A stretch of 64,000 bases of DNA from an uncultured Saprospiraceae bacterium. Lineage in GTDB: Bacteria > Bacteroidota > Bacteroidia > Chitinophagales > Saprospiraceae. Location: the NCBI GenBank assembly GCA_937922815.1, contig CALAJP010000135.1, positions 1-64,000 of the forward strand. Reading direction: 5' to 3'. Each line of letters opens with the position of its first letter. Position 1 is the first letter of the stretch. Made by a program: the position numbers and the translations under genes. The notes under the pieces are model-generated. The model had not been told where the DNA came from, ran no database searches, and worked only from the letters and a program-made list of their open reading frames with translations. Positions 1-64,000 of this stretch are shown here, in pieces.

Positions 1-3000
1 TGTATGTTACACAACCTAATGCATCTACATCATAAAAACCTTGGCCGTTATTACCAGCTATATTGCTCCTACCTCCTGAACATGATTCTATACTTAATGG
101 CCCAGCACTCACCCAACTCGTATCTACACACAATTCCGTACTCTCTCCTCCTTCTACTGTCGTCTCTGGATATACTTCCGATCCACTCGTGTCTATTAAA
201 ATAATTGCTAATGTTTTATTACACATTCCATTTGTATCACACACCTCAATACACAAAGTATCGATTAATTTAGTAGGATTTACATTAGCAGTATATGTTG
301 CACAGCCATCTACGTCCACTTTATACGTTCCTTGTTCATTGCTTCCATTTATATTGGAAGTACCTCCGCTACAACTTCTAATAACTGCAGGACTAGCTTC
401 TACCCATCCCGTATCTATACATATTTTAACTGAATCCCCTTCATCTACAGGTGCAGATACATACTCTATACAACCATTCAGTAAAGAATCTAATGCATAA
501 TTTAACCCCTGTCCTGATAAACTATCCACCAAGAGAGGAACTCCATTTGTTCTAACTATACCACTTAATCGATTGCTAAGAATTGACGATACGCCAAATA
601 AATCGCCCCCTTCTCTTGCATCTGGACACCCGTCAGCATCGCTATCCAAGTCATACCTATTTATTATCCCATCTTCATCTCCATCTAAACCTATAATCTC
701 AAAGTTAACATTCGAAACTTCGCCACTTTCTACAAATACCGTAACATAATTAGCTCCTTGCTCCAATACTACTTGATAATCTTTAGTGGGGGTTGTTGTT
801 GAAATTCGCTCACTAGTAATTGTATTCGGAGATATATCATCTCCATCTGCTGTTGTTCCTACTCTAAAGCCAGCCATACCTGATATGGTACCTCCTGTTA
901 ATCGAATCAAATAATTTCCCGATAACGGTGTATTTATTACAGGTAAGTTAATGAAATTCATCCCCGCTCCTGCTGGATCAGATAGACCTCCTGTCTGATA
1001 TGATATTGAATAATCTTCTATACTGTCTAATATTCCATCATTATCATCATCTAAATCATTAACGTCTGCCACATCATCATTATCGTTGTCTTTTAAATAA
1101 GTAGCAAAAGTAAAATAGTTTCCATCTGAAATATCTATTCCTGACTCGCCAGATGCTATTTCCCAATTACCCCCATTTAATACAAGACTTTTTTCTGTAG
1201 TCCCTCCATTAGTGAAGTCTCCATCATCGTCTATCAATATATAGATACTACCATATTCTGTTGGTATCTTCGTACCAACAGTCGATAAACTTGAAGGGAT
1301 AGATGGATATACTTCTCCAATCGTTCCTGTTTCTTGTACTTTCCATACACGTTCTAGTATGCCCCTACCTTCTGGTGCTCCTGTATCTGTCCATGACGAT
1401 ATAGGAAGCCCATTATTTGACCAAACCATATATGATACATCTGACGATATATCGCTTCTTATTGATGTGTCTACATTCGATGCCGTAAAATTATTGTCTA
1501 TCGCAAAAGTCACTAAGCCAGAATCATTAACCGACTTAGATATACGTTGATGTAACCGTGTTGTATCATCACGTCCTATTCCTGCTATATCATAATTATA
1601 TACACCTGCTTCACTAGCGTCCCATATAATACTATCTCCCATACTTGACACATAATCCGAAGCCGTGCTTTGATCTAACGTTATTCCATACTTTATTGCT
1701 AAATAAGACTCTATCTGATTACGTTTGTCTATATTACTACCATTATACAGAATCATCTCTGCTACTTCTCCATTCAGATGACGTTTCGTTTCGCTTATAC
1801 TACCTATACGCAAATATTTCACCTCATTACCTTCATGGTTACGCTGTTCACTATGCCCATTTAATTCACCCCCACTATTTAAAAACATTTTTTTAATCCC
1901 ATCTGTTAAATCTAATGCATCACCTCCATCATAAAATGCAGAAAACAAATTGTTACTCGTTATAGATACATTACTTATTTTATCATTACTATCATTTCCA
2001 CCAGAGGACGGGGGCGATCGATGTAATAACCTTATCCTAGATGCACTATTGTATCCCAATACAATCGCATTAGTGTCTGTGGGTTCTGTTTTCGTGGCAT
2101 TCAAAAATGTAGTATTATCTGCATCTGTATAACCTACCATGTATATCGAATACCCATCATTAAAAGAGTTATCATTTAGTTCAAATACATCAAAATATTC
2201 AGTATTAGAATTATTAAATGCTATTGTAGGGTTATAATTCGTAGTCGCTGATTGACTAAGTCGTTCAGGTCTAAAGCTATCGTCGTCCTGTGCAATAGTA
2301 TAACCATTATTAGAATTATCCACCCATTCAGATACGCCTTGCCCCATTTCTGTTACTCCGGCATCAGCTCTTAACCATAACTCTAAACCTATAGGTTCTC
2401 CTCCTGGGCTTGGTTTTATATCACCTATTACCAAATCTGAATTATCCCCTAAGTTTTGTCCCGCAGGAATTATTGTTGAGGTGCTACTTAGACCAAGAGT
2501 GTCTGTTACGTTAGATGATATTATATTTTTTACGGTTAAGTCTGGTGATAAATCAAACTCACCTACCGTATAGGTACCACATATTTGATTAGAAGCAGTT
2601 GGAGGTATATTGTCATCTCCATCAAAAATTACAATATAATCTGCATCTTCATTACCTGCATAGTTTGTCATACTACCAACAATAGCTATTCTTCCATCTG
2701 GTAGTTTTACCATATCTGCCAAGGAATTAGTAGTTATCGAGGAATACCCCATATTAAAAGTAGTATCAAGTGTTCCATCATCATTGACTCTTACTAAGCC
2801 GTCTTGATTTGACGTAGGTGTATTAGTTGCAAGAAAAAGAAAAGTATTATTAGGCTCTGCGATTATTTTTGACACATCATATTCCATTGTAAAGTCAGGC
2901 ATAAGGTTCTCATCTAGAGAACCATCCGCATTTAAAATAGCAAAGTAACTAAACCCTACGTTACCTCCATAACGTAAAAAATTGCCAGTAACTGCTATTT

Positions 3001-6000
3001 TCCCATTTGGAGCTATAGCAATATCTCTATTTACGAGAACACTACCGTTGTTTGACGGATTGAACTCATGTGTTAAATTAAAAGTTGTATCAAGACTACC
3101 ATCTGCATTAAGACGACCTACATACTTGCGATTAGGGTCACCGTTAATTGTAGTAAAATTGCCAATAAAAGCTATTTTTCCATCGGAACCTATATCCGCA
3201 GCATATATCATTGTATTTGAAGGAAACACGGGTGGAGTAAAAGTCAAATCTAGAGATCCGTCTGCATTCAATCTAGCTATTTTAGAGAATTGCGTATTTC
3301 CTCGTATTTCAGGAAAATTTCCAAATATATATAGTTTACCATCTTTATCCTCTATTACTTCGCTTACTACATAATTCGTCGATAAACCATTCTGAAAGGT
3401 TGAATCTATTGTTCCGTCTTGGTTATAACTCACAAGTCCTGTCAAGTCAGCTTCAAAATCAACCTTTACATCATGAAGTAGTATTTTACCACTTCTTCTA
3501 ATAAAAATAGATCTTGTTGAAACAGTTCCTCTATTCATCTGGAATGTAGTATCCACCGTCAAATCTGTATTCAATCGATACAAATCCCTACCTGGAAAAC
3601 CTCCAAAATCTACAAGATTAGTGCCATAAATCAAAATTTTACCATCGTCCTGCACTGCTACGGATTCAAGAATAGCCCTGACAGAGGGAGTAACTATAGC
3701 AGTAGTATCATAACTAATATTACCTCTAATTATTGGAGAAAGAGGTCCTGATAGATTGACTGTCCCTCCAGCATCTAATTCTACCTCCATAGTAGATGGA
3801 GATTGTAAATCAGTATCAAAAGTAGCACAAATTTCGATTTGATCTCCTTCTACATAATTACTATCTGTAGTAGGAGAAGTAAAACTAGTAAGCGTGGGGG
3901 GTTCTATATATTTTGCTAAAGTAAATGTCACACTATCTGGCAATGTATTACTTGTGGTAAATTCTCCGTCAGCATTTAATGCTCCCAGTACTGTTACTCC
4001 ATCTGAAAAATCGCCATTGGGTGTTGTAATTACACTCCAACTATCATCATATCCTTCAAATTTCAAACTTATATTTTGATCAAAACTACTCGTACGATCT
4101 ACTTTCCACTCTCGCGAAATACGGGTATTTAAACCCGATGCTGCTGCGATTTCAGTCGTTTGAATTTCTAGTTCTCCCTTAGAAGCTATCATCAAAAACT
4201 GTAAATCGTTTGTATGTTCGGTCATACGAGCGGTAGTATCACTATTGGCAGCCACAAAATCAGCGTCTAATGCTAGAGTTAATATAGCATTAGAATCCAC
4301 AGACTTGGATACACGTTGATTTAATCCGGAAAGGTCATCTCTTCCTATTCCAAATATACGCTGAACATAATCATCTCCATCGTTTTTCCAAATAATACTG
4401 CTATCACTTGCCAAATAGTCCGTAGCTGTGGTCTGATCCAAAGTCATTCCATATTTTATCGCCAAGTAGGATTCTATCTCTTGACGTTTGGCTAAATTGT
4501 TGCCATTGTATAGAATTATTTCGGCTATTTCTCCATTTATATGACGCTGTGTTTCGCTAATACTACCGATACGCAGATACTTCACCTCATTGTCTTCGTG
4601 GTTACGTTGATCACTATTTCCATCTAATTCTCCACCACTGTTCAAAAACATTTTTTTAACCCCAGCATCTCCATCATAAAACGCCGATAACAAATTGTTA
4701 TCCGAAGTAGAGACATTACCAATCTTATCATTACTCGTATTTCCATTTGAAGAAGGAGGAGCTCGATGTAATAACCTTACCCTAGAGGCATTATTATACC
4801 CCAATACAAAGGCATTAAGTTCTGTCGGTTCTGTTTGGGTGGCATTCAAAAACGTAGTATTATCTACATCTGTGTATCCTACTATGTACATCGAATATCC
4901 GTCATTAAAAGAATTATCATTTAATTCGAATACATCAAAATATTCAGTATTTGTAGTATCAAAAGCTATAGTAGGGTTAAAGTTCGTACTTGCCGATTGG
5001 CTAAGTCGTTCGGGCCTAAAACCATCATCGTCTTGACTAACGACGTACTGATTACTAGTATTATCTAACCATTCCGATACGCCTAGTCCTGCCTCGGTAA
5101 CCCCTTGGTCTGCTTTGAGCCACAACTCTAAACCATTTTTTTCTCCTGCAGGAGATGGTCTCCCTATTACCAAATCTGCATTATCTCCTAAGTTTTGACC
5201 CACAGGGATTGTAGTTACGGTACTTTCAACCCCCAATTCATCGAATATATTAGACTCTAATATATCTGTAACCGTCAAATCAGCACTAAAATCCATCTCC
5301 CCTACGGTATATATGCCACAGATTTGATTAGAAGCAGGAGGGGGCGTATTAGCATCTCCATTTAATATTGTAACATAGTCTATATCTTCATTTCCGTCAT
5401 AATTTTCAAAACTACCAGCTAGAACCATTCTTCCATCAGATAGTTTTTCGACATAAACTATAGTCCGATCGACAAAATCTCCATTGACAATAAAAGTTTC
5501 GTCATAGCTTCCATCTGGATTGAGCCTAACTATACCTTCTTGACCGCCAGGAGCAGCATTCGGAAAACGTCCCGCAAAGGTAAAGGTACCGTCAGGTTCT
5601 GCAAGTACTGATCTTAACCGATTAGTGCCTGTATCATTTGTAAATGTCCTTAATGGTATAAAGTTTTCATCTCTAGTCCCATCAGGATTTAAGAGTCCTA
5701 TTCCATCTAAAACGGAAACACCGTCGAAGTCTGTAAAAACACCTACAAAAGCAATTTTTCCATTAGGTCCTATAGCTAAAGATTCGACAAAACCAGGAAC
5801 AGGAAGAATATAGGGTGGAGCAAAACCCATGTCTAAACTTCCGTCTTCATTAAGACGTGCTAAACCAAATCGAGGAACTCCATTAACAGACGTAAATCCC
5901 CCTCCTATAATTATTTTTCCATCAGGTGATAATATTCCGTCATATATAGCTTGATTGAATGTAGGAGGGACAAAAGTATCATCTATTGTTCCGTCAGGAT

Positions 6001-6892
6001 TTAATCGAGCTATATAATCAAGATTAGGATTGTCTCCGTAATTAGTGAAGTTCCCGAATATATATATATATCCATTTTTATCTACCATGATGTCCTGTAC
6101 GGTATTATTCACTATATTGAAACCACTCTCGAAGCTTGTATCTAATGTACCATCACTATTAAGTCGAATAAGCCCAAATCCTGTTGGAGTTGAAAACCGA
6201 CCTCCTACATAAATTTTACCATTAGGCATTACATGAATAGCTAGTACCTCCATACTAGTTCCGCCGCCACTAAAATTAAAGTCTTTTATAAATGTATCAT
6301 CTCTAGAACCATCGGGGTTTAAGCGTACTAACCGATCAAGGTTATTCTGACCGTCGTATCCAGTAAAATTTCCTCCAATTAAAATTTTATCATCGGGTTG
6401 TACTCCTATTACTGTAGTAACACTTGTGAAATTAGGAACAGTTGCAGTCCCATTAATATTACCACCTATCATACCTTTCAAAGGTCCCGATAGGTTAACA
6501 ACTCCTCCTGCATCTAATTTTACCTGCATTCTTGAGGGGGCTTGTATGTCCATATCAAAAGTAGCACAAACTTGTATTTCATCTCCTTCTACATAATTAC
6601 TATCTAAAGTCGTTGTAGAGAAGCTAGTAAGTGCCGGTGAAACTAAGTCCTCAGTAAAAACTAAGGTTGAACTATCATTTAGAGTTGAACTAGGTTCTAT
6701 TTCACTGTTAGCATCGAACAAAAGGTCTTTTTCCTCATAATGATCAAATTCAAACAAGTCTGAATTAGAATAAATTTCATTATAAACAATATCATCTCCT
6801 TTAGCCCTAAAAACGTCATGAGCTATATATTGAGCGTTTACAAAAGTATAATTTAACAAAATTATACTCAGAAATAGTTTTGAGATTTTCAT
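1..6892 (-). CDS. Giant exported Delta-60 propeller / LamG-lectin surface protein (C-terminus beyond the window)
   Basis: A single open frame runs from the ATG at 6892 to the left edge (at least 2297 residues); I read it through and met no stop, and the frames at both ends agree. It starts with a signal peptide (MKISKLFLSIILLNYTFVNA, then Q). Residues ~85-145 look Ig-like. Residues ~160-513 hold seven DGKI..GxF..LNxDGSxDxxF repeats (Delta-60 type). Residues ~588-935 are LamG/DUF8202-like, with LELWLKAD and IESYLAIKYG motifs. The whole arrangement recurs at ~1000-1860. Asp-rich, calcium-binding-like stretches follow at ~1932-1953 and ~2067-2093, then Cys-containing ~97-residue repeats from ~2131 to the edge. 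Such proteins in Bacteroidota are usually secreted by the type IX system and act as adhesins or gliding/surface proteins. The sorting domain would lie off the window, so that route is inferred. Confidence 0.93.
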   Translation of the reverse strand, partial: MKISKLFLSIILLNYTFVNAQYIAHDVFRAKGDDIVYNEIYSNSDLFEFDHYEEKDLLFDANSEIEPSSTLNDSSTLVFTEDLVSPALTSFSTTTLDSNYVEGDEIQVCATFDMDIQAPSRMQVKLDAGGVVNLSGPLKGMIGGNINGTATVPNFTSVTTVIGVQPDDKILIGGNFTGYDGQNNLDRLVRLNPDGSRDDTFIKDFNFSGGGTSMEVLAIHVMPNGKIYVGGRFSTPTGFGLIRLNSDGTLDTSFESGFNIVNNTVQDIMVDKNGYIYIFGNFTNYGDNPNLDYIARLNPDGTIDDTFVPPTFNQAIYDGILSPDGKIIIGGGFTSVNGVPRFGLARLNEDGSLDMGFAPPYILPVPGFVESLAIGPNGKIAFVGVFTDFDGVSVLDGIGLLNPDGTRDENFIPLRTFTNDTGTNRLRSVLAEPDGTFTFAGRFPNAAPGGQEGIVRLNPDGSYDETFIVNGDFVDRTIVYVEKLSDGRMVLAGSFENYDGNEDIDYVTILNGDANTPPPASNQICGIYTVGEMDFSADLTVTDILESNIFDELGVESTVTTIPVGQNLGDNADLVIGRPSPAGEKNGLELWLKADQGVTEAGLGVSEWLDNTSNQYVVSQDDDGFRPERLSQSASTNFNPTIAFDTTNTEYFDVFELNDNSFNDGYSMYIVGYTDVDNTTFLNATQTEPTELNAFVLGYNNASRVRLLHRAPPSSNGNTSNDKIGNVSTSDNNLLSAFYDGDAGVKKMFLNSGGELDGNSDQRNHEDNEVKYLRIGSISETQRHINGEIAEIILYNGNNLAKRQEIESYLAIKYGMTLDQTTATDYLASDSSIIWKNDGDDYVQRIFGIGRDDLSGLNQRVSKSVDSNAILTLALDADFVAANSDTTARMTEHTNDLQFLMIASKGELEIQTTEIAAASGLNTRISREWKVDRTSSFDQNISLKFEGYDDSWSVITTPNGDFSDGVTVLGALNADGEFTTSNTLPDSVTFTLAKYIEPPTLTSFTSPTTDSNYVEGDQIEICATFDTDLQSPSTMEVELDAGGTVNLSGPLSPIIRGNISYDTTAIVTPSVRAILESVAVQDDGKILIYGTNLVDFGGFPGRDLYRLNTDLTVDTTFQMNRGTVSTRSIFIRRSGKILLHDVKVDFEADLTGLVSYNQDGTIDSTFQNGLSTNYVVSEVIEDKDGKLYIFGNFPEIRGNTQFSKIARLNADGSLDLTFTPPVFPSNTMIYAADIGSDGKIAFIGNFTTINGDPNRKYVGRLNADGSLDTTFNLTHEFNPSNNGSVLVNRDIAIAPNGKIAVTGNFLRYGGNVGFSYFAILNADGSLDENLMPDFTMEYDVSKIIAEPNNTFLFLATNTPTSNQDGLVRVNDDGTLDTTFNMGYSSITTNSLADMVKLPDGRIAIVGSMTNYAGNEDADYIVIFDGDDNIPPTASNQICGTYTVGEFDLSPDLTVKNIISSNVTDTLGLSSTSTIIPAGQNLGDNSDLVIGDIKPSPGGEPIGLELWLRADAGVTEMGQGVSEWVDNSNNGYTIAQDDDSFRPERLSQSATTNYNPTIAFNNSNTEYFDVFELNDNSFNDGYSIYMVGYTDADNTTFLNATKTEPTDTNAIVLGYNSASRIRLLHRSPPSSGGNDSNDKISNVSITSNNLFSAFYDGGDALDLTDGIKKMFLNSGGELNGHSEQRNHEGNEVKYLRIGSISETKRHLNGEVAEMILYNGSNIDKRNQIESYLAIKYGITLDQSTASDYVSSMGDSIIWDASEAGVYNYDIAGIGRDDTTRLHQRISKSVNDSGLVTFAIDNNFTASNVDTSIRSDISSDVSYMVWSNNGLPISSWTDTGAPEGRGILERVWKVQETGTIGEVYPSIPSSLSTVGTKIPTEYGSIYILIDDDGDFTNGGTTEKSLVLNGGNWEIASGESGIDISDGNYFTFATYLKDNDNDDVADVNDLDDDNDGILDSIEDYSISYQTGGLSDPAGAGMNFINLPVINTPLSGNYLIRLTGGTISGMAGFRVGTTADGDDISPNTITSERISTTTPTKDYQVVLEQGANYVTVFVESGEVSNVNFEIIGLDGDEDGIINRYDLDSDADGCPDAREGGDLFGVSSILSNRLSGIVRTNGVPLLVDSLSGQGLNYALDSLLNGCIEYVSAPVDEGDSVKICIDTGWVEASPAVIRSCSGGTSNINGSNEQGTYKVDVDGCATYTANVNPTKLIDTLCIEVCDTNGMCNKTLAIILIDTSGSEVYPETTVEGGESTELCVDTSWVSAGPLSIESCSGGRSNIAGNNGQGFYDVDALGCVTY
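1490..3900 (-). repeat. Second copy of the ~2.7 kb intragenic tandem duplication
   Basis: This is the C-terminal copy of the Ig-like / propeller / lectin module. It matches 4250-6645 at an offset of about 2745 bases (915 codons); for example, CAAATTGTTA occurs at both 1946 and 4691. Similarity is strongest in the lectin part (about 1630-2600 against 4390-5340), where DNA as well as protein is alike. The propeller parts have diverged more. Boundaries are approximate because they were judged from protein similarity. Confidence 0.8.
4250..6645 (-). repeat. First copy of the ~2.7 kb intragenic tandem duplication
   Basis: This is the N-terminal copy of the module duplicated in the giant surface protein. 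It begins at the sequence encoding YVEGDEIQVCATFD (about residue 99), whose partner YVEGDQIEICATFD is encoded near 3870. It ends after the lectin-like domain. The in-frame offset (a multiple of three) keeps the reading frame through both copies. Confidence 0.8.
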
Positions 6893-7695
6893 TTCAACAA
6901 GTTTGTGCTTTATTATATTTTATATTCAGATAGCTTATTAGGAGCTTATTTTTTATTAATAGTAAATACTCTTTAAAAAGTAATCTTGTTTCGATATAAA
7001 GAAAGATTCATATAATAAACCTTCGAAATAGTCGGGCTTTATCAATAAAAAACCAACAATCTATCCCGTCATGATATATACATTAATAATACTTTTCAAA
7101 AAAAAGGAGAAAAGCAATTTATTTCTAAACAACGAGATATTTCCTGTATATACAATGTGATTGAAGAATAAAAATGTAATTAACTAAAAAAAACAAGACT
7201 TTAAACAAAAAGATAACATATAAATTACGCACCCAAAAAGTATGCCGAAAGGGTTCTTTACATTAAAAAAATTAACTTTATGCTTAATTTATCTTAAGTT
7301 TAGACAAAAAAATCCACTTCATTCGTGAGATTGAATTTCATACCTAAGAGGATTAAGAGAAAATAGCTTGATTCTTTTACAAGAAAACTTATGTTTTACG
7401 CTTCATGTAAAAAAGGAAATTAACTACGAAAAGCAGTTACAATATATATCAAATACGACACTGATTACTGATGAGTTTATTGTTATAATTAGACAAAGTC
7501 TCTCCGAAGATAAAATTTCACTCAAAAGCAGTTGAAAGGTACACAACAAGTGACAGCAATTTGTAAAAAAAATAAGCAGCATAAATTCAAAGAACTCATG
7601 CTGCTCAATTTTTTCTTAGCAGAATTTTTTTAAACCATATTTTATGGTTTTAGACCTTATTACGAATTGGGTTGAATGAGAAAAAAATAGGAGCT
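6893..7695. other. Gene-free AT-rich intergenic region between the giant surface gene and fabD
   Basis: About 800 bases with no convincing reading frame on either strand and no tRNA-like fold that I could see. It contains the leader of the minus-strand giant gene at the left. At the right it holds a fabD-side terminator hairpin (7565-7605) and a partial copy of a dispersed repeat (7657-7700). The middle (about 7000-7550) shows nothing recognisable. Confidence 0.6.
7565..7605 (-). terminator. Terminator downstream of fabD
   Basis: AGCAGCAT (7575-7582) and ATGCTGCT (7598-7605) form an 8-bp stem. Read on the minus strand the stem is followed directly by a T-rich run (complement of 7565-7574), which fits termination of the bshC-fabD transcript. 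Confidence 0.6.
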
Positions 7696-7700
7696 TTATA
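7657..7700. repeat. Partial third copy of the dispersed intergenic repeat
   Basis: TTATTACGAATTGGGTTGAA and the following ~24 bases resemble one end of the inverted repeat at 20834-20971 and 26677-26814 (TTATTACGAATTGAGTTGTA, then A/T-rich AAAAATAG). Only about 43 bases are shared and the palindromic centre of the longer copies is absent. It runs a few bases into the 3' end of fabD. Confidence 0.5.
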
Positions 7701-8574
7701 TAGCCGTTAAATTAACTTTTCTATTAATTCTCAGAATCATCCCTTTTAGGACTTTTCCATTTCCTCCTACTTCTACAAACGAATCTACCCCGTCAGCCAA
7801 CATATTTTGAACCGTTTGAGTCCATCGAACGGGTGCCGTTAATTGTTTAACCAAATTATCTTTTATAACAGCTGCGTCAGTAGTTGGCTTCGCATCAACG
7901 TTTTGATAAATCGGACAAATTGGAGTATTAAATGTAGTTTCTAAAATTGCTTTACTTAACTGTTCTTCTGCAGGTTTCATTAACGGAGAATGGAATGCTC
8001 CTCCTACATTCAAAACAACGGCCATTCTTGCTTTTGCTTCTTTTGCTTTCTCAACAGCCAGATTAACTCCTTCTATTGTTCCTGAAATCACTAATTGACC
8101 TGGGCAATTATAATTAGCTGCCACCACAGTTTCTTCCGTTATACTTGCACAAATATCTTCAACTACCGCATCTTCTAAACCTACGATTGCAGCCATAGTA
8201 CTTGGCGTTACTTTACAAGCTTCTTGCATCGCTTCAGCACGTTGAGCTACTAATTTCAATCCCGTTTCAAAATCTAACGCTTTTGCAGCAACTAAAGCAG
8301 AAAATTCTCCTAAAGAATGTCCAGCCACTGCATCCATCGATAAATCATCAGCCAATAAAGCACGAATTACAGAATGTAAAAAGATTGCAGGTTGAGTTAC
8401 ATTTGTTTGTTTCAATGCTTCCTCATCTCCCGTCAACATGATTTCTGTAATATCAAAACCTAATATTTCATTGGCTTTTTTTAATAAATCCTGAGCTGCT
8501 TGGGAATGATCAATCAACGATTGCCCCATTCCTACGAATTGAGCTCCTTGTCCTGGAAATACTAATGCTTTCAT
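7696..8574 (-). CDS. fabD: Malonyl-CoA:ACP transacylase
   Basis: Transfers malonyl groups from CoA to acyl carrier protein, supplying extender units for fatty-acid synthesis in the cytosol. The 292-residue length is normal for FabD. The N-terminal FPGQGAQ motif, nucleophile Ser87 in GHSLGEFSAL, Arg112 in the QRAEAM motif that holds the malonyl carboxylate, and His195 in AFHSPLM are all present. It lies 24 bases downstream of bshC on the same strand and probably shares a transcript with it. The product and symbol are secure. Confidence 0.97.
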   Translation of the reverse strand: MKALVFPGQGAQFVGMGQSLIDHSQAAQDLLKKANEILGFDITEIMLTGDEEALKQTNVTQPAIFLHSVIRALLADDLSMDAVAGHSLGEFSALVAAKALDFETGLKLVAQRAEAMQEACKVTPSTMAAIVGLEDAVVEDICASITEETVVAANYNCPGQLVISGTIEGVNLAVEKAKEAKARMAVVLNVGGAFHSPLMKPAEEQLSKAILETTFNTPICPIYQNVDAKPTTDAAVIKDNLVKQLTAPVRWTQTVQNMLADGVDSFVEVGGNGKVLKGMILRINRKVNLTAI

Positions 8575-8598
8575 ATTTAATTTTGTTTGTTTTAAATT

Positions 8599-10191
8599 TT
8601 AATCCTCAAATATAACTACAAAACCTTCTTCGAATGGATCTAAGTTTTGTAATAAAATCGTAAATAATGATTCTCCATACTTTAGATAATAAGGCATAAA
8701 GTTTTCATATCGTTCTTGCAAACCTTTAGGGAATAACTTAGTTTTTAGTCGTTGAATTTGCTCTAAGGTTTGACTACTTTTAGCTTTTTCACTACGCTTA
8801 ACCCAAGAATCTAGCATTTCTACCTGCTTCAAAATTTTGGTGTTTTGAGCACCAATTTTACCATCCAAAGTTGACTCAACTTGTTTCGCTTCCTTTTGAA
8901 TCTCGCTTAGTGCATTTTCAATAACTTTATAATGATTATCGAAATTTGAATCCGCAGTTTGGTGTTTTTCTAAGTATAATTTAATCAACCCTTCTGCGTC
9001 ATTAGCAAACCATTCTTCAATTGAACTATCCCATTTTGTAATTTTTTTCAATGATTTAGCATCAATCCAAGCCACAGAATTACGCCTCATCAATACAGGA
9101 TAATCTACCCCAAAAGCTTCAAACTGCTTTTTTCTTTCCAGCCAATAAGCAATTTCTCCTCCTCCTCCAATATAACAGATATTGGGAACGGTATATTCTT
9201 GATAGATCGGACGCATGACCACATTAGGGCTAAATCGTTCGGGATGGTTATTAATCTCTTTTTTCATTTCACCTTCCGAGAACCTAATATCAGTTCCGTC
9301 GATACTAAAACCATTTTCTGTTTTAATAATTCTATTTCTTGCCCCTTTTTGTAAATAAAAGAAATTTATTTCTCTGGCATGTGCTTGTTTAGAAAAACCC
9401 TTGTTTGATAATTCTTCTTGAGTTTTTTCAATAATAGGTTGAGAAACCTGCTCAAAAATTTCCTTTTCAATTATTGGAATAAATCCTTGTTTTAACTTTG
9501 GAGTACTCATATTTAAAACCAATAAGCCATACTCTTTAAACAAGTCATTGGTAAAACCTAACATCGCCTTTCCATAGGAATAAGAAGGCTTAAAATTATT
9601 TTTTAAAATTGATTTTAAATTTTCAGCATTTTGACTTTCGCCCAATATTTCAAACAATTGAGATAATGTCTCTTGCAAACTTTCGCAACTCAACTCACCT
9701 ACAGCCCCCCCACTTTCAGTCTCCCAAACTACCCTTTTACTAAATAAGTGCATATGGTTAATTTCCTCAAAATCATGATCTTCTCCACCTGAAACAAAAA
9801 TGGGAACAAACTGAAATTCGGTTTGATTCTTATTAAGTTTTTCAACAGCACTAATCGTTGAAATAATTTTATAAATATAATAAAATGGTCCTGTAAAAAG
9901 ACTAGGTTGATGAGCCGTAATAATACTAAATGTATTTTTCGAACTTAAGGCTTTTAAATTTTCTTTTTGCTTACTTGTTATTTGATACGCATCGTATTGA
10001 TGATTTATTTCGTCAACAAGAAGTCTTCTTTTTTCATCATCAAATTTTCTATTCTTCGCAGCTTCAATTAGACCATCTACCGTGGGTGCATACTTAAAAA
10101 ATGGTTTTAAGTATGATTTCTGTGCAACATAATCCTTGTCTTTTGAAGAAAGATGTACAATATTTTGAAAAAGCAGCCTACAAATTTCCAT
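8599..10191 (-). CDS. bshC: Bacillithiol biosynthesis cysteine-adding enzyme
   Basis: BshC adds cysteine to glucosaminyl malate in the last step of bacillithiol synthesis, giving the cytosol its low-molecular-weight thiol. The 530-residue length and conserved features fit the family: TAHQPSLFTGP near residue 95, VSGGEDHDFEEINH near 150, IGGGGEIAYWLERK near 340, and a coiled-coil C-terminal region. The ATG start at 10191 lies 53 bases from the divergent glpK start. Its presence implies that bshA and bshB are encoded elsewhere in the genome. Confidence 0.93.
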   Translation of the reverse strand: MEICRLLFQNIVHLSSKDKDYVAQKSYLKPFFKYAPTVDGLIEAAKNRKFDDEKRRLLVDEINHQYDAYQITSKQKENLKALSSKNTFSIITAHQPSLFTGPFYYIYKIISTISAVEKLNKNQTEFQFVPIFVSGGEDHDFEEINHMHLFSKRVVWETESGGAVGELSCESLQETLSQLFEILGESQNAENLKSILKNNFKPSYSYGKAMLGFTNDLFKEYGLLVLNMSTPKLKQGFIPIIEKEIFEQVSQPIIEKTQEELSNKGFSKQAHAREINFFYLQKGARNRIIKTENGFSIDGTDIRFSEGEMKKEINNHPERFSPNVVMRPIYQEYTVPNICYIGGGGEIAYWLERKKQFEAFGVDYPVLMRRNSVAWIDAKSLKKITKWDSSIEEWFANDAEGLIKLYLEKHQTADSNFDNHYKVIENALSEIQKEAKQVESTLDGKIGAQNTKILKQVEMLDSWVKRSEKAKSSQTLEQIQRLKTKLFPKGLQERYENFMPYYLKYGESLFTILLQNLDPFEEGFVVIFED

Positions 10192-10244
10192 AAATTATTA
10201 TTTTTAGTGCAAATTAAACGAACATCAACTAAATTAATGTAAAA

Positions 10245-11735
10245 ATGGAGAAATTTGTTTTAGCTATCGACCAAGGAACGACAAGTTCAAGGGCAATAAT
10301 ATTTAATCATTCTGGAGAAATCGTATCAAAAGACCAGATGGAATTTACACAAATTTTTCCAAAACCAGGATGGGTTGAGCATAATGCCAACGAAATTTGG
10401 GACACCCAATTAAAAGTTATAAAAGGGGCTCTCAGTAAGGGAAAAATTGATATCAACCAAATAGACAGTATTGGTATTACCAATCAAAGAGAAACAATCG
10501 TTGTTTGGGATAAGAATACGGGTGAACCCATTTGTAATGCATTGGTTTGGCAGGACAAAAGAACATCCGACTATTGTAATGCATTAAAAAAAGAAAATTG
10601 GGAAGACTATGTCGTAGAAAATACGGGACTGAGGTTAGACCCCTATTTTTCGGGAACCAAGCTAAGGTGGATTCTTCAAAATGTAGATGGTGCATTGGAA
10701 AACGCAAAGGCAGGTAATTTGCTTTTTGGAACTATCGATACTTGGCTAATTTATAAACTAAGTGGAGGAAAAGCACATGTTACAGACTTTACTAATGCTT
10801 CTCGAACATTAATTTATAATATAAAGGATAAGCAATGGGATGAAAAATTATGCAATTTAATGGAAATCCCAACTTCAATTCTACCAACGGTTCAAAACTC
10901 ATCTTCTGATTTTTGTAAAACAGACGAAGCCGTTTTAGGTGCTAAAATTCCAGTTTGTGGTGTTGCGGGCGATCAACAAGCAGCTTTATTCGGACAAAAC
11001 TGTACGGAAATAGGCATGGTCAAAAATACTTATGGAACGGGCTGTTTTATGCTAATGAATATAGGTAATGAATTTCAAGTTTCTAAAAATGGTCTATTAA
11101 CTACCCTTATCTGTAGTGCAGACGGTTCACCTGAATATGGTTACGAAGGTAGTATCTTTATTGCCGGTGCTGCCATTCAATGGTTACGTGATGGCTTAAA
11201 AATCATTTCTGATGCAAGCGAAACTACGGCCAAAGCTGAAGCAATTGACAATACTGATGATGTTGTTGTTGTTCCTGCATTCGTTGGGCTGGGTGCTCCT
11301 TATTGGGACTCAGAAGCAAGAGGTGCGATATTTGGACTAACCAGAGGAACTTCAGACAATCATATTGTTAGAGCTACTTTAGAATCCTTAGCTTATCAAA
11401 CAAGAGATGTTTTGGAAGCAATGGAGTTAGATTCAGGGTTAAAGCTTACCACATTAAGAGTTGATGGAGGTGCTACAGCCAATAACTTTATGATGCAATT
11501 TCAATCCGATATTTTAGGTTCAACCGTAGAAAGACCACAAATGACTGAAACAACTGCTTTAGGAGCCGCATTTTTAGCAGGTATTAAAACTGGTTTTTGG
11601 GATAAAGAAGAAATAAAATCGGTTTGGAAACTAGATAAAGCTTTTAAAAACGACTTTTCAGAGCAAGAAAAAGAGCGTAAATATGGCATATGGAAAAAAG
11701 CTGTTAAAAGAACGATGGGTTGGTTATCAGAATAA
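10245..11735 (+). CDS. glpK: Glycerol kinase
   Basis: Phosphorylates glycerol to sn-glycerol 3-phosphate with ATP. The 496 residues match the FGGY kinase family: N-terminal [24 protein letters not shown] near residue 42, [13 protein letters not shown] near 240, TYGTGCFML, and the C-terminal [15 protein letters not shown] phosphate-binding segment. No glpF or glpD lies beside it, so it appears as a single gene divergent from bshC. The prfA promoter begins right at its 3' end. Confidence 0.97.
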
Positions 11736-11739
11736 ATTG

Positions 11740-11747
11740 TATTTTTG
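11740..11747 (+). promoter_or_regulatory. -7 promoter element for prfA
   Basis: TATTTTTG fits the Bacteroidota -7 consensus TAnnTTTG. A possible -33 element, TTGG, lies at 11720-11723, 16 bases upstream. The prfA ATG follows 38 bases downstream, consistent with a short leader. Confidence 0.5.
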
Positions 11748-11784
11748 CGTTTTCAAATGAAAATATAAACAAGTAATTCAATTT

Positions 11785-12852
11785 ATGTTAGATCAGTTAG
11801 CATCCATCAAAGAGCGATTTATTTATTTAGAAGAACGTCTTTCTGACCCTTCTACGGTTTCGGATATGAAATTATTCAAAAAAACGAATAAAGAATATGC
11901 TGAAATCAGAGAAATTGCAGAATTGCATGATGAGTATAAAAACGTACTTGAAAATATTGTTTCTGCCAAAGAAATGTTAGCCGAAAACGACAAAGAACTC
12001 GTTGACATGGCTAAAATGGAGCTATCTGAATTGGAAGAAACTAAAAAAGAATTAGAAGAAAAAGGAAAAATATTATTGATTCCTAAAGACCCTGACGATT
12101 CTCTTGATGTTATTTTCGAAATTCGTTCGGGTACGGGCGGAGACGAAGCTTCTATTTTTGCAGGAGATTTATTAAGAATGTACACCAAATATTTTGAAAC
12201 CAAAAAATATAAAACTGAACTTCTTTTTGAAAATCCAGGCTCTTCAGGTGGTTATAACAAAATTGTTCTCGAAGTAACGGGAGATAATGTATATGGCGAT
12301 TTGAAATTCGAATCAGGTGCTCATCGTGTTCAAAGAGTGCCAAAAACAGAATCTCAAGGGCGAGTTCATACTTCAGCAGCAACGGTTGTTGTAATTCCTA
12401 AATACGAGGAAGAAGATATTGATATTGATCCAAGTGATATTCGTGTCGATGTTTATCGTGCGAGTGGAGCGGGTGGACAGCACGTTAATAGAACAGAATC
12501 AGCCGTTCGTATGACGCATATTCCTACAGGAATTGTTGCTGAATCTCAAGATAGTCGTTCTCAGATTAAAAATAGAGAAATTACACTAGGTAGGCTTTAT
12601 GTAAAAATTAAAGAAAAAACATTAGCGGACAGAGATTCCGAAATGGCAGCTACTCGTAAAAGTCTTGTAGGGTCGGGAGATCGTTCTTCTAAAATTAGAA
12701 CGTACAATTATCCGCAGAATAGAGTTACTGATCACAGAATAAATTTAACCTTATATAGTTTAGACAAAATTGTTCTCGGCGATATAGAAGAAATCATTTC
12801 GGCTCTTCGAATGGCAGATAATGCCGAAAGAATGAAAAACGGAGAATCCTAA
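11785..12852 (+). CDS. prfA: Peptide chain release factor 1
   Basis: Recognises UAA and UAG stop codons and triggers peptidyl-tRNA hydrolysis on the ribosome. The 355-residue protein has the GGQ motif at residues 230-232 (GAGGQHVNRTESAVR). It also has a PxT stop-codon-reading tripeptide, PKT in RVPKTESQGRVHTSA, which marks RF1 rather than RF2. It has its own likely promoter and a strong terminator right after the stop, so it appears monocistronic. Confidence 0.97.
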   Translation: MLDQLASIKERFIYLEERLSDPSTVSDMKLFKKTNKEYAEIREIAELHDEYKNVLENIVSAKEMLAENDKELVDMAKMELSELEETKKELEEKGKILLIPKDPDDSLDVIFEIRSGTGGDEASIFAGDLLRMYTKYFETKKYKTELLFENPGSSGGYNKIVLEVTGDNVYGDLKFESGAHRVQRVPKTESQGRVHTSAATVVVIPKYEEEDIDIDPSDIRVDVYRASGAGGQHVNRTESAVRMTHIPTGIVAESQDSRSQIKNREITLGRLYVKIKEKTLADRDSEMAATRKSLVGSGDRSSKIRTYNYPQNRVTDHRINLTLYSLDKIVLGDIEEIISALRMADNAERMKNGES

Positions 12853-12860
12853 ATAGAACA

Positions 12861-12893
12861 AAAGCCATATGAAACGAATCATATGGCTTTTTT
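12861..12893 (+). terminator. Rho-independent terminator of prfA
   Basis: A perfect 12-bp stem AAAGCCATATGA / TCATATGGCTTT with a 6-base loop is followed by a T run. It starts 8 bases after the prfA stop codon. Confidence 0.85.
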
Positions 12894-12926
12894 ATTTGTA
12901 TTAGAGTGTTATGCTTATTTATATCT

Positions 12927-13325
12927 TTATTCCATAATAATTTCTTTTTCAATTACGCCATTTTCGGTATCTAATTTGATACTATAGAACCCTCGAGTAT
13001 AATCGTTTAATTCTAATTCATAAAAAGTATTCTTACTCAATGTAGATACATCGTCATTAAAAAACTCTTTATTTTCATTAGCTACAATTATATTATTTAC
13101 TCTTGCATCTAGTGTTCCGAAATCAATATAAACAATCTTTGATTCAGGGTCAGAGAAGAACGTCCATTCGGAAATATCCTCTTCAATGACTAAGATAACT
13201 TTACTTGCTTTGCTATCCCTGAAAAAATCATTGTAATCGTCACCTACCGCAGAAAGCACTTGAGCTGATGTTGCAAAAGAGAATAATAAAAGTAGTGTAA
13301 AAGAAAAAATGGTTCTGGCCAACAT
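12927..13325 (-). CDS. Small exported protein of unknown function
   Basis: 132 residues beginning with a clear signal peptide (MLARTIFSFTLLLLFSFATSA, then Q), so it is exported. The mature part is acidic and has no family I recognise. Its last ~40 residues (YELELNDYTRGFYSIKL...) resemble the beta-rich end of type IX secretion sorting domains, but key residues are too few to claim this. It is convergent with prfA and 53 bases downstream of the Nudix gene on the same strand. Confidence 0.7.
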   Translation of the reverse strand: MLARTIFSFTLLLLFSFATSAQVLSAVGDDYNDFFRDSKASKVILVIEEDISEWTFFSDPESKIVYIDFGTLDARVNNIIVANENKEFFNDDVSTLSKNTFYELELNDYTRGFYSIKLDTENGVIEKEIIME

Positions 13326-13378
13326 TTGCTTATTAATTTTATAAATTCAAATATGTATGTAATGTCTTAGTATGTGTT

Positions 13379-14026
13379 TCATTTCTCATGGAAACGATTA
13401 TAGTACACTAAATACGTTTCGCAGACTTCACGAATGTTTCTGTATACTGGTTTACAAGATTCCAAAAATGATGCCACACTTAACCATTTTGCATTTTCTA
13501 TACCTTCTTCGCTTTGTAATTCAAAAGTATTTTCTGTACAATTCATAACATACCAAAACGTTTGTTTCAAAACCATTTTGCCTTTTTGAGTGAAATATAC
13601 GTGAAAACTTTTGCAAAGCGGATTATTTACAGTAAGTCCTTTCACCCCTGTTTCTTCAATTACCTCTCTATGAGCAGTTTGCATTATAGATTCACCCTTT
13701 TCAGCCTTCCCTTTAGGTAGGTCCCAACAGTTGTTTCTATAGATAAAAAGTATGTTATTTTGGGGGTTTAACACCAAGCCACCACCAGCCGTTATTACCT
13801 TAAAGTGTGACGAAAAATCGTGCATTAAAAACTCTAAATTTTCGTAAAAAATAATTTGATTATTTTTTATTTCACCTTTCAAGATACCTTTCACAACCTT
13901 CAATAAGCTTTTCTTATTGCCATCATATTCCCAAAATGTATAATTTGTTCTATTTATATTAGAAACATTTCTGTTATTTGTTAAGATCAAAATATTATGA
14001 TTAATATAGATTTTATACATTTGCAT
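13379..14026 (-). CDS. Nudix hydrolase
   Basis: A 215-residue cytosolic protein whose Nudix box spans about residues 106-128: G106 ... G111 E112 ... R120 E121 ... E124 E125 .. G127, matching GX5EX7REUXEEXGU. Nudix enzymes hydrolyse nucleoside diphosphates linked to another moiety; the substrate cannot be told here. The first ~75 residues form an extra N-terminal segment typical of a Bacteroidota subgroup. It is divergent from pyrE with only 17 bases between the start codons, so the two promoters must overlap. Confidence 0.88.
   Translation of the reverse strand: MQMYKIYINHNILILTNNRNVSNINRTNYTFWEYDGNKKSLLKVVKGILKGEIKNNQIIFYENLEFLMHDFSSHFKVITAGGGLVLNPQNNILFIYRNNCWDLPKGKAEKGESIMQTAHREVIEETGVKGLTVNNPLCKSFHVYFTQKGKMVLKQTFWYVMNCTENTFELQSEEGIENAKWLSVASFLESCKPVYRNIREVCETYLVYYNRFHEK
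14016..14023 (+). promoter_or_regulatory. -7 promoter element for pyrE
   Basis: TACATTTG matches TAnnTTTG and lies 20 bases before the pyrE ATG, giving a leader of about a dozen bases. It overlaps the start codon region of the divergent Nudix gene. No clear -33 element was seen. Confidence 0.45.
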
Positions 14027-14043
14027 TAATTAAAATTTTATAA

Positions 14044-14694
14044 ATGAATGCTAAAAATACTATTGCTCAACAACTTTTGGAAATAGAAGCAATAAAATTA
14101 TCTCCAGAAAAACCATTTACTTGGGCTTCTGGTCTGAAATCTCCGATTTACTGCGATAATCGAATGTCTCTTTCTTATCCAAATCTCCGAACACTAATTA
14201 TTGATAGCTTCGTAGAATTGGCCAAAAAATATAAATTTGATGGAATTGCTGGCGTAGCTACGGCTGGTATCCCTCATGGTGTATTGTTAGCCGAAAAGTT
14301 AAATGTACCATTTATTTATGTTCGTTCAGCATCAAAGAAACATGGTCGACAGAACCAAATCGAAGGTGATATTAAAAACTTGCGTAATGTGTTGGTTATT
14401 GAAGATCTCATCTCGACAGGAGGAAGTAGTTTACAAGCCATTGATGCATTAAAAGAGCAGGGACTAAATACAATTGCTTTGTTAGCCATATTTTCTTACG
14501 GTTTTCCTAAAACAGCTGTTAGGTTTCAAAATAATGACTTAGTTTGTGAAACCATTACGAATTTTGAAACATTACTATCTACTGCCGTTAAATCAAATTA
14601 TATATCTGACGATCAAGCACAAAGGCTCTCTTCTTGGAATAATAGCCCAGAGCAATGGTCTGAAAATTTTCTAAACAATTCCACCAAACCTTAA
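14044..14694 (+). CDS. pyrE: Orotate phosphoribosyltransferase
   Basis: Joins orotate to PRPP to give orotidine 5'-monophosphate in de novo pyrimidine synthesis. The 216-residue protein carries the PRPP-binding motif VLVIEDLISTGGSS near residues 118-131. It also has the WASGLKSPIYCDNR N-terminal block and the YVRSASKKHGRQNQIEG flexible-loop region typical of PyrE. The M42 peptidase starts 13 bases downstream and is probably co-transcribed. Confidence 0.95.
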   Translation: MNAKNTIAQQLLEIEAIKLSPEKPFTWASGLKSPIYCDNRMSLSYPNLRTLIIDSFVELAKKYKFDGIAGVATAGIPHGVLLAEKLNVPFIYVRSASKKHGRQNQIEGDIKNLRNVLVIEDLISTGGSSLQAIDALKEQGLNTIALLAIFSYGFPKTAVRFQNNDLVCETITNFETLLSTAVKSNYISDDQAQRLSSWNNSPEQWSENFLNNSTKP

Positions 14695-14707
14695 ATTACT
14701 ATAATAC

Positions 14708-15790
14708 ATGATTAAAGAAATTAGCAAAAAAACAGATGAATTCATTTTTGAATATCTGAATAGTAACTCTCCAACTGGATTTGAAGCTCCTGGTCAAAAA
14801 ATCTGGGTCGAAAAAATAAAACCTTATGTTGATGAATGGCATTTGGATGACTATGGTACTGCCTACGGAATTATTAATCCTGGCAAAGAATTCAAGGTCG
14901 TTATCGAAGCACACGCTGACGAAATAGCTTGGTACGTTAACCATATTGATGAAAAAGGGTTTATTAGCGTGATAAGAAATGGTGGTTCTGACCATATGAT
15001 TGCTCCCAGCAAAAGAGTAGATATTCATACTTCTAAAGGAAAAATAAAAGGTGTTTTCGGTTGGCCTGCGATTCACGTTCGTAGAGGAAAAGATGCCAAT
15101 TTAGCCCCCAAAGTAGAAAATATTTTTATTGATGTCGGAGCAGAAAACAAGGACGAAGTTTTAAAAATGGGGATTCAGATTGGTAATGTCGTTACCTTTG
15201 ATGACCAATTAATGAAACTAAATAATAAGTTTTATACTGGCAGAGCTCTTGATAATAGAATGGGAGGTGTTTGTATAGCCGAAGTAGCTCGATTGATAAA
15301 AGAAAATAACGTAGAGTTACCTTATTCTCTTTATATTGTCAATGCTGTGCAAGAAGAAGTTGGTCTAAGAGGGGCTGAAATGATTGCTTCTCGCATCAAG
15401 CCCAATGTTGCAATTGTAACAGATGTAACACATGATACAGCTACTCCTATGATGAAAACAAAAGAATTAGGAGTTATCAAATGTGGCAAAGGTCCATCTT
15501 TGACCGTTGCTCCTGCAGTCCATAACAAACTGCTAAACCTGATTATCGACTCTGCGGAGAAAAATGATATTCCTTTCCAACGTTCAGCTTCTTCTCGATA
15601 TACGGGAACAGATACGGATGCTTTTGCGTATAGCAATGCTGGTGTACCTTCTGCATTAATTTCTTTACCGTTAAGATATATGCATACAACAGTAGAAACT
15701 GCTCATCAAGAAGATATTATCGGAGTGGTTAATCTAATATACGAAACGTTGAAAAACATTGAAAACAATCACAATTTCAAATATTTTTAG
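14708..15790 (+). CDS. M42 family metallopeptidase (glutamyl/leucyl aminopeptidase type)
   Basis: 360 residues of a cytosolic, self-assembling di-metal aminopeptidase. Visible motifs are NSPTGFEAPGQ, the first metal-ligand block EAHADEIAW (His69, Asp71), GRALDNRMGG with the bridging Asp, QEEVGLRGAEM with the catalytic Glu pair, the VTDVTHD ligand, and a C-terminal MHTTVE His. All metal and catalytic positions appear intact, so activity is likely. Substrate preference within M42 cannot be told. Confidence 0.92.
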   Translation: MIKEISKKTDEFIFEYLNSNSPTGFEAPGQKIWVEKIKPYVDEWHLDDYGTAYGIINPGKEFKVVIEAHADEIAWYVNHIDEKGFISVIRNGGSDHMIAPSKRVDIHTSKGKIKGVFGWPAIHVRRGKDANLAPKVENIFIDVGAENKDEVLKMGIQIGNVVTFDDQLMKLNNKFYTGRALDNRMGGVCIAEVARLIKENNVELPYSLYIVNAVQEEVGLRGAEMIASRIKPNVAIVTDVTHDTATPMMKTKELGVIKCGKGPSLTVAPAVHNKLLNLIIDSAEKNDIPFQRSASSRYTGTDTDAFAYSNAGVPSALISLPLRYMHTTVETAHQEDIIGVVNLIYETLKNIENNHNFKYF

Positions 15791-15810
15791 AAATTGAGTT
15801 TAAATATCAC

Positions 15811-15855
15811 AAAGTAGTTTGAATTTTTATCACAATTATAAGTTCAAACTACTTT
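15811..15855 (+). terminator. Hairpin downstream of the M42 peptidase gene
   Basis: AAAGTAGTTTGAA and TTCAAACTACTTT form a perfect 13-bp inverted repeat around a 19-base loop. It lies between the peptidase stop and the idi-2 start. It lacks a strong T run, so it may be a weak terminator or an mRNA-stabilising hairpin. Confidence 0.55.
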
Positions 15856-15920
15856 TAAACAATTTCTTGCACAAAGCATTACTATCATGTAATGTATTTT
15901 TTTTGACTTGAACTTTCTAA

Positions 15921-16940
15921 ATGCCAAATCAAGACCATCTTCAAAAAGATATTTTAAGTGATCGTAAGGCTGACCATATCGACTTAACTTTTAAAAGTCA
16001 AGTCTCAAACCAAGACGAACGTTTTTATTACGAACCCATGTTAAATGGTCATCCGACTGAAAACGAAACTTACCCTGTTAACATCATTCATAAGCAATTA
16101 AATTTTCCAATCTGGGTTTCTAGTATGACAGGGGGTACACAACATGCTAAAAATATCAACCAAAGATTGGCAAAAGCATGCGGAGAATTTGGTTTAGGTA
16201 TGGGACTGGGATCATGTAGGCAATTACTACACGATGATACCCATTTAGAAGATTTTGCAGTTCGAAAATATATCGGCAACCAATACCCCTTATTTGCAAA
16301 TTTAGGAATTGCTCAAGTTGAAGAAATTATTTCCGAAGGAAATTATTATAAACTAACCGATTTAATTGCTAAACTACAAGCCGATGGATTAATTATCCAC
16401 ATCAATCCGATGCAAGAGTTTATGCAACCTGAAGGAGACCGCATCAAATACTCCCCTATCGAAACGGTTAAACGGGTTTTGGATAAAATTAAATTCCCAA
16501 TTATTATTAAAGAAGTAGGTCAAGGCTTTGGTCCAAAAAGCTTGGCAGAATTAATGAAACTTCCATTGGCAGCTATCGAATTTGGTGCAGCAGGCGGCAC
16601 TAACTTTTCTAAATTAGAAATGATGCGTGGTGACAATACTCACAATTCATTTGGCGGATTTACAAAAATAGGACATACGGCGGGCGAAATGGTAGACTTT
16701 ATCAATAAGATTATCCAAAATAAAAACTACATTTGCAAAGACTTTATCGTTTCGGGTGGCATCAAGGATTTTTTAGATGGATACTATCACATCAATAAAT
16801 TATCTGCAAACGCAATTTATGGACAAGCGTCTGGATTTTTGAAACCCGCTTTGGTTTCTTACGAATTGCTTCAACAACATATTCAAACCCAAACCAAAGG
16901 TCTAGTGATGGCAAAGTCATGCCTTGACATCAAACATTAA
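15921..16940 (+). CDS. fni: Type 2 isopentenyl-diphosphate delta-isomerase
   Basis: An FMN-dependent enzyme that interconverts isopentenyl and dimethylallyl diphosphate at the end of the mevalonate pathway. The 339 residues show the family hallmarks: an N-terminal RKADHIDL segment, VSSMTGG near residue 68, GSCRQLL, the INPMQEFMQPEGDR segment, the IIKEVGQGFG strand with its Lys, AAGGTNFSKLE, and VSGGIKD. It is followed at 44 bases by HMG-CoA reductase and then a GHMP kinase, which supports an isoprenoid operon. Confidence 0.94.
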   Translation: MPNQDHLQKDILSDRKADHIDLTFKSQVSNQDERFYYEPMLNGHPTENETYPVNIIHKQLNFPIWVSSMTGGTQHAKNINQRLAKACGEFGLGMGLGSCRQLLHDDTHLEDFAVRKYIGNQYPLFANLGIAQVEEIISEGNYYKLTDLIAKLQADGLIIHINPMQEFMQPEGDRIKYSPIETVKRVLDKIKFPIIIKEVGQGFGPKSLAELMKLPLAAIEFGAAGGTNFSKLEMMRGDNTHNSFGGFTKIGHTAGEMVDFINKIIQNKNYICKDFIVSGGIKDFLDGYYHINKLSANAIYGQASGFLKPALVSYELLQQHIQTQTKGLVMAKSCLDIKH

Positions 16941-16984
16941 CTTGACAGATAGTTTCGCACTATAAGGAATTAAAAATTTTATCC

Positions 16985-18325
16985 ATGCAACAGAAGGTTT
17001 TGGCATCTTCAGGTCTAATTTCTGGGTTTTCTAAAAAATCGAAATCCGAAAAAATAGAATGGTTACTCAATAACTATGGCACAAATGTGCAATCCAAAGA
17101 AATTTTAGAAGAATTTTGGGTTAGTAATATCGACCTACAATCTACTTTTGACGGTTTTTCTGAAAATACAATTTCTAATTTTATTATTCCCTTCGGAATT
17201 GCTCCCAACTTTGTTATCAATGATAAAAGTTACGCAATACCGATGGCTATTGAAGAAAGTTCGGTAGTTGCGGCAGCTTCATCTGCTGCAAAATATTGGA
17301 TGACGAGAGGTGGATTCAAAGCTCAAACCATCAACACCACTAAGATTGGACAATTACATTTCCGTTGGAATGGTAGTTTTGATTTATTGAAACAAAACAT
17401 GCCTCAGATTAAAGAGTATATTATTCGTTCTTTGCGTGGAACGACAACCAACATGGATAAACGTGGAGGCGGTATTCTAAATATAGAAGCCAAAGAGCTT
17501 CCTGCTGTCGATACTAATATTTATCAATTACTCTTTAGTTTTGAAACCTGCGATTCGATGGGTGCAAACTTCATTAATTCTGTTTTGGAAGAAAGTGGGC
17601 ATTTATTAAAATCCTATTTTTTGGCAGAAAACGCATTCAAAGGAGCAGAAAAAGAGTGCGAAATAATCATGGCTATTTTGTCAAATTATACGCCCGACTG
17701 TACCGTAAAAGTAGAAGTTTCTTGCCCTTTTGATAAACTTGGAAAATTTGAAGGAGAAAGAGATGGGCAATATTTTGCCGAAAAATTTCATACTGCTGTT
17801 CAAATTGCCAAACACGACGTATATCGTGCAACAACTCACAACAAAGGGATATTTAATGGTATTGATGCCGTAGTATTGGCTACTGCAAATGATTTCAGAG
17901 CGATAGAGGCTAGTGGACACGCTTATGCTTCGAGAGATGGACAATATAGAAGCTTGACAGACAGTTCAATCGAAAATAAAGAACTGAAATTTTGGATTGA
18001 AGTTCCTTTAGCACTGGGTACGGTTGGTGGCTTAACAAACTTACACCCTTTGGCAAAACTTTCTTTAGATATTCTAGGAAATCCTTCTGCTAATGAGTTG
18101 ATGCAGATTATTGCAACTACTGGTTTAGCTCAAAATTTTGGTGCGGTACGTTCTTTGGTGACTACTGGCATACAAAAAGGACATATGAAAATGCATTTGA
18201 TGAATATTTTGCAATTTTTATCCGCCAATGATTATCAAAAAGAAGAAACCGTTAAATATTTTCAAGATAGAATAGTATCTTTTACTGCCGTGAGACAATT
18301 TTTAGATTCCATAACACCTTCATAA
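16985..18325 (+). CDS. mvaA: Hydroxymethylglutaryl-CoA reductase, class II type
   Basis: Interconverts HMG-CoA and mevalonate. The 446-residue soluble protein has the catalytic Glu in MAIEESSVVAAAS (about residues 88-100), the CDSMGANFIN segment, the NDFRAIEASGHAYA block with the catalytic Asp, and a C-terminal GHMKMH that supplies the catalytic His. It has no membrane anchor, like other bacterial class II enzymes. Sitting between idi-2 and a GHMP kinase, it most likely works in the biosynthetic direction. Its stop codon is immediately followed by the ATG of the kinase. Confidence 0.94.
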   Translation: MQQKVLASSGLISGFSKKSKSEKIEWLLNNYGTNVQSKEILEEFWVSNIDLQSTFDGFSENTISNFIIPFGIAPNFVINDKSYAIPMAIEESSVVAAASSAAKYWMTRGGFKAQTINTTKIGQLHFRWNGSFDLLKQNMPQIKEYIIRSLRGTTTNMDKRGGGILNIEAKELPAVDTNIYQLLFSFETCDSMGANFINSVLEESGHLLKSYFLAENAFKGAEKECEIIMAILSNYTPDCTVKVEVSCPFDKLGKFEGERDGQYFAEKFHTAVQIAKHDVYRATTHNKGIFNGIDAVVLATANDFRAIEASGHAYASRDGQYRSLTDSSIENKELKFWIEVPLALGTVGGLTNLHPLAKLSLDILGNPSANELMQIIATTGLAQNFGAVRSLVTTGIQKGHMKMHLMNILQFLSANDYQKEETVKYFQDRIVSFTAVRQFLDSITPS

Positions 18326-19246
18326 ATGGAGAAAAAATTTCACGCTCAAGGTAAACTATTACTGACAGGAGAATATTTGGTAATGGATGGAGCAGAAGCC
18401 CTTGCATTACCGTCCCAATTGGGGCAACGAATGACGGTTAATAAAAATGAGAATTCATTTTTGGAATGGAAAAGCTGGACGATTGATAATTTCTGTTGGC
18501 ATGAAACTATTTTTGATTCAAATTTTAAAATCTTAAAAACCAATAATCAACCTGTTGCTGAAACGCTACAACAATTATTTGTATTAGCCACTAAAACTTC
18601 AAATGTAGATATTGCTTATTCCTCGGTCGATACCTATTTAGAATTTGACCAAGAATGGGGCTTGGGTAGTAGTTCAACTTTGATTAGTCTAATGGCACAA
18701 TGGTTAGAGGTATCTCCTTACCGCTTACAGTTTTCTGTTTTCGGAGGTTCTGGTTATGATATTGCCTGCGCAGATGCGAAAAGTTCCATTCTTTATCAAG
18801 TGAATAATAAAACCCCAAATGTAAAAGCGGTTAACTTCTCTCCTACTTATATCGAGGATATTTATTTTGTTTATCTTGGTAATAAACAAAATTCTAGAAC
18901 TGGAATTAAAAATTATACTTCTCAAAAGAAATTAGCTACAAATCTACCTGAGCTAATTAAACGAATAACCGAAATTAGTAATAAAATTATCTTACAGAAT
19001 TGTTCTAAGAATCAATGTATTGCATTACTCACAGAACACGAACAAATAATCAGTTCCTTGATGAATATGCCGAGCATCAACGATACCTTATTTTCTGGAT
19101 TTGATGGCGTAGCTAAATCTTTAGGTGCTTGGGGTGGTGATTTTGTAATGCTTGTTTCTAATCTTCCTCAACAAAAAACGTTAGAATATATTGAGAATTT
19201 AGGATTACAAGCTTCTAGTAAAGTAAAAAGTTCTTTAATTTTTTAG
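18326..19246 (+). CDS. GHMP kinase (GYDIA type), mevalonate-pathway associated
   Basis: 306 residues with an N-terminal GKLLLTGEYLVMDGA segment, the ATP-binding GLGSSSTLISLMAQWL loop near residues 112-127, and GGSGYDIACA near 139, features of the GHMP kinase superfamily. The start codon abuts the HMG-CoA reductase stop with no spacing, so translation is probably coupled. By context it should phosphorylate mevalonate or phosphomevalonate. The sequence alone does not say which, so no specific gene symbol is given. Confidence 0.88.
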   Translation: MEKKFHAQGKLLLTGEYLVMDGAEALALPSQLGQRMTVNKNENSFLEWKSWTIDNFCWHETIFDSNFKILKTNNQPVAETLQQLFVLATKTSNVDIAYSSVDTYLEFDQEWGLGSSSTLISLMAQWLEVSPYRLQFSVFGGSGYDIACADAKSSILYQVNNKTPNVKAVNFSPTYIEDIYFVYLGNKQNSRTGIKNYTSQKKLATNLPELIKRITEISNKIILQNCSKNQCIALLTEHEQIISSLMNMPSINDTLFSGFDGVAKSLGAWGGDFVMLVSNLPQQKTLEYIENLGLQASSKVKSSLIF

Positions 19247-19248
19247 CG

Positions 19249-19282
19249 AAAAAAAGACCCGCCAAAAATAATTTGACGGGCC
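19249..19282 (-). terminator. Terminator of the spondin-domain lipoprotein gene
   Basis: On the minus strand GGCCCGTCAAA / TTTGGCGGGTC pairs along all 11 bp using two G-U wobbles, with a 5-base loop, then seven Ts. On the plus strand the same positions become A-C mismatches. The signal therefore belongs to the minus-strand gene ending at 19311, not to the kinase gene. Confidence 0.8.
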
Positions 19283-19310
19283 AGCATGTATTTGTTTGGG
19301 TAAATTACAT

Positions 19311-20627
19311 TTATTCTACAGCGATAGTAACTTTAATCGCATCTGTAAGGGCTGGATAAGTAAAACCGTCGTTTACTAATGAAACGGTACTCGATTCTTC
19401 TTCTCCTGTAGTCTTACCTCCTCGAAGAGGTTGATTATTTCCAGCTCCAGGGTATTCATTTACTTCTGTACCTGCATCCCATAAAGATAGTTCCTCTGTT
19501 ATATCTCCCGAAATAGGTGTTAATCCATCAAATAAACTAATGCCCGTAGATCCAAAAGCATAAAACAAATCATTCGATTCTACTAACATCGTAGCAAGAC
19601 TTAACCTTTGCATCGTATCTGCCTTGAAAGTAAAAGTATATTTTCCTCCAGCACCTATATTAGATGCTGAATTACTTCCTACTGGAGTGTCAAATACATC
19701 GGATAAAAAGATACCATTTCCGTCACTTAAAGCACTTGCTAAATCAGTCGGGTCACCCGCTTCTGCTAATTCCTCAATTCCATTAGATCCCACAAAGAAT
19801 CCACTATCAAACATAGGCTTAACAGCAGCAGAATGTACTGCCCAAGCACCTGGAGACAAAGGAGAAGAATAACCTGTACTAATCTGTAAAATGTCTAAAA
19901 ATATTTCATTTTTTCCATCCTCAGCTAATTCTTCTAATCCTGTAGGAGCAGATTCTCCCTCGTTAAATAATCTTCTATCAGATTTATGAACTAACATAAG
20001 CCCTGGTGCCAATGACGTTTGAAATGTACTTTCATCAGAAACATTACTTATGGTTAAAGTAAATAGAGAACCTCCATCATGAGCGAGCTCGACTTTAATT
20101 ACATTTTCGTCAGCAGGATAAGTATAGCCATCATTCACTGAAGAAACTAAATTTACTTTTCCGTTTTCGGCAGCCCCTGTATTAAACCCAGATTGACGGC
20201 CAGGTTGATTAGATCCAATACCAGGTTGTTGATTTTCTTCTGTACCTGCATCCCATAAACTAATTTTATTGGTAACATCACCTGTTACGGCTGTGCCATT
20301 ATCATCATATAACTTTAATCCTTCTTCGTTGAAAGCATAAAACAAATCATTAGACTCTATAAACATGGTAGCCAAAGACAAGTAAGCATCCTTTCCCGCA
20401 TTAAAGGTAATTGATGTATCTTGACCTGGAGCTAAAGCGCTGGCAGGTAGAGCTTCTACGTGGAGATAATTCTTAGATGGAATTAAATTTTCGATTGTAA
20501 CCGTGAATGTTTTTTCTGTTGTTTCTGGTTCAGAAGGCATTGTTTCTCCTCCATCATCGTCGTTATTACAAGCAAAAGCAATCAAAGCTAAAGAAGCAAG
20601 TCCAAATAGTTTTTTTAAATTCATCAT
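19311..20627 (-). CDS. Lipoprotein with two tandem Spondin_N-like domains
   Basis: 438 residues with a lipoprotein signal (MMNLKKLFGLASLALIAFAC, Cys20), so probably anchored to the outer membrane. Two ~190-residue halves resemble one another. Each has TxxI.N..., LSLATMxxESNDLFYAF, SLWDAGTExNxxPGxGxNQP and a DGFTYP/DGYTYP segment near its end, the pattern of the spondin N-terminal domain. The second half ends at the C-terminus. Such proteins are common in marine Bacteroidota and their biochemical role is unknown; adhesion is only a guess. The actual start may be Met2. Confidence 0.87.
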   Translation of the reverse strand: MMNLKKLFGLASLALIAFACNNDDDGGETMPSEPETTEKTFTVTIENLIPSKNYLHVEALPASALAPGQDTSITFNAGKDAYLSLATMFIESNDLFYAFNEEGLKLYDDNGTAVTGDVTNKISLWDAGTEENQQPGIGSNQPGRQSGFNTGAAENGKVNLVSSVNDGYTYPADENVIKVELAHDGGSLFTLTISNVSDESTFQTSLAPGLMLVHKSDRRLFNEGESAPTGLEELAEDGKNEIFLDILQISTGYSSPLSPGAWAVHSAAVKPMFDSGFFVGSNGIEELAEAGDPTDLASALSDGNGIFLSDVFDTPVGSNSASNIGAGGKYTFTFKADTMQRLSLATMLVESNDLFYAFGSTGISLFDGLTPISGDITEELSLWDAGTEVNEYPGAGNNQPLRGGKTTGEEESSTVSLVNDGFTYPALTDAIKVTIAVE

Positions 20628-20690
20628 AAACTTTAAATTTCTATTAAGTTATTTTTTAAGTGTAAAAAGTGAATACATAGATATTCGTAC

Positions 20691-20706
20691 TGAACTGTAC
20701 GGTTCA
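20691..20706. promoter_or_regulatory. Possible operator upstream of the spondin lipoprotein gene
   Basis: TGAACTGTACGGTTCA is a 16-base palindrome with seven of eight pairs complementary and one T-G. It lies 64 bases before the start codon. It might bind a dimeric regulator; no regulator can be assigned. Confidence 0.3.
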
Positions 20707-20833
20707 AATAACAAAATTGATACAAATGGGGTCTAATTATGATTATAAATTGATATTTTGGGACATCAACATGAACCTTTAACGTACTATTATTAATTCA
20801 TGTTGTATATTATAGATTATTTCAAATGAATTT

Positions 20834-20971
20834 GTATGGATTAAAAATATTCTTTTCACCTCACTATTCGTTAAGTACTCATCTTAATACCTATAGGTAT
20901 TAGGTTGCGTGCTTTCCTTGATTGAAATAAAAACTTCTATTTTTCTCTCATACAACTCAATTCGTAATAAC
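20834..20971. repeat. 138-bp inverted repeat, copy B
   Basis: The reverse complement of 26677-26814 at roughly 85-90 percent identity by eye, without large gaps. It contains a perfect 18-bp palindrome TAATACCTATAGGTATTA at 20885-20902. It lies directly beyond the 3' end of the sensor kinase gene. The two copies point inward around a ~5.7-kb block. Confidence 0.85.
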
Positions 20972-20973
20972 CT

Positions 20974-23900
20974 CTATTTAGGAGTATCAGTCTTCCAATT
21001 TTTTAAATTTTCAATATTGACAATTGGCATTCTTACATGAAATACTGTTCCTACTCCAACTTCCGTTTCAAAATAGATTTTGCCATTCGTAGATTCAATA
21101 ATATTTTTAGAGATAGCTAAACCTATTCCCGTACCAGAACTTTTTGTAGTAAAGTGAGGTTGGAAAACTTTGTCAATCATCTCCTCCGAAATTCCTGTTC
21201 CATTATCTTCTACTTTTACAAATACGAATTTATCGTCCGTATAGATATCGACTTTTATCAAGCCCTCTCTTTCGTCGGGTATCGCTTGAATTGAATTTTT
21301 CACTAAGTTGGTAAATACTCTCGAGAGATGTTTTCCATCAGCAAAAACCATTATTCTTTTGTCCTTAGGAGCATTAAATAATAGTTGTGAATTACCACTT
21401 TCTTGCAAGAATAAGTTACATACAGATTCTGTCAATGATATGATTTCAATGGCTTGGTTATCAGCTCTTGGCATTTTCGCAAACAAGGAAAATTCAGATG
21501 CTATTGAAGCTAAAATGTCAATTTGTTTAATCAATGTGTCGCATACTCTTGCCAGTGTAGACCCTATCGTTTCGGGAGACTGTGCATATACTTTTTCCAA
21601 ATATTGTATCGAAATTTTCATAGGCATCAAGGGGTTTTTAATTTCATGAGCGACTTGCTGAGCCATTTCCCGCCATGCCAATTCTTTTTCCGATTTTTTC
21701 AATAATGAGGTACTATGTTCTATCTGGACAACCATTTCGTTAAACTTAGAAATCAACGCTCCTATTTCATCATTCGAGTGCCACTCAATGGGCTCGTGGC
21801 TACCGTCTAGTTTAAACGATTTTAATCTATCGCCTACTTCTGACAGTGGTTTTGTAATGGAATTAGCGACATAAAAAGCTAGACCTCCGGCTATCAATAG
21901 GATAAAAACATAGACATTTATCAATGTGCCAATAAATTTGTGACTATCGTTAGTTACCTTACTGACCGTAGAATAATACGGAATCCCTAGATAACCTATG
22001 ACTTCCTGTTGACCTTCTATTGTCAATGGAACGTACGAAGATTTGAAAAACAATTCTCCTATATTTTCATGATTACGAGTACTCTCTTGAACGTCTAATC
22101 TTTTGAGGGCTTTAAATGCGGCGGCATCCATTCTGTCCGAAATGATACCTTTTTTGTATAACTCCTCCCCTGCTGAATTCACCAATTTCCCTTCCAAATC
22201 GAATATATTAATATCCATTCTATGAATTTTGGATATTTTAGAAATATCAATATCCGAAATAGAATATCCTTTATTTATCTGTAAGTTTAACGCTAACTCA
22301 TGTTTGATATCCTTTAAAACAGAAGTTGTTTTCCGTTTAGCTCTATTTTCATGATAAACCTGATTGTTTTTACTAAAATACCTAACCGTTACGTAACCTA
22401 TAAACACAAACGACACAATGATAAGCACCACTACCGAAAGTGAAATTCTATTTTTTAATGAATTTTTAGGGAAAATATTAAATTCAAATAGTTCTGGCAA
22501 AAATTTGAAAAAATAATTAAGTGAGGCCACCATTAAAGACAGCACAAATAGCACCGCAAAAATATACGAGAACAAAGAAATGGGCACTACCAACCCCCCT
22601 ATAGGTCGGGTTATGATAGTTACAAATTCTTTGTTTTCTGATGCATAAATGGTAAAGTGGTCGTTGGATCTAAACCCATGTTTTGCTACACCATAGTCTG
22701 GAATATCGGCATCATATTCCTCGAGCATATCTGGAAATAAATCCTTGTCACTAGATTCAATTCTCCTTCCTTTGCGATAGGTTGCATAATCATAGATATC
22801 TAATTCTGGTAAATTTCTAAACGGTCTTGTTATCAAAAGTTCTGTGTAAACTCGGCTTGGACCTCTTTTGAATGTATTGATTTCTAAAAATAAATATACG
22901 TTTTCATCATTGTTCTTCAAGGGAACACTAACAATATACGTCCATTCGCCTCCCGCCTGAGAACAATACCTTATGCCTCCAAACTCGTTAGAAGTAATAC
23001 AATTATATTGTTCTTGAAATTTTTCGGAAGAAATATCTCCTTCAAAAAAAGGTTGAAAAAGATGGTCAAATATGAAAAAGTCAAATTGGTAGTTATTAAA
23101 CAAATAGCCATCCTTCAAAAACAAGTTCATTAGATGGTCATTTATTTTAGCTTTACTATGTTCGGAGGTACTGATTAAGTTAACCAAAGTTGTATCAGTA
23201 TCAAGAGTTTTTTTCAATTCCAACAGAGTGCTTTCTGCCACATCATCTTTATACGAACTTAATATTTTTGCATAGTTTTCACGGTTCTTTTTATCCTTAT
23301 CTACATTAAATTTGAATAGTAAAACAGCTGCAAAGATTGAAAAAATTGCCATCCAACTGACTAACCAAGCCAAGTTAAATACTTTTCTATCTATGTAAAA
23401 ATCAAATAAATATAAATATACCAATGCAAATAAACTCAAATCAAATATTGGTAAGCCTAAATTGAGAAAATATATGATAGGAATAATCATAATGACTGTA
23501 ACTAAGTATGCAATTACTCTTTTCGTCTTGCTCAAGTTAATCTTCAATATAGATTCCATCATTAACTGTGAAAACACAAACAAACCAAACATCAGTAATA
23601 TAATACCGACGATAGAGGGCAAACTAAACCCATCAAAAACAAAATCTAAGTAAAAAGAAACTTGTGAGTCTAAAATAAGTCCTTTGAAGATAAAAGCGAT
23701 AAAAATAACTACCAATATGATTCCTGTGCTATTTAATATCGTCAACAAAAATCGTACAGGTTCCGTTAACCTTGAGAAATCTTGTTCGGTGCTCTTATAT
23801 TGCCTATAAATAAAGACTATGACCCAAAGCAATAAAAATATATTGATGAAAAAGTCTCCTAATGACCTAGACAAGAAGAAGTTTTTAAACGTTTCTTGAA

Positions 23901-24735
23901 AAACAATTAATAAATCGAACCTTGATGTAAAGTTGATATAGTTCCCGTACAACTTGAGTCCAAAAAGGATCGAAACGAACAGTCCAGACCCCATAGCAGG
24001 GTGATATTTGTAACTAACATAACAAGAAAACCTATCAATAAAAATAAATAATAATAAAAACCCTATCAAATATAATCCTAGTTGTATAGATTGAAACTGT
24101 AGATTTTCAACCGTTTTTTCACCTTGAATATAAAATTCAGTCTCTCCATTTACTTTTATTGGAGTAGTACTTTTTTGTTTAGAAATTTCGATTCCATTAG
24201 GAATATCCTCCACCAAATATTTATCTAAAAGATATTTAGAGGTTATTTTATATTCAACTTTTATCCAAATAAAACTAAGAATATCGAAGGTTTCGTTATT
24301 GATGCTTTTTTGAGTACGTTCCATGAAATAGACCCCATTATTCATATTAAGCAAGGTGTCTATTCCGATATTTAGTTTTTCTAAGCTAATATTATCAGGC
24401 AACGAAACTTTATTGTTCGACCAATAATTTAAAGAATCTTTATTGAATATGAAAATCGTGTACGGTTTGCTGTTTAAACTTTCAATTTTTTTCTGATCTT
24501 CGAAGGTTATTTTATTTGAAGAATTATAATAAACCGAATCGAATAATAATCGCTCTAAAAATGAATGGTCATCTAAGGTATTGGATATTTCGGATTGCGT
24601 TTCTTCTATGTATTCAGAAATTTGGAGGGCCATTTGGGTTTGGGACAAAATGGTATCTTTCATATATTCACGTCCTATGCCTATAGAAATGAATAAAACT
24701 GCCAAACATCCAATTATGTAATCTTTTGTTCCCAT
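20974..24735 (-). CDS. Large NtrY-like membrane sensor histidine kinase
   Basis: 1253 residues, far longer than a typical NtrY (~700). An N-terminal membrane helix and a periplasmic-type sensor region are followed by a bundle of about eight membrane helices (about residues 218-480). A second extracytoplasmic region and more helices follow near 745 and 800, then another sensor region, a helix near 970 and a HAMP segment. The kinase core has the phosphoacceptor His1030 in AHEIKNPLMPMKIS, an N box (NLVKNSIQAI), DNGTGISEE, and GTGIGLAISKNI. All catalytic boxes look intact. No response regulator lies beside it. The ATP-binding end is well conserved; the sensed signal is unknown. Confidence 0.9.
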   Translation of the reverse strand: MGTKDYIIGCLAVLFISIGIGREYMKDTILSQTQMALQISEYIEETQSEISNTLDDHSFLERLLFDSVYYNSSNKITFEDQKKIESLNSKPYTIFIFNKDSLNYWSNNKVSLPDNISLEKLNIGIDTLLNMNNGVYFMERTQKSINNETFDILSFIWIKVEYKITSKYLLDKYLVEDIPNGIEISKQKSTTPIKVNGETEFYIQGEKTVENLQFQSIQLGLYLIGFLLLFIFIDRFSCYVSYKYHPAMGSGLFVSILFGLKLYGNYINFTSRFDLLIVFQETFKNFFLSRSLGDFFINIFLLLWVIVFIYRQYKSTEQDFSRLTEPVRFLLTILNSTGIILVVIFIAFIFKGLILDSQVSFYLDFVFDGFSLPSIVGIILLMFGLFVFSQLMMESILKINLSKTKRVIAYLVTVIMIIPIIYFLNLGLPIFDLSLFALVYLYLFDFYIDRKVFNLAWLVSWMAIFSIFAAVLLFKFNVDKDKKNRENYAKILSSYKDDVAESTLLELKKTLDTDTTLVNLISTSEHSKAKINDHLMNLFLKDGYLFNNYQFDFFIFDHLFQPFFEGDISSEKFQEQYNCITSNEFGGIRYCSQAGGEWTYIVSVPLKNNDENVYLFLEINTFKRGPSRVYTELLITRPFRNLPELDIYDYATYRKGRRIESSDKDLFPDMLEEYDADIPDYGVAKHGFRSNDHFTIYASENKEFVTIITRPIGGLVVPISLFSYIFAVLFVLSLMVASLNYFFKFLPELFEFNIFPKNSLKNRISLSVVVLIIVSFVFIGYVTVRYFSKNNQVYHENRAKRKTTSVLKDIKHELALNLQINKGYSISDIDISKISKIHRMDINIFDLEGKLVNSAGEELYKKGIISDRMDAAAFKALKRLDVQESTRNHENIGELFFKSSYVPLTIEGQQEVIGYLGIPYYSTVSKVTNDSHKFIGTLINVYVFILLIAGGLAFYVANSITKPLSEVGDRLKSFKLDGSHEPIEWHSNDEIGALISKFNEMVVQIEHSTSLLKKSEKELAWREMAQQVAHEIKNPLMPMKISIQYLEKVYAQSPETIGSTLARVCDTLIKQIDILASIASEFSLFAKMPRADNQAIEIISLTESVCNLFLQESGNSQLLFNAPKDKRIMVFADGKHLSRVFTNLVKNSIQAIPDEREGLIKVDIYTDDKFVFVKVEDNGTGISEEMIDKVFQPHFTTKSSGTGIGLAISKNIIESTNGKIYFETEVGVGTVFHVRMPIVNIENLKNWKTDTPK

Positions 24736-24859
24736 CCTTTAATCAATCGTTTATGTTTTGTTTTCTCGAAATTAAGACAAATCACTCATTTATAAGCTAT
24801 AAAACATAGATTTTATCTTAGATAAGTAAATTGACCTACAAAATAGCTGTCAATTTGCT

Positions 24860-24867
24860 TATTTTTG
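24860..24867 (+). promoter_or_regulatory. Possible -7 promoter element for the LuxE-like gene
   Basis: TATTTTTG fits TAnnTTTG and lies 111 bases before the start codon, in the divergent region between the sensor kinase and the acyl-protein synthetase. The -33 spacing is not convincing. Confidence 0.3.
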
Positions 24868-24977
24868 TATCCAACTTTGAGAATACGGACAATAGTCAAA
24901 TAGGTTGCTTATATATTAATATTTCTTATAATCTATACCCTGTTTTTCAATAAACACAAACATTCCTACTTTCTAAT

Positions 24978-25988
24978 ATGAAAATGCACGATTTAGAACT
25001 TCAAATTAATAGCTTAAAAAATAGAATCTTGACAAGTTCTTCTTTTGATGAAAAACTCGCTCTTGATGTTTTTTATTTCCAATCAATGCACAATCCTGTT
25101 TACCGACAGTATTTAGAATTATTAAACATATCTCCAAGCCATATTAAAACCATTAAGGAAATTCCTTTTTTACCTATTTCTTTTTTTAAAACCCAACAAG
25201 TAGGGATACCTTCTAACCCAATTAATAAAACTGTTTTTTCAAGTAGTGGCACTACGGGAAATACAACAAGTTCACATATTGTTTATGATGTAAATTTTTA
25301 TTTAAAAATAACCGAAAAATGTTGGACTCAGTTTTATAACAAACTCTCTGAATACTGCTTCTTGTGCTTACTACCTAACTACTTGGAACGCAAAGGCTCT
25401 TCGTTAGTAACTATGGCACAATACTTTATTGAGCAATCTAAATATGAAGAAAGTGGTTTTTACCTATACGATTACGAAAGCCTTTCTTTGACTTTGCAAC
25501 AAAATAGCGCGAAAAAAATACCTACTGTTTTGTTAGGCGTAACTTTCGCACTCTGGGATTTAGCCGAACAATTCCCTTCGGATTTGTCTGATGTCATAAT
25601 TATGGAAACAGGTGGAATGAAAGGAAAAAGACCTGAGATTATTCGTTCCGACTTACACCATATTCTAAACAAATCATTTCAAACTTCATCTATTCATTCC
25701 GAATATGGAATGACGGAATTGTTATCACAGGGCTATTCCAAAGGAAATGGAATTTTTGATTGCCCTTCTACCTTAAAAGTTCTTATTTCTGAAATTAATG
25801 ACCCTTTTGCATGGCAAAAAGATAACAAATCGGGTATTATTAACATCATTGATTTGGCAAATATCGAAAGTTGTTCCTTTATCCAAACCGAAGATTTGGG
25901 TTTAATACACTCCAGTAGTCAATTTGAAGTATTGGGTCGAGTTGATAATTCAGATATTAGAGGGTGTAACTTGATGATTAGTAATTAG
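24978..25988 (+). CDS. LuxE-family acyl-protein synthetase / acyltransferase
   Basis: 336 residues related to the acyl-protein synthetases that activate acyl groups as adenylates and pass them to a protein. It shows the P-loop-like FSSSGTTGNT near residue 90, an ETGGMKGKRPEI segment near 215, and the EYGMTELLSQGYS adenylation motif near 240. No luxC or luxD and no fatty-acid reductase lies nearby, so bioluminescence is not implied. In Bacteroidota such genes often stand alone. The Crp-type regulator gene follows at 53 bases on the same strand. The partner protein and acyl substrate are unknown. Confidence 0.85.
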   Translation: MKMHDLELQINSLKNRILTSSSFDEKLALDVFYFQSMHNPVYRQYLELLNISPSHIKTIKEIPFLPISFFKTQQVGIPSNPINKTVFSSSGTTGNTTSSHIVYDVNFYLKITEKCWTQFYNKLSEYCFLCLLPNYLERKGSSLVTMAQYFIEQSKYEESGFYLYDYESLSLTLQQNSAKKIPTVLLGVTFALWDLAEQFPSDLSDVIIMETGGMKGKRPEIIRSDLHHILNKSFQTSSIHSEYGMTELLSQGYSKGNGIFDCPSTLKVLISEINDPFAWQKDNKSGIINIIDLANIESCSFIQTEDLGLIHSSSQFEVLGRVDNSDIRGCNLMISN

Positions 25989-26041
25989 ACCTTAACATAA
26001 AACAACGATTCAGTAGCTATTTTTCAAAATCTATTATCAAA

Positions 26042-26602
26042 ATGAAGTTAGTAAGCAGTATAAAGCAAGTTATAGATTTGACAAATAATGAGATGAAAAT
26101 TATCGAAAAATACTTCACTCCTAAATCAATTAAAAAGAATGAATGTTGGGTCAAAGAAGGGGAATATTGCAACCACATTGCTTTTATAAAAAGTGGAATA
26201 GTCAGGGTGTTTTATAATGATATAGAAGGTAAAGAAATAAGTTGTTTTTTTATGCCCGCCAATAATTTCATATCGTCTTTTACTAGTTTTTTGACTCGTA
26301 TGCCAACCAAAGAAAACATTCAAGCGATAGAAAATGTAGAGCTATTGGTCATCAATAGGTCAAACCTAGAAAAACTAAGCAAAGAATTGCCCAAAATTCA
26401 AATTTGGAGACGAATTATGGCTGAAAACCTTTTTATTATTATGGAAAGACGAATTGCTCTGCTTCAACATCAAACGGCACAAGAACGATACGAAACGATG
26501 ATTAAAGAAAATGGTGAACTTATGCTAAAAGTTCCATTACAATATATCGCATCATTCCTTAGCGTAACTCCTCAACACCTTAGCAGACTTAGAAAAAAGT
26601 AA
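26042..26602 (+). CDS. Crp/Fnr-type transcriptional regulator
   Basis: 186 residues. A cyclic-nucleotide-type beta-roll covers about residues 20-125 (VKEGEYCNHIAFIKSGIVRVFY...), followed by a connecting helix and a C-terminal helix-turn-helix ending LQYIASFLSVTPQHLSRLRKK. The length is normal for the short Bacteroidota subgroup. The classic arginine-serine cAMP-binding signature is not evident, so the effector may not be a cyclic nucleotide. It is probably co-transcribed with the LuxE-like gene. Confidence 0.9.
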   Translation: MKLVSSIKQVIDLTNNEMKIIEKYFTPKSIKKNECWVKEGEYCNHIAFIKSGIVRVFYNDIEGKEISCFFMPANNFISSFTSFLTRMPTKENIQAIENVELLVINRSNLEKLSKELPKIQIWRRIMAENLFIIMERRIALLQHQTAQERYETMIKENGELMLKVPLQYIASFLSVTPQHLSRLRKK

Positions 26603-26676
26603 GTCCTTCATTTCTTAACATATGTTCAGTAATCCTTATAAAATTAGACTGAAATTTGTCTAATTATTTAATAGGC

Positions 26677-26814
26677 GTTATTACGAATTGAGTTGTATGA
26701 AAGAAAAAATAGAGGTTTTATTTCAATCAAGAAAAGCACCCAATCTAATACCCATAGGTGTTAAGATGAGTACTTGACGAAGAGTGAGATAAAAGAACAT
26801 TTTTAATCCATATA
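26677..26814. repeat. 138-bp inverted repeat, copy A
   Basis: Partner of 20834-20971 in inverted orientation. Its central palindrome is imperfect (26746-26763). It fills the gap between the Crp-type gene and the barrel protein gene at 26846. It has no coding potential and no transposase next to it. Confidence 0.85.
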
Positions 26815-26845
26815 CACTCATTGCTAATAATGTAAAACAAAACAT

Positions 26846-27508
26846 ATGAATCATTTACGAAGGCTTACTATCTGCCTAATATTGGTAGCCATTGCAGCAA
26901 CTTCTTATTCACAGTCTAAAACTAAAGAAAAACACGAATTGGTTTTTCTGGTAGGAACCATCCAACCTTTTCTTTTAGATGGGCTGAATTTTGAGGTCGA
27001 TTATTATACTCCGAAGATGGTATTTAACTATTCGCATGGGTATTCTTTGGAACTAACGGAAGAATTAGGAACCACTGTTGGAGAGCTAAAGAATCAGAAT
27101 TTAGCAATCCACATCCCTATTAGTACAGGGTTCGGAATTGGGTATAGGTTAAATAAATACTTCGACATTAGAATTGAACCCAAATATCATGAATTTGAAG
27201 TTTATTACGACAACACAAACAGAAACCTATCCACAAACCAGATAACTGATTATTCAACTATTACACTAGGGTTGGGCACATATTTCAGGTGGAAACCTTT
27301 TGAAAAACAAGACAATTTACTAAAAGGCATATTTACCTCTACTAGTATTAGGTTTTGGCCACAAATTTTCTCTTCATTAAAAGACCATAAAATTCAATAT
27401 TATAATACGGTTAATAAAAAAAATGAAATACATGAAACTTCGAATATCGGAATTGCAAACACTCCTATAATTTTCAATATTAGTATAGGTTACGCTATTC
27501 AGTTTTAA
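26846..27508 (+). CDS. PorT-like outer-membrane beta-barrel protein
   Basis: 220 residues with a signal peptide (MNHLRRLTICLILVAIAATSYS, then Q). The alternating beta-strand pattern ends in an aromatic-rich strand (FNISIGYAIQF), typical of eight-stranded outer-membrane barrels. Segments such as GFGIGYRLNKYFDIRIEPKY resemble the PorT/outer-membrane barrel family of Bacteroidota. Whether it serves type IX secretion cannot be told from sequence alone. It is followed by a bidirectional terminator. Confidence 0.78.
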   Translation: MNHLRRLTICLILVAIAATSYSQSKTKEKHELVFLVGTIQPFLLDGLNFEVDYYTPKMVFNYSHGYSLELTEELGTTVGELKNQNLAIHIPISTGFGIGYRLNKYFDIRIEPKYHEFEVYYDNTNRNLSTNQITDYSTITLGLGTYFRWKPFEKQDNLLKGIFTSTSIRFWPQIFSSLKDHKIQYYNTVNKKNEIHETSNIGIANTPIIFNISIGYAIQF

Positions 27509-27578
27509 ATTATCACTATGGTACGCAGAGTATATTTTGATTAAACATCGTTATCCAAAATACATCACCACTAAACAA

Positions 27579-27612
27579 AAAGGCTTTCAAACATGAAAAT
27601 TTGAAAGCCTTT
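27579..27612. terminator. Bidirectional terminator between convergent genes
   Basis: AAAGGCTTTCAAA / TTTGAAAGCCTTT forms a perfect 13-bp stem with an 8-base loop and has A/T runs on both sides. It serves the barrel gene (plus) and the coiled-coil gene (minus), which converge here. Confidence 0.82.
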
Positions 27613-27637
27613 CTTTATGCACAAAATTGTTTATTGA

Positions 27638-28915
27638 TTAGCTGACGATGCCTACTATTGCAGCAATATCGTCAATAGTTTGGTTACTTTCTTTACTTTT
27701 TGTTTTAGAAGTTCCCTTTATTTTCTCAACAGCGTTTTCAATTTTTTGCTTACTGTCATTTGACAATCCTTCTTGTTTTTCTTGAATAGATTGCTTTATT
27801 TTTTGAGCAGCTTCAGCTTTAGCTTGTGCTTTTTCAGCTTTGATTTTATCCTCAGCCGCTTTTTTTGCTAAGTTAGTTTGTTTCTTTTCTAACTCCAATT
27901 TTGTTCTCTGCATTTCATCTAGTTTTTCTTGTTTAGATGAAATTCGTTGCTCTATAATTCCAATTTTAGCCTGACGAATTTGAGCTTCTAATTGCCCGTC
28001 AGTATTTTTGAATCTACGCGTTTCAAATTCAAGGTCTTTTCGATCTCTTCCTATCGAATTTTCCATTTTCGATATTGCATTAATCAAGCCATCATACCTT
28101 CTATTGATTCTATCTAATGGGCTATTAGTACCGCTTCCTTGTTTGGCATTAGAAGAACCAAATTTCTTTTCTTTAACCTTTTTAAAAGCAGCATCGATTA
28201 TTCCCCAAACGGCAGAACGATCTGATTTTGTAAACTTAGTATCTTTAAATTTGCTTTGTAACGATTTCAAGTCGTCGAACAGTCCTGACAATCTAGCTCC
28301 AGTTTCAATTTTATCTTCGACCTCTTTTATTTTTTCTAAGAAGAATTTCTTTCCTTCGGAAGATATTTTATCAAATTCCTTATCCGCTTCTTTTCTCAAA
28401 GCTTTCATTTTGTCAAACAAAGCATTTGAGTTTTCTCTTAATTCTTTTGAATGTTCAGGGAAGATATTTTTTTCATTAATTTGTCCTTGAACTTTCCCCC
28501 AGAAGTTTTTCAAATCATTCCACACTTCAGAGCTATACGTCTCTAATTTTTCTACATTTTCTTTCAAATCATTAATTTCTTCTTCTAAAGAAGATTTTAA
28601 TTTTGTAGAAAGTACGATGAATTGCCATTCAGCTTGTGCTCTATTTACTCGATCTGTTTCAGAAGTACGGATGTCATCTGGTAAAATAGAGTCTGCAATT
28701 GTTAATTCTCTTTCAATCATCTCGAAGCCCTCTGGTAATTCTAAATTATCCAATTTGGACCATTTTTTTCTAAGAAAGGCATCGTTTTCTTCATTGATTG
28801 CATTTTCGGGATATACTGCGATTAAAACTTTATTTAAGTTTTCTTTCAGTTCTAGAGCCATAATGATTTTGTCATCATTTCCTTTTTGTCCTGTTAATAC
28901 TAATTTCTTGTTCAT
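27638..28915 (-). CDS. Cytosolic coiled-coil protein, DUF349-like
   Basis: 425 residues, highly charged and without a signal peptide or membrane segment. The middle contains helical repeats with Trp and aromatic spacing (EVWNDLKNFWGKVQ near 131, SAVWGIIDAAFKKVKEKKFG near 232) like DUF349 three-helix repeats. The region from about residue 265 to 400 is Lys/Glu/Ala-rich coiled coil. The function is unknown. It is probably monocistronic: asd upstream has its own terminator hairpin and a 144-base gap. Confidence 0.72.
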   Translation of the reverse strand: MNKKLVLTGQKGNDDKIIMALELKENLNKVLIAVYPENAINEENDAFLRKKWSKLDNLELPEGFEMIERELTIADSILPDDIRTSETDRVNRAQAEWQFIVLSTKLKSSLEEEINDLKENVEKLETYSSEVWNDLKNFWGKVQGQINEKNIFPEHSKELRENSNALFDKMKALRKEADKEFDKISSEGKKFFLEKIKEVEDKIETGARLSGLFDDLKSLQSKFKDTKFTKSDRSAVWGIIDAAFKKVKEKKFGSSNAKQGSGTNSPLDRINRRYDGLINAISKMENSIGRDRKDLEFETRRFKNTDGQLEAQIRQAKIGIIEQRISSKQEKLDEMQRTKLELEKKQTNLAKKAAEDKIKAEKAQAKAEAAQKIKQSIQEKQEGLSNDSKQKIENAVEKIKGTSKTKSKESNQTIDDIAAIVGIVS

Positions 28916-28985
28916 AATGCTGATAGTTAAATCAATTCGTTAAAACTTGTAGTAAAAAATCTGCTTAAAAAGCGTTATAAAGCAA

Positions 28986-29015
28986 GGAGAGAATTTCCAA
29001 TAGTCAATTCTCTCC
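28986..29015 (-). terminator. Hairpin downstream of asd
   Basis: GGAGAGAATT / AATTCTCTCC forms a perfect 10-bp stem with a 10-base loop. On the minus strand it is followed by TTGCTTTAT, a weak T-rich tail. It lies 45 bases past the asd stop. Confidence 0.6.
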
Positions 29016-29059
29016 TCTAAATCTCTTTTATATTAAAATAAATTCAAATATATTAAAAA

Positions 29060-30082
29060 TTATACTAAACAGTCGTTTGTATTTTGAGCCATTTTTTTAG
29101 AATACAAATATTCCGCAATTTGAATAGCGTTAGTAGCAGCTCCTTTTCTCAAGTTATCGGCAACGATAAACATATTCAAACCATTATCTAATGAATTATC
29201 TCTTCTTATTCTACCTACAAAAACTTCATCTTGTTGGTGTGCCATTAATGGCATCGGATAGACTTCGTTAGCAATATCGTCCTGAACAATAACGCCAGGG
29301 GTCTGACTTAATGTTTCTTTTACTTCACTTACTTCGAAAGGTTTCTCAAATTCTAAATTTACAGCCTCTGAATGTCCTCCGAAAACAGGAACTCTAACCG
29401 CAGTAGCTGTTACTCTGATAGAATCATCAGACAAAATCTTTTGCGTTTCATTAACCAATTTCATTTCTTCTTTTGTGTAATCATTTTCTAAAAACACATC
29501 ACATTGAGGAATACAGTTTGCAAAAATCGGATATTTATAGGCTTTGTCTTTTACGTCAATTTCCTTATTCTGCTTTTCGCTTTCATACTGATTTACAGCA
29601 ACTTGTCCTGTTCCTGTAAAAGACTGATAAGTAGAAATCACCAATCTTTTAATGGCAAATTTTCTATGCAATGGTGCTAATGCCATCACTAATTGAATAG
29701 TCGAACAGTTCGGGTTTGCAATAATCTTATCTGCGTCGGTTAATTCGTTAGCATTAATTTCAGGAACAACCAATTTCTTAGAAGGGTCCATTCTCCAAGC
29801 GGAAGAATTATCAATAACCGTTGTACCCACTTCAGCGAATTGAGGTGCCCATTCCAAAGACACTCCGCCTCCTGCGGAAAAAATAGCAATATCTGGTTTC
29901 GCCTGAACAGCATCCTTCATGCCGATTATCTTATATGATTCGCCTTTGAAGGTTACTGTTTTACCCACTGAACGTGCCGAAGCAACGGGCAAAAACTCCG
30001 TAATTGGAAAATTTCTTTGGGCTAATAATTCTGTCATCACAGTTCCCACTAATCCTGTAACACCTACAACTGCTACTCTCAT
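29060..30082 (-). CDS. asd: Aspartate-semialdehyde dehydrogenase
   Basis: Reduces aspartyl phosphate to aspartate semialdehyde, the branch point to lysine/diaminopimelate, threonine and methionine. The 340 residues contain the NADP-binding VVGVTGLVG at the N-terminus, the nucleophile Cys126 in NPNCSTIQ, QSFTGTGQVAVNQ, and the catalytic-His block VPVFGGHSEAVN. Length and motifs are normal, and nothing nearby belongs to the same pathway. Confidence 0.96.
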   Translation of the reverse strand: MRVAVVGVTGLVGTVMTELLAQRNFPITEFLPVASARSVGKTVTFKGESYKIIGMKDAVQAKPDIAIFSAGGGVSLEWAPQFAEVGTTVIDNSSAWRMDPSKKLVVPEINANELTDADKIIANPNCSTIQLVMALAPLHRKFAIKRLVISTYQSFTGTGQVAVNQYESEKQNKEIDVKDKAYKYPIFANCIPQCDVFLENDYTKEEMKLVNETQKILSDDSIRVTATAVRVPVFGGHSEAVNLEFEKPFEVSEVKETLSQTPGVIVQDDIANEVYPMPLMAHQQDEVFVGRIRRDNSLDNGLNMFIVADNLRKGAATNAIQIAEYLYSKKMAQNTNDCLV

Positions 30083-30210
30083 AATTTTTTAAATTTAAAA
30101 TCGAAATAAAATATTTTTAAAATGCAGTGTACAAAACACAACGTTATTATACAATAAATCCACTTTTTTAATTAGATTTACGATATACGCACACCAAAAC
30201 GCATTTTGAT

Positions 30211-32694
30211 ATGCAAAAATATACCTTAATCTCAATAAAAGCTATTAAAAGACAACTAAATATTAGCTACCTCTTATTTTCAGTCGCTTTCTTGTCTTTT
30301 ATAAATCCCACTTATTCACAAACCGATTATCATTTTCACTTCAACAAAACATCTATTGATAGTCAGTGGATAGGTGATAGGAATGGGTTTAAAATAGAGA
30401 ATGGGTCCTTGGTAAGTTTTGATGAAGAATATAATTTTCAAGGAAAAAGTAACCTTCAAGTTCCTTACATAATTACTGATTCTACTCAAATTCGTAGTCA
30501 TTTTTCTTATAACTTCTCTCCTTCTAATAGTAATTATTTAAGCATCGGCTTAGCAAAGAAAAAACCATTCCTAAATGCCGAAGGTCTCTATTTGAAACTT
30601 GGAGGACAAAGCGGTAACGAAGACCCTTTAGTATTATACGAAATAGATGAACATGGCATCGAAACTACTATTCAAACCATTGCATTTGGTGTCTTTTCGA
30701 AAGCACAGGAGATAGAATTAGATGCAACCAAATCAATGGATGGTTTTGAAATTAACTTGCAAACTAACGATACTCTTATTCAAACATATGTTCCGTATTC
30801 ACTTGATTCTAATCCCTATTGTTATTTCTCTTTCGAACCTAATTACTCTAAATCTAGACACGATAAATTCCGCATAGGTGAAGTAGTTTTAAGTAAACTA
30901 CAACCCGACACCGTCGCCCCACAAATTTGTAAAGTAGATATTAATCCTGATAGTATTTCTATATTTTTCAATGAGTCTATTCGTGAAATATTTGAAATTG
31001 AACCTTTAGAAAAGAACACTTGGAAACTTCAAAACAATCACCTCTCTATTCTAAATGATGATAAAGATATTTGGGCTTTAACAATAAAAAAAGCAACTGA
31101 TTTATATCAAAATTCGGTAGATATACCCTTCGATACAACTATCTTAAAATATGCTACACCTTCTACAAATGAGCTTATTTTTAGTGAAATAATGATTGAC
31201 CCTACGCCCAGTCAAGGCTTAGTAGGAGAAGAATGGATAGAAATTTATAATCCTACCCAAAAGAATTTCAAATTAGATCGTCTAATACTGTCCGTTAATG
31301 GAAAAACTTTTTTTCTAAAGGATGAGATTCTAGCCAACCAATATTTATTAATAATAGATGAGGGCAAAGATATATTTAATGAGATTTCTAATAAAATTGA
31401 AATTAACTTACCCGCCCTAACGAATACAGAAGGGGAACTTAAAATTCTCAACAATTCTTTTGAGAACAATATCGTTTGCGAATTAATCTATAATAAAGAT
31501 AGCTATCAAAATGAAGATAAATCCAATGGTGGTTTTAGCTTAGCACTTCAATCCAAAAATTACGAATGTATTAATAATTCCTATGCCGCAAGTAATTCAA
31601 TAACAGGAGGAACGCCAGGCAAAGAAAATGTGTGGGAATCGTTAAAACTTGTCAATAATAAAGTACACGAAAACGAACTAACATTAACTAGTAATTATGA
31701 TATTGAAGAAATATTTTGGTCTACGGGATTGAACGCCACATTACAAGATATTATTTCAGAAGAATACGAGCATACCCTTTTCTTTGACCTAAAAATAGAG
31801 TCCGACATTTCGTTTCATATTGATAGTATAATGCTATGTAATTCCGAAATGGCTATAATTGATTCTTCTTTTCATTTTAAATATCAGAAACCATTGGTTT
31901 ATGGAGATGTAATTATATCCGAAGTTCACTTTGCCCCTACCGATGGCAAATCCGAGTTTATAGAAATTGTTAATCTAAGTAATCGAGATATTCCTTCAAG
32001 CTTGATTTCAGTATCCAAAAGCAATGAAGATAAAAATCTAATTCAATCAAACAAGATATTAAAACCAAACCAGTATTATATGCTGTCCAATTCACCAGAT
32101 ACATGGTTTAATCATCCTCGTATTGATACGGCATTAGTCATCAAGACAAAAATTCCCGCATTAAATAACGATGGAGCGAATCTTTTACTTAGTTATGAGA
32201 ACAATGGAATAGTAAACGTTTTAGATAGCGTAACTTTTTCGCCAACGAGTTATTCTTATTTCCAAAAAGAAGATAAAGGTGTTTCTTTAGTTAGAGACTT
32301 ATTAGATAAAAATGTATGGTCTGTAGCAATAAATGAACCTTTTGGGGCTAGTCCTACCTATAAAAAAGGAAGTAATCAACTTGAATACAATGGCTTTTCA
32401 TTTCAAAATAATTCATTAGACTACACCCATCCATTGTTTGAAAACATTGAAATTCATTATACCCTAAATGTAGATGATGCTATTTTAAATGTATGGCTAT
32501 ACGATGCAGGTGGAAATAGTTATGGAAAAATAATAGATAGCCACTGGGTTGGGGATAAGAATGGAACGATTATATGGAATGGAATAGTGGAAGAAAAAAA
32601 ACTCCCCACAGGAAATTATATTTTACAACTAGAACTAATAGAATCCACAGGGAATGTTATCTTGCAGAAAAAAATTATTTCCATAGTGAATTAA
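30211..32694 (+). CDS. Exported protein with lamin-tail domains
   Basis: 827 residues with an N-terminal hydrophobic segment ending near residue 36 (FLSFINPTYS, then Q), so probably exported. A beta-sandwich-like region covers ~40-230 and an Ig-like segment ~235-315. Two lamin-tail domains follow: one near 325-450 (IFSEIMIDPTP...EEWIEIYNP) and one near 565-690 (VIISEVHFAPTDGKSEFIEIVNLS). The C-terminal ~80 residues form a FlgD-like beta domain ending in LPTGNYILQLELI, as in many type IX cargo tails. The family is common on Bacteroidota surfaces, sometimes with nucleases, but no nuclease domain is seen here. The next gene starts 7 bases after its stop. Confidence 0.85.
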   Translation: MQKYTLISIKAIKRQLNISYLLFSVAFLSFINPTYSQTDYHFHFNKTSIDSQWIGDRNGFKIENGSLVSFDEEYNFQGKSNLQVPYIITDSTQIRSHFSYNFSPSNSNYLSIGLAKKKPFLNAEGLYLKLGGQSGNEDPLVLYEIDEHGIETTIQTIAFGVFSKAQEIELDATKSMDGFEINLQTNDTLIQTYVPYSLDSNPYCYFSFEPNYSKSRHDKFRIGEVVLSKLQPDTVAPQICKVDINPDSISIFFNESIREIFEIEPLEKNTWKLQNNHLSILNDDKDIWALTIKKATDLYQNSVDIPFDTTILKYATPSTNELIFSEIMIDPTPSQGLVGEEWIEIYNPTQKNFKLDRLILSVNGKTFFLKDEILANQYLLIIDEGKDIFNEISNKIEINLPALTNTEGELKILNNSFENNIVCELIYNKDSYQNEDKSNGGFSLALQSKNYECINNSYAASNSITGGTPGKENVWESLKLVNNKVHENELTLTSNYDIEEIFWSTGLNATLQDIISEEYEHTLFFDLKIESDISFHIDSIMLCNSEMAIIDSSFHFKYQKPLVYGDVIISEVHFAPTDGKSEFIEIVNLSNRDIPSSLISVSKSNEDKNLIQSNKILKPNQYYMLSNSPDTWFNHPRIDTALVIKTKIPALNNDGANLLLSYENNGIVNVLDSVTFSPTSYSYFQKEDKGVSLVRDLLDKNVWSVAINEPFGASPTYKKGSNQLEYNGFSFQNNSLDYTHPLFENIEIHYTLNVDDAILNVWLYDAGGNSYGKIIDSHWVGDKNGTIIWNGIVEEKKLPTGNYILQLELIESTGNVILQKKIISIVN

Positions 32695-32701
32695 AATACA
32701 A

Positions 32702-33598
32702 ATGAAAGAAATCATAAACATTTGGGGTTCCGTTATTCTTTTTGCGATTTGTCTAATCACAATGGCATTTCCAGATGATAGCATTGGTCAGATATTTAAC
32801 CAAAAATCCAATCTAATTCTATTAGGATATGCTGTTCTTTGTATCGTCTTTCTTGTCAGTTCTCAAAAACGACTACTTCTTACCTCCTTTATTTGTACCG
32901 GTTTATTAGCATTCTACCTTAAAGTAAATACCAATCATCAAATAAAACTTAAAGGAGACAAAAACGAAATTAGTTTTAGTGTAGCCAATATCACAATGTC
33001 TGATATTTCAGAAGCGCCTTTTTTAAGTATTACATCGGTAGCCGAAACAGAACCTGATGTGATATTTTTTCAAGAATTAGATCCAATTTGGTCTGAAAAA
33101 ATCATTGATGTTTTCGGAAGTCACTACCCATATTCGGTTAAGATGATTCCCCAAAATGATTTTGTTGGGACGATGGCTATTATGAAAAACAAAGCCATAA
33201 TGGTCGATTCTAATGCACTGGTCAATGACCAAATCATTTCTTTTCTATACCCTGTCATGAATACAAATATTAATCTTATAAACTCGTATTTACCTTTGAA
33301 CTTCAAAGAAAAGTCCGACAGCACTATAAATACCTATATTTCTCAATTGCAATCTTCTACATTAGGTGGACCTATTATTTTTTCGGGAGAACTTAATGCA
33401 GTACAATGGGCAAGTATAACCAACCGTATAAAAAGTAGTCTAAAATTAAGTGATGGTCAGATTTTTCATCCGCTAAAATCTCTAACAGACCAAGTATTTT
33501 ATTCTCAAGAATTTAGCCCAATTAATTATAGAATAATGAATACCGCTAATAACACACACTTTGGAATTTTAGCACAATTCGAATTGGAAATTCAGTGA
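32702..33598 (+). CDS. Membrane-anchored endonuclease/exonuclease/phosphatase-fold protein, probably degenerate
   Basis: 298 residues: two or three N-terminal membrane helices (residues ~8-90), then a domain resembling the EEP fold. The Glu motif FFQELDP (about residues 122-128) is present. The usual GDFN motif reads GELNAVQW. The expected final SDH motif reads NTH before FGILAQFEL, so the catalytic Asp of that pair is missing. EEP proteins with this membrane layout are frequent in Bacteroidota. This copy may have lost hydrolase activity. It is probably co-transcribed with the upstream lamin-tail gene. Confidence 0.7.
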   Translation: MKEIINIWGSVILFAICLITMAFPDDSIGQIFNQKSNLILLGYAVLCIVFLVSSQKRLLLTSFICTGLLAFYLKVNTNHQIKLKGDKNEISFSVANITMSDISEAPFLSITSVAETEPDVIFFQELDPIWSEKIIDVFGSHYPYSVKMIPQNDFVGTMAIMKNKAIMVDSNALVNDQIISFLYPVMNTNINLINSYLPLNFKEKSDSTINTYISQLQSSTLGGPIIFSGELNAVQWASITNRIKSSLKLSDGQIFHPLKSLTDQVFYSQEFSPINYRIMNTANNTHFGILAQFELEIQ

Positions 33599-33654
33599 TA
33601 CTTTTATACTTTTAGCTTTCACATTTTATTGGTTTTACTCAAACAATTTCTATC

Positions 33655-36600
33655 ATGCCTGAATTCGTACATCTTCATTGCCATACTCAATATTCTTTGC
33701 TTGACGGTGCTTCGGAAATCGGAGCAATGATGGACAAAGCCGCTGCCGATGGTCAGAAAGGAGTTGCTCTTACCGACCATGGAAATATGTTCGGTGCGTT
33801 CAAATTCGTTGCTGAAGCTACGAAAAGAGGCATAAAACCTATTATTGGTTGCGAATTTTATTTAGTAAAGGATAGATTCCGAAAGAGTTTTTCAAGGGCT
33901 AAAAACGAAAAAGATAAACGGCATCATCAGCTTCTTCTGGCCAAAAACAGAAAAGGATATGAGAATTTAATCAAGCTATGTTCTATCGGTTTTATTGATG
34001 GACTTTATGGTAAATTTCCAAGAATTGATAAAGAAATTTTACAACAACATACAGAAGGATTAGTCGCTACGAGCTGTTGTATTGGTGCCGAAATTCCTCA
34101 AACTATTTTGCATCAAGGAGAAGAAGCAGCCGAAGAAAAACTAAAATGGTGGTTGGATGTTTTTGGTAGAGAAGATTTTTATATCGAATTGCAACGTCAT
34201 AAAGGATTGGACGATATTGACGGCCTAGGGGTTAGTCAAGAAGATATCAATCAAGTATTAATAAAATTTGCAAAAAAATACGAATTAAAACTCATTGCAA
34301 CTAACGATTCTCATTATGTTGAAGAGGACGATTGGCAAGCCCACGATATGTTGTTATGTATCAATACAGGTTCATTGATTGAGAATGAAAAAAGATTCAA
34401 ATTTCCTTCTTCGGATTTCTTTTTCAAGTCTCAACAACAAATGAATGTTCTATTTGAAGATGTTCCAGAAGCGATAGACAACACCATGGAAATCTTTGAT
34501 AAAATAGAAACACTTACCTTAGCTCGTGATGTATTATTGCCTGCCTACCCTATTCCTGAAGGATTTAGTACCCAAGATGATTATCTAAAACACATGACTT
34601 ACGAAGGGGCTAAAAAACGATATGGAGAAATAACCGAAGCCATAAGAGAAAGACTCGATTTCGAATTGGCCGTAATTCAGAATAGTGGTTACCCAGGTTA
34701 CTTCTTGATTGTTCAAGATTTTACCAATACAGCAAGAGATATGGATGTATCTGTAGGTCCAGGACGGGGTTCCGCTGCAGGTTCTGCGGTTGCTTATTGT
34801 ATTGGAATTACGAATGTTGACCCTATTAAATACGACCTCCTTTTTGAGCGTTTTTTGAATCCTGAAAGGGTTTCTCTTCCCGATATTGATATTGATTTTG
34901 ATGATGAAGGACGGGATAGAGTTATAAAATACGTGATTGATACTTATGGTAAAAATCAAGTTGCCCAAATCGTAACTTATGGTACGATGGCTGCAAAATC
35001 AAGCCTTAGAGATGTAGGGCGTGTGATGAATATTCCATTGTCAGAAGTAGATGTTATTGCAAAATCTTTTCCCGAAGATTTAAGTGCTAATCTGAGAAAA
35101 GTACTCGCCGACGGTGATATTCAACCTAAGTTGAAAGCAAAAATGAAAAGTGAGGATGTTCAAAAAGCTTATGCTTTGCGTGAACGTTCCGAAGTTCAAG
35201 ACGAGATTGGAGAAATGATTAGAACCGCAAAAAAACTTGAAGGTTCTATTCGAAATACGGGTATTCATGCCTGTGGCGTTGTGATTACTCCCGATGATAT
35301 TACCAAATATGTTCCTGTAAAAGTCGATAAAGGGGCAGAAATGTTGGTTTCGCAATTCGATAACTCCGTAGCTGAAGATGCAGGCTTATTAAAAATGGAT
35401 TTCTTGGGTCTAAAAACCCTGACCATTATTAAGAATGCTTTAAAAATGGTGGCCGAAAATTACGACATCGTAATTGACCCTGACGAAATTCCATTAGAAG
35501 ATGAACTGACTTATGAATTATTCCAACGGGGAGAAACAGTTGGAGTGTTTCAGTACGAGAGTCCCGGAATGCAGAAATACATGAAGGAATTGGTTCCAAC
35601 TAAATTCGAGGATTTAATTGCCATGAATGCCTTGTATCGTCCTGGTCCATTAGAATATATCCCTAACTTCATTGCTCGTAAGCATGGTCGTGAACCAATC
35701 ACTTATGACCTTGATGATATGCAAGGATATTTGGAGGAAACTTACGGAATTACGGTCTATCAAGAGCAGGTGATGCTTCTTTCTCAAAAACTTGCCAACT
35801 TCACTAAGGGGCAGGCCGATATGCTTCGTAAAGCAATGGGTAAGAAGAAAAAAGACCTTATTGATAAATTACATCCTCTATTCATCGAAGGAGGAACAAG
35901 CAATGGACATGACGAAGATACCTTGAATAAAGTTTGGAAAGATTGGGAAGCTTTTGCTTCTTATGCTTTTAACAAATCACATTCAACTTGTTATGCATAT
36001 ATCGCTTTTCAAACAGCCTATCTAAAAGCACATTATCCAGCAGAATTTATGGCTTCCGTGCTGACCAATAATAAAAGTGATATTAAGAAAATTCATTTCT
36101 TTTTGGATGAATGTTACAGAATGGGCATTGAAGTTTTGGGTCCTAATATTAATGAATCAAAATCCGATTTTTCTGTTAATAAAAAAGGTCAAATTCGTTT
36201 CGGAATGTCGGCACTGAAAGGTGTGGGAGAAGGTCCTGTTGAAGCCATTTTAGAAGAAAGAGCAAATGGTTCTTTTACGGATATTTTCAACGTAATGAAA
36301 AGAATCAATTTCAGAGCAATCAATAAAAGAGTTATCGAAAACTTGGCTCTTGGTGGTGCTTTTGATTTATTTGAAGACATTCATCGTGCTCAATATTTTG
36401 CTGCTTCTGAAAAATATGCCACTTTTATAGAACATTTGGTTCGATTCGGAAATGGTTACCAAAACTTGAAAGCACAAAGTCAAAATTCACTTTTTGGTGG
36501 CTCTGACGAAGTTCTTCTTCCTGACCCAAAAGTTCCGATTGCAGAGCAATGGCCTTTGATTGTAAAATTGGAAAAGGAAAAAGAAGTAACGGGAATCTAT

Positions 36601-37203
36601 ATTTCTGGTCACCCGCTTGACCCTCATAAAATTGTATTGAAATATTTTGTTTCTCATACCATAAAAATGGCAAAAGAAACCGAAAACATCCAATTTAAAG
36701 TAGCGGGATTGGTGACTAAAGCCGATCACAGAATTTCACAAGCTGGAACAGGTTGGGGTATTTTTTCTATTCAAGATTATTCCGAAAACATTGAGTTTGC
36801 CTTATTTAAAGACGATTATTTAGAGTATAAAAAATACTTGGATTTAGGACAAATGATTTACCTCAAAGGTATTCAACGTAAAAATAGCCATACAGGGCAA
36901 GTCCGAATGTATGTCGAACAAATCAAATTATTGGAAGGCTTGACCGATGAATTCTGTGAAAAAATAACGATTAAGATTGATATTCTGAAAGTAAACGAAG
37001 TTTTAGTGGATTCAATTTTATCGCTTTGCCATAATTATCCTGGTACTCATAAGTTGAAACTTCATTTGGTGGATCAAGACGATAAAGTTCATTTTTCAAC
37101 ATCTTCTTCCCTCTATAAAGTTAACATAAACAACAACTTACTTAGAGACATTGAAGATATGGGGCTACAGTATAAAATCAATGATATTAATCGGTTGAAT
37201 TAA
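33655..37203 (+). CDS. dnaE: DNA polymerase III alpha subunit
   Basis: The replicative polymerase catalytic subunit, 1182 residues. An N-terminal PHP domain begins FVHLHCHTQYSLLDGASEI. The palm has VGPGRGSAAGSAVAYC and the catalytic Asp motif LPDIDIDFDDEGRD (about residues 411-424). The fingers have RPGPLEYIPNF and TYGITVYQEQVM, and QADMLRKAMGKKKKD follows. A C-terminal tandem HhH and OB-fold region is present (FKVAGLVTKADHRISQAGTGWG). It lacks the proofreading exonuclease of PolC, so it is DnaE-type. Confidence 0.97.
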   Translation: MPEFVHLHCHTQYSLLDGASEIGAMMDKAAADGQKGVALTDHGNMFGAFKFVAEATKRGIKPIIGCEFYLVKDRFRKSFSRAKNEKDKRHHQLLLAKNRKGYENLIKLCSIGFIDGLYGKFPRIDKEILQQHTEGLVATSCCIGAEIPQTILHQGEEAAEEKLKWWLDVFGREDFYIELQRHKGLDDIDGLGVSQEDINQVLIKFAKKYELKLIATNDSHYVEEDDWQAHDMLLCINTGSLIENEKRFKFPSSDFFFKSQQQMNVLFEDVPEAIDNTMEIFDKIETLTLARDVLLPAYPIPEGFSTQDDYLKHMTYEGAKKRYGEITEAIRERLDFELAVIQNSGYPGYFLIVQDFTNTARDMDVSVGPGRGSAAGSAVAYCIGITNVDPIKYDLLFERFLNPERVSLPDIDIDFDDEGRDRVIKYVIDTYGKNQVAQIVTYGTMAAKSSLRDVGRVMNIPLSEVDVIAKSFPEDLSANLRKVLADGDIQPKLKAKMKSEDVQKAYALRERSEVQDEIGEMIRTAKKLEGSIRNTGIHACGVVITPDDITKYVPVKVDKGAEMLVSQFDNSVAEDAGLLKMDFLGLKTLTIIKNALKMVAENYDIVIDPDEIPLEDELTYELFQRGETVGVFQYESPGMQKYMKELVPTKFEDLIAMNALYRPGPLEYIPNFIARKHGREPITYDLDDMQGYLEETYGITVYQEQVMLLSQKLANFTKGQADMLRKAMGKKKKDLIDKLHPLFIEGGTSNGHDEDTLNKVWKDWEAFASYAFNKSHSTCYAYIAFQTAYLKAHYPAEFMASVLTNNKSDIKKIHFFLDECYRMGIEVLGPNINESKSDFSVNKKGQIRFGMSALKGVGEGPVEAILEERANGSFTDIFNVMKRINFRAINKRVIENLALGGAFDLFEDIHRAQYFAASEKYATFIEHLVRFGNGYQNLKAQSQNSLFGGSDEVLLPDPKVPIAEQWPLIVKLEKEKEVTGIYISGHPLDPHKIVLKYFVSHTIKMAKETENIQFKVAGLVTKADHRISQAGTGWGIFSIQDYSENIEFALFKDDYLEYKKYLDLGQMIYLKGIQRKNSHTGQVRMYVEQIKLLEGLTDEFCEKITIKIDILKVNEVLVDSILSLCHNYPGTHKLKLHLVDQDDKVHFSTSSSLYKVNINNNLLRDIEDMGLQYKINDINRLN

Positions 37204-37209
37204 ACGGTT

Positions 37210-38373
37210 TTACCAAAAAGTGAAGAAAAACACGGCAACATAACAAAAAATAGAAACGCATATTCCTATAATGAAAATAGTATAGCAAGTTCGTAATTTC
37301 ATGAATTTGCCTCCTAGTGCTTTGCTTGAGAAATAAAGGCTCAAATAGGCAGTTTCGTCAAAGTAATTGGGCGTCTTAATAACATGTTTTATTCCTTTCT
37401 TGAAACTTAGAAAATCCATATTAAACATATTTCCAAAAAAGAATAAATCTGATTTTCCCGCTTTAATATCTTCTTCACTTGTCATTCCCATCATTTTGAT
37501 GGGACGAGTCGCCGCAGTGGCATAAATCATCGCCAATATGCAGGTCAATAGAAATATAGTAAAAGGAATAACCAATATCATATCTTTTCTCAAAGCATCA
37601 ATCATCATCGGAATGGTAATAGTTATAATAACAGCACTTACGGAAAGCATCGTGTTCGCCTTTCCATCAGCCAAAGCGGACAAATCGGTATTGTTTCTCA
37701 TTGCTGTTTTATAAAACGTTTGAGCCAATTTATCATCAAGCTCATTCCCTTTTGCCAATCCTTCACTAGCTCTTTTGGTTTTAGCAATCTGCTTATCTAA
37801 CCATTTTATGTTGTCTAGCTTCTTTGGGGTAAAGAGTTCTTTTGCCGAATCCGTAAAGAATTTATGAGAGGATGCAAATTCCTTTCCCTTTTCTAACCAT
37901 TCCAATTTTGTTAACGACTCTATTTCTCCTTCGACTAATTCCTTTCTGAGTAATGTGATAACTGTTTTATAAGAATCGTTGCCAATATTATTAACATCGG
38001 CATCTTTGATGATTTGCTCTAATAGATTTTGAGGAGTTGTTCCTACTTTCGTTGCTAAAATACATTGCTTCACCCTATTAATATTGTCTTTAGAGTAATT
38101 GTTTTTCAACAAGAAATCTTCTGCAATTTGGCTGCTTATACGCTCATGGTCTTCGTATTTTTCACAAATGCCTACATCATGAAACAAAGAAGCGATACAT
38201 AAAATTTCAACTTCAACTTCTGAGCATTGTTCCAAATCTCCTAACAGGCGAACCGTATTGTAAACAGAAATCGTATGATTAAAATTGTGATAATGATGCC
38301 ATGCTTTAGAATGGGTATCTAAATAATCTTTTACAAATTCAAATGCTTTAAAAATGATTGGATTTTGGCTCAC
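37210..38373 (-). CDS. HD-domain phosphohydrolase fused to a Pycsar-type (PycTM) membrane effector domain
   Basis: 387 residues from a GTG start; no upstream in-frame ATG is needed to cover the HD domain. Residues ~10-150 form an HD domain with His33, the His65-Asp66 pair, His76 and Asp124/Asp126, the usual metal ligands. Residues ~215-387 hold membrane helices at ~240-259, ~265-286 and ~362-387, plus YKTAMRNNTDLSALADGKA and SDLFFFG segments typical of the PycTM (DUF5706) effector of cyclic-pyrimidine antiphage systems. No PycC cyclase is nearby, so an orphan effector or a housekeeping role is possible. It converges on dnaE with a 6-base gap and is the last gene of a minus-strand cluster. Confidence 0.82.
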   Translation of the reverse strand: MSQNPIIFKAFEFVKDYLDTHSKAWHHYHNFNHTISVYNTVRLLGDLEQCSEVEVEILCIASLFHDVGICEKYEDHERISSQIAEDFLLKNNYSKDNINRVKQCILATKVGTTPQNLLEQIIKDADVNNIGNDSYKTVITLLRKELVEGEIESLTKLEWLEKGKEFASSHKFFTDSAKELFTPKKLDNIKWLDKQIAKTKRASEGLAKGNELDDKLAQTFYKTAMRNNTDLSALADGKANTMLSVSAVIITITIPMMIDALRKDMILVIPFTIFLLTCILAMIYATAATRPIKMMGMTSEEDIKAGKSDLFFFGNMFNMDFLSFKKGIKHVIKTPNYFDETAYLSLYFSSKALGGKFMKLRTCYTIFIIGICVSIFCYVAVFFFTFW

Positions 38374-38463
38374 AATTTCTACTTTTTATGATGTCAAGTT
38401 AATGATACTGAAAAGGTAACGAATTTCATCCTAAAACTAATACAAATTGTTAACCAAAAATAT

Positions 38464-39198
38464 TTAGCCATAGCCTTCTAAAATAATTTTGGTCTTTTCC
38501 AACCCCATTTTGGCACATTCTTCTTTCATTTCATCTACCATTTTATTCCAACCACAGCCAAAGATATAATCTGGATAGTATTCTCCGTTTTCAATAATAC
38601 CTTTATATACTTTATGGACATAGCCTTGATGAAAACCATCGCTATTGTTTTCTTCTCTTGATAGGGCTATTTCAAATGAAAACTTAGCATTAGCATCAGA
38701 CAATTCTTTCCATTCATTATAATAGAGAATATCTTCTATTTTTCTCGTTCCGAAGATTAATTTAATATTGGGTGTTTTGTTCCCTTTGCTCAACTCATCC
38801 AAAATAATACTTCTTACGGGAGCAATTCCTGTTCCTGTCGCTACTAACATCAAATTATCTTCGCTGCTAACACTTTCAGGTAATACGAACGCTCCTGTTG
38901 GGCCTTTGAATTTTATAACATCACCTATTTCAACTTCATTGAAAAGGTAATTAGTCCCAAGTCCATCTGGCAATAGGACTATGCAAAGTTCAATTATGTT
39001 TTCGTCATTTGGCGAATTAGCAATGGAATACGAACGCCACCTTTTCAGCCTTTTTTCATGAATTGGCAAATCTAATGTTATAAATTGTCCTGCTTGAAAC
39101 TTGAACACTTCATCAGATTCGACTTTCAAAAAAAAACTTTTGACGTTCGGAGCTCTGTCAATAATATTCGTTAAAACGGAATTGTACCAAGTCCACAT
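38464..39198 (-). CDS. Ferredoxin-NADP reductase-family flavin oxidoreductase
   Basis: 244 residues. An FAD-binding beta-barrel carries RWRSYSIANSPND (the RxYS motif, about residues 52-64). An NAD(P)-binding domain with LMLVATGTGIAPVRSII follows near residue 112, and the FGCGWNKMVDEM Cys-Gly block lies near 214. There is no iron-sulphur domain, so it probably shuttles electrons between a pyridine nucleotide and a separate partner. It lies 4 bases after the barrel protein gene in the same direction. Confidence 0.85.
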   Translation of the reverse strand: MWTWYNSVLTNIIDRAPNVKSFFLKVESDEVFKFQAGQFITLDLPIHEKRLKRWRSYSIANSPNDENIIELCIVLLPDGLGTNYLFNEVEIGDVIKFKGPTGAFVLPESVSSEDNLMLVATGTGIAPVRSIILDELSKGNKTPNIKLIFGTRKIEDILYYNEWKELSDANAKFSFEIALSREENNSDGFHQGYVHKVYKGIIENGEYYPDYIFGCGWNKMVDEMKEECAKMGLEKTKIILEGYG

Positions 39199-39202
39199 AT
39201 TT

Positions 39203-39910
39203 TTATAATTTAAATTCTACTCCGAAAGCTATAGATCTAAGGTTAAAACTAGAAACAAAAGAGCTATAACTTCTCCTAGTTTTGTTTAGCCAATCTTCTT
39301 TTCCTGTAATATAACTAACCCCATTCAACCTTAATACTAGATTGATAGTTTTGTTCGCTTTATAATATAAACCAGGCTTGAATGATACAAATAATTCATC
39401 TACATCAAACCTTCCTTCTTCTATTCCTTCTATTGTATTAGTTGAAGTACCTCTAGAATAACCGATTAATGGTTCTATAAAGAAGTTAATTCTATTACTT
39501 GGATTAACTATGTACCTTGACATTAAACCTATCGTAAATTTACGTTGACTTTGTTCAAAGTCCGTAGTTTCAATTATTCCATTAATACCTAAAGTGTTAC
39601 TTTCGCCTTTAAACTTAGATAAAGCTAAACCTAAATTTATCCCTACTAAAAAGTTTGCATTTATACGTTTCCCAACATAGGGATTAAACCTAAACAATGA
39701 TCTATTTAAATTATCATCACTAACGATAAAGTTATTTGTAAAAGAAAGTGGGAAGATAGTAACTTCGGATAAAGAACCCCCATTTTTTTGCATATTAAAA
39801 TGAAAATCACCTCCTAAAATAAAATTGTAATCTTTAGTTTCTTGTGCATGGGTGATTTGACAAAACAATATGAATGTTAAAAGCGGCAGGTTTTTGATTA
39901 GCTTTTTCAT
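39203..39910 (-). CDS. Outer-membrane beta-barrel protein
   Basis: 235 residues from the ATG at 39910, which gives a clean signal peptide (MKKLIKNLPLLTFILFCQITHAQ). A longer frame starting at a TTG (39946) overlaps lipB and places residues before the signal peptide, so I rejected it. The remainder is alternating beta-strand sequence ending in SFNLRSIAFGVEFKL, typical of a porin-like barrel. No specific family was recognised. It lies 19 bases after lipB. Confidence 0.75.
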   Translation of the reverse strand: MKKLIKNLPLLTFILFCQITHAQETKDYNFILGGDFHFNMQKNGGSLSEVTIFPLSFTNNFIVSDDNLNRSLFRFNPYVGKRINANFLVGINLGLALSKFKGESNTLGINGIIETTDFEQSQRKFTIGLMSRYIVNPSNRINFFIEPLIGYSRGTSTNTIEGIEEGRFDVDELFVSFKPGLYYKANKTINLVLRLNGVSYITGKEDWLNKTRRSYSSFVSSFNLRSIAFGVEFKL

Positions 39911-39929
39911 TGAGAAAGTTTGGTTGTGT

Positions 39930-40715
39930 TTATAATAAAGTTTCAATTACTTCTGGTTTGTAATTTGATAAAATCAAATTTAATGTTCTAAGGTCTATTT
40001 CTACTTTTTCAAATTCGAAAAGAGTACTTAATTTATCGGTGACAAGATTGACTACTTCGTCTCTTTGTACTTCTTTTTTGGATTCTAAATGTAATGAAGT
40101 AACCGTTTTGTTTTCATCATCAATTCCACAAGGTACAATCTTATTAAAATTTTCCAAATTAGTTACTACATTAAATGCAAAGCCATGAAGCGTAACCCAA
40201 CGGCTTAAATGGACTCCAATCGCACAGATTTTTCTTTTCATAGGAGAATCATCTTCAATCCAAACTCCTGTAAAATCTTCTATTCTTGACCCTGTTACCT
40301 CATATTCAGCCATAGTGTCAATTACCGCTTGTTCCAAAAAACGAACGTACTTATGTATATCTGTAAAAAACTCATCTAAATCAAAAATGGGATACCCCAC
40401 TATCTGTCCTAGTCCATGATATGTTATATCTCCGCCCCTATTAATTTCAAAATAATCAATATTGTTTTTTTCAAGTTCGGTTTCTGAAACTAATAGATTA
40501 TCCCTAGAGCCAGTTTTCCCTAAAGTAAATACGGGAGAATGTTCACAAATGAGGAGAAAATGGTAAGGCGAAGGATCTATATTCTCTTTATTTCTGATAG
40601 ATAGCTTATATCCTTTCACTGCATCATGAACCTTTTGTTGCAACTGCCAAGCTTCTTTATAAGAAATTTGATTTAAATTACATATTAAAACTTTTTTACA
40701 TGAATTATTTACCAT
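39930..40715 (-). CDS. lipB: Octanoyl-[acyl-carrier-protein] transferase
   Basis: Moves octanoyl groups from acyl carrier protein to lipoyl domains, the first step of endogenous lipoate synthesis. The 261 residues carry RGGDITYHGLGQIVGYP (residues ~99-115), the catalytic Lys in RKICAIGVHLSRW with the HGFAFNV strand, and the catalytic Cys in VPCGIDDENKTVTSL. Length and motifs fit the family. lipA is not in the window. Confidence 0.94.
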   Translation of the reverse strand: MVNNSCKKVLICNLNQISYKEAWQLQQKVHDAVKGYKLSIRNKENIDPSPYHFLLICEHSPVFTLGKTGSRDNLLVSETELEKNNIDYFEINRGGDITYHGLGQIVGYPIFDLDEFFTDIHKYVRFLEQAVIDTMAEYEVTGSRIEDFTGVWIEDDSPMKRKICAIGVHLSRWVTLHGFAFNVVTNLENFNKIVPCGIDDENKTVTSLHLESKKEVQRDEVVNLVTDKLSTLFEFEKVEIDLRTLNLILSNYKPEVIETLL

Positions 40716-40918
40716 ACTTTTGTTATATTCATTTATGTTTTATGGCTAAAATATAGAACTCTTGCCTTTTCTTTGAAAAAATCTAAATTATTAATTTGTA
40801 ATAAATGATAATTTCGAAAAAATGGTTCATTGTTTGCTTAGTGACATTAAGTATCTTTTTAACATAAAATTAAGCATATATTGAATACTAAAACGAAACA
40901 AAGAATGTGACACCCGAG

Positions 40919-40926
40919 TATATTTG
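40919..40926 (+). promoter_or_regulatory. -7 promoter element for the YKT-repeat protein gene
   Basis: TATATTTG is an exact TAnnTTTG match, about 60 bases before the ATG at 40987. A -33 element is not clear. Confidence 0.45.
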
Positions 40927-40986
40927 CGTCAAAAAATAAAAATACCAATTAAATATAATTTTTTTTAATAAAAAACGATAATCAAA

Positions 40987-41961
40987 ATGAGGAATCGTAT
41001 TACTTTTTTAAAGTCCCTAACAGTTATGGCTGTTATGGCAGTTTCTGCTAATGCAAGTGCTCAGAATGAATCTGCAGATATGCCATTTAATGATTTACCA
41101 CCTTCTTCTGAATTCGGTAAATGTTATGCTAAGTGTAAAATTCCTGATGTATATGAAAGCACATCAGTGAAAAAATTAACTAAAGAGGCATCAACTAGAC
41201 TTATTAAAGTTCCTGCTGAATACAAAACTGAAACTGAGAAAATCTTAGTTAGAGAAGGTAGAACTGAATATAAAATTATTCCTGCTACTTACAAAACAGT
41301 TACTGAACAAGTAATGATTGAGCCAGAGAAAAAAATAGTGAGAACTATACCTGCTGTTTATAAAACAGAAACTGAGCAAATCTTAGTTACTCCAGCTAGA
41401 GGTAAATGGGTAAGAAAGAAAAAAGATCCGTCTTGTTTCTCTCAAAATCCTGACGATTGTTATGTAGCTTGTTACGAAGAAATTCCTGCAATTTACAGAA
41501 CAGAAAGCAAGCAAGTATTAGTTGAGGCTGCTAAAACTGTTGATGATGTAATTCCTGCAGTTTACAAAACAGTTACTAAGCAAGTTATTGACCAAGCTTC
41601 TAAGGTTGAAGAAATCAAAATCGACCCAGAATATTCTACAGTTACTAAAAATGTTTTAGTTTCAGCAGAAACAACTAAGTCAGAAACTATTCCTGCTATC
41701 TATACTGATGTAGTTGAAAGAAAATTAGTTAAAAAAGGTGGTTATACCGTATGGACTGAAATTCTTTGTGCTGACAAGCAAACAAATGATAGAATTTACA
41801 GAATTCAACGTGCATTAAAAGATGCTGGTTATAATCCTGGTCCTATTGACGGAGTTATCGGAATCCAAACTCAAGCAGCTTTGAAACAGTACCAAACTGA
41901 CAAAGGTCTTCCTATCGGAAACTTGAACATGGAGACTTTGAAAGCTTTAGGTATTGAGTAA
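40987..41961 (+). CDS. Exported YKT-repeat protein with C-terminal peptidoglycan-binding domain
   Basis: 324 residues with a signal peptide ending at NASA, then Q. Residues ~68-255 contain seven imperfect repeats of about 25 residues on the pattern IPAxYKTxTxQVLV (for example IPATYKTVTEQVM, IPAVYKTETEQIL, IPAIYRTESKQVL). A Cys pair lies near residues 48-52, and a further insert has PSCFSQNPDDCYVAC. Residues ~265-324 form a peptidoglycan-binding type 1 domain (IYRIQRALKDAGYNPGPIDGVIG). This suggests a periplasmic protein tethered to the cell wall. The repeats occur in OmpA-like proteins of the phylum but their role is unknown. It is flanked by its own promoter and terminator. Confidence 0.87.
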   Translation: MRNRITFLKSLTVMAVMAVSANASAQNESADMPFNDLPPSSEFGKCYAKCKIPDVYESTSVKKLTKEASTRLIKVPAEYKTETEKILVREGRTEYKIIPATYKTVTEQVMIEPEKKIVRTIPAVYKTETEQILVTPARGKWVRKKKDPSCFSQNPDDCYVACYEEIPAIYRTESKQVLVEAAKTVDDVIPAVYKTVTKQVIDQASKVEEIKIDPEYSTVTKNVLVSAETTKSETIPAIYTDVVERKLVKKGGYTVWTEILCADKQTNDRIYRIQRALKDAGYNPGPIDGVIGIQTQAALKQYQTDKGLPIGNLNMETLKALGIE

Positions 41962-41993
41962 TATATAATATATTATTACAACATAGAACCATA

Positions 41994-42029
41994 AGGTCTG
42001 TATTCTTTCGAGAATATAGACCTTTTTTT
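41994..42029 (+). terminator. Terminator of the YKT-repeat protein gene
   Basis: AGGTCTGTATTCT / AGAATATAGACCT pairs over 13 bp with one G-U wobble that is a pair only on the plus strand. It has a TTCG tetraloop and seven Ts. Confidence 0.85.
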
Positions 42030-42056
42030 GTACTTTGTGTCAAACACAAAAAGTTT

Positions 42057-43541
42057 ATGGACGCAAATTTTGGATTTTGGTCTCTTGTTCCTCCCCTTGT
42101 CGCTATCATCATGGCAATCAAAACAAGACAAGTATTTATTTCGCTCTTAACAGGTATTTTTTTAGGCTATCTCGTCATCCATCAACATTTATGGAATGCC
42201 TTTTTAGCTACTATCGACAGTCTTGTAAATGTGTTTTCTAGTGCAGGAAACACACGTACCATCATGTTTTGTGCTTTAGTAGGAGCATTAATTTTATTGA
42301 TGCAATTATCAGGAGGCGTAAATGGGTTAATAGCATACATGAATGAAAAACTCGATAAGTCGAGTAATGATGACCCTAAGAAAAAAAATATACTCATACA
42401 GTTTTATGCATTTGTTATGGGAATATTGATTTTTGTAGAAAGTAGCATTAGCGTTCTTACCGTAGGTACCGTTTTTAGACCTATTTTTGATAAGATGAAA
42501 ATATCTAGAGAAAAGCTTGCCTATATAGCGGATTCTAGTTCTGCTCCTAGTTGTATTTTAATTCCATTCAATGGTTGGGGGGCTTACATTATGGGCTTGT
42601 TAGTGTTAGAAGGTTTTGCTTCTCCATTCAAAATTTTAATGAGTAGTATCTCTTTTAACTTCTACCCTATTTTGACCTTGTTTTTTGTAATTTACATCAT
42701 ATTTAGTCAAAAAGATTGGGGCCCTATGAAAGAAGCTGAACTTAGGGTAAAGGAAACAGGAGCTGTTCTTTCTGAAAATGCTCAACCTACTGTTTCTGAC
42801 GAAATTTCGGGTGTGGAACCCCACAAAAAGGCCGTTTTCAAACCCTTCAATATGTTAATTCCTCTTTTGATTATGGTCTTATTCATGCCTGTTATGCTTA
42901 TCTATACAGGAAGTAAAGAATCTGAACTCTCTTTTTCACTTTCTTTTGATTATTTAATTGATGCCATAGGGAAAGGTTCGGGGAGTACATCCGTTTTGGT
43001 ATCAGTAATAATATCTATAGGAGTTGCATGTTTGCTATATGGTTTTCAAAAAATTCTTACGCCAAAGGAAATGATTGATTCTATACTGAAAGGTGTGGCA
43101 GGTTTAATTCCTCTAGCTTTATTAATGATGTTTGCGTTTGCTATTAATACCGTATGTCGAGATTTGCAAACAGGAATTTATATTGCCGAAACAACGAAAG
43201 AATGGCTAACACCGACCCTTGTTCCTGCCTTATTATTTGCCATTAGCTGTTTTATTGCTTTTTCTACGGGTACATCTTGGGGTACGTTTTCTATCATGAT
43301 AAGTATTGCTATTCCTATGGCTAGCACCCTACAAATAGATCCTGCATTAGCTATCGGAGCGGTCTTGGGCGGAGGTGTTTTTGGTGACCATTGTTCTCCT
43401 ATTTCAGACACTACTATAATTAGCTCTATGGCCGCCAATACTGACCATATTGACCACGTAAGAACACAATTGCCCTATGCCATGGTAACCGGGATTACCA
43501 GTTTTGTACTCTATATAATATTGGGGATAGTATATGTCTAA
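42057..43541 (+). CDS. NhaC-family Na+/H+ antiporter
   Basis: 494 residues and about twelve membrane helices. Family motifs are visible: WSLVPPLVAIIMAI at the N-terminus, VGALILLMQLSGGVNGL, SSISVLTVGTVFRPIFDK, DSSSAPSCILIPFNGWG, SCFIAFSTGTSWGTFSIM, and GGGVFGDHCSPISDTTIISS near residue 440. It exports Na+ in exchange for protons at the inner membrane, fitting a marine or halotolerant host. The following gene begins 16 bases downstream. Confidence 0.93.
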   Translation: MDANFGFWSLVPPLVAIIMAIKTRQVFISLLTGIFLGYLVIHQHLWNAFLATIDSLVNVFSSAGNTRTIMFCALVGALILLMQLSGGVNGLIAYMNEKLDKSSNDDPKKKNILIQFYAFVMGILIFVESSISVLTVGTVFRPIFDKMKISREKLAYIADSSSAPSCILIPFNGWGAYIMGLLVLEGFASPFKILMSSISFNFYPILTLFFVIYIIFSQKDWGPMKEAELRVKETGAVLSENAQPTVSDEISGVEPHKKAVFKPFNMLIPLLIMVLFMPVMLIYTGSKESELSFSLSFDYLIDAIGKGSGSTSVLVSVIISIGVACLLYGFQKILTPKEMIDSILKGVAGLIPLALLMMFAFAINTVCRDLQTGIYIAETTKEWLTPTLVPALLFAISCFIAFSTGTSWGTFSIMISIAIPMASTLQIDPALAIGAVLGGGVFGDHCSPISDTTIISSMAANTDHIDHVRTQLPYAMVTGITSFVLYIILGIVYV

Positions 43542-43556
43542 AAACTAAATCTTCTC

Positions 43557-44080
43557 ATGAAAAAAATAAGCCACAATCGCGTCTATTTTTACAAATTTCT
43601 CAATGGTGAAATAGGAAAAGAAGAACTTGAAACGTGGATTTATAGTAATCAAAAACTTGAAAACGAGCTCAAAGAATACTTTTACGATTTAATCTCCTTT
43701 TCATTTAAAGCAGAGGATTCGAAATCATTTATCACCCAACTGGTAAAGAAATTATATGATTATAAGGAGTATGAATTGTGGAGAACAATCAACCTATTAG
43801 AAAGAATATCTTTAGGTAATATTGACATAGTTTTAGCTTCTCGACAATTAAGAGAACTATACGAGGATCAAAAAAAATCTTTAGAAAAACCATTAATTAC
43901 AAGCAAATTAGGACTAAGTTTCGAAAGTATTTTAGATGAATATCCAACTAGACTTGAATACTCAAATTGGAATCAAAGTGCCCTTAAAAAAAACTTAAAT
44001 CCGTAGAGCAACATCAGGTTGATTTTATTGATACTATATCGGCAGAACTAGAAGAGTTAAAACAAAGTGTAATTTTTTAA
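43557..44080 (+). CDS. Hypothetical alpha-helical protein, reading frame broken by a -1 shift at an A8 run
   Basis: The zero frame runs 43557-44006 (149 residues). Beyond its stop, the -1 frame from the A8 run (43986-43993) continues with coding-like sequence, KSVEQHQVDFIDTISAELEE, to a stop at 44078-44080. A slip at A-AAA-AAC (43988-43994) or one missing A restores a ~175-residue protein. The product is soluble and rich in Leu, Glu and Lys, and I do not recognise it. It is probably co-transcribed with the antiporter. The break may be programmed, a true mutation, or a homopolymer sequencing error. Confidence 0.6.
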
Positions 44081-44138
44081 ATTCACATTCCATAAGAAAC
44101 TGCGAATACAAATTGTAACTCGAATCAGCCAAAACGAA

Positions 44139-44175
44139 AATGAGCTTTTACTTATTTCAAAAGTAAAAGCTCATT
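44139..44175. terminator. Bidirectional terminator between the split gene and the sigma factor gene
   Basis: AATGAGCTTTTACTT / AAGTAAAAGCTCATT forms a perfect 15-bp stem with a 7-base loop, between the convergent genes ending at 44080 and 44205. Confidence 0.75.
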
Positions 44176-44204
44176 ATATTTAAAGGAATAACAGTATATG
44201 AAAC

Positions 44205-44738
44205 TTAAGCTCGTCTCACTTCTTCTCCATAAAGATTCACAATTTTTGCTTTTAGTTCTTTACGTGCAAAGAAAATTCTACTTTTAATAGTTCCTAACGG
44301 CAACTTTAAATGATCTGCAATTTCTTGATACTTATAGCCGTGATAGTACATCAAAAAAGGAATTCTTATACTTTCGTCTAGCTGAGCAATCATCTTCTTT
44401 AACTCGTCCATCATTATTTGCCTATCAGCATCATTACTAATTGAAACACTGCCAGAGTTTAAAAAGTATAAATTTTCAGTGCTATCAATTATAGTATTTG
44501 CTTTACTCTTCTTTCTATAATTATTGATAAAGATGTTCTTCATGATAGTAAAAACCCAAGCCTTAAAATTAGTTCCTAATCTAAATTTATCACGATTGGT
44601 TAGTGCTCTAAATGCTGTTTCTTGAAATAAATCTTTTGCTTCTTCTTGGTTTTTAGTCAAATTAAAAGCAAACATTCTTAATATTTCACCTATTGTATCA
44701 AACTTACCATAAAATTCATTCGAAGACATAATACCCAT
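44205..44738 (-). CDS. ECF-type RNA polymerase sigma factor
   Basis: 177 residues from the ATG at 44738. Region 2 is DLFQETAFRALTNRDKF...FKAWVFTIMKNIFINNYRK. Region 4 is IPFLMYYHGYKYQEIADHLKLPLGTIKSRIFFARKEL. It has no extra anti-sigma-like domain. A longer frame from a TTG at 44771 was rejected because a consensus -7 element covers that codon (44769-44776). The ATG at 44729 is also possible. No anti-sigma factor is adjacent, so its signal cannot be told. Confidence 0.92.
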   Translation of the reverse strand: MGIMSSNEFYGKFDTIGEILRMFAFNLTKNQEEAKDLFQETAFRALTNRDKFRLGTNFKAWVFTIMKNIFINNYRKKSKANTIIDSTENLYFLNSGSVSISNDADRQIMMDELKKMIAQLDESIRIPFLMYYHGYKYQEIADHLKLPLGTIKSRIFFARKELKAKIVNLYGEEVRRA

Positions 44739-44768
44739 TTTTAAAAAACAACTCCAATATTGGCTAAA

Positions 44769-44776
44769 CAAATATA
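44769..44776 (-). promoter_or_regulatory. -7 promoter element for the sigma factor gene
   Basis: On the minus strand TATATTTG matches TAnnTTTG, with TTTTG about 21 bases further upstream as a possible -33 element. Transcription would start near 44762, about 24 bases before the ATG at 44738. This decides the start codon against the upstream TTG. Confidence 0.55.
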
Positions 44777-45039
44777 CAAATAAAGTTCAACAAAATTCAA
44801 AACATTCAACAAAAAATAGCGTCATTACTTCACAAAACAATAAATTACATTCATAAAACACTAATAAACAACGTATTAAAATAAAATTATATTTTCAGAA
44901 AAAATTGAAAATATAGTATACTTATAAATAAAAATTATTTACTTTGTTCAAGGTATCGATAATGGGGATAATTTGATTTGAAGAAGAAAGTTTTTACTTT
45001 AGCCTAAATTAAGTTTCAAAACACATTCATTGGATAATT

Positions 45040-45903
45040 ATGGATTTTTTAGATAATATTACTTATTACTTTTCAAATATGCCGAGAGAGCACCGTTCAA
45101 TCTTATTGATTGGCGGGTTATCTATTTTTTTAATCCTTGAATATTTCAGACCTTATGTTGCCTTTTCTTACAACAAGCTAAGCCACAGTTTAAAAAACCT
45201 GTTTTTTACAGCTTGCACAGTCATTATCAACTTAGGGCTGGCTTGGCTCTTACTTAATGCTTCGGATTTTGCTACAGAAAACCAAATAGGAATATTTCAC
45301 TTAGCAAGTCCTCCTATTGGTGTACAAATTTTATTTGGTTTGATGGCAATGGATTTAATTGCAGCGTGGTTACCGCATATCATTCAACATAAAATTCCTT
45401 TTTTGTGGCAATTTCATCTGATTCACCATACCGATAAAGAAGTAGATACAACAACTGCAAATAGACATCACCCTATCGAGTCTGTGATTCGTTTTATATT
45501 CACAATAATTGCTATTTTTATAATTGGAGCCCCAATATGGTTGATATTCTTGTACCAAAGCTGTTCATTAATGATGACTCAATTTAACCATGCTAATATA
45601 AAATTACCTAAACAGGTAGACCATTTGTTATCATATATAATATGTACACCTGGCATGCACAGAGTTCACCATCATTATCGTCAACCCTACTCAGACATGA
45701 ACTATGGGAATATATTTTCTTGTTGGGATCGTGTATTTCAAACTTTCGTAAAAGTTGACAATAAACAGCTTATTTTTGGACTTGATACCTATTTCGAAAA
45801 CAAAGAGGTTAACAATATTGGCAAACTACTTGCACTACCTTTCAAAGGATACAGAAAACCTATAACGTATTCTAAAAACGAAAAACTTTATCCACCTAAA
45901 TAA
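45040..45903 (+). CDS. Sterol desaturase / fatty-acid hydroxylase-family membrane protein
   Basis: 287 residues with four or more membrane helices and the di-iron histidine boxes of the family: HIIQH (near residue 110), HLIHHTD (near 126), RHHPIE (near 140) and HRVHHH (near 208). All His ligands are present, so it should be an active oxygen-dependent hydroxylase or desaturase acting on a lipid. The substrate cannot be told; carotenoid, sphingolipid and fatty-acid substrates are all known in this family. The GH25 lipoprotein gene follows at 33 bases. Confidence 0.92.
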   Translation: MDFLDNITYYFSNMPREHRSILLIGGLSIFLILEYFRPYVAFSYNKLSHSLKNLFFTACTVIINLGLAWLLLNASDFATENQIGIFHLASPPIGVQILFGLMAMDLIAAWLPHIIQHKIPFLWQFHLIHHTDKEVDTTTANRHHPIESVIRFIFTIIAIFIIGAPIWLIFLYQSCSLMMTQFNHANIKLPKQVDHLLSYIICTPGMHRVHHHYRQPYSDMNYGNIFSCWDRVFQTFVKVDNKQLIFGLDTYFENKEVNNIGKLLALPFKGYRKPITYSKNEKLYPPK

Positions 45904-45936
45904 TTATGAGGATTAAAAGCCAACTTTAATTTTGAC

Positions 45937-46656
45937 ATGAGAATTATACCCCTACTTATTTTCATCATTTCTGTCAGTTGTGTTCAGACTGAAAAAACCA
46001 ATAGAAAGTTTACTTTTCAGTTCGACGGTATTGACGTTTCCCATCATCAAGGAGAGATTGATTGGAGTAAAGTAAAAAACGATTCTATTGATTTCGTGTT
46101 TATTAAAGCGACAGAAGGAAAAGATTTTCTCGACACCTCATACGCAACCAATTATCGTGAAGCCAAAAAAAGTGGCTTATTGGTAGGAAGCTACCACTTC
46201 TTTAGCACCCTGAGTCCAGGAAAAAATCAAGCTTTATATTTTTTAGAAAAAATGCAAATCGACAAGGGAGATATAATACCTGTTTTGGATATTGAAATTA
46301 AGCCCAAACATGATAAGAAAACCTTAATACTTGAAGTAAACGATTTTATTTCAGTGATAGAAGATTCTTTAGGAGTAACACCAATTATATATTCTAATCA
46401 AAATTTTTTCAACAAATACTTAGCTAATTTTCAAGATGATTTATTATGGATAGCTAGATATAATCAAAAAGATCCTCAATTGTCGGGCAGTGCGGAATGG
46501 CATTTCTGGCAATATGGTCAACGAGGAAAGGTTAGCGGCATAAATGCTTTTGTAGATTTAAATGTTTTCTGTTGCTCAAAAGATGATTTCTATAATCGTT
46601 TTGTCTACAAAAAAAGAAAATTAATAAAATTCGCCTCTAATAAATTAAAATCTTAA
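45937..46656 (+). CDS. Glycoside hydrolase family 25 lysozyme-like lipoprotein
   Basis: 239 residues beginning with a lipoprotein signal (MRIIPLLIFIISVSC, Cys15). The GH25 barrel follows with GIDVSHHQGEIDW (catalytic Asp region, residues ~30-42), FVFIKATEG, GSYHFFS, and VLDIEIK carrying the catalytic Glu. The C-terminal EWHFWQYGQRGKVSG and FVDLNVF segments complete the family pattern. It probably cleaves peptidoglycan from the periplasmic side. Its 3' end overlaps the convergent flippase gene by 12 bases. Confidence 0.93.
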   Translation: MRIIPLLIFIISVSCVQTEKTNRKFTFQFDGIDVSHHQGEIDWSKVKNDSIDFVFIKATEGKDFLDTSYATNYREAKKSGLLVGSYHFFSTLSPGKNQALYFLEKMQIDKGDIIPVLDIEIKPKHDKKTLILEVNDFISVIEDSLGVTPIIYSNQNFFNKYLANFQDDLLWIARYNQKDPQLSGSAEWHFWQYGQRGKVSGINAFVDLNVFCCSKDDFYNRFVYKKRKLIKFASNKLKS

Positions 46657-48144
46657 AACTCCTCTAACTTTAGCTATTGAAGATTCAATCAATTCGTTAA
46701 TATCCTTTGATATATTAAGTTTGTAACTCAATAATAAGTACAATAAAACAAAAAGTCCACCTTTTATAAATATATTCAAAATAGAGAAACTCGTAGATGG
46801 AATAATGGAAATAGCCCCCGCCAAACTAATTGCAATCAATATGACATAAATGGATTTATTGTTAAATGGCTGTAAACCGAATTTATAATAAATGAACAAG
46901 CCTCTACTTATATTATAAACAGTAATTGAAATCAACGAAGCCCAAGCCGCTCCAATTAATCCAAACGCTTGAATGAAGCTTAAATTTAAAAAAAAGTTCA
47001 ATACCCCCAAACCAACTATCGAAATCGTATTAACATAATAGTACTTCGAATACTGAATAATATGTGCATTTACGCTAAAAAGAACATCAACTAATTTAGA
47101 AGCTCCTATTACTGGAATAATTATGATTCCTGCTCTATAAACATCCCCTTCAGGCATTAAATCAAACAAATCGTTAACGGTCAATAATACTCCCATGAAA
47201 ATTAACATACAAGCCCAAGAACCAATAACTGATGTTTTTTTATAAATACTATCAATTGAAGCCAAGTCATAATTCTTCATTTGTTGAGAAATTAAAGGAG
47301 TAGCAATCAGAAATAAAGAATGACCTGGCATTGCTATAACATTAGCGATGAAAAGCGAAATGGTATATACTCCTGTTTCGCCAAAACTCAAAATTCCCGA
47401 AATCATCAGTTTATCAATTTCAGAAATCGCAAATGAGCCAAGGGTACTAAAAAAAGACATCACCCCGTACATTAACATTTCTTTCTTACTTACCTGTGAA
47501 GGAAAATTGATTTTAAAAGAAAATTTAAACTCTCCTAACCAAAATGTATAACCGATGAGACAAATGGTGTTAAACAAGAATATAAAAACATAAAATTTAC
47601 TGAGCGATTCAAAATTTATCAATTGATAGAAAAATGAAATACACAGTAATGGATATATTATTTTTTGATTTAAATTTATAATTATTTCAGGGACAACTAT
47701 CCGCTTAAAGTTCACTACATAATTATAGAATATTCCTTGAAATGCCATTCCCGAAACCAAAATAGGGAGATATGGAATCATATCCGTAAAAAAAGGGTTC
47801 TCTTCTATATATTTTGAATAAAAAGTGGTTTGAAATAAAGGAATAAAATTTAATATCAGAAATAAAAACGAGCCGAATAGACCTAATGCAATTAATAAAA
47901 ATAAAAAGCCATTATTCTTTTTCCCGTCACTAAAATATGGAAAATATTTGGTAGCAATAGCTGGGGCAGACAAATAAACAAAGGGGGCGATTAAAGTACC
48001 TAAAGAAACTAATGTTACAATAAAACCTAATTCCTCTTTCTGCAAAAAAGTAGTATAAATAAAAACAGTGTTAAGCATGCCAATTATAGATCCTACTAAA
48101 GTAACTGCCGACCTTTTAATCCCTTGCCTTTTGACTACTCCCAT
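46645..48144 (-). CDS. Polysaccharide flippase (Wzx/MATE-like)
   Basis: 499 residues and about fourteen membrane helices, starting MGVVKRQGIKRSAVTLVGSIIGMLNT, the typical beginning of oligosaccharide flippases. These proteins turn lipid-linked glycans across the inner membrane. No glycosyltransferases lie beside it, so it is not part of a visible polysaccharide cluster. It stands 60 bases upstream of the sensor kinase stop on the same strand and may share its transcript. Confidence 0.9.
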   Translation of the reverse strand: MGVVKRQGIKRSAVTLVGSIIGMLNTVFIYTTFLQKEELGFIVTLVSLGTLIAPFVYLSAPAIATKYFPYFSDGKKNNGFLFLLIALGLFGSFLFLILNFIPLFQTTFYSKYIEENPFFTDMIPYLPILVSGMAFQGIFYNYVVNFKRIVVPEIIINLNQKIIYPLLCISFFYQLINFESLSKFYVFIFLFNTICLIGYTFWLGEFKFSFKINFPSQVSKKEMLMYGVMSFFSTLGSFAISEIDKLMISGILSFGETGVYTISLFIANVIAMPGHSLFLIATPLISQQMKNYDLASIDSIYKKTSVIGSWACMLIFMGVLLTVNDLFDLMPEGDVYRAGIIIIPVIGASKLVDVLFSVNAHIIQYSKYYYVNTISIVGLGVLNFFLNLSFIQAFGLIGAAWASLISITVYNISRGLFIYYKFGLQPFNNKSIYVILIAISLAGAISIIPSTSFSILNIFIKGGLFVLLYLLLSYKLNISKDINELIESSIAKVRGVLRF

Positions 48145-48203
48145 TTAAATGTTTTGTGTTATAAATTACATTGAACGAACTAGATACAAAATAGTTTTAT
48201 AAA

Positions 48204-49271
48204 CTATTTAACCGCTTTGGCAACTGTAAAACCAAAAGTAGATCCTATCCCCACTGTACTACGAACATTCACTGTTTGTTTATGTGCTTCAATTAAATGT
48301 TTGACAATAGCCAAGCCAAGCCCAGAACCTCCCACTTCTCGAGACCTACTTTTTTCTACCCTAAAAAAGCGATTAAAAAGATGGCTTAAATGTTCTTGAG
48401 CAATCCCACTACCGTCGTCGCTTACTTCAATCAAGTAATACTTATCCATATCATAAAAACCAATTTTCGTACTTCCATTATCATTTCCGTATTTTATAGA
48501 ATTGATAATTAGATTACTCAACACCTTCCTGATTGCCTCTATATCTGCATTTACAAAGATGGGTTTATCGTTCTGTCCTTTAATTTCAAAGGTAATGTTT
48601 TTGTCTTGGTTAAAAATTTCTGCTTCTTCAATAACTTCTTTAACTAGCCATTTTATGTCAAAATTTTGCATTTCGAGGTGAAAAGATTCGGATTCTAATT
48701 TGGCTATAATATCCAAATCTTTCACGATAGCTAACAGCCTATCTATGTTTTTTGCTGCTCGGTTTAAGTATTTTACATTTACATTTTCATCACTAATTCC
48801 GCCGTCAATTAATGTATGAACATAGCCTTGAATATTAAAAATAGGCGTTTTTAATTCGTGAGAAATATCTCCTAAAAAAGCTTTGCGATATTCTTCCATC
48901 TCCTTTAGTCGCTTAAACTCAATAGACTGATCTCTAGCCCATTCCAAAACTTCGTTTTGAACATCATCCATTATCGAATTTGATAATTTGACCAAAGCAC
49001 TTTTCTTTCTTCCCTTTATTTTGAATCGATGAATCGTTTTATATATCAACTTTATTTTATTGAATAAAAATGTATTCACAAAAAACAGTATCGTCCAATA
49101 GGAAACAAAACCAACCAAAGCAAACAAAATGAAGAACCACCAAAATGGTGAAACGCCAATATCAATACTAGAAAAGATGAAATACAACATCATAGAAATG
49201 ATGATAATGCTAGCCGAACATATCAAAGAAATATGTTTGGGCGTTAAATTTTTAAAATATCGTTGAAGCAT
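48204..49271 (-). CDS. PhoR-like sensor histidine kinase
   Basis: 355 residues from the ATG at 49271 (MLQRYFKNLTPKHISL), the usual Bacteroidota PhoR-like start; a longer frame from a TTG at 49322 adds an unrelated tail and was rejected. Two membrane helices (residues ~14-60) flank almost no periplasmic part. The core has LGDISHELKTPIFNIQGYVH with the phosphoacceptor His, LSNLIINSIKYGN, VSDDGSGIAQEHL, FFRVEKSRSREVGGSGLGLAIV. All boxes are intact. The partner response regulator is not in the window. Confidence 0.93.
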   Translation of the reverse strand: MLQRYFKNLTPKHISLICSASIIIISMMLYFIFSSIDIGVSPFWWFFILFALVGFVSYWTILFFVNTFLFNKIKLIYKTIHRFKIKGRKKSALVKLSNSIMDDVQNEVLEWARDQSIEFKRLKEMEEYRKAFLGDISHELKTPIFNIQGYVHTLIDGGISDENVNVKYLNRAAKNIDRLLAIVKDLDIIAKLESESFHLEMQNFDIKWLVKEVIEEAEIFNQDKNITFEIKGQNDKPIFVNADIEAIRKVLSNLIINSIKYGNDNGSTKIGFYDMDKYYLIEVSDDGSGIAQEHLSHLFNRFFRVEKSRSREVGGSGLGLAIVKHLIEAHKQTVNVRSTVGIGSTFGFTVAKAVK

Positions 49272-49431
49272 TTTTCTTTTATTAAAACTCTTTTTAAATA
49301 TTTTACAAAAAAACAAATTCAATTTGCTATATTCAATTTCGGTAGATTAACATTTAATAAAAAAGATATTAATTTTATTGTTATTCTACTTTAAACACTC
49401 AATAATTCAACCCCTGTATTCATATCAATAA

Positions 49432-50487
49432 ATGAACAAACCAGATTTTTTATCTATATTCAACAAATTCGAAGTTAGAGAAGCTTCTTATAGTTTCAAC
49501 AAAATATCAATGGGTTTTATCAATCAAACCTACATAGTTACAGACTCTAAAACGAATGCCAATATTTATATTCTTCAACAAATCAACCATTCGATTTTTA
49601 AAAATATAGAAGCTCTTCAAAACAACATCAGCTACTCATTGCCTTTATTGAAAAAGCACGGAGCATATAAAAGTATTCGTTTAATAGAAACGAAAAGTAA
49701 AAAGAAATATCTTAAAGTCGGGGGTGATTATTGGCGAGTGTTTACTGCTGTAGATAAAGCAGTTACTTATGATACCTGCCCTAACCCTTTAGTCGCTTTT
49801 GAAGCAGGAAGAATCATTGGTTTATTTCATTCTTTATTAGAGCCTTTGTCCTCTAATCTAATTATTGAAACTATCCCTGACTTCCACAATCTTGACATTA
49901 GGTTAAAACAATTAGATGACGCATTAAGCAATACTTCTAACCTATTAAAAAATAGAGCTAAAAAGGAAGTCGAATTTGTAGAAAAAACAAAAATGGTATT
50001 TACTTCATTAAAAATGTCCGAAATCCCGCTAAGAATTTGCCATAACGACACTAAATTAAACAATATAATCTTTGATAAAAACCATAATGCAAAGTGTCTT
50101 ATTGACTTGGATACTATTATGAATGGGCATCTTTTATACGATACAGGAGATGCATTAAGAATTATTTGTAACTCTGTTACAGAAGATGAAAAAGATTTAT
50201 CTAAAATGTCCTTCAATTTAGAATATTTCGAGCAATTTGTTCAAGGTTTTATTGCTTCTGGAATTAAAATCACCCCTAAAGAAATAAAATCTATTTCTTT
50301 AGGGGTAGCATATATGCCTTTTATTCACGGTATTCGAGCGATAACAGATTTCCTGCAAGGGAATAAATATTACACAGTCTCTTATCCCGATGAAAACCTA
50401 GACCGAGGGAAAAATTTATTAAAATTCTCAGCAATAGCTTTACAAAAGCTTGATGATATGAATGCTATTTTGAATAAAATAGGTTAA
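49432..50487 (+). CDS. Aminoglycoside-phosphotransferase-fold kinase, NahK-like
   Basis: 351 residues with the APH/choline-kinase catalytic core: ICHNDTKLNNIIF (the HxD-type loop, near residue 202), then CLIDLDTIMNGHLLYDTGDALR carrying the metal-binding Asp. The N-terminal FINQTYIV and YILQQINHSIFKN segments resemble N-acetylhexosamine 1-kinases, so the substrate may be a free amino sugar rather than an antibiotic. This is an inference, so no symbol is given. Its stop overlaps the convergent exported-protein gene by 4 bases. Confidence 0.82.
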   Translation: MNKPDFLSIFNKFEVREASYSFNKISMGFINQTYIVTDSKTNANIYILQQINHSIFKNIEALQNNISYSLPLLKKHGAYKSIRLIETKSKKKYLKVGGDYWRVFTAVDKAVTYDTCPNPLVAFEAGRIIGLFHSLLEPLSSNLIIETIPDFHNLDIRLKQLDDALSNTSNLLKNRAKKEVEFVEKTKMVFTSLKMSEIPLRICHNDTKLNNIIFDKNHNAKCLIDLDTIMNGHLLYDTGDALRIICNSVTEDEKDLSKMSFNLEYFEQFVQGFIASGIKITPKEIKSISLGVAYMPFIHGIRAITDFLQGNKYYTVSYPDENLDRGKNLLKFSAIALQKLDDMNAILNKIG

Positions 50488-51155
50488 TAATCTGCTGTTG
50501 CAAATTGTAAATTTTTCTTACTATTTTTGAAGATTTTCTCTACCGTAATTCTATCCGTAATAGACTGTTCTTGTTCGCCTTTCAATAATATTTGATAAAC
50601 ACCAAAAGGGTATGGTCCTAAATCTATATCAATCTTATTTTTCCCCATCAATGCATGAAAATTTTCGATACCGACTAACTCATTATATTCATCGAAAATC
50701 ATTATTTCAATATTTTCATTCTTACGAGAATAGAAACTCATAGGAATAGAACGAATAGTACTGGTGCTTTCAATATTATTGATAGAAAAAGTACTTGACT
50801 GTTCTGTATGAACCACTAACGTTTCCGTAACTAATGGTACGCCATTTTTGGGAACACATTTCAATCGATAGTAGGTCGTTTTGTCATTATCGATATCTAA
50901 ATCTAGAAAGTTGTATTCCTTGTTAGACTGTTCTCCTTTGAAAGGTAATTCAGAAATATCACTAAACTTTAAACCATCTAATGATTTTTCGACTATAAAA
51001 TAGCCGCCTGAACTTTCTGATTTAGTACTCCATTCTATTAAATTTCCAATCTGGACTTGTAGAACATTCACTTTTCCGAGTACTAAATCATTTTTAAAAG
51101 CATGACACGGAATACTTAAACTTCCACAAAGTAAAAGGTAAATTAAAGTTTTCAT
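50484..51155 (-). CDS. Exported protein of unknown function
   Basis: 223 residues with a signal peptide (MKTLIYLLLCGSLSIPCHA, then F). The middle (IEWSTKSESSGGYFIVEKSLDGLKF... to TYYRLKCVPKNG) follows a fibronectin-like pattern seen before type IX sorting domains. The last ~90 residues (IMIFDEYNELV... PFGVYQILLKGEQ) also resemble such a tail, but it ends with an extra ~25 residues. The function is unknown. Confidence 0.72.
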   Translation of the reverse strand: MKTLIYLLLCGSLSIPCHAFKNDLVLGKVNVLQVQIGNLIEWSTKSESSGGYFIVEKSLDGLKFSDISELPFKGEQSNKEYNFLDLDIDNDKTTYYRLKCVPKNGVPLVTETLVVHTEQSSTFSINNIESTSTIRSIPMSFYSRKNENIEIMIFDEYNELVGIENFHALMGKNKIDIDLGPYPFGVYQILLKGEQEQSITDRITVEKIFKNSKKNLQFATADY

Positions 51156-51205
51156 CTCTTATATAGTATATTTGGTAATCAATTACTATTAAAATATCAA
51201 TATTT

Positions 51206-52951
51206 ATGCCAAAAAACACACTAAAAAAAATCTATAAAAATCTAAAAACCAGTAAATTATTAATTCTATTTGGTTTTTTATTCATATTTAATGCTTGTCA
51301 AAAAGAGGAAACCGCTATTCCTTTAGCCATTCCTGAACGATCAGGTGAATCTTCAAAGGCTATGATTGTTTCTGCTCATAAGTTGGCCACTGACGCAGGT
51401 TTGTCAGTCATGAAACAAGGAGGGAATGCAGTTGATGGGATTGTGGCAACTCAATTCGCACTTGCAGTAGTTTTCCCAAGGGCTGGAAATATTGCAGGAG
51501 GAGGTTTTGCAGTAATCCGAACGCCAAACGAAACCACAAGTATAGATTTTCGAGAAAAAGCTCCTATTGATGCACACAAAGATATGTATTTAGATAGCGT
51601 CGGAAATGTGGTTCCAGGTCTCTCTACCGAAGGAGGTTTGGCCGTAGGTGTACCAGGTAGTGTTGACGGTTTACTAAAAATGGTAGAAAAATATGGAAAA
51701 ATCAAAGACCTTTCCATTCATCTCGCTCCAGCCATTGAATACGCTGAAAAAGGGTTTACCATTAGCCAAAGCGAAGCTGACAGATTAAACAGATATGAAG
51801 ATCTATTCGATAGATATAATAAAGAAGATTACCCGTACAAAAAAGACGGCTCTTTTGTTCAAGGTGACATTATCAAACAACCTCAGTTAGCTAAAACATT
51901 AAAACTGATTAGAGATAAGGGTAGAGATGGTTTTTACAAAGGGGTGGTTTCTGCTTCAATTATTAAATCCGCAAATCAATATGGAGGGATTTTAAAGCAA
52001 AGCGATTTCGATAAATATGAAGCTAAATGGCGAACACCTATCTCTTTTGACTACTTAGGTCATGAAGTTCACTGCATGGCACCTCCTTCTAGTGGAGGAT
52101 TAGTTTTAAGGCAGATGTTCGAGATGTTAGAAGAGGTAGACTTATCCAAAATAGAACATAACTCTGTTGACTACATACACACGATTGCTGAAATCGAAAG
52201 AAGAGCCTATGCTGACAGAGCAAAATATTTAGGGGATGTTGATCACGTAAAAGTGCCGATGGAAGAATTAATGGACTCGAGCTATATTGAAGGAAAATGG
52301 AAAGATTTTGATAAAAATAAAGCGACAAGTAGTGGGGCTATTTTTGCTGGAAAATTTGAGTTGCCAGAAAGTTTTGAAACTACCCATACTTCTGCTATCG
52401 ATAATGAAGGAAATGCGGTTTCCTTAACCACCACCCTAAATGGCAATTATGGATCTAAAGTATTCGCATACGAAGCAGGCTGTTTCTTAAATAACGAAAT
52501 GGACGATTTCTCTGCTAAACCAGGTGTTCCTAATCAGTTTGGGTTAGTAGGAAACGAGCAAAATGCCGTTGCTTCTGAAAAAAGAATGCTTTCTTCAATG
52601 ACTCCTACTATTATAGAAAAAGACGGTGAAATCTATATGGTTTTGGGTTCGCCCGGAGGATCAACAATTATTACAGGTGTTTTTCAGGTCATTTTAAATG
52701 TGATGCACAAGAATATGCCCATCGAAGAGGCTATTAAATCGGGGCGATTTCATCATCAATGGCTACCTGATGCTATTATGGTTGAAGAAGAAGCATTCTC
52801 AAAAGGAGTATTGGGAGGTTTAAAAGAAAAAGGACACGATGTCGTCGGTAGAAAATACTTAGCTATCGTGAAAGCAATCATGGCTGAGGACGGAAAATTT
52901 AAAGGTTCTGGAGACCCCAGAAATGCTGATGATCATACGGGAGGCTATTAA
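51206..52951 (+). CDS. ggt: Gamma-glutamyltransferase lipoprotein
   Basis: 581 residues. A lipoprotein signal (LFIFNACQKE) anchors it in the envelope, where it cleaves glutathione-type gamma-glutamyl peptides. The large subunit has MIVSAHKLATDAGLSVMKQGGNAVDG and SIDFREKAP. The autocatalytic Thr392 in ETTHTSAIDNEGNAVSLT starts the small subunit, which carries SSMTPTI and LGSPGGSTIITGV. All catalytic parts are present. It has its own terminator. Confidence 0.95.
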   Translation: MPKNTLKKIYKNLKTSKLLILFGFLFIFNACQKEETAIPLAIPERSGESSKAMIVSAHKLATDAGLSVMKQGGNAVDGIVATQFALAVVFPRAGNIAGGGFAVIRTPNETTSIDFREKAPIDAHKDMYLDSVGNVVPGLSTEGGLAVGVPGSVDGLLKMVEKYGKIKDLSIHLAPAIEYAEKGFTISQSEADRLNRYEDLFDRYNKEDYPYKKDGSFVQGDIIKQPQLAKTLKLIRDKGRDGFYKGVVSASIIKSANQYGGILKQSDFDKYEAKWRTPISFDYLGHEVHCMAPPSSGGLVLRQMFEMLEEVDLSKIEHNSVDYIHTIAEIERRAYADRAKYLGDVDHVKVPMEELMDSSYIEGKWKDFDKNKATSSGAIFAGKFELPESFETTHTSAIDNEGNAVSLTTTLNGNYGSKVFAYEAGCFLNNEMDDFSAKPGVPNQFGLVGNEQNAVASEKRMLSSMTPTIIEKDGEIYMVLGSPGGSTIITGVFQVILNVMHKNMPIEEAIKSGRFHHQWLPDAIMVEEEAFSKGVLGGLKEKGHDVVGRKYLAIVKAIMAEDGKFKGSGDPRNADDHTGGY

Positions 52952-52973
52952 ATGCTAAAAATTTGGTATTAAT

Positions 52974-53004
52974 AAAAGGCTCATAAACTATTTGTGAGCC
53001 TTTT
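52974..53004 (+). terminator. Terminator of the gamma-glutamyltransferase gene
   Basis: AAAAGGCTCA / TGAGCCTTTT forms a perfect 10-bp stem with an 11-base loop, 22 bases after the stop codon. Confidence 0.82.
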
Positions 53005-53087
53005 GTGTTTATATTCAAAAAGATAAAGTTTTATCAAAAAAAGTAAAGTGCTTAAACCTTACTCTTAGTTAATAATACAAAAGTAAT

Positions 53088-53522
53088 ATGCCATTAGAAA
53101 TACACTCTAAAAGCAAAGATTTATTAAAAAAAAACAACCTTAGAAGTACGCAAATAAGACTTCAAGTACTGAGCATATTTTTATCTAAAAATGAAATTGC
53201 ACTCACCCACCAAGAGATAGAAAATACTTTCGAAAAAGTTGATCGAGTAACCCTTTATCGAACCTTAAATTCATTTGAAGAAAATGGTATTATTCACAAA
53301 ATTTTAGATCGTGAAGGAGTCCAACGTTTTGCTTTATGCAAACACACAGAATGTGGACCCAATGAACATCACGACAATCATGCTCATTTTCAATGTACTA
53401 TTTGTTCCAAAACATTTTGTCTTGACGATTTAGAAATTTCAGGGCTAAAAATACCCGCCGATGTTACCGTAAGTCATATTAATGTCATGGTATTAGGTTC
53501 TTGCGAAAAATGTAAGTCATAA
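53088..53522 (+). CDS. Fur-family metal-responsive regulator
   Basis: 144 residues. An N-terminal winged helix (LRSTQIRLQVLSIFL, DRVTLYRTLNSFEENGIIHKI) precedes a dimerisation domain with a zinc site from two Cys pairs (CTICSKTFC and CEKCKS) and His-rich HHDNHAH. The Cys and His layout is intact. Whether it responds to iron, zinc or peroxide cannot be told from these residues. It stands 64 bases before ccmB, with a promoter-like element between. Confidence 0.92.
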   Translation: MPLEIHSKSKDLLKKNNLRSTQIRLQVLSIFLSKNEIALTHQEIENTFEKVDRVTLYRTLNSFEENGIIHKILDREGVQRFALCKHTECGPNEHHDNHAHFQCTICSKTFCLDDLEISGLKIPADVTVSHINVMVLGSCEKCKS

Positions 53523-53549
53523 GGCATATTACTATCTTTAATAATTGCT

Positions 53550-53557
53550 TACATTTG
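53550..53557 (+). promoter_or_regulatory. -7 promoter element for the ccm genes
   Basis: TACATTTG matches TAnnTTTG, 30 bases before the ccmB start, suggesting the cytochrome-maturation genes have a promoter separate from the Fur-family gene. The -33 region is unclear. Confidence 0.45.
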
Positions 53558-53586
53558 CGATTCATTTCAATGAAAGAGTATAAAAA

Positions 53587-54246
53587 ATGAATAACCTTCA
53601 GCATTTCTGGCAAATGGTTTATAAAGACATTAGGTTAGAATGGCGAATGAAACACGCCATTGGAGGAATGTTGCTATATGTTATTTCCACTGTTTTTATT
53701 ATTTATTCGTCTTTTATTCAATTGAATCCCAAGGAATGGAATACCACTTTTTGGATTGTCATTTTATTTGCGGCACTCAATGCTAATGCTAAAAGTTTCA
53801 GCACCGAACCTCCCGAAAGAAATTTATACTACTACTCTATTGTTGATCCACTATCTTATATTTTAGCAAAACTGATCTATAATTCGTTATTGCTAATTAT
53901 TCTTTCTGGAGTTACAATATTGGTTTACTTTTTCTTTTTTGGCAACCCCATTCGCGAAATCACCTTATTTGTAACCGCATTAGGTTGTGGTAGTTTCGGC
54001 TTTTCTGTGGTTTTTACCTTCATATCAGCCATATCTATGCAAGCAAAAAATAGTGCTTTATTAATTCCTGTTCTCGGCTTTCCATTAGTGTTGCCATTAC
54101 TAATGACATTAATTAAGATTTCAGCATCAGGGCTTGCACTACTCTCTGACACTTCGGTTTGGCAAGACGTTGGGTTAATTGTCGCTATTGATTTGGTATT
54201 AGTATCTCTTTTGATATTTTTATTCCCTTATATTTACAAAGCATAA
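53587..54246 (+). CDS. ccmB: Heme exporter subunit CcmB
   Basis: 219 residues with six membrane helices, beginning with the amphipathic QMVYKDIRLEWRMK typical of CcmB. It forms the membrane part of the CcmAB transporter in cytochrome c maturation. Conserved segments include ERNLYYYSIVDPL and LLIPVLGFPLVLPLL. ccsA follows 17 bases downstream. The ATPase ccmA is not beside it. Confidence 0.93.
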   Translation: MNNLQHFWQMVYKDIRLEWRMKHAIGGMLLYVISTVFIIYSSFIQLNPKEWNTTFWIVILFAALNANAKSFSTEPPERNLYYYSIVDPLSYILAKLIYNSLLLIILSGVTILVYFFFFGNPIREITLFVTALGCGSFGFSVVFTFISAISMQAKNSALLIPVLGFPLVLPLLMTLIKISASGLALLSDTSVWQDVGLIVAIDLVLVSLLIFLFPYIYKA

Positions 54247-54263
54247 TATTTAAATAAAAACTT

Positions 54264-55319
54264 ATGACTTGGTGGAAATACATTTGTATTGTACTAATTT
54301 TATTAACTACGGCAGCAGGTATTTTAATTCCGCTCAAGCCGGGTTTACATTCCGTTTCTCAGAGTTCTATTAAAACAGGAGAGCAAATTACTTTTACCGT
54401 TCAAGGGTACAATACCTACTTTGAAGAAGCGAAAAACAATCGCGCATGGTTGAGAATTGGTTCCGACTATCAAATTCTTGCCTCAAACCACACTCCCTTA
54501 AGTGAACAATTATTAGAAGTCACCTTTTCCATTCCTCCATTCTTGCCTATCGACAAAGAAGCTACTGCTACAACTTTGATAGTAGATAATGCTATTGATG
54601 GAGCAATGGTTTTACCAAGTGCTGTCTTTATCACACAAATAGATGATTGGACACCAAAGGGTATCGAATGGTGGCAGAAGAATCCATTGGAAAATATAAC
54701 CATTAACGATAAGGTTTCTTTTCCTAATAGAAATATATTAGAAGAAACCATCCGTAATTTGTTTTTTCATGTGACATTATGGTTTGCTATGTTTCTGATG
54801 TTTCTAATTAGTGCCATTTATTCTCTTATGTATTTGGTCAAGGGTGATCCTATGTATGATACTAAAGCCTATTCGATTACTCAAACAGGAATTGTATATG
54901 GAATATTGGGTCTTGTAACAGGAGCTATTTGGGCAAAATTTACGTGGGGACAATATTGGTCTTGGGACGTAAAACAGAATATGACAGCAATTGCCATGCT
55001 TATTTATTTTGCCTACTTGATTCTTCGAAACTCCGTCGAGGATTTAGACCAAAAAGGACGTTTATGTGCTGCTTACAATATTTTTTCATTCGTGGCTATG
55101 ATACCATTAATATTTGTTATTCCTAGACTAACAGACTCACTACACCCAGGAAATGGAGGAAACCCTGGATTGGGGAGTGAAGATTTAGACAATAATATGC
55201 GAATGATTTTTTACCCTGCTATTATGGGTTGGTTTCTATTAGGAATGTGGGCTTCACAGCTTTATAGACGTTACGAAACCATTTATCAGAAACACTTAGA
55301 AGACGCTAACCAAATGTAA
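54264..55319 (+). CDS. ccsA: Cytochrome c biogenesis protein CcmC/CcsA
   Basis: 351 residues. An N-terminal membrane helix and a ~120-residue extracytoplasmic insert (residues ~25-145) precede the heme-handling core with its WWD motif, FTWGQYWSWDVKQN. The core also has SLYMYL-like helices and flanking His residues, including SLHPGNGG. The insert is characteristic of the Bacteroidota form, which does not fit E. coli CcmC exactly. It probably takes heme from the membrane and hands it on for cytochrome c assembly. A short ccmD-like gene lies downstream. Confidence 0.9.
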   Translation: MTWWKYICIVLILLTTAAGILIPLKPGLHSVSQSSIKTGEQITFTVQGYNTYFEEAKNNRAWLRIGSDYQILASNHTPLSEQLLEVTFSIPPFLPIDKEATATTLIVDNAIDGAMVLPSAVFITQIDDWTPKGIEWWQKNPLENITINDKVSFPNRNILEETIRNLFFHVTLWFAMFLMFLISAIYSLMYLVKGDPMYDTKAYSITQTGIVYGILGLVTGAIWAKFTWGQYWSWDVKQNMTAIAMLIYFAYLILRNSVEDLDQKGRLCAAYNIFSFVAMIPLIFVIPRLTDSLHPGNGGNPGLGSEDLDNNMRMIFYPAIMGWFLLGMWASQLYRRYETIYQKHLEDANQM

Positions 55320-55438
55320 CCAAAAGACACAAACACTAATTGTATTAACAAAAATCATATATTTTACATCAAAATTAGTGTATTCGTATTTGATATTTAT
55401 TTTAATTATTTAACTTTAATTACAAAATATAAATAGAC

Positions 55439-55681
55439 ATGTTTTTTTTATTTAAAAATAAAATTTTAAAAATCGTACTATCTATTGTTATAATATTTCA
55501 AAATAATGTTATAATTTTCGCTCAAAATGAAGCAAGTTCCGATATGATGCGTTCAATGGGTAAAATAAATGTGGTAGTAGCTGTGATTATATCCATATTT
55601 ATTGGCATGTTCTATTACTTGTATCGTTTGGATAAGAAATTATCAAATTTAGAAAATCAATTAAAATCAAATAATGAGTAA
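55439..55681 (+). CDS. CcmD-family protein
   Basis: 80 residues: an exported-type N-terminus (ending IIFAQ), a single membrane helix (VVVAVIISIFIGMFYYLY), and a short charged coiled tail. This layout and its place behind ccsA match the small CcmD family of Bacteroidota cytochrome c maturation operons. Its 3' end overlaps the glutamate dehydrogenase start by 8 bases, which suggests coupled translation. Confidence 0.85.
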   Translation: MFFLFKNKILKIVLSIVIIFQNNVIIFAQNEASSDMMRSMGKINVVVAVIISIFIGMFYYLYRLDKKLSNLENQLKSNNE

Positions 55682-57080
55682 CTTTTTAGAATCGGTTAAT
55701 CGAAATTTTGATCGTGCAGCTAAACTATCTGGATTACCAGAAGGGCTACTAAATCAAATCAAAACTTGTAATTCTGTTTACAGAATGTCATTCCCCGTTA
55801 AAATTAACGGCGACATTGAGATTATTGAGGCCTATAGGGTTCAACATAGTCAACACAGAAACCCTACAAAAGGAGGAATTCGTTTTAGTCAAAAAGTAGA
55901 TCAAGAGGAAGTAATGGCATTGGCTACCTTGATGACCTACAAATGTGCAATCGTTGATGTTCCCTTTGGTGGTGCTAAAGGTGGAGTCGCTATTTCACCC
56001 AGAGAATACACTCCTGAACAATTAGAAGCAATTACAAGAAGATACACCGTTGAGTTGATTAGAAAAAATTTCATTGGTCCTGGTATCGACGTTCCTGCTC
56101 CTGATTACGGAACAGGTGCAAGAGAGATGTCTTGGATTATGGATACTTTTTCTCAAATGAAAGTTGGAGAAATTAATGCGATGGGTTGTGTTACAGGTAA
56201 GCCCGTAACGCAAGGCGGTATCAGAGGTAGAGAAGAAGCTACAGGCCGTGGTGTTTACTATGCTACTCGAGAAATGTGTAGCAAAGAAGAAGATATGAAA
56301 GCTTTAGGTCTTACTCCAGGAATTAAAGGAAAAAGAATTGCGGTACAAGGACTCGGAAATGTAGGATCTTTTGCGGCGAGTATTTGTCAAGAAGAAGGTG
56401 GTGCAAAGATAATCTGTATTGCAGAATACGAAGGCTGTATCGTAAACGAGGATGGAATTGATGTCAAGGCATTAGTTGAGTATAAAAAACAAAATAAAAC
56501 TATTCTTGGTTTCCCCGGTACTACCACTACACCTTCAAGAAAAGATGTACTTACCTTAGATTGTGATATTTTAATCCCTGCAGCATTAGAAAGTCAGATT
56601 AGAATTGATAATGCTGATCAAGTAAAAGCTAAAATTATTGTTGAAGCTGCTAATGGACCTATTACTGCCGATGCAGAAGAAATACTTATCAAAAAAGGCG
56701 TATTAATTATTCCTGATATGTATGCCAATGCTGGTGGTGTTACGGTTTCGTATTTCGAGTGGTTAAAAAACCTTTCTCATGTACGTTTTGGTCGTCTACA
56801 AAAAAGAAATGAGCAGGCAGCATTAATGCGTTTAGTAAACTTGGTAGAATCTACAACAGGTCAACCTATTTCAGAGGCACAAAAGAACTTTTTGACCAAA
56901 GGGGCTGATGAGATTGACTTGGTACGTTCTGGACTTGAAGAAACTATGATTAGTTCGTTTAACCAGATTTATGATATTTGGAAATCTGACGATAATGTAA
57001 CAGATATGCGTACAGCTGCTTTCCTTAATGCGTTAAAGAAAGTAAGTAGTGATTATTTGGCAATGGGCATCTTCCCTTAA
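55674..57080 (+). CDS. Glu/Leu/Phe/Val family amino-acid dehydrogenase
   Basis: 468 residues. The catalytic Lys lies in PFGGAKGGVAI (near residue 101), the PAPDYGTG segment near 142, and a Rossmann fold has VQGLGNVGSFAA near 223. The C-terminal EAANGPIT and PDMYANAGGVTVSYFEW blocks are those of glutamate dehydrogenases. It probably catalyses reversible oxidative deamination of glutamate. The cofactor cannot be told with certainty. The start overlaps the ccmD-like gene, and a terminator follows. Confidence 0.93.
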   Translation: MSNFLESVNRNFDRAAKLSGLPEGLLNQIKTCNSVYRMSFPVKINGDIEIIEAYRVQHSQHRNPTKGGIRFSQKVDQEEVMALATLMTYKCAIVDVPFGGAKGGVAISPREYTPEQLEAITRRYTVELIRKNFIGPGIDVPAPDYGTGAREMSWIMDTFSQMKVGEINAMGCVTGKPVTQGGIRGREEATGRGVYYATREMCSKEEDMKALGLTPGIKGKRIAVQGLGNVGSFAASICQEEGGAKIICIAEYEGCIVNEDGIDVKALVEYKKQNKTILGFPGTTTTPSRKDVLTLDCDILIPAALESQIRIDNADQVKAKIIVEAANGPITADAEEILIKKGVLIIPDMYANAGGVTVSYFEWLKNLSHVRFGRLQKRNEQAALMRLVNLVESTTGQPISEAQKNFLTKGADEIDLVRSGLEETMISSFNQIYDIWKSDDNVTDMRTAAFLNALKKVSSDYLAMGIFP

Positions 57081-57108
57081 TTCAAATATTCATAATTAAA
57101 CAAAAATG

Positions 57109-57141
57109 CGGCATAGTTCACTTAGGGCTATGCCGTTTTTT
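57109..57141 (+). terminator. Terminator of the dehydrogenase gene
   Basis: CGGCATAG / CTATGCCG forms an 8-bp stem with an 11-base loop and is followed by six Ts, 28 bases after the stop. Confidence 0.85.
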
Positions 57142-57203
57142 ATTTAAAAGTGAAGATAATTACACTATTTTGAAAAAAAACATCTTAGTTCTAAAAGAAT
57201 CCT

Positions 57204-57211
57204 TAGTTTTG
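57204..57211 (+). promoter_or_regulatory. -7 promoter element for the membrane-protein gene at 57226
   Basis: TAGTTTTG matches TAnnTTTG and lies 14 bases before the start codon, implying a very short leader. Confidence 0.4.
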
Positions 57212-57225
57212 CAAAAAAATAAATT

Positions 57226-57666
57226 ATGTATAATATATTAAAACATGCCCACTCTGGGTTGAGATGGGTTGCTCTTATTTTATTAGTTACTGTTATTTGT
57301 TATGCAGCTTCCAAATGGTTTAAAAAATCGAGCGAAGATGACAATACCATAACAAAACTTTCTTTATTTAATTTCATATCTGCACATTTACAATTATTAA
57401 TTGGATTGATCCTTTTCTTTGTAAGTCCTCGTATCAATTGGAACGAAGGTTTCATGAAAGAAATGGCAGCTAGGTTTGTCCATATCGAACATCCTACGAT
57501 GATGATTATTGCTATTGTTTTAATATCAATAGGGCATATAAAAGCTAAAAAATTAGCCACTCCTCAGAAGTACAAAACTTTAATGATTTTCAATGCCATT
57601 GCACTTATTATTATTCTTGCAATGATTCCATGGCCATTCAGAGCGTTGGGGGGAAGTTGGTTCTAA
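57226..57666 (+). CDS. Four-helix inner-membrane protein of unknown function
   Basis: 146 residues with four membrane helices and three conserved-looking His residues (LKHAHSGLRW, SAHLQL, HIEHPTMM), a layout that could bind heme or metal. Homologues in databases are often mislabelled as ribosomal protein L27; nothing here resembles L27. The function is unknown. The aminotransferase gene follows at 15 bases. Confidence 0.85.
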   Translation: MYNILKHAHSGLRWVALILLVTVICYAASKWFKKSSEDDNTITKLSLFNFISAHLQLLIGLILFFVSPRINWNEGFMKEMAARFVHIEHPTMMIIAIVLISIGHIKAKKLATPQKYKTLMIFNAIALIIILAMIPWPFRALGGSWF

Positions 57667-57681
57667 AGCAATAGAAATTTT

Positions 57682-58854
57682 ATGCGACAGTGGTTTTTTG
57701 AACATATAGCCCTAACAAGCGATGAACCTCAAATAATTGAAGTAGCATCCGCTAAAGGTTGCCATATTACTAGAACTAACGGTTCTAAAGTCCTCGATTT
57801 TATTTCGGGAATTAATGTTAGTTCGGTGGGGCATTGTCATCCATCGGTTGTTGAGGCGGTTCAAAAACAAGCTGCTACTCATATGCATACACTTGTTTAT
57901 GGTGAGCATATTCAATCCGAACAGGTATTATTAGCCAAAAAGCTTGCTTCGTTACTTCCTTCACCTTTGTCTGTTACCTATTTCGTAAATTCTGGTTCGG
58001 AAGCCGTAGAGGGAGCAATGAAAGTTGCTAAAAAATACACTAAAAGAAAAAAAATACTAAGTGCTTATTTATCCTATCATGGTAGCACGCAAGGAGCAAT
58101 GAGCCTAAATTCCGATTCCTATTTCAAAGATGGGTACGAACCATTACTTCCTGATATCGGTCATTTCAAATTTAATTCTTTTGAAGATTTAAATCTAATC
58201 ACTGACGAAATAGCCGCTGTAATCGTAGAACCTATTCAGGCTGAAATTGGTATCCAAACACCTAAGAATGGATATTTAGAAGCACTTAGAGAAAAGTGTA
58301 CTCAAACGGGAACATTATTAATTTTTGATGAAATCCAAACAGGTTTTGGAAGAACAGGTCATTGGTTTGCATGTCAAAAATACGGAGTAACACCCGACAT
58401 AATTTTACTAGCAAAAGGTATGGGCGGAGGAATGCCCATTGGTGCGTTTATATCTTCACCTAAAATAATGGACGTCATTCGCAGAAATCCTGTATTGGGA
58501 CATATATCCACTTTTGGTGGACATCCCGTAAATTGTGCCGCCAGTCGAGCGACTATTGAGGTTCTTGAAAACGAAAATTGGATTGCAGATATAAAACGTA
58601 GAGAACAATTATTTCACAAATACCTTAAACACCATAAAATTAAAGAAATTCGTTCCGCTGGTCTTATGATGGCAGTCGATTTAGGAAACGAAAACTTATT
58701 AATGAATGTGGTTAAAAATGCATTAGATAAAGGTTTGATGATAGATTGGTTTTTATTCAATACCAAAAGTATTAGAATAGCTCCTCCCCTTTCTATTAGC
58801 GACAACCTTATCAAAGAAGGTTGTGAAATCATTTTAGATTGTTTAGATATCTAA
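57682..58854 (+). CDS. Class III (ornithine/acetylornithine-type) aminotransferase
   Basis: 390 residues of a PLP enzyme. It has LDFISGINVSSVGHCHPSV near residue 37, YFVNSGSEAVEGAMKVAKKYT near 100, LLIFDEIQTGFGRTGHWF near 212 with the PLP-binding Asp, ILLAKGMGGGMPIGAFI with the Schiff-base Lys near 248, and STFGGHPVNCAASRATI. All cofactor positions are intact. It could act on ornithine, acetylornithine, GABA or another omega-amino acid; the sequence does not decide. Confidence 0.92.
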   Translation: MRQWFFEHIALTSDEPQIIEVASAKGCHITRTNGSKVLDFISGINVSSVGHCHPSVVEAVQKQAATHMHTLVYGEHIQSEQVLLAKKLASLLPSPLSVTYFVNSGSEAVEGAMKVAKKYTKRKKILSAYLSYHGSTQGAMSLNSDSYFKDGYEPLLPDIGHFKFNSFEDLNLITDEIAAVIVEPIQAEIGIQTPKNGYLEALREKCTQTGTLLIFDEIQTGFGRTGHWFACQKYGVTPDIILLAKGMGGGMPIGAFISSPKIMDVIRRNPVLGHISTFGGHPVNCAASRATIEVLENENWIADIKRREQLFHKYLKHHKIKEIRSAGLMMAVDLGNENLLMNVVKNALDKGLMIDWFLFNTKSIRIAPPLSISDNLIKEGCEIILDCLDI

Positions 58855-58916
58855 TTTTTGATTTAAAAAATAATCTTAATATATTACTGTATTAATTTCT
58901 GCAAAACAATATCCTA

Positions 58917-59639
58917 TTGAAATCCATTACTCTCAAAACAGCTCAAAATGTTACTATCCAATATGAGTTAGCGAGTTTGGTAGAAAGAGCCATCGGGAAG
59001 TTTATAGATATACTTATCTTTTTGTGCTTTGTCTATCTATATTTAGTTCTCATTTCCTTTGATTATGAGACTACCAATTTTTTTATGGTTTTTATTCCTA
59101 TTGTTTTTTTTATTATTAGTCAAATTCTCCAAGAATATCTTTGGAGCGGTCAGACCATAGGTAAAAGGGTAATGAATATCCAAGTAATGCGAGAAGATTG
59201 CCAAGAGATTGACATGAGAAGTGTTAGCATTAGGGCCGCTTTTTTATTTGTAGATTTGTTTTTGAGTTGGGGAATGGTAGCTGCTATTTCAATTATTTCT
59301 TCAAGCAAACAAATGCGCATAGGGGATAGTGCGGCTAAAATGATGGTTGTCAAAACAAAACAATCCACGCATTTTTCATTAGAAAATATACGAAATATTC
59401 AATCTCAAGAACAAATTAACATCCAATATCCTCAAATCATTAAACTCAGAGAAGAAGAAATTCTATTAATAAGAGAAACATTGAACCGTTATTTGAAATA
59501 TAAAAATATTGCTCACCAAAAATCATTAAATGATATGGTTGCAATTGTAGAAAATATTGTAGGGCATCGTAAAAAACAAATGTCTAAAACTGATTTTTTA
59601 AAAACAGTAATTAGAGATTATGTTATCATAACACGATAG
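58917..59639 (+). CDS. RDD-family membrane protein with a TTG start
   Basis: 240 residues. There is no in-frame ATG between the upstream stop (58893) and the conserved TAQNVTIQYELASLVERAIG segment, so the TTG at 58917 is the best start. Three membrane helices follow, with the RDD-type pattern GKFIDILI, and WSGQTIGKRVMNIQVM in the central loop. The cytosolic C-terminal ~95 residues are helical. RDD proteins are often transport-related, but the role here is unknown. rlmD follows at 21 bases. Confidence 0.87.
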   Translation: MKSITLKTAQNVTIQYELASLVERAIGKFIDILIFLCFVYLYLVLISFDYETTNFFMVFIPIVFFIISQILQEYLWSGQTIGKRVMNIQVMREDCQEIDMRSVSIRAAFLFVDLFLSWGMVAAISIISSSKQMRIGDSAAKMMVVKTKQSTHFSLENIRNIQSQEQINIQYPQIIKLREEEILLIRETLNRYLKYKNIAHQKSLNDMVAIVENIVGHRKKQMSKTDFLKTVIRDYVIITR

Positions 59640-59660
59640 AAAAGAGAAAATTAAGTAAAA

Positions 59661-61085
59661 ATGGCAAGAAGAAGGTTTAAATTAAAGAACCAAATCATTG
59701 AAAACGTTTTAGTTACAGGTTTGGCAGATAGAGGAAAAGGCGTAGCTAAAGATGATGAGGGAAATGTGTACTTCGTAACAGGCGTTGCTCCTGGGGATAT
59801 AATCGACATTTTAGTAATCCGCAAAAAGAAAAACTTCTTTGAAGGAATTGTAAAAGAAATAAAATCGCTGTCTAAAGATAGAACTCAACCTGTATGCGAA
59901 CATTTCGGGAGCTGTGGCGGTTGCAAGTATCAACACATCCCTTATGAGAAACAATTAGAATACAAAAATGATAGAGTTTATCAAAACCTAAAAAGAATAG
60001 GTCAAATAGACATTCAAGAAGCGATTGACATTTTGGGATGTGAAGAACATACTCGCTATCGGAATAAAATGGAGTATAGTTTTTCGAGCAAAAGGTGGTT
60101 GACAAAAGATGAAATTACAAACCCAGAAATATCAAATGCCGAAGACGTACTCGGATTTCATGCTCCAGGTAGTTTTGATAAAGTAGTATCTATTAGTAAT
60201 TGTCATTTGCAGACTACTAAAGCTGACGAAATAAGAAATTTCACTTCTGATTGGGCAAAAAAATCAGGTTTACCTTTCTTTGATGCCCGAAGCAATGAAG
60301 GGTTTTGGAGATCTATCGTTATTCGGAATACTATCGAAGAAAAATTTATGATTATTCTTTCGACAAAAGAAAATAATGAAGAGGTGCTTTCCCAATATTT
60401 TACCGACCTATTAGCTAAATTCGGAGAGACTGTACACAGTTTGTATTTATGTATTAACCCAAAGAAAAATGACTTTTTATTAGACTTAGAGCATAAATTA
60501 ATTCACGGTAGCCCGACAATACAAGAATCGTTAGGCGAAATAAAATTCAATATCGGTCCAAAATCTTTCTTTCAAACCAACACTAAACAAGCCGTAAAAC
60601 TGTATGATTTAGTAGTTGATTTCTTAGCATTAGAAGGAACTGAAAATGTCTATGACTTATACACAGGGCTAGGTAGTATTGCCTTGTACATAGCTGCTCA
60701 TTGCAAACAAGTTGTAGGCATTGAAGAAATAGCAAGCGCTATTGAAGACGCCAAAGTAAATGCAAAACTAAACAAAGTAGAGAACTCAATGTTCTATGCT
60801 GGAGACGTTAAAGACATTCTGACCAATGATTTCGTAATGAAACACGGCAAACCAGATGCTTTAATCACCGATCCGCCAAGAGCAGGAATGCACCCTAAAG
60901 TAGTAGAAATGCTTCTTGAATTAGCAACTCCCAAACTGGTTTATGTTAGCTGCAACCCCGCAACACAGGCTAGAGACTTGGCATTATTGAGCGAAAAATA
61001 TAACATAATCAAAACGCAACCCGTTGATATGTTTCCACACACACATCATGTAGAAAGTGTGGCTTTGTTGAAATTAAAAAAATAG
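59661..61085 (+). CDS. rlmD: 23S rRNA (uracil-C5)-methyltransferase, RlmD type
   Basis: 474 residues. A TRAM domain (residues ~12-70) is followed by an iron-sulphur motif with Cys in CEHFGSCGGCKYQ and a fourth Cys downstream. The SAM-dependent methyltransferase domain has NVYDLYTGLGSIALYIA, TDPPRAGMHPKVV and the nucleophile Cys in YVSCNPATQARDL. The family includes RlmD, RlmC and TrmA. RlmD is the usual name for the TRAM-plus-cluster form in this phylum; the exact uracil target is inferred. Confidence 0.92.
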   Translation: MARRRFKLKNQIIENVLVTGLADRGKGVAKDDEGNVYFVTGVAPGDIIDILVIRKKKNFFEGIVKEIKSLSKDRTQPVCEHFGSCGGCKYQHIPYEKQLEYKNDRVYQNLKRIGQIDIQEAIDILGCEEHTRYRNKMEYSFSSKRWLTKDEITNPEISNAEDVLGFHAPGSFDKVVSISNCHLQTTKADEIRNFTSDWAKKSGLPFFDARSNEGFWRSIVIRNTIEEKFMIILSTKENNEEVLSQYFTDLLAKFGETVHSLYLCINPKKNDFLLDLEHKLIHGSPTIQESLGEIKFNIGPKSFFQTNTKQAVKLYDLVVDFLALEGTENVYDLYTGLGSIALYIAAHCKQVVGIEEIASAIEDAKVNAKLNKVENSMFYAGDVKDILTNDFVMKHGKPDALITDPPRAGMHPKVVEMLLELATPKLVYVSCNPATQARDLALLSEKYNIIKTQPVDMFPHTHHVESVALLKLKK

Positions 61086-61124
61086 ATATTAGATTTGAAA
61101 AACAATACCGAAGATAAAAATGGA

Positions 61125-61463
61125 ATGGCCGATGAAAAATACAAAGCCATTCAAGATATATTAGAGCCTAACTTGAAGTTAATGGAAACAACTAGCGAGG
61201 CTTTGAGAAATCAAAATATTAGTAATTATCCTATATTTGTATTATCCAAATTAGAAATTGAAATGGGAGTAACCCTCGTTCCAAAATCTAAAGACAAAGG
61301 TTGGTGGCTACATGCTTCTACATTAGAAGAGTTCGCAACAAAACAAATTATAAGACCCGAACGTATAAATAATTTTAGAGACATTTACAAGGACCCTAAT
61401 TTATTTCACTGTATATTTGTTTTGAGTGACTTAGGGCCTCAATTTATCTTCATACCGACATAA
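61125..61463 (+). CDS. Small conserved cytosolic protein of unknown function
   Basis: 112 residues from the ATG at 61125 (MADEKYKAIQDILEP). A TTG ten codons upstream would add only polar residues and was not preferred. It has no signal peptide, no membrane helix and no family I recognise. Conserved-looking parts are NYPIFVLSKLEIEMG, KGWWLHASTLEEFA and LFHCIFVLSDLGPQF. It sits between rlmD (39-base gap) and the hybrid kinase. Confidence 0.72.
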   Translation: MADEKYKAIQDILEPNLKLMETTSEALRNQNISNYPIFVLSKLEIEMGVTLVPKSKDKGWWLHASTLEEFATKQIIRPERINNFRDIYKDPNLFHCIFVLSDLGPQFIFIPT

Positions 61464-61547
61464 CCAATACAAAACAAGAACTGAGGACAAATGCTTTATT
61501 CGATTCAAATTCGTATAAAAACGCATAGGATATAAAACAATTGGAAT

Positions 61548-63863
61548 ATGAAATATGATGGATTAAATGAATTTTCTGTTACCAAGAAAATTTTGATGGT
61601 AGAAGACAATCCTGGCGATGCTAGAATTGTAGAATTACTATTAGGTCAATCCGACTTTCTTAATTACGAAATCGTTAGAAAGGGAACATTACACGAAGCT
61701 ATTGAGTTCTTAAATATCAACAAGAATATTGATGCTATATTATTAGATTTGACGCTGCCCGACAGTATGGGGTTCGAAACCTTAGAGAAACTACTAAAAG
61801 CTCATCCCAACCAAAACGTAATTGTCCTAACGGGATATTCTGATAAAACATTAGGCGTCAAGGCTGTTATGGCTGGTGCTCAGGACTTTCTTGTAAAAGG
61901 AATATTTGATGGTGATTTATTAGCAAAATCGCTACGTTTTTCAATTGAAAGAAAAAACACTATAAAAAGACTTGAAGAATCTCAACGAATTGCTCATATT
62001 GGTAACTGGGAATTCAATGATTTGACAAGAGAAATTAATGCTTCTAGCGAATTTTATCGAATATTAAATATATCTTCAAAAAGTGAATTAGAAAGAAATA
62101 GCCTTGAAGACGAAGGTAGCCCTCTCTATATCCTTAAATCAATCCATAAAGAAGCCAAAGCCAAAGAAAAAGTTCAACAAGAAATAAAAATTAAAAGTGA
62201 ACTTGGTACCGTTAAATACCTCCACATTCAATGTCGAGCAGAAAAAGATGGAAATACTACTATTTTTACAGGAATATTGCAAGATATTACCGAGCGAAAA
62301 AAGGCAGAAGCCGAAATGTATAAAAGTCAGGAACGTTATCAAGATATCTTTACAAAATCTAAAGATAGCGTAATAATAGCCGACCTGAATGGTAGTTTAT
62401 TGGATTTTAACCAAACCACTATCGAATTATTTGGATTCACCTCTGACGAACTTTTACATACCGATTTATTAAGCCAAGCCAGAGATACGGACTTTAAATC
62501 ATGGTTTTTAAATAAAATAATAAACCACGAAGATATTGTCGATTACGAAGTTACCTTCTTGACGAAAGAAAAAGAGGAACGAATTTGTTCGATAACTGCT
62601 AATATTCTAGATGAAGAAAACGATAGTTTCAATGCCGTAATTCGTGACTTAACAGAACAAAAACACGCTGAAGAAATAAGAAAAAGAGATAATCTAGAAA
62701 GAGAGGCAGCGGTAATGAAAGAAGAGTTGATTTCGAAAATCAGCCATGAAATGCGTACCCCCATGAACGCCATTTTAGGAATGAGTAACTTGATGCTCAA
62801 TACTCAAATGACAGAAGAACAAGAGGAGTACATTAAATCTATGCATCAGTCTTCCGAAATTCTACTAGGGATTGTTAATGATATTTTAGAAATATCTACT
62901 TTGAAGAATGGTAAAATAATCTTTAACGATAATACATTCAGCTTACAAGATGTTCTTGACAACTTAGTAAACGTGATGCAATATAAGATTCAAGAAAAGA
63001 ATTTGTCTTTTGAACTAGATATTGATAAAAATTTACCTCCGTTCATAATAGGCGACAAACTCAGGCTAAACCAAATCTTATTGAATCTGGTTGGTAATGC
63101 AATCAAATTCACAGAAGAAGGTAAAATAAAAATTCTTGTCAATTGTATTAATACACAAAACAATAATGTTACCATTAGGTTCGAAATAGCCGATACGGGC
63201 ATTGGGATTCCTGAAGAAAGTTTAAAAACTATTTTTAATAGTTTTACGCGTGTCAAAAACAAAGATAAGTTATATGAGGGTACTGGTTTGGGGCTTTCTA
63301 TTGCCAAAGGTTATGTTGAACAACAAGGGGGAAAGATTTGGGTAGAAAGTGAATATAAAGTCGGTTCTAACTTCTTCTTTGAATTAAGTTTCCAAGCAAC
63401 TGAAAACCCCGAAGAACAAGCATCAAAGGTAGTAGAATTACTTTCCGAAGATGCCGTATTTGATTTATTATTGGTTGAAGATCATAAAATGAATCAATTA
63501 GTTGCTAAAAAAACATTAAAAAAGAAGTGGAAAAATATCAATATAACTATCGCCAATCATGGTAAAGAAGCAATCGAACTACTTCAAAAAAATAATTTTG
63601 ATATAATTCTTATGGACATTCAAATGCCTATCATGGATGGTTTCGAAGCCACCAAAATGATAAGGACTTCATTTAGTGAACCCAAAAAAAATACTCCTAT
63701 TCTTGCCATGACTGCTCACGCTAACATTGCTAAACAACAACAATATAATGAATTAAAAATGGACGGTTTTGTTTTAAAACCATTCGATCCAGCCGATTTG
63801 TTTGAGAATATTACTAAATTTATTAAAAAAATAGATAGATATGAGCACATTCGCTTACATTGA
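61548..63863 (+). CDS. Hybrid histidine kinase, REC-PAS-PAS-HisKA-HATPase-REC
   Basis: 771 residues, all cytosolic. An N-terminal receiver (phosphoacceptor Asp67 in LLDLTLPDS) is followed by two PAS domains (about 155-255 and 270-375). HisKA has His400 in SKISHEMRTPMNAILG, then the ATPase with LVGNAIKFT, ADTGIGIPEE and GTGLGLSIAKGY. A second receiver carries Asp690 in ILMDIQMPIMDG. All phosphorelay residues are present, so it probably passes phosphate to the Hpt gene that overlaps its 3' end. The input signal is unknown. Confidence 0.94.
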   Translation: MKYDGLNEFSVTKKILMVEDNPGDARIVELLLGQSDFLNYEIVRKGTLHEAIEFLNINKNIDAILLDLTLPDSMGFETLEKLLKAHPNQNVIVLTGYSDKTLGVKAVMAGAQDFLVKGIFDGDLLAKSLRFSIERKNTIKRLEESQRIAHIGNWEFNDLTREINASSEFYRILNISSKSELERNSLEDEGSPLYILKSIHKEAKAKEKVQQEIKIKSELGTVKYLHIQCRAEKDGNTTIFTGILQDITERKKAEAEMYKSQERYQDIFTKSKDSVIIADLNGSLLDFNQTTIELFGFTSDELLHTDLLSQARDTDFKSWFLNKIINHEDIVDYEVTFLTKEKEERICSITANILDEENDSFNAVIRDLTEQKHAEEIRKRDNLEREAAVMKEELISKISHEMRTPMNAILGMSNLMLNTQMTEEQEEYIKSMHQSSEILLGIVNDILEISTLKNGKIIFNDNTFSLQDVLDNLVNVMQYKIQEKNLSFELDIDKNLPPFIIGDKLRLNQILLNLVGNAIKFTEEGKIKILVNCINTQNNNVTIRFEIADTGIGIPEESLKTIFNSFTRVKNKDKLYEGTGLGLSIAKGYVEQQGGKIWVESEYKVGSNFFFELSFQATENPEEQASKVVELLSEDAVFDLLLVEDHKMNQLVAKKTLKKKWKNINITIANHGKEAIELLQKNNFDIILMDIQMPIMDGFEATKMIRTSFSEPKKNTPILAMTAHANIAKQQQYNELKMDGFVLKPFDPADLFENITKFIKKIDRYEHIRLH

Positions 63864-64000
63864 CCTTAGCTATATGGAACAAATGGCTGCTGGAGACGAT
63901 GATATGAAAACAACTATGATCGAAATGATTATAGATGAATTACCATCTGACCTGCAAACCATGAACGAACTTTTCGAGTCTGAGAACTGGGAAGAATTAG
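63841..64000 (+). CDS. Hpt-domain phosphotransfer protein (cut by the right edge)
   Basis: 53 codons are visible from the ATG at 63841, which overlaps the hybrid kinase by 23 bases in another frame. The sequence AYIDLSYMEQMAAGDDDM and the following helix EMIIDELPSDLQTMNE are the opening of an Hpt four-helix bundle. The phosphorylated His lies beyond the window. The overlap suggests coupled translation, with the protein acting as the next step after the kinase C-terminal receiver. Confidence 0.8.
   Translation, partial: MSTFAYIDLSYMEQMAAGDDDMKTTMIEMIIDELPSDLQTMNELFESENWEEL

What the first reader, a model, noticed from the sequence alone, without database searches (positions are those of the whole stretch)
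1..6892. Giant surface protein with a 915-codon in-frame tandem duplication, missed by edge-limited ORF calling
An open frame of at least 2297 residues on the minus strand runs off the left edge. Most visible plus-strand ORFs in the first 6 kb are its shadows. It repeats an Ig-propeller-lectin module at an offset of about 2745 bases. The lectin part is more alike between copies than the propeller part, so either selection differs or gene conversion has acted on one part.
Basis: partly seen in the sequence, partly recalled or inferred. Interest (0 to 1): 0.6.

Follow-up and report, generated by a model that had tools for sequence, protein, structure and literature searches.

The report
Surface protein: propeller nested in Ig domain
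A giant, probably cell-surface, bacterial protein carries two old copies of a building block in which a seven-bladed propeller is inserted into the middle of an immunoglobulin-like domain and followed by a lectin-like domain; it is an unusual arrangement in an otherwise familiar class of secreted adhesin-like proteins.

Summary
A minus-strand frame of 2297 codons (window 2-6892, ATG, no stop) runs off the left edge, which is also the contig end, so no DNA exists further left. It holds two diverged in-frame copies of a ~912-residue module (53% identical). Other Bacteroidota have the same Ig domain uninterrupted; no second split case appeared in some 900 sampled genomes. Gene conversion is not supported: synonymous sites are about equally saturated everywhere, and only non-synonymous change varies (dN 0.14 in the lectin core, 0.59 in the propeller). 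The domain after the lectin is as divergent and may have been exchanged. The likely missing 3' end is contig C64: it begins mid-repeat in frame and ends in a type IX (type B) sorting domain, giving about 3,270 residues or more. That join is inferred; the contig ends do not overlap and synteny gave no support. Best reading: a T9SS-exported adhesin-like protein. A new variant of a known kind, of modest interest.

The parts
2..6892 (-). Open frame of 2297 codons, 3' end cut by the contig edge
6830..6892 (-). N-terminal hydrophobic stretch MKISKLFLSIILLNYTFVNAQ, read as a Sec signal peptide (aa 1-21)
   Evidence: sequence; judged by eye, no predictor run
6479..6640 (-). Copy 1, N-terminal half of the split Ig-like domain (aa 85-138)
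5333..6478 (-). Copy 1, seven-bladed DUF5122/delta-60 propeller (aa 139-520), inserted in the Ig-like domain
5153..5332 (-). Copy 1, C-terminal half of the split Ig-like domain (aa 521-580)
4403..5152 (-). Copy 1, lectin-like (LamG-type) core (aa 581-830)
3905..4402 (-). Copy 1, post-lectin domain 'tail1' (aa 831-996)
3740..3904 (-). Copy 2, N-terminal half of the split Ig-like domain (aa 997-1051)
2594..3739 (-). Copy 2, seven-bladed propeller (aa 1052-1433)
2408..2593 (-). Copy 2, C-terminal half of the split Ig-like domain (aa 1434-1495)
1640..2407 (-). Copy 2, lectin-like core (aa 1496-1751)
1097..1639 (-). Copy 2, post-lectin domain 'tail2' (aa 1752-1932)
467..1096 (-). Asp-rich, calcium-binding-like DxDxDG segments and spacer (aa 1933-2142)
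   Evidence: sequence; paralogous segment in contig C126
2..466 (-). About one and a half ~97-aa Cys/Asp repeats (aa 2143-2297) that run off the contig; same repeat family as contigs C64 and C126

Best explanation
This is the 5' part of a gene for a giant surface protein of a Bacteroidota bacterium, exported by Sec and then by the type IX secretion system. Its N-terminal part carries two tandem copies of a unit made of an Ig-like domain, a seven-bladed propeller inserted into a loop of that Ig domain, a LamG-type lectin-like domain and a further domain. The insertion came before the duplication. After duplication the lectin core and Ig halves kept most residues, while the propeller and the last domain changed freely, so binding by the lectin is probably the conserved task and the propeller, held out sideways on the Ig scaffold, the variable one. 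The rest of the protein, probably on contig C64, is a stalk of ~97-residue repeats and calcium-binding-like segments ending in a type B sorting domain. Shown: open frame, duplication, nesting in sequence, propeller fold, even synonymous saturation. Inferred: surface location, adhesion, the C64 join.
For: ORF and duplication. Nesting: a profile of the two joined Ig halves (A2) matches uninterrupted Ig domains over its full length in three other genomes (positions 2-113, 2-117, 2-111, 3-117; E 3e-6 to 7e-5), all in frames of 2,759-3,734 codons, while in the window it matches only as two separate halves per copy; a same-family relative is found in G841 at E 1e-12 with the widened profile (sequence). 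The intact domains are Big_5/Big_12-like. The AlphaFold model of copy 1 places the propeller at protein residues 139-520 only (best match Z 27.4, rmsd 3.8 over 340 residues, to the CylK propeller). DUF5122 occurs in this genome only in this ORF. Codon tests. T9SS: 41 matches to the type B sorting domain (36 over the curated cut-off) and SprA at 1924 bits in this genome. C64: 895-codon frame open at its contig start, same repeats, CHU_C/TIGR04131 at its end.
Against: The intact-Ig matches come from a two-sequence profile at modest E-values. The model of copy 1 has mean pLDDT 64 and the Ig halves are at low confidence, so their packing into one domain was not seen. The lectin+tail model failed (pLDDT 32). 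The contig ends of C135 and C64 share no overlap, and fabD and PNP are not neighbours in relatives, so the join has no independent support. No function was tested.
Confidence: 0.7

Rival explanations
1. Gene conversion has homogenised the lectin core between the copies, while the propeller escaped.
For: Lectin core 77% identical against 41% in the propeller; sliding windows at aa 646-735 have dS near 0.5.
Against: Identical-codon fraction at same-residue positions is 0.605 in the lectin and 0.614 in the propeller (Fisher p 0.91); no run of 20-80 such codons is unusual in shuffles (p 0.46-0.99); dS is 0.93-1.18 in all parts, near saturation. Old conversion, before saturation, cannot be excluded.
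Confidence: 0.07
2. The propeller is not nested: two short separate domains happen to flank it.
For: Pfam and NCBIfam give no Ig hit to the halves or to the joined sequence; the predicted model does not resolve the Ig part well.
Against: Uninterrupted domains in other genomes match the joined profile end to end and align across the junction; the break falls at the same place in both copies.
Confidence: 0.1
3. The domain after the lectin (tail) was exchanged in one copy after duplication, so the module is a mosaic. This is an addition to the best explanation, not an alternative to it.
For: tail2 matches a tail of another genome (113 bits) and one on contig C194 of this genome (77 bits) better than it matches tail1 (53 bits); tail2 groups with these at 99/97 and 99/95 support; identity drops from 77% to about 32% at aa ~830.
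Against: A tree with tail1 and tail2 as sisters is not rejected (AU p 0.31); tail1 is a long branch.
Confidence: 0.4
4. The window frame ends soon after the contig edge and C64 belongs to a different gene.
For: No sequence overlap between contig ends and no conserved neighbourhood.
Against: Among the own-genome matches, the other open-ended repeat frame (C126, 1817 aa) has its own copy of the segment that precedes the repeats; C64 is the one that starts in the middle of a repeat.
Confidence: 0.2

Closest known systems
DUF5122 / delta-60 repeat propellers (Pfam PF17164, TIGR02608)
   Same: Both propellers match these models (PF17164 273 bits, nine stretches; TIGR02608 219 bits) and the model of copy 1 is a seven-bladed propeller.
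   Different: In the relatives fetched, no propeller was flanked by Ig halves like these; here each is inserted in an Ig-like domain and repeated with a lectin-like domain.
T9SS type B surface proteins (CHU_C PF13585 / TIGR04131 carriers)
   Same: Long repeat protein, signal-peptide-like start, same C-terminal repeat family as C126 and C64 proteins that end in this sorting domain.
   Different: The sorting domain itself lies on another contig; the join is inferred.
Bacterial Ig-like domains Big_5/Big_12 (PF13205, PF19078)
   Same: Intact homologues of the split domain match these families, one above cut-off and the others weakly.
   Different: The window's own halves match no Pfam family, and the domain is interrupted by about 380 residues.
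Tandem LamG-type lectin + tail arrays in giant Bacteroidota frames (up to 8240 codons in G221)
   Same: Same lectin and tail units in tandem; the lectin core is found in 64 of 298 genomes of the order.
   Different: Those fetched have no propeller or Ig halves between the lectin-tail units.

Membership tests
DUF5122 / delta-60 repeat (PF17164, TIGR02608) | Score above the curated cut-off | tested here: met
   272.9 bits against 27; 218.7 against 76.5
Seven-bladed beta-propeller | Seven repeated blades closing one propeller | tested here: met
   Seven blade-length segments in each copy; model of copy 1 matches WD40-type and CylK propellers over model residues 55-436; mean pLDDT 64 is a caution
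Big_5/Big_12 Ig-like domain | Pfam score of the window's halves or their join above cut-off | tested here: not met
   No match at E up to 1; the relation rests on profile matches to intact domains that are Big-like, so it is called Ig-like only
LamG / ConA-like lectin | Pfam or NCBIfam match of the window's own segment | tested here: not met
   No match; homologous segments in G221 match Laminin_G_3 at 63 bits, so it is called lectin-like only
T9SS type B cargo | C-terminal CHU_C/TIGR04131 sorting domain | tested here: inconclusive
   Frame ends at the contig edge; domain present on candidate continuation C64
T9SS type B cargo | Secretion system encoded in the genome | tested here: met
   SprA 1924 bits; 41 TIGR04131 matches, 36 over the cut-off
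T9SS type B cargo | Sec signal peptide | not tested
   The N-terminus looks like one by eye; no predictor available

The most novel reading that the evidence does not exclude
A whole seven-bladed propeller has been grafted into one loop of an Ig-like domain, making a sideways display unit that was then duplicated together with a lectin-like domain; a nested architecture found nowhere else in the genomes sampled.
Probability: 0.6. Interest if true: 0.4.

Novelty: new variant of a known kind. Interest (0 to 1): 0.3.

Why it matters
Domain databases see only the propeller here; the Ig-like domain escapes them, being both divergent and cut in two. It shows a way to hang a large fold off a surface stalk without breaking the stalk, and gives a natural pair of copies for asking which parts of such adhesin-like modules are under constraint. 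The finding is modest: giant repeat proteins of this type are common in Bacteroidota.

Tried and rejected
Gene conversion as the cause of uneven similarity: not supported by codon evidence. C126 as the continuation of the frame: rejected, it carries its own copy of the segment before the repeats. Linkage of fabD and PNP as a test of the C135-C64 join: the two are not on a shared stretch in 60 relatives, so uninformative. Contig-end overlap: none. Structure of lectin plus tail: model failed, pLDDT 32, not searched further. PDB sequence search with the module profile: no match. Viral contigs: no relative. The one genome-contig scan gave only a distant propeller relative in a Saprospiraceae MAG. 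Plasmids: none. PHROGs: none. Weak Pfam hits to viral and other families in the lectin and C-terminal parts are below cut-off and taken as chance. Papers: one mention of DUF5122, as a modelled repeat family (PMC8078820); none for the phrase 'delta-60 repeat', and none holding all terms searched for a nested Ig-propeller; the library covers open-licence papers only. Separate acquisition of the two propellers: less likely, they match each other at 192 bits and the best outside propeller at 99; blade-by-blade scores favour the same register for blades 3, 4, 6 and 7 but not for 1, 2 and 5.

Full report
Observation. The minus strand from 6892 to 2 is one open frame of 2297 codons starting at ATG. 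Two copies of a module lie in tandem, aa 85-996 and 997-1932, 53% identical in protein.

Anatomy. Each copy holds, in order: the first half of an Ig-like domain, a DUF5122 propeller of seven blades, the second half of the Ig-like domain, a lectin-like core, and a further domain called tail here. That the Ig-like domain is one domain cut in two rests on this test: I joined the two halves in a profile and searched other genomes. In this genome the profile matches as four separate halves; in G373, G617 and G586 it matches end to end in uninterrupted domains inside long frames, and the alignment runs through the junction. A widened profile finds an uninterrupted relative in a genome of the same family, G841, at 1e-12. 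The intact domains are Big_5/Big_12-like. The predicted structure of copy 1 puts a propeller at model residues 55-436, between the Ig halves, but the Ig halves themselves are at low confidence.

How widespread. The Ig profile was run over 298 genomes of the order, 395 of the phylum and 398 of the family, overlapping sets of some 900 distinct genomes. No second split case appeared. Sampling is partial and the profile narrow, so absence is not proof. The lectin-like core is common: 64 of 298 genomes of the order hold it, often as lectin-tail tandem arrays, in frames of up to 8240 codons. DUF5122 in this genome occurs only in this frame.

Uneven divergence. Non-synonymous change is 0.14 in the lectin core, 0.24 and 0.26 in the Ig halves, 0.59 in the propeller and 0.71 in the tail; synonymous change is 0.93 to 1.18 throughout, near saturation. 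Among positions with the same residue, the identical-codon fraction is the same in lectin and propeller (p 0.91), and no local run stands out. This favours different amino-acid constraint over recent gene conversion. The propellers are nevertheless each other's best match (192 bits against 99 for the best outside one), so the whole module was most likely duplicated after the insertion. The tails behave differently: tail2 matches tails elsewhere better than it matches tail1 and groups with them at 99/97, though a sister pair is not rejected. One tail may have been exchanged.

The missing end. The frame stops inside a family of ~97-residue repeats. In this genome the same repeats occur on C64, C126 and C19. 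C126 has its own copy of the segment before the repeats. C64 begins in the middle of a repeat and runs 895 codons to a CHU_C/TIGR04131 sorting domain. Its first repeats are 86% identical to each other over 232 nt, the kind of place where assemblies break. Counting repeat positions, at least ~77 residues are missing between the two, giving about 3,270 residues or more. The contig ends do not overlap and neighbouring genes are not linked in relatives, so this is inference.

Function. The genome encodes SprA and many type B sorting domains, so surface export is likely. A lectin-like domain kept under strong constraint beside a fast-changing propeller suggests glycan binding as the lasting role. 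Nothing here tests that.

Verdict. The nested Ig-propeller unit is the interesting part.

Noticed in passing
L009 (contig C126) 1-8051: Two neighbouring T9SS type B genes (1817 and 776 aa) share the C-terminal repeat family of the window protein; the first is cut at its 5' end by the contig start.
   Followed up: partly
L010 (contig C19) 501-4148: A complete 1215-aa protein with one unit of the same repeat family and a type B sorting domain, after many other repeats.
   Followed up: no
L027 (contig C194) 1-3435: A second lectin-tail protein in this genome, one of whose tails is closer to tail2 of the window than tail1 is.
   Followed up: partly
G000 contig C103, 8944-25089: A 5812-codon frame with a lectin-like match and a type B sorting domain, larger than the window protein.
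   Followed up: no
window 6893-7695: About 800 bp without an ORF of 100 aa between the giant gene and the fabD-like gene (7696-8574), with a terminator-like hairpin just after the latter (by eye).
   Followed up: no
window 15921-19246: Adjacent genes that look like type 2 isopentenyl-diphosphate isomerase, HMG-CoA reductase and a mevalonate-pathway kinase (read from the translations, not searched).
   Followed up: no
L031 (contig C7 of G031), L032 (contig C4 of G016): Closest outside DUF5122 propellers found, in ORFs of 782 and 488 aa.
   Followed up: partly
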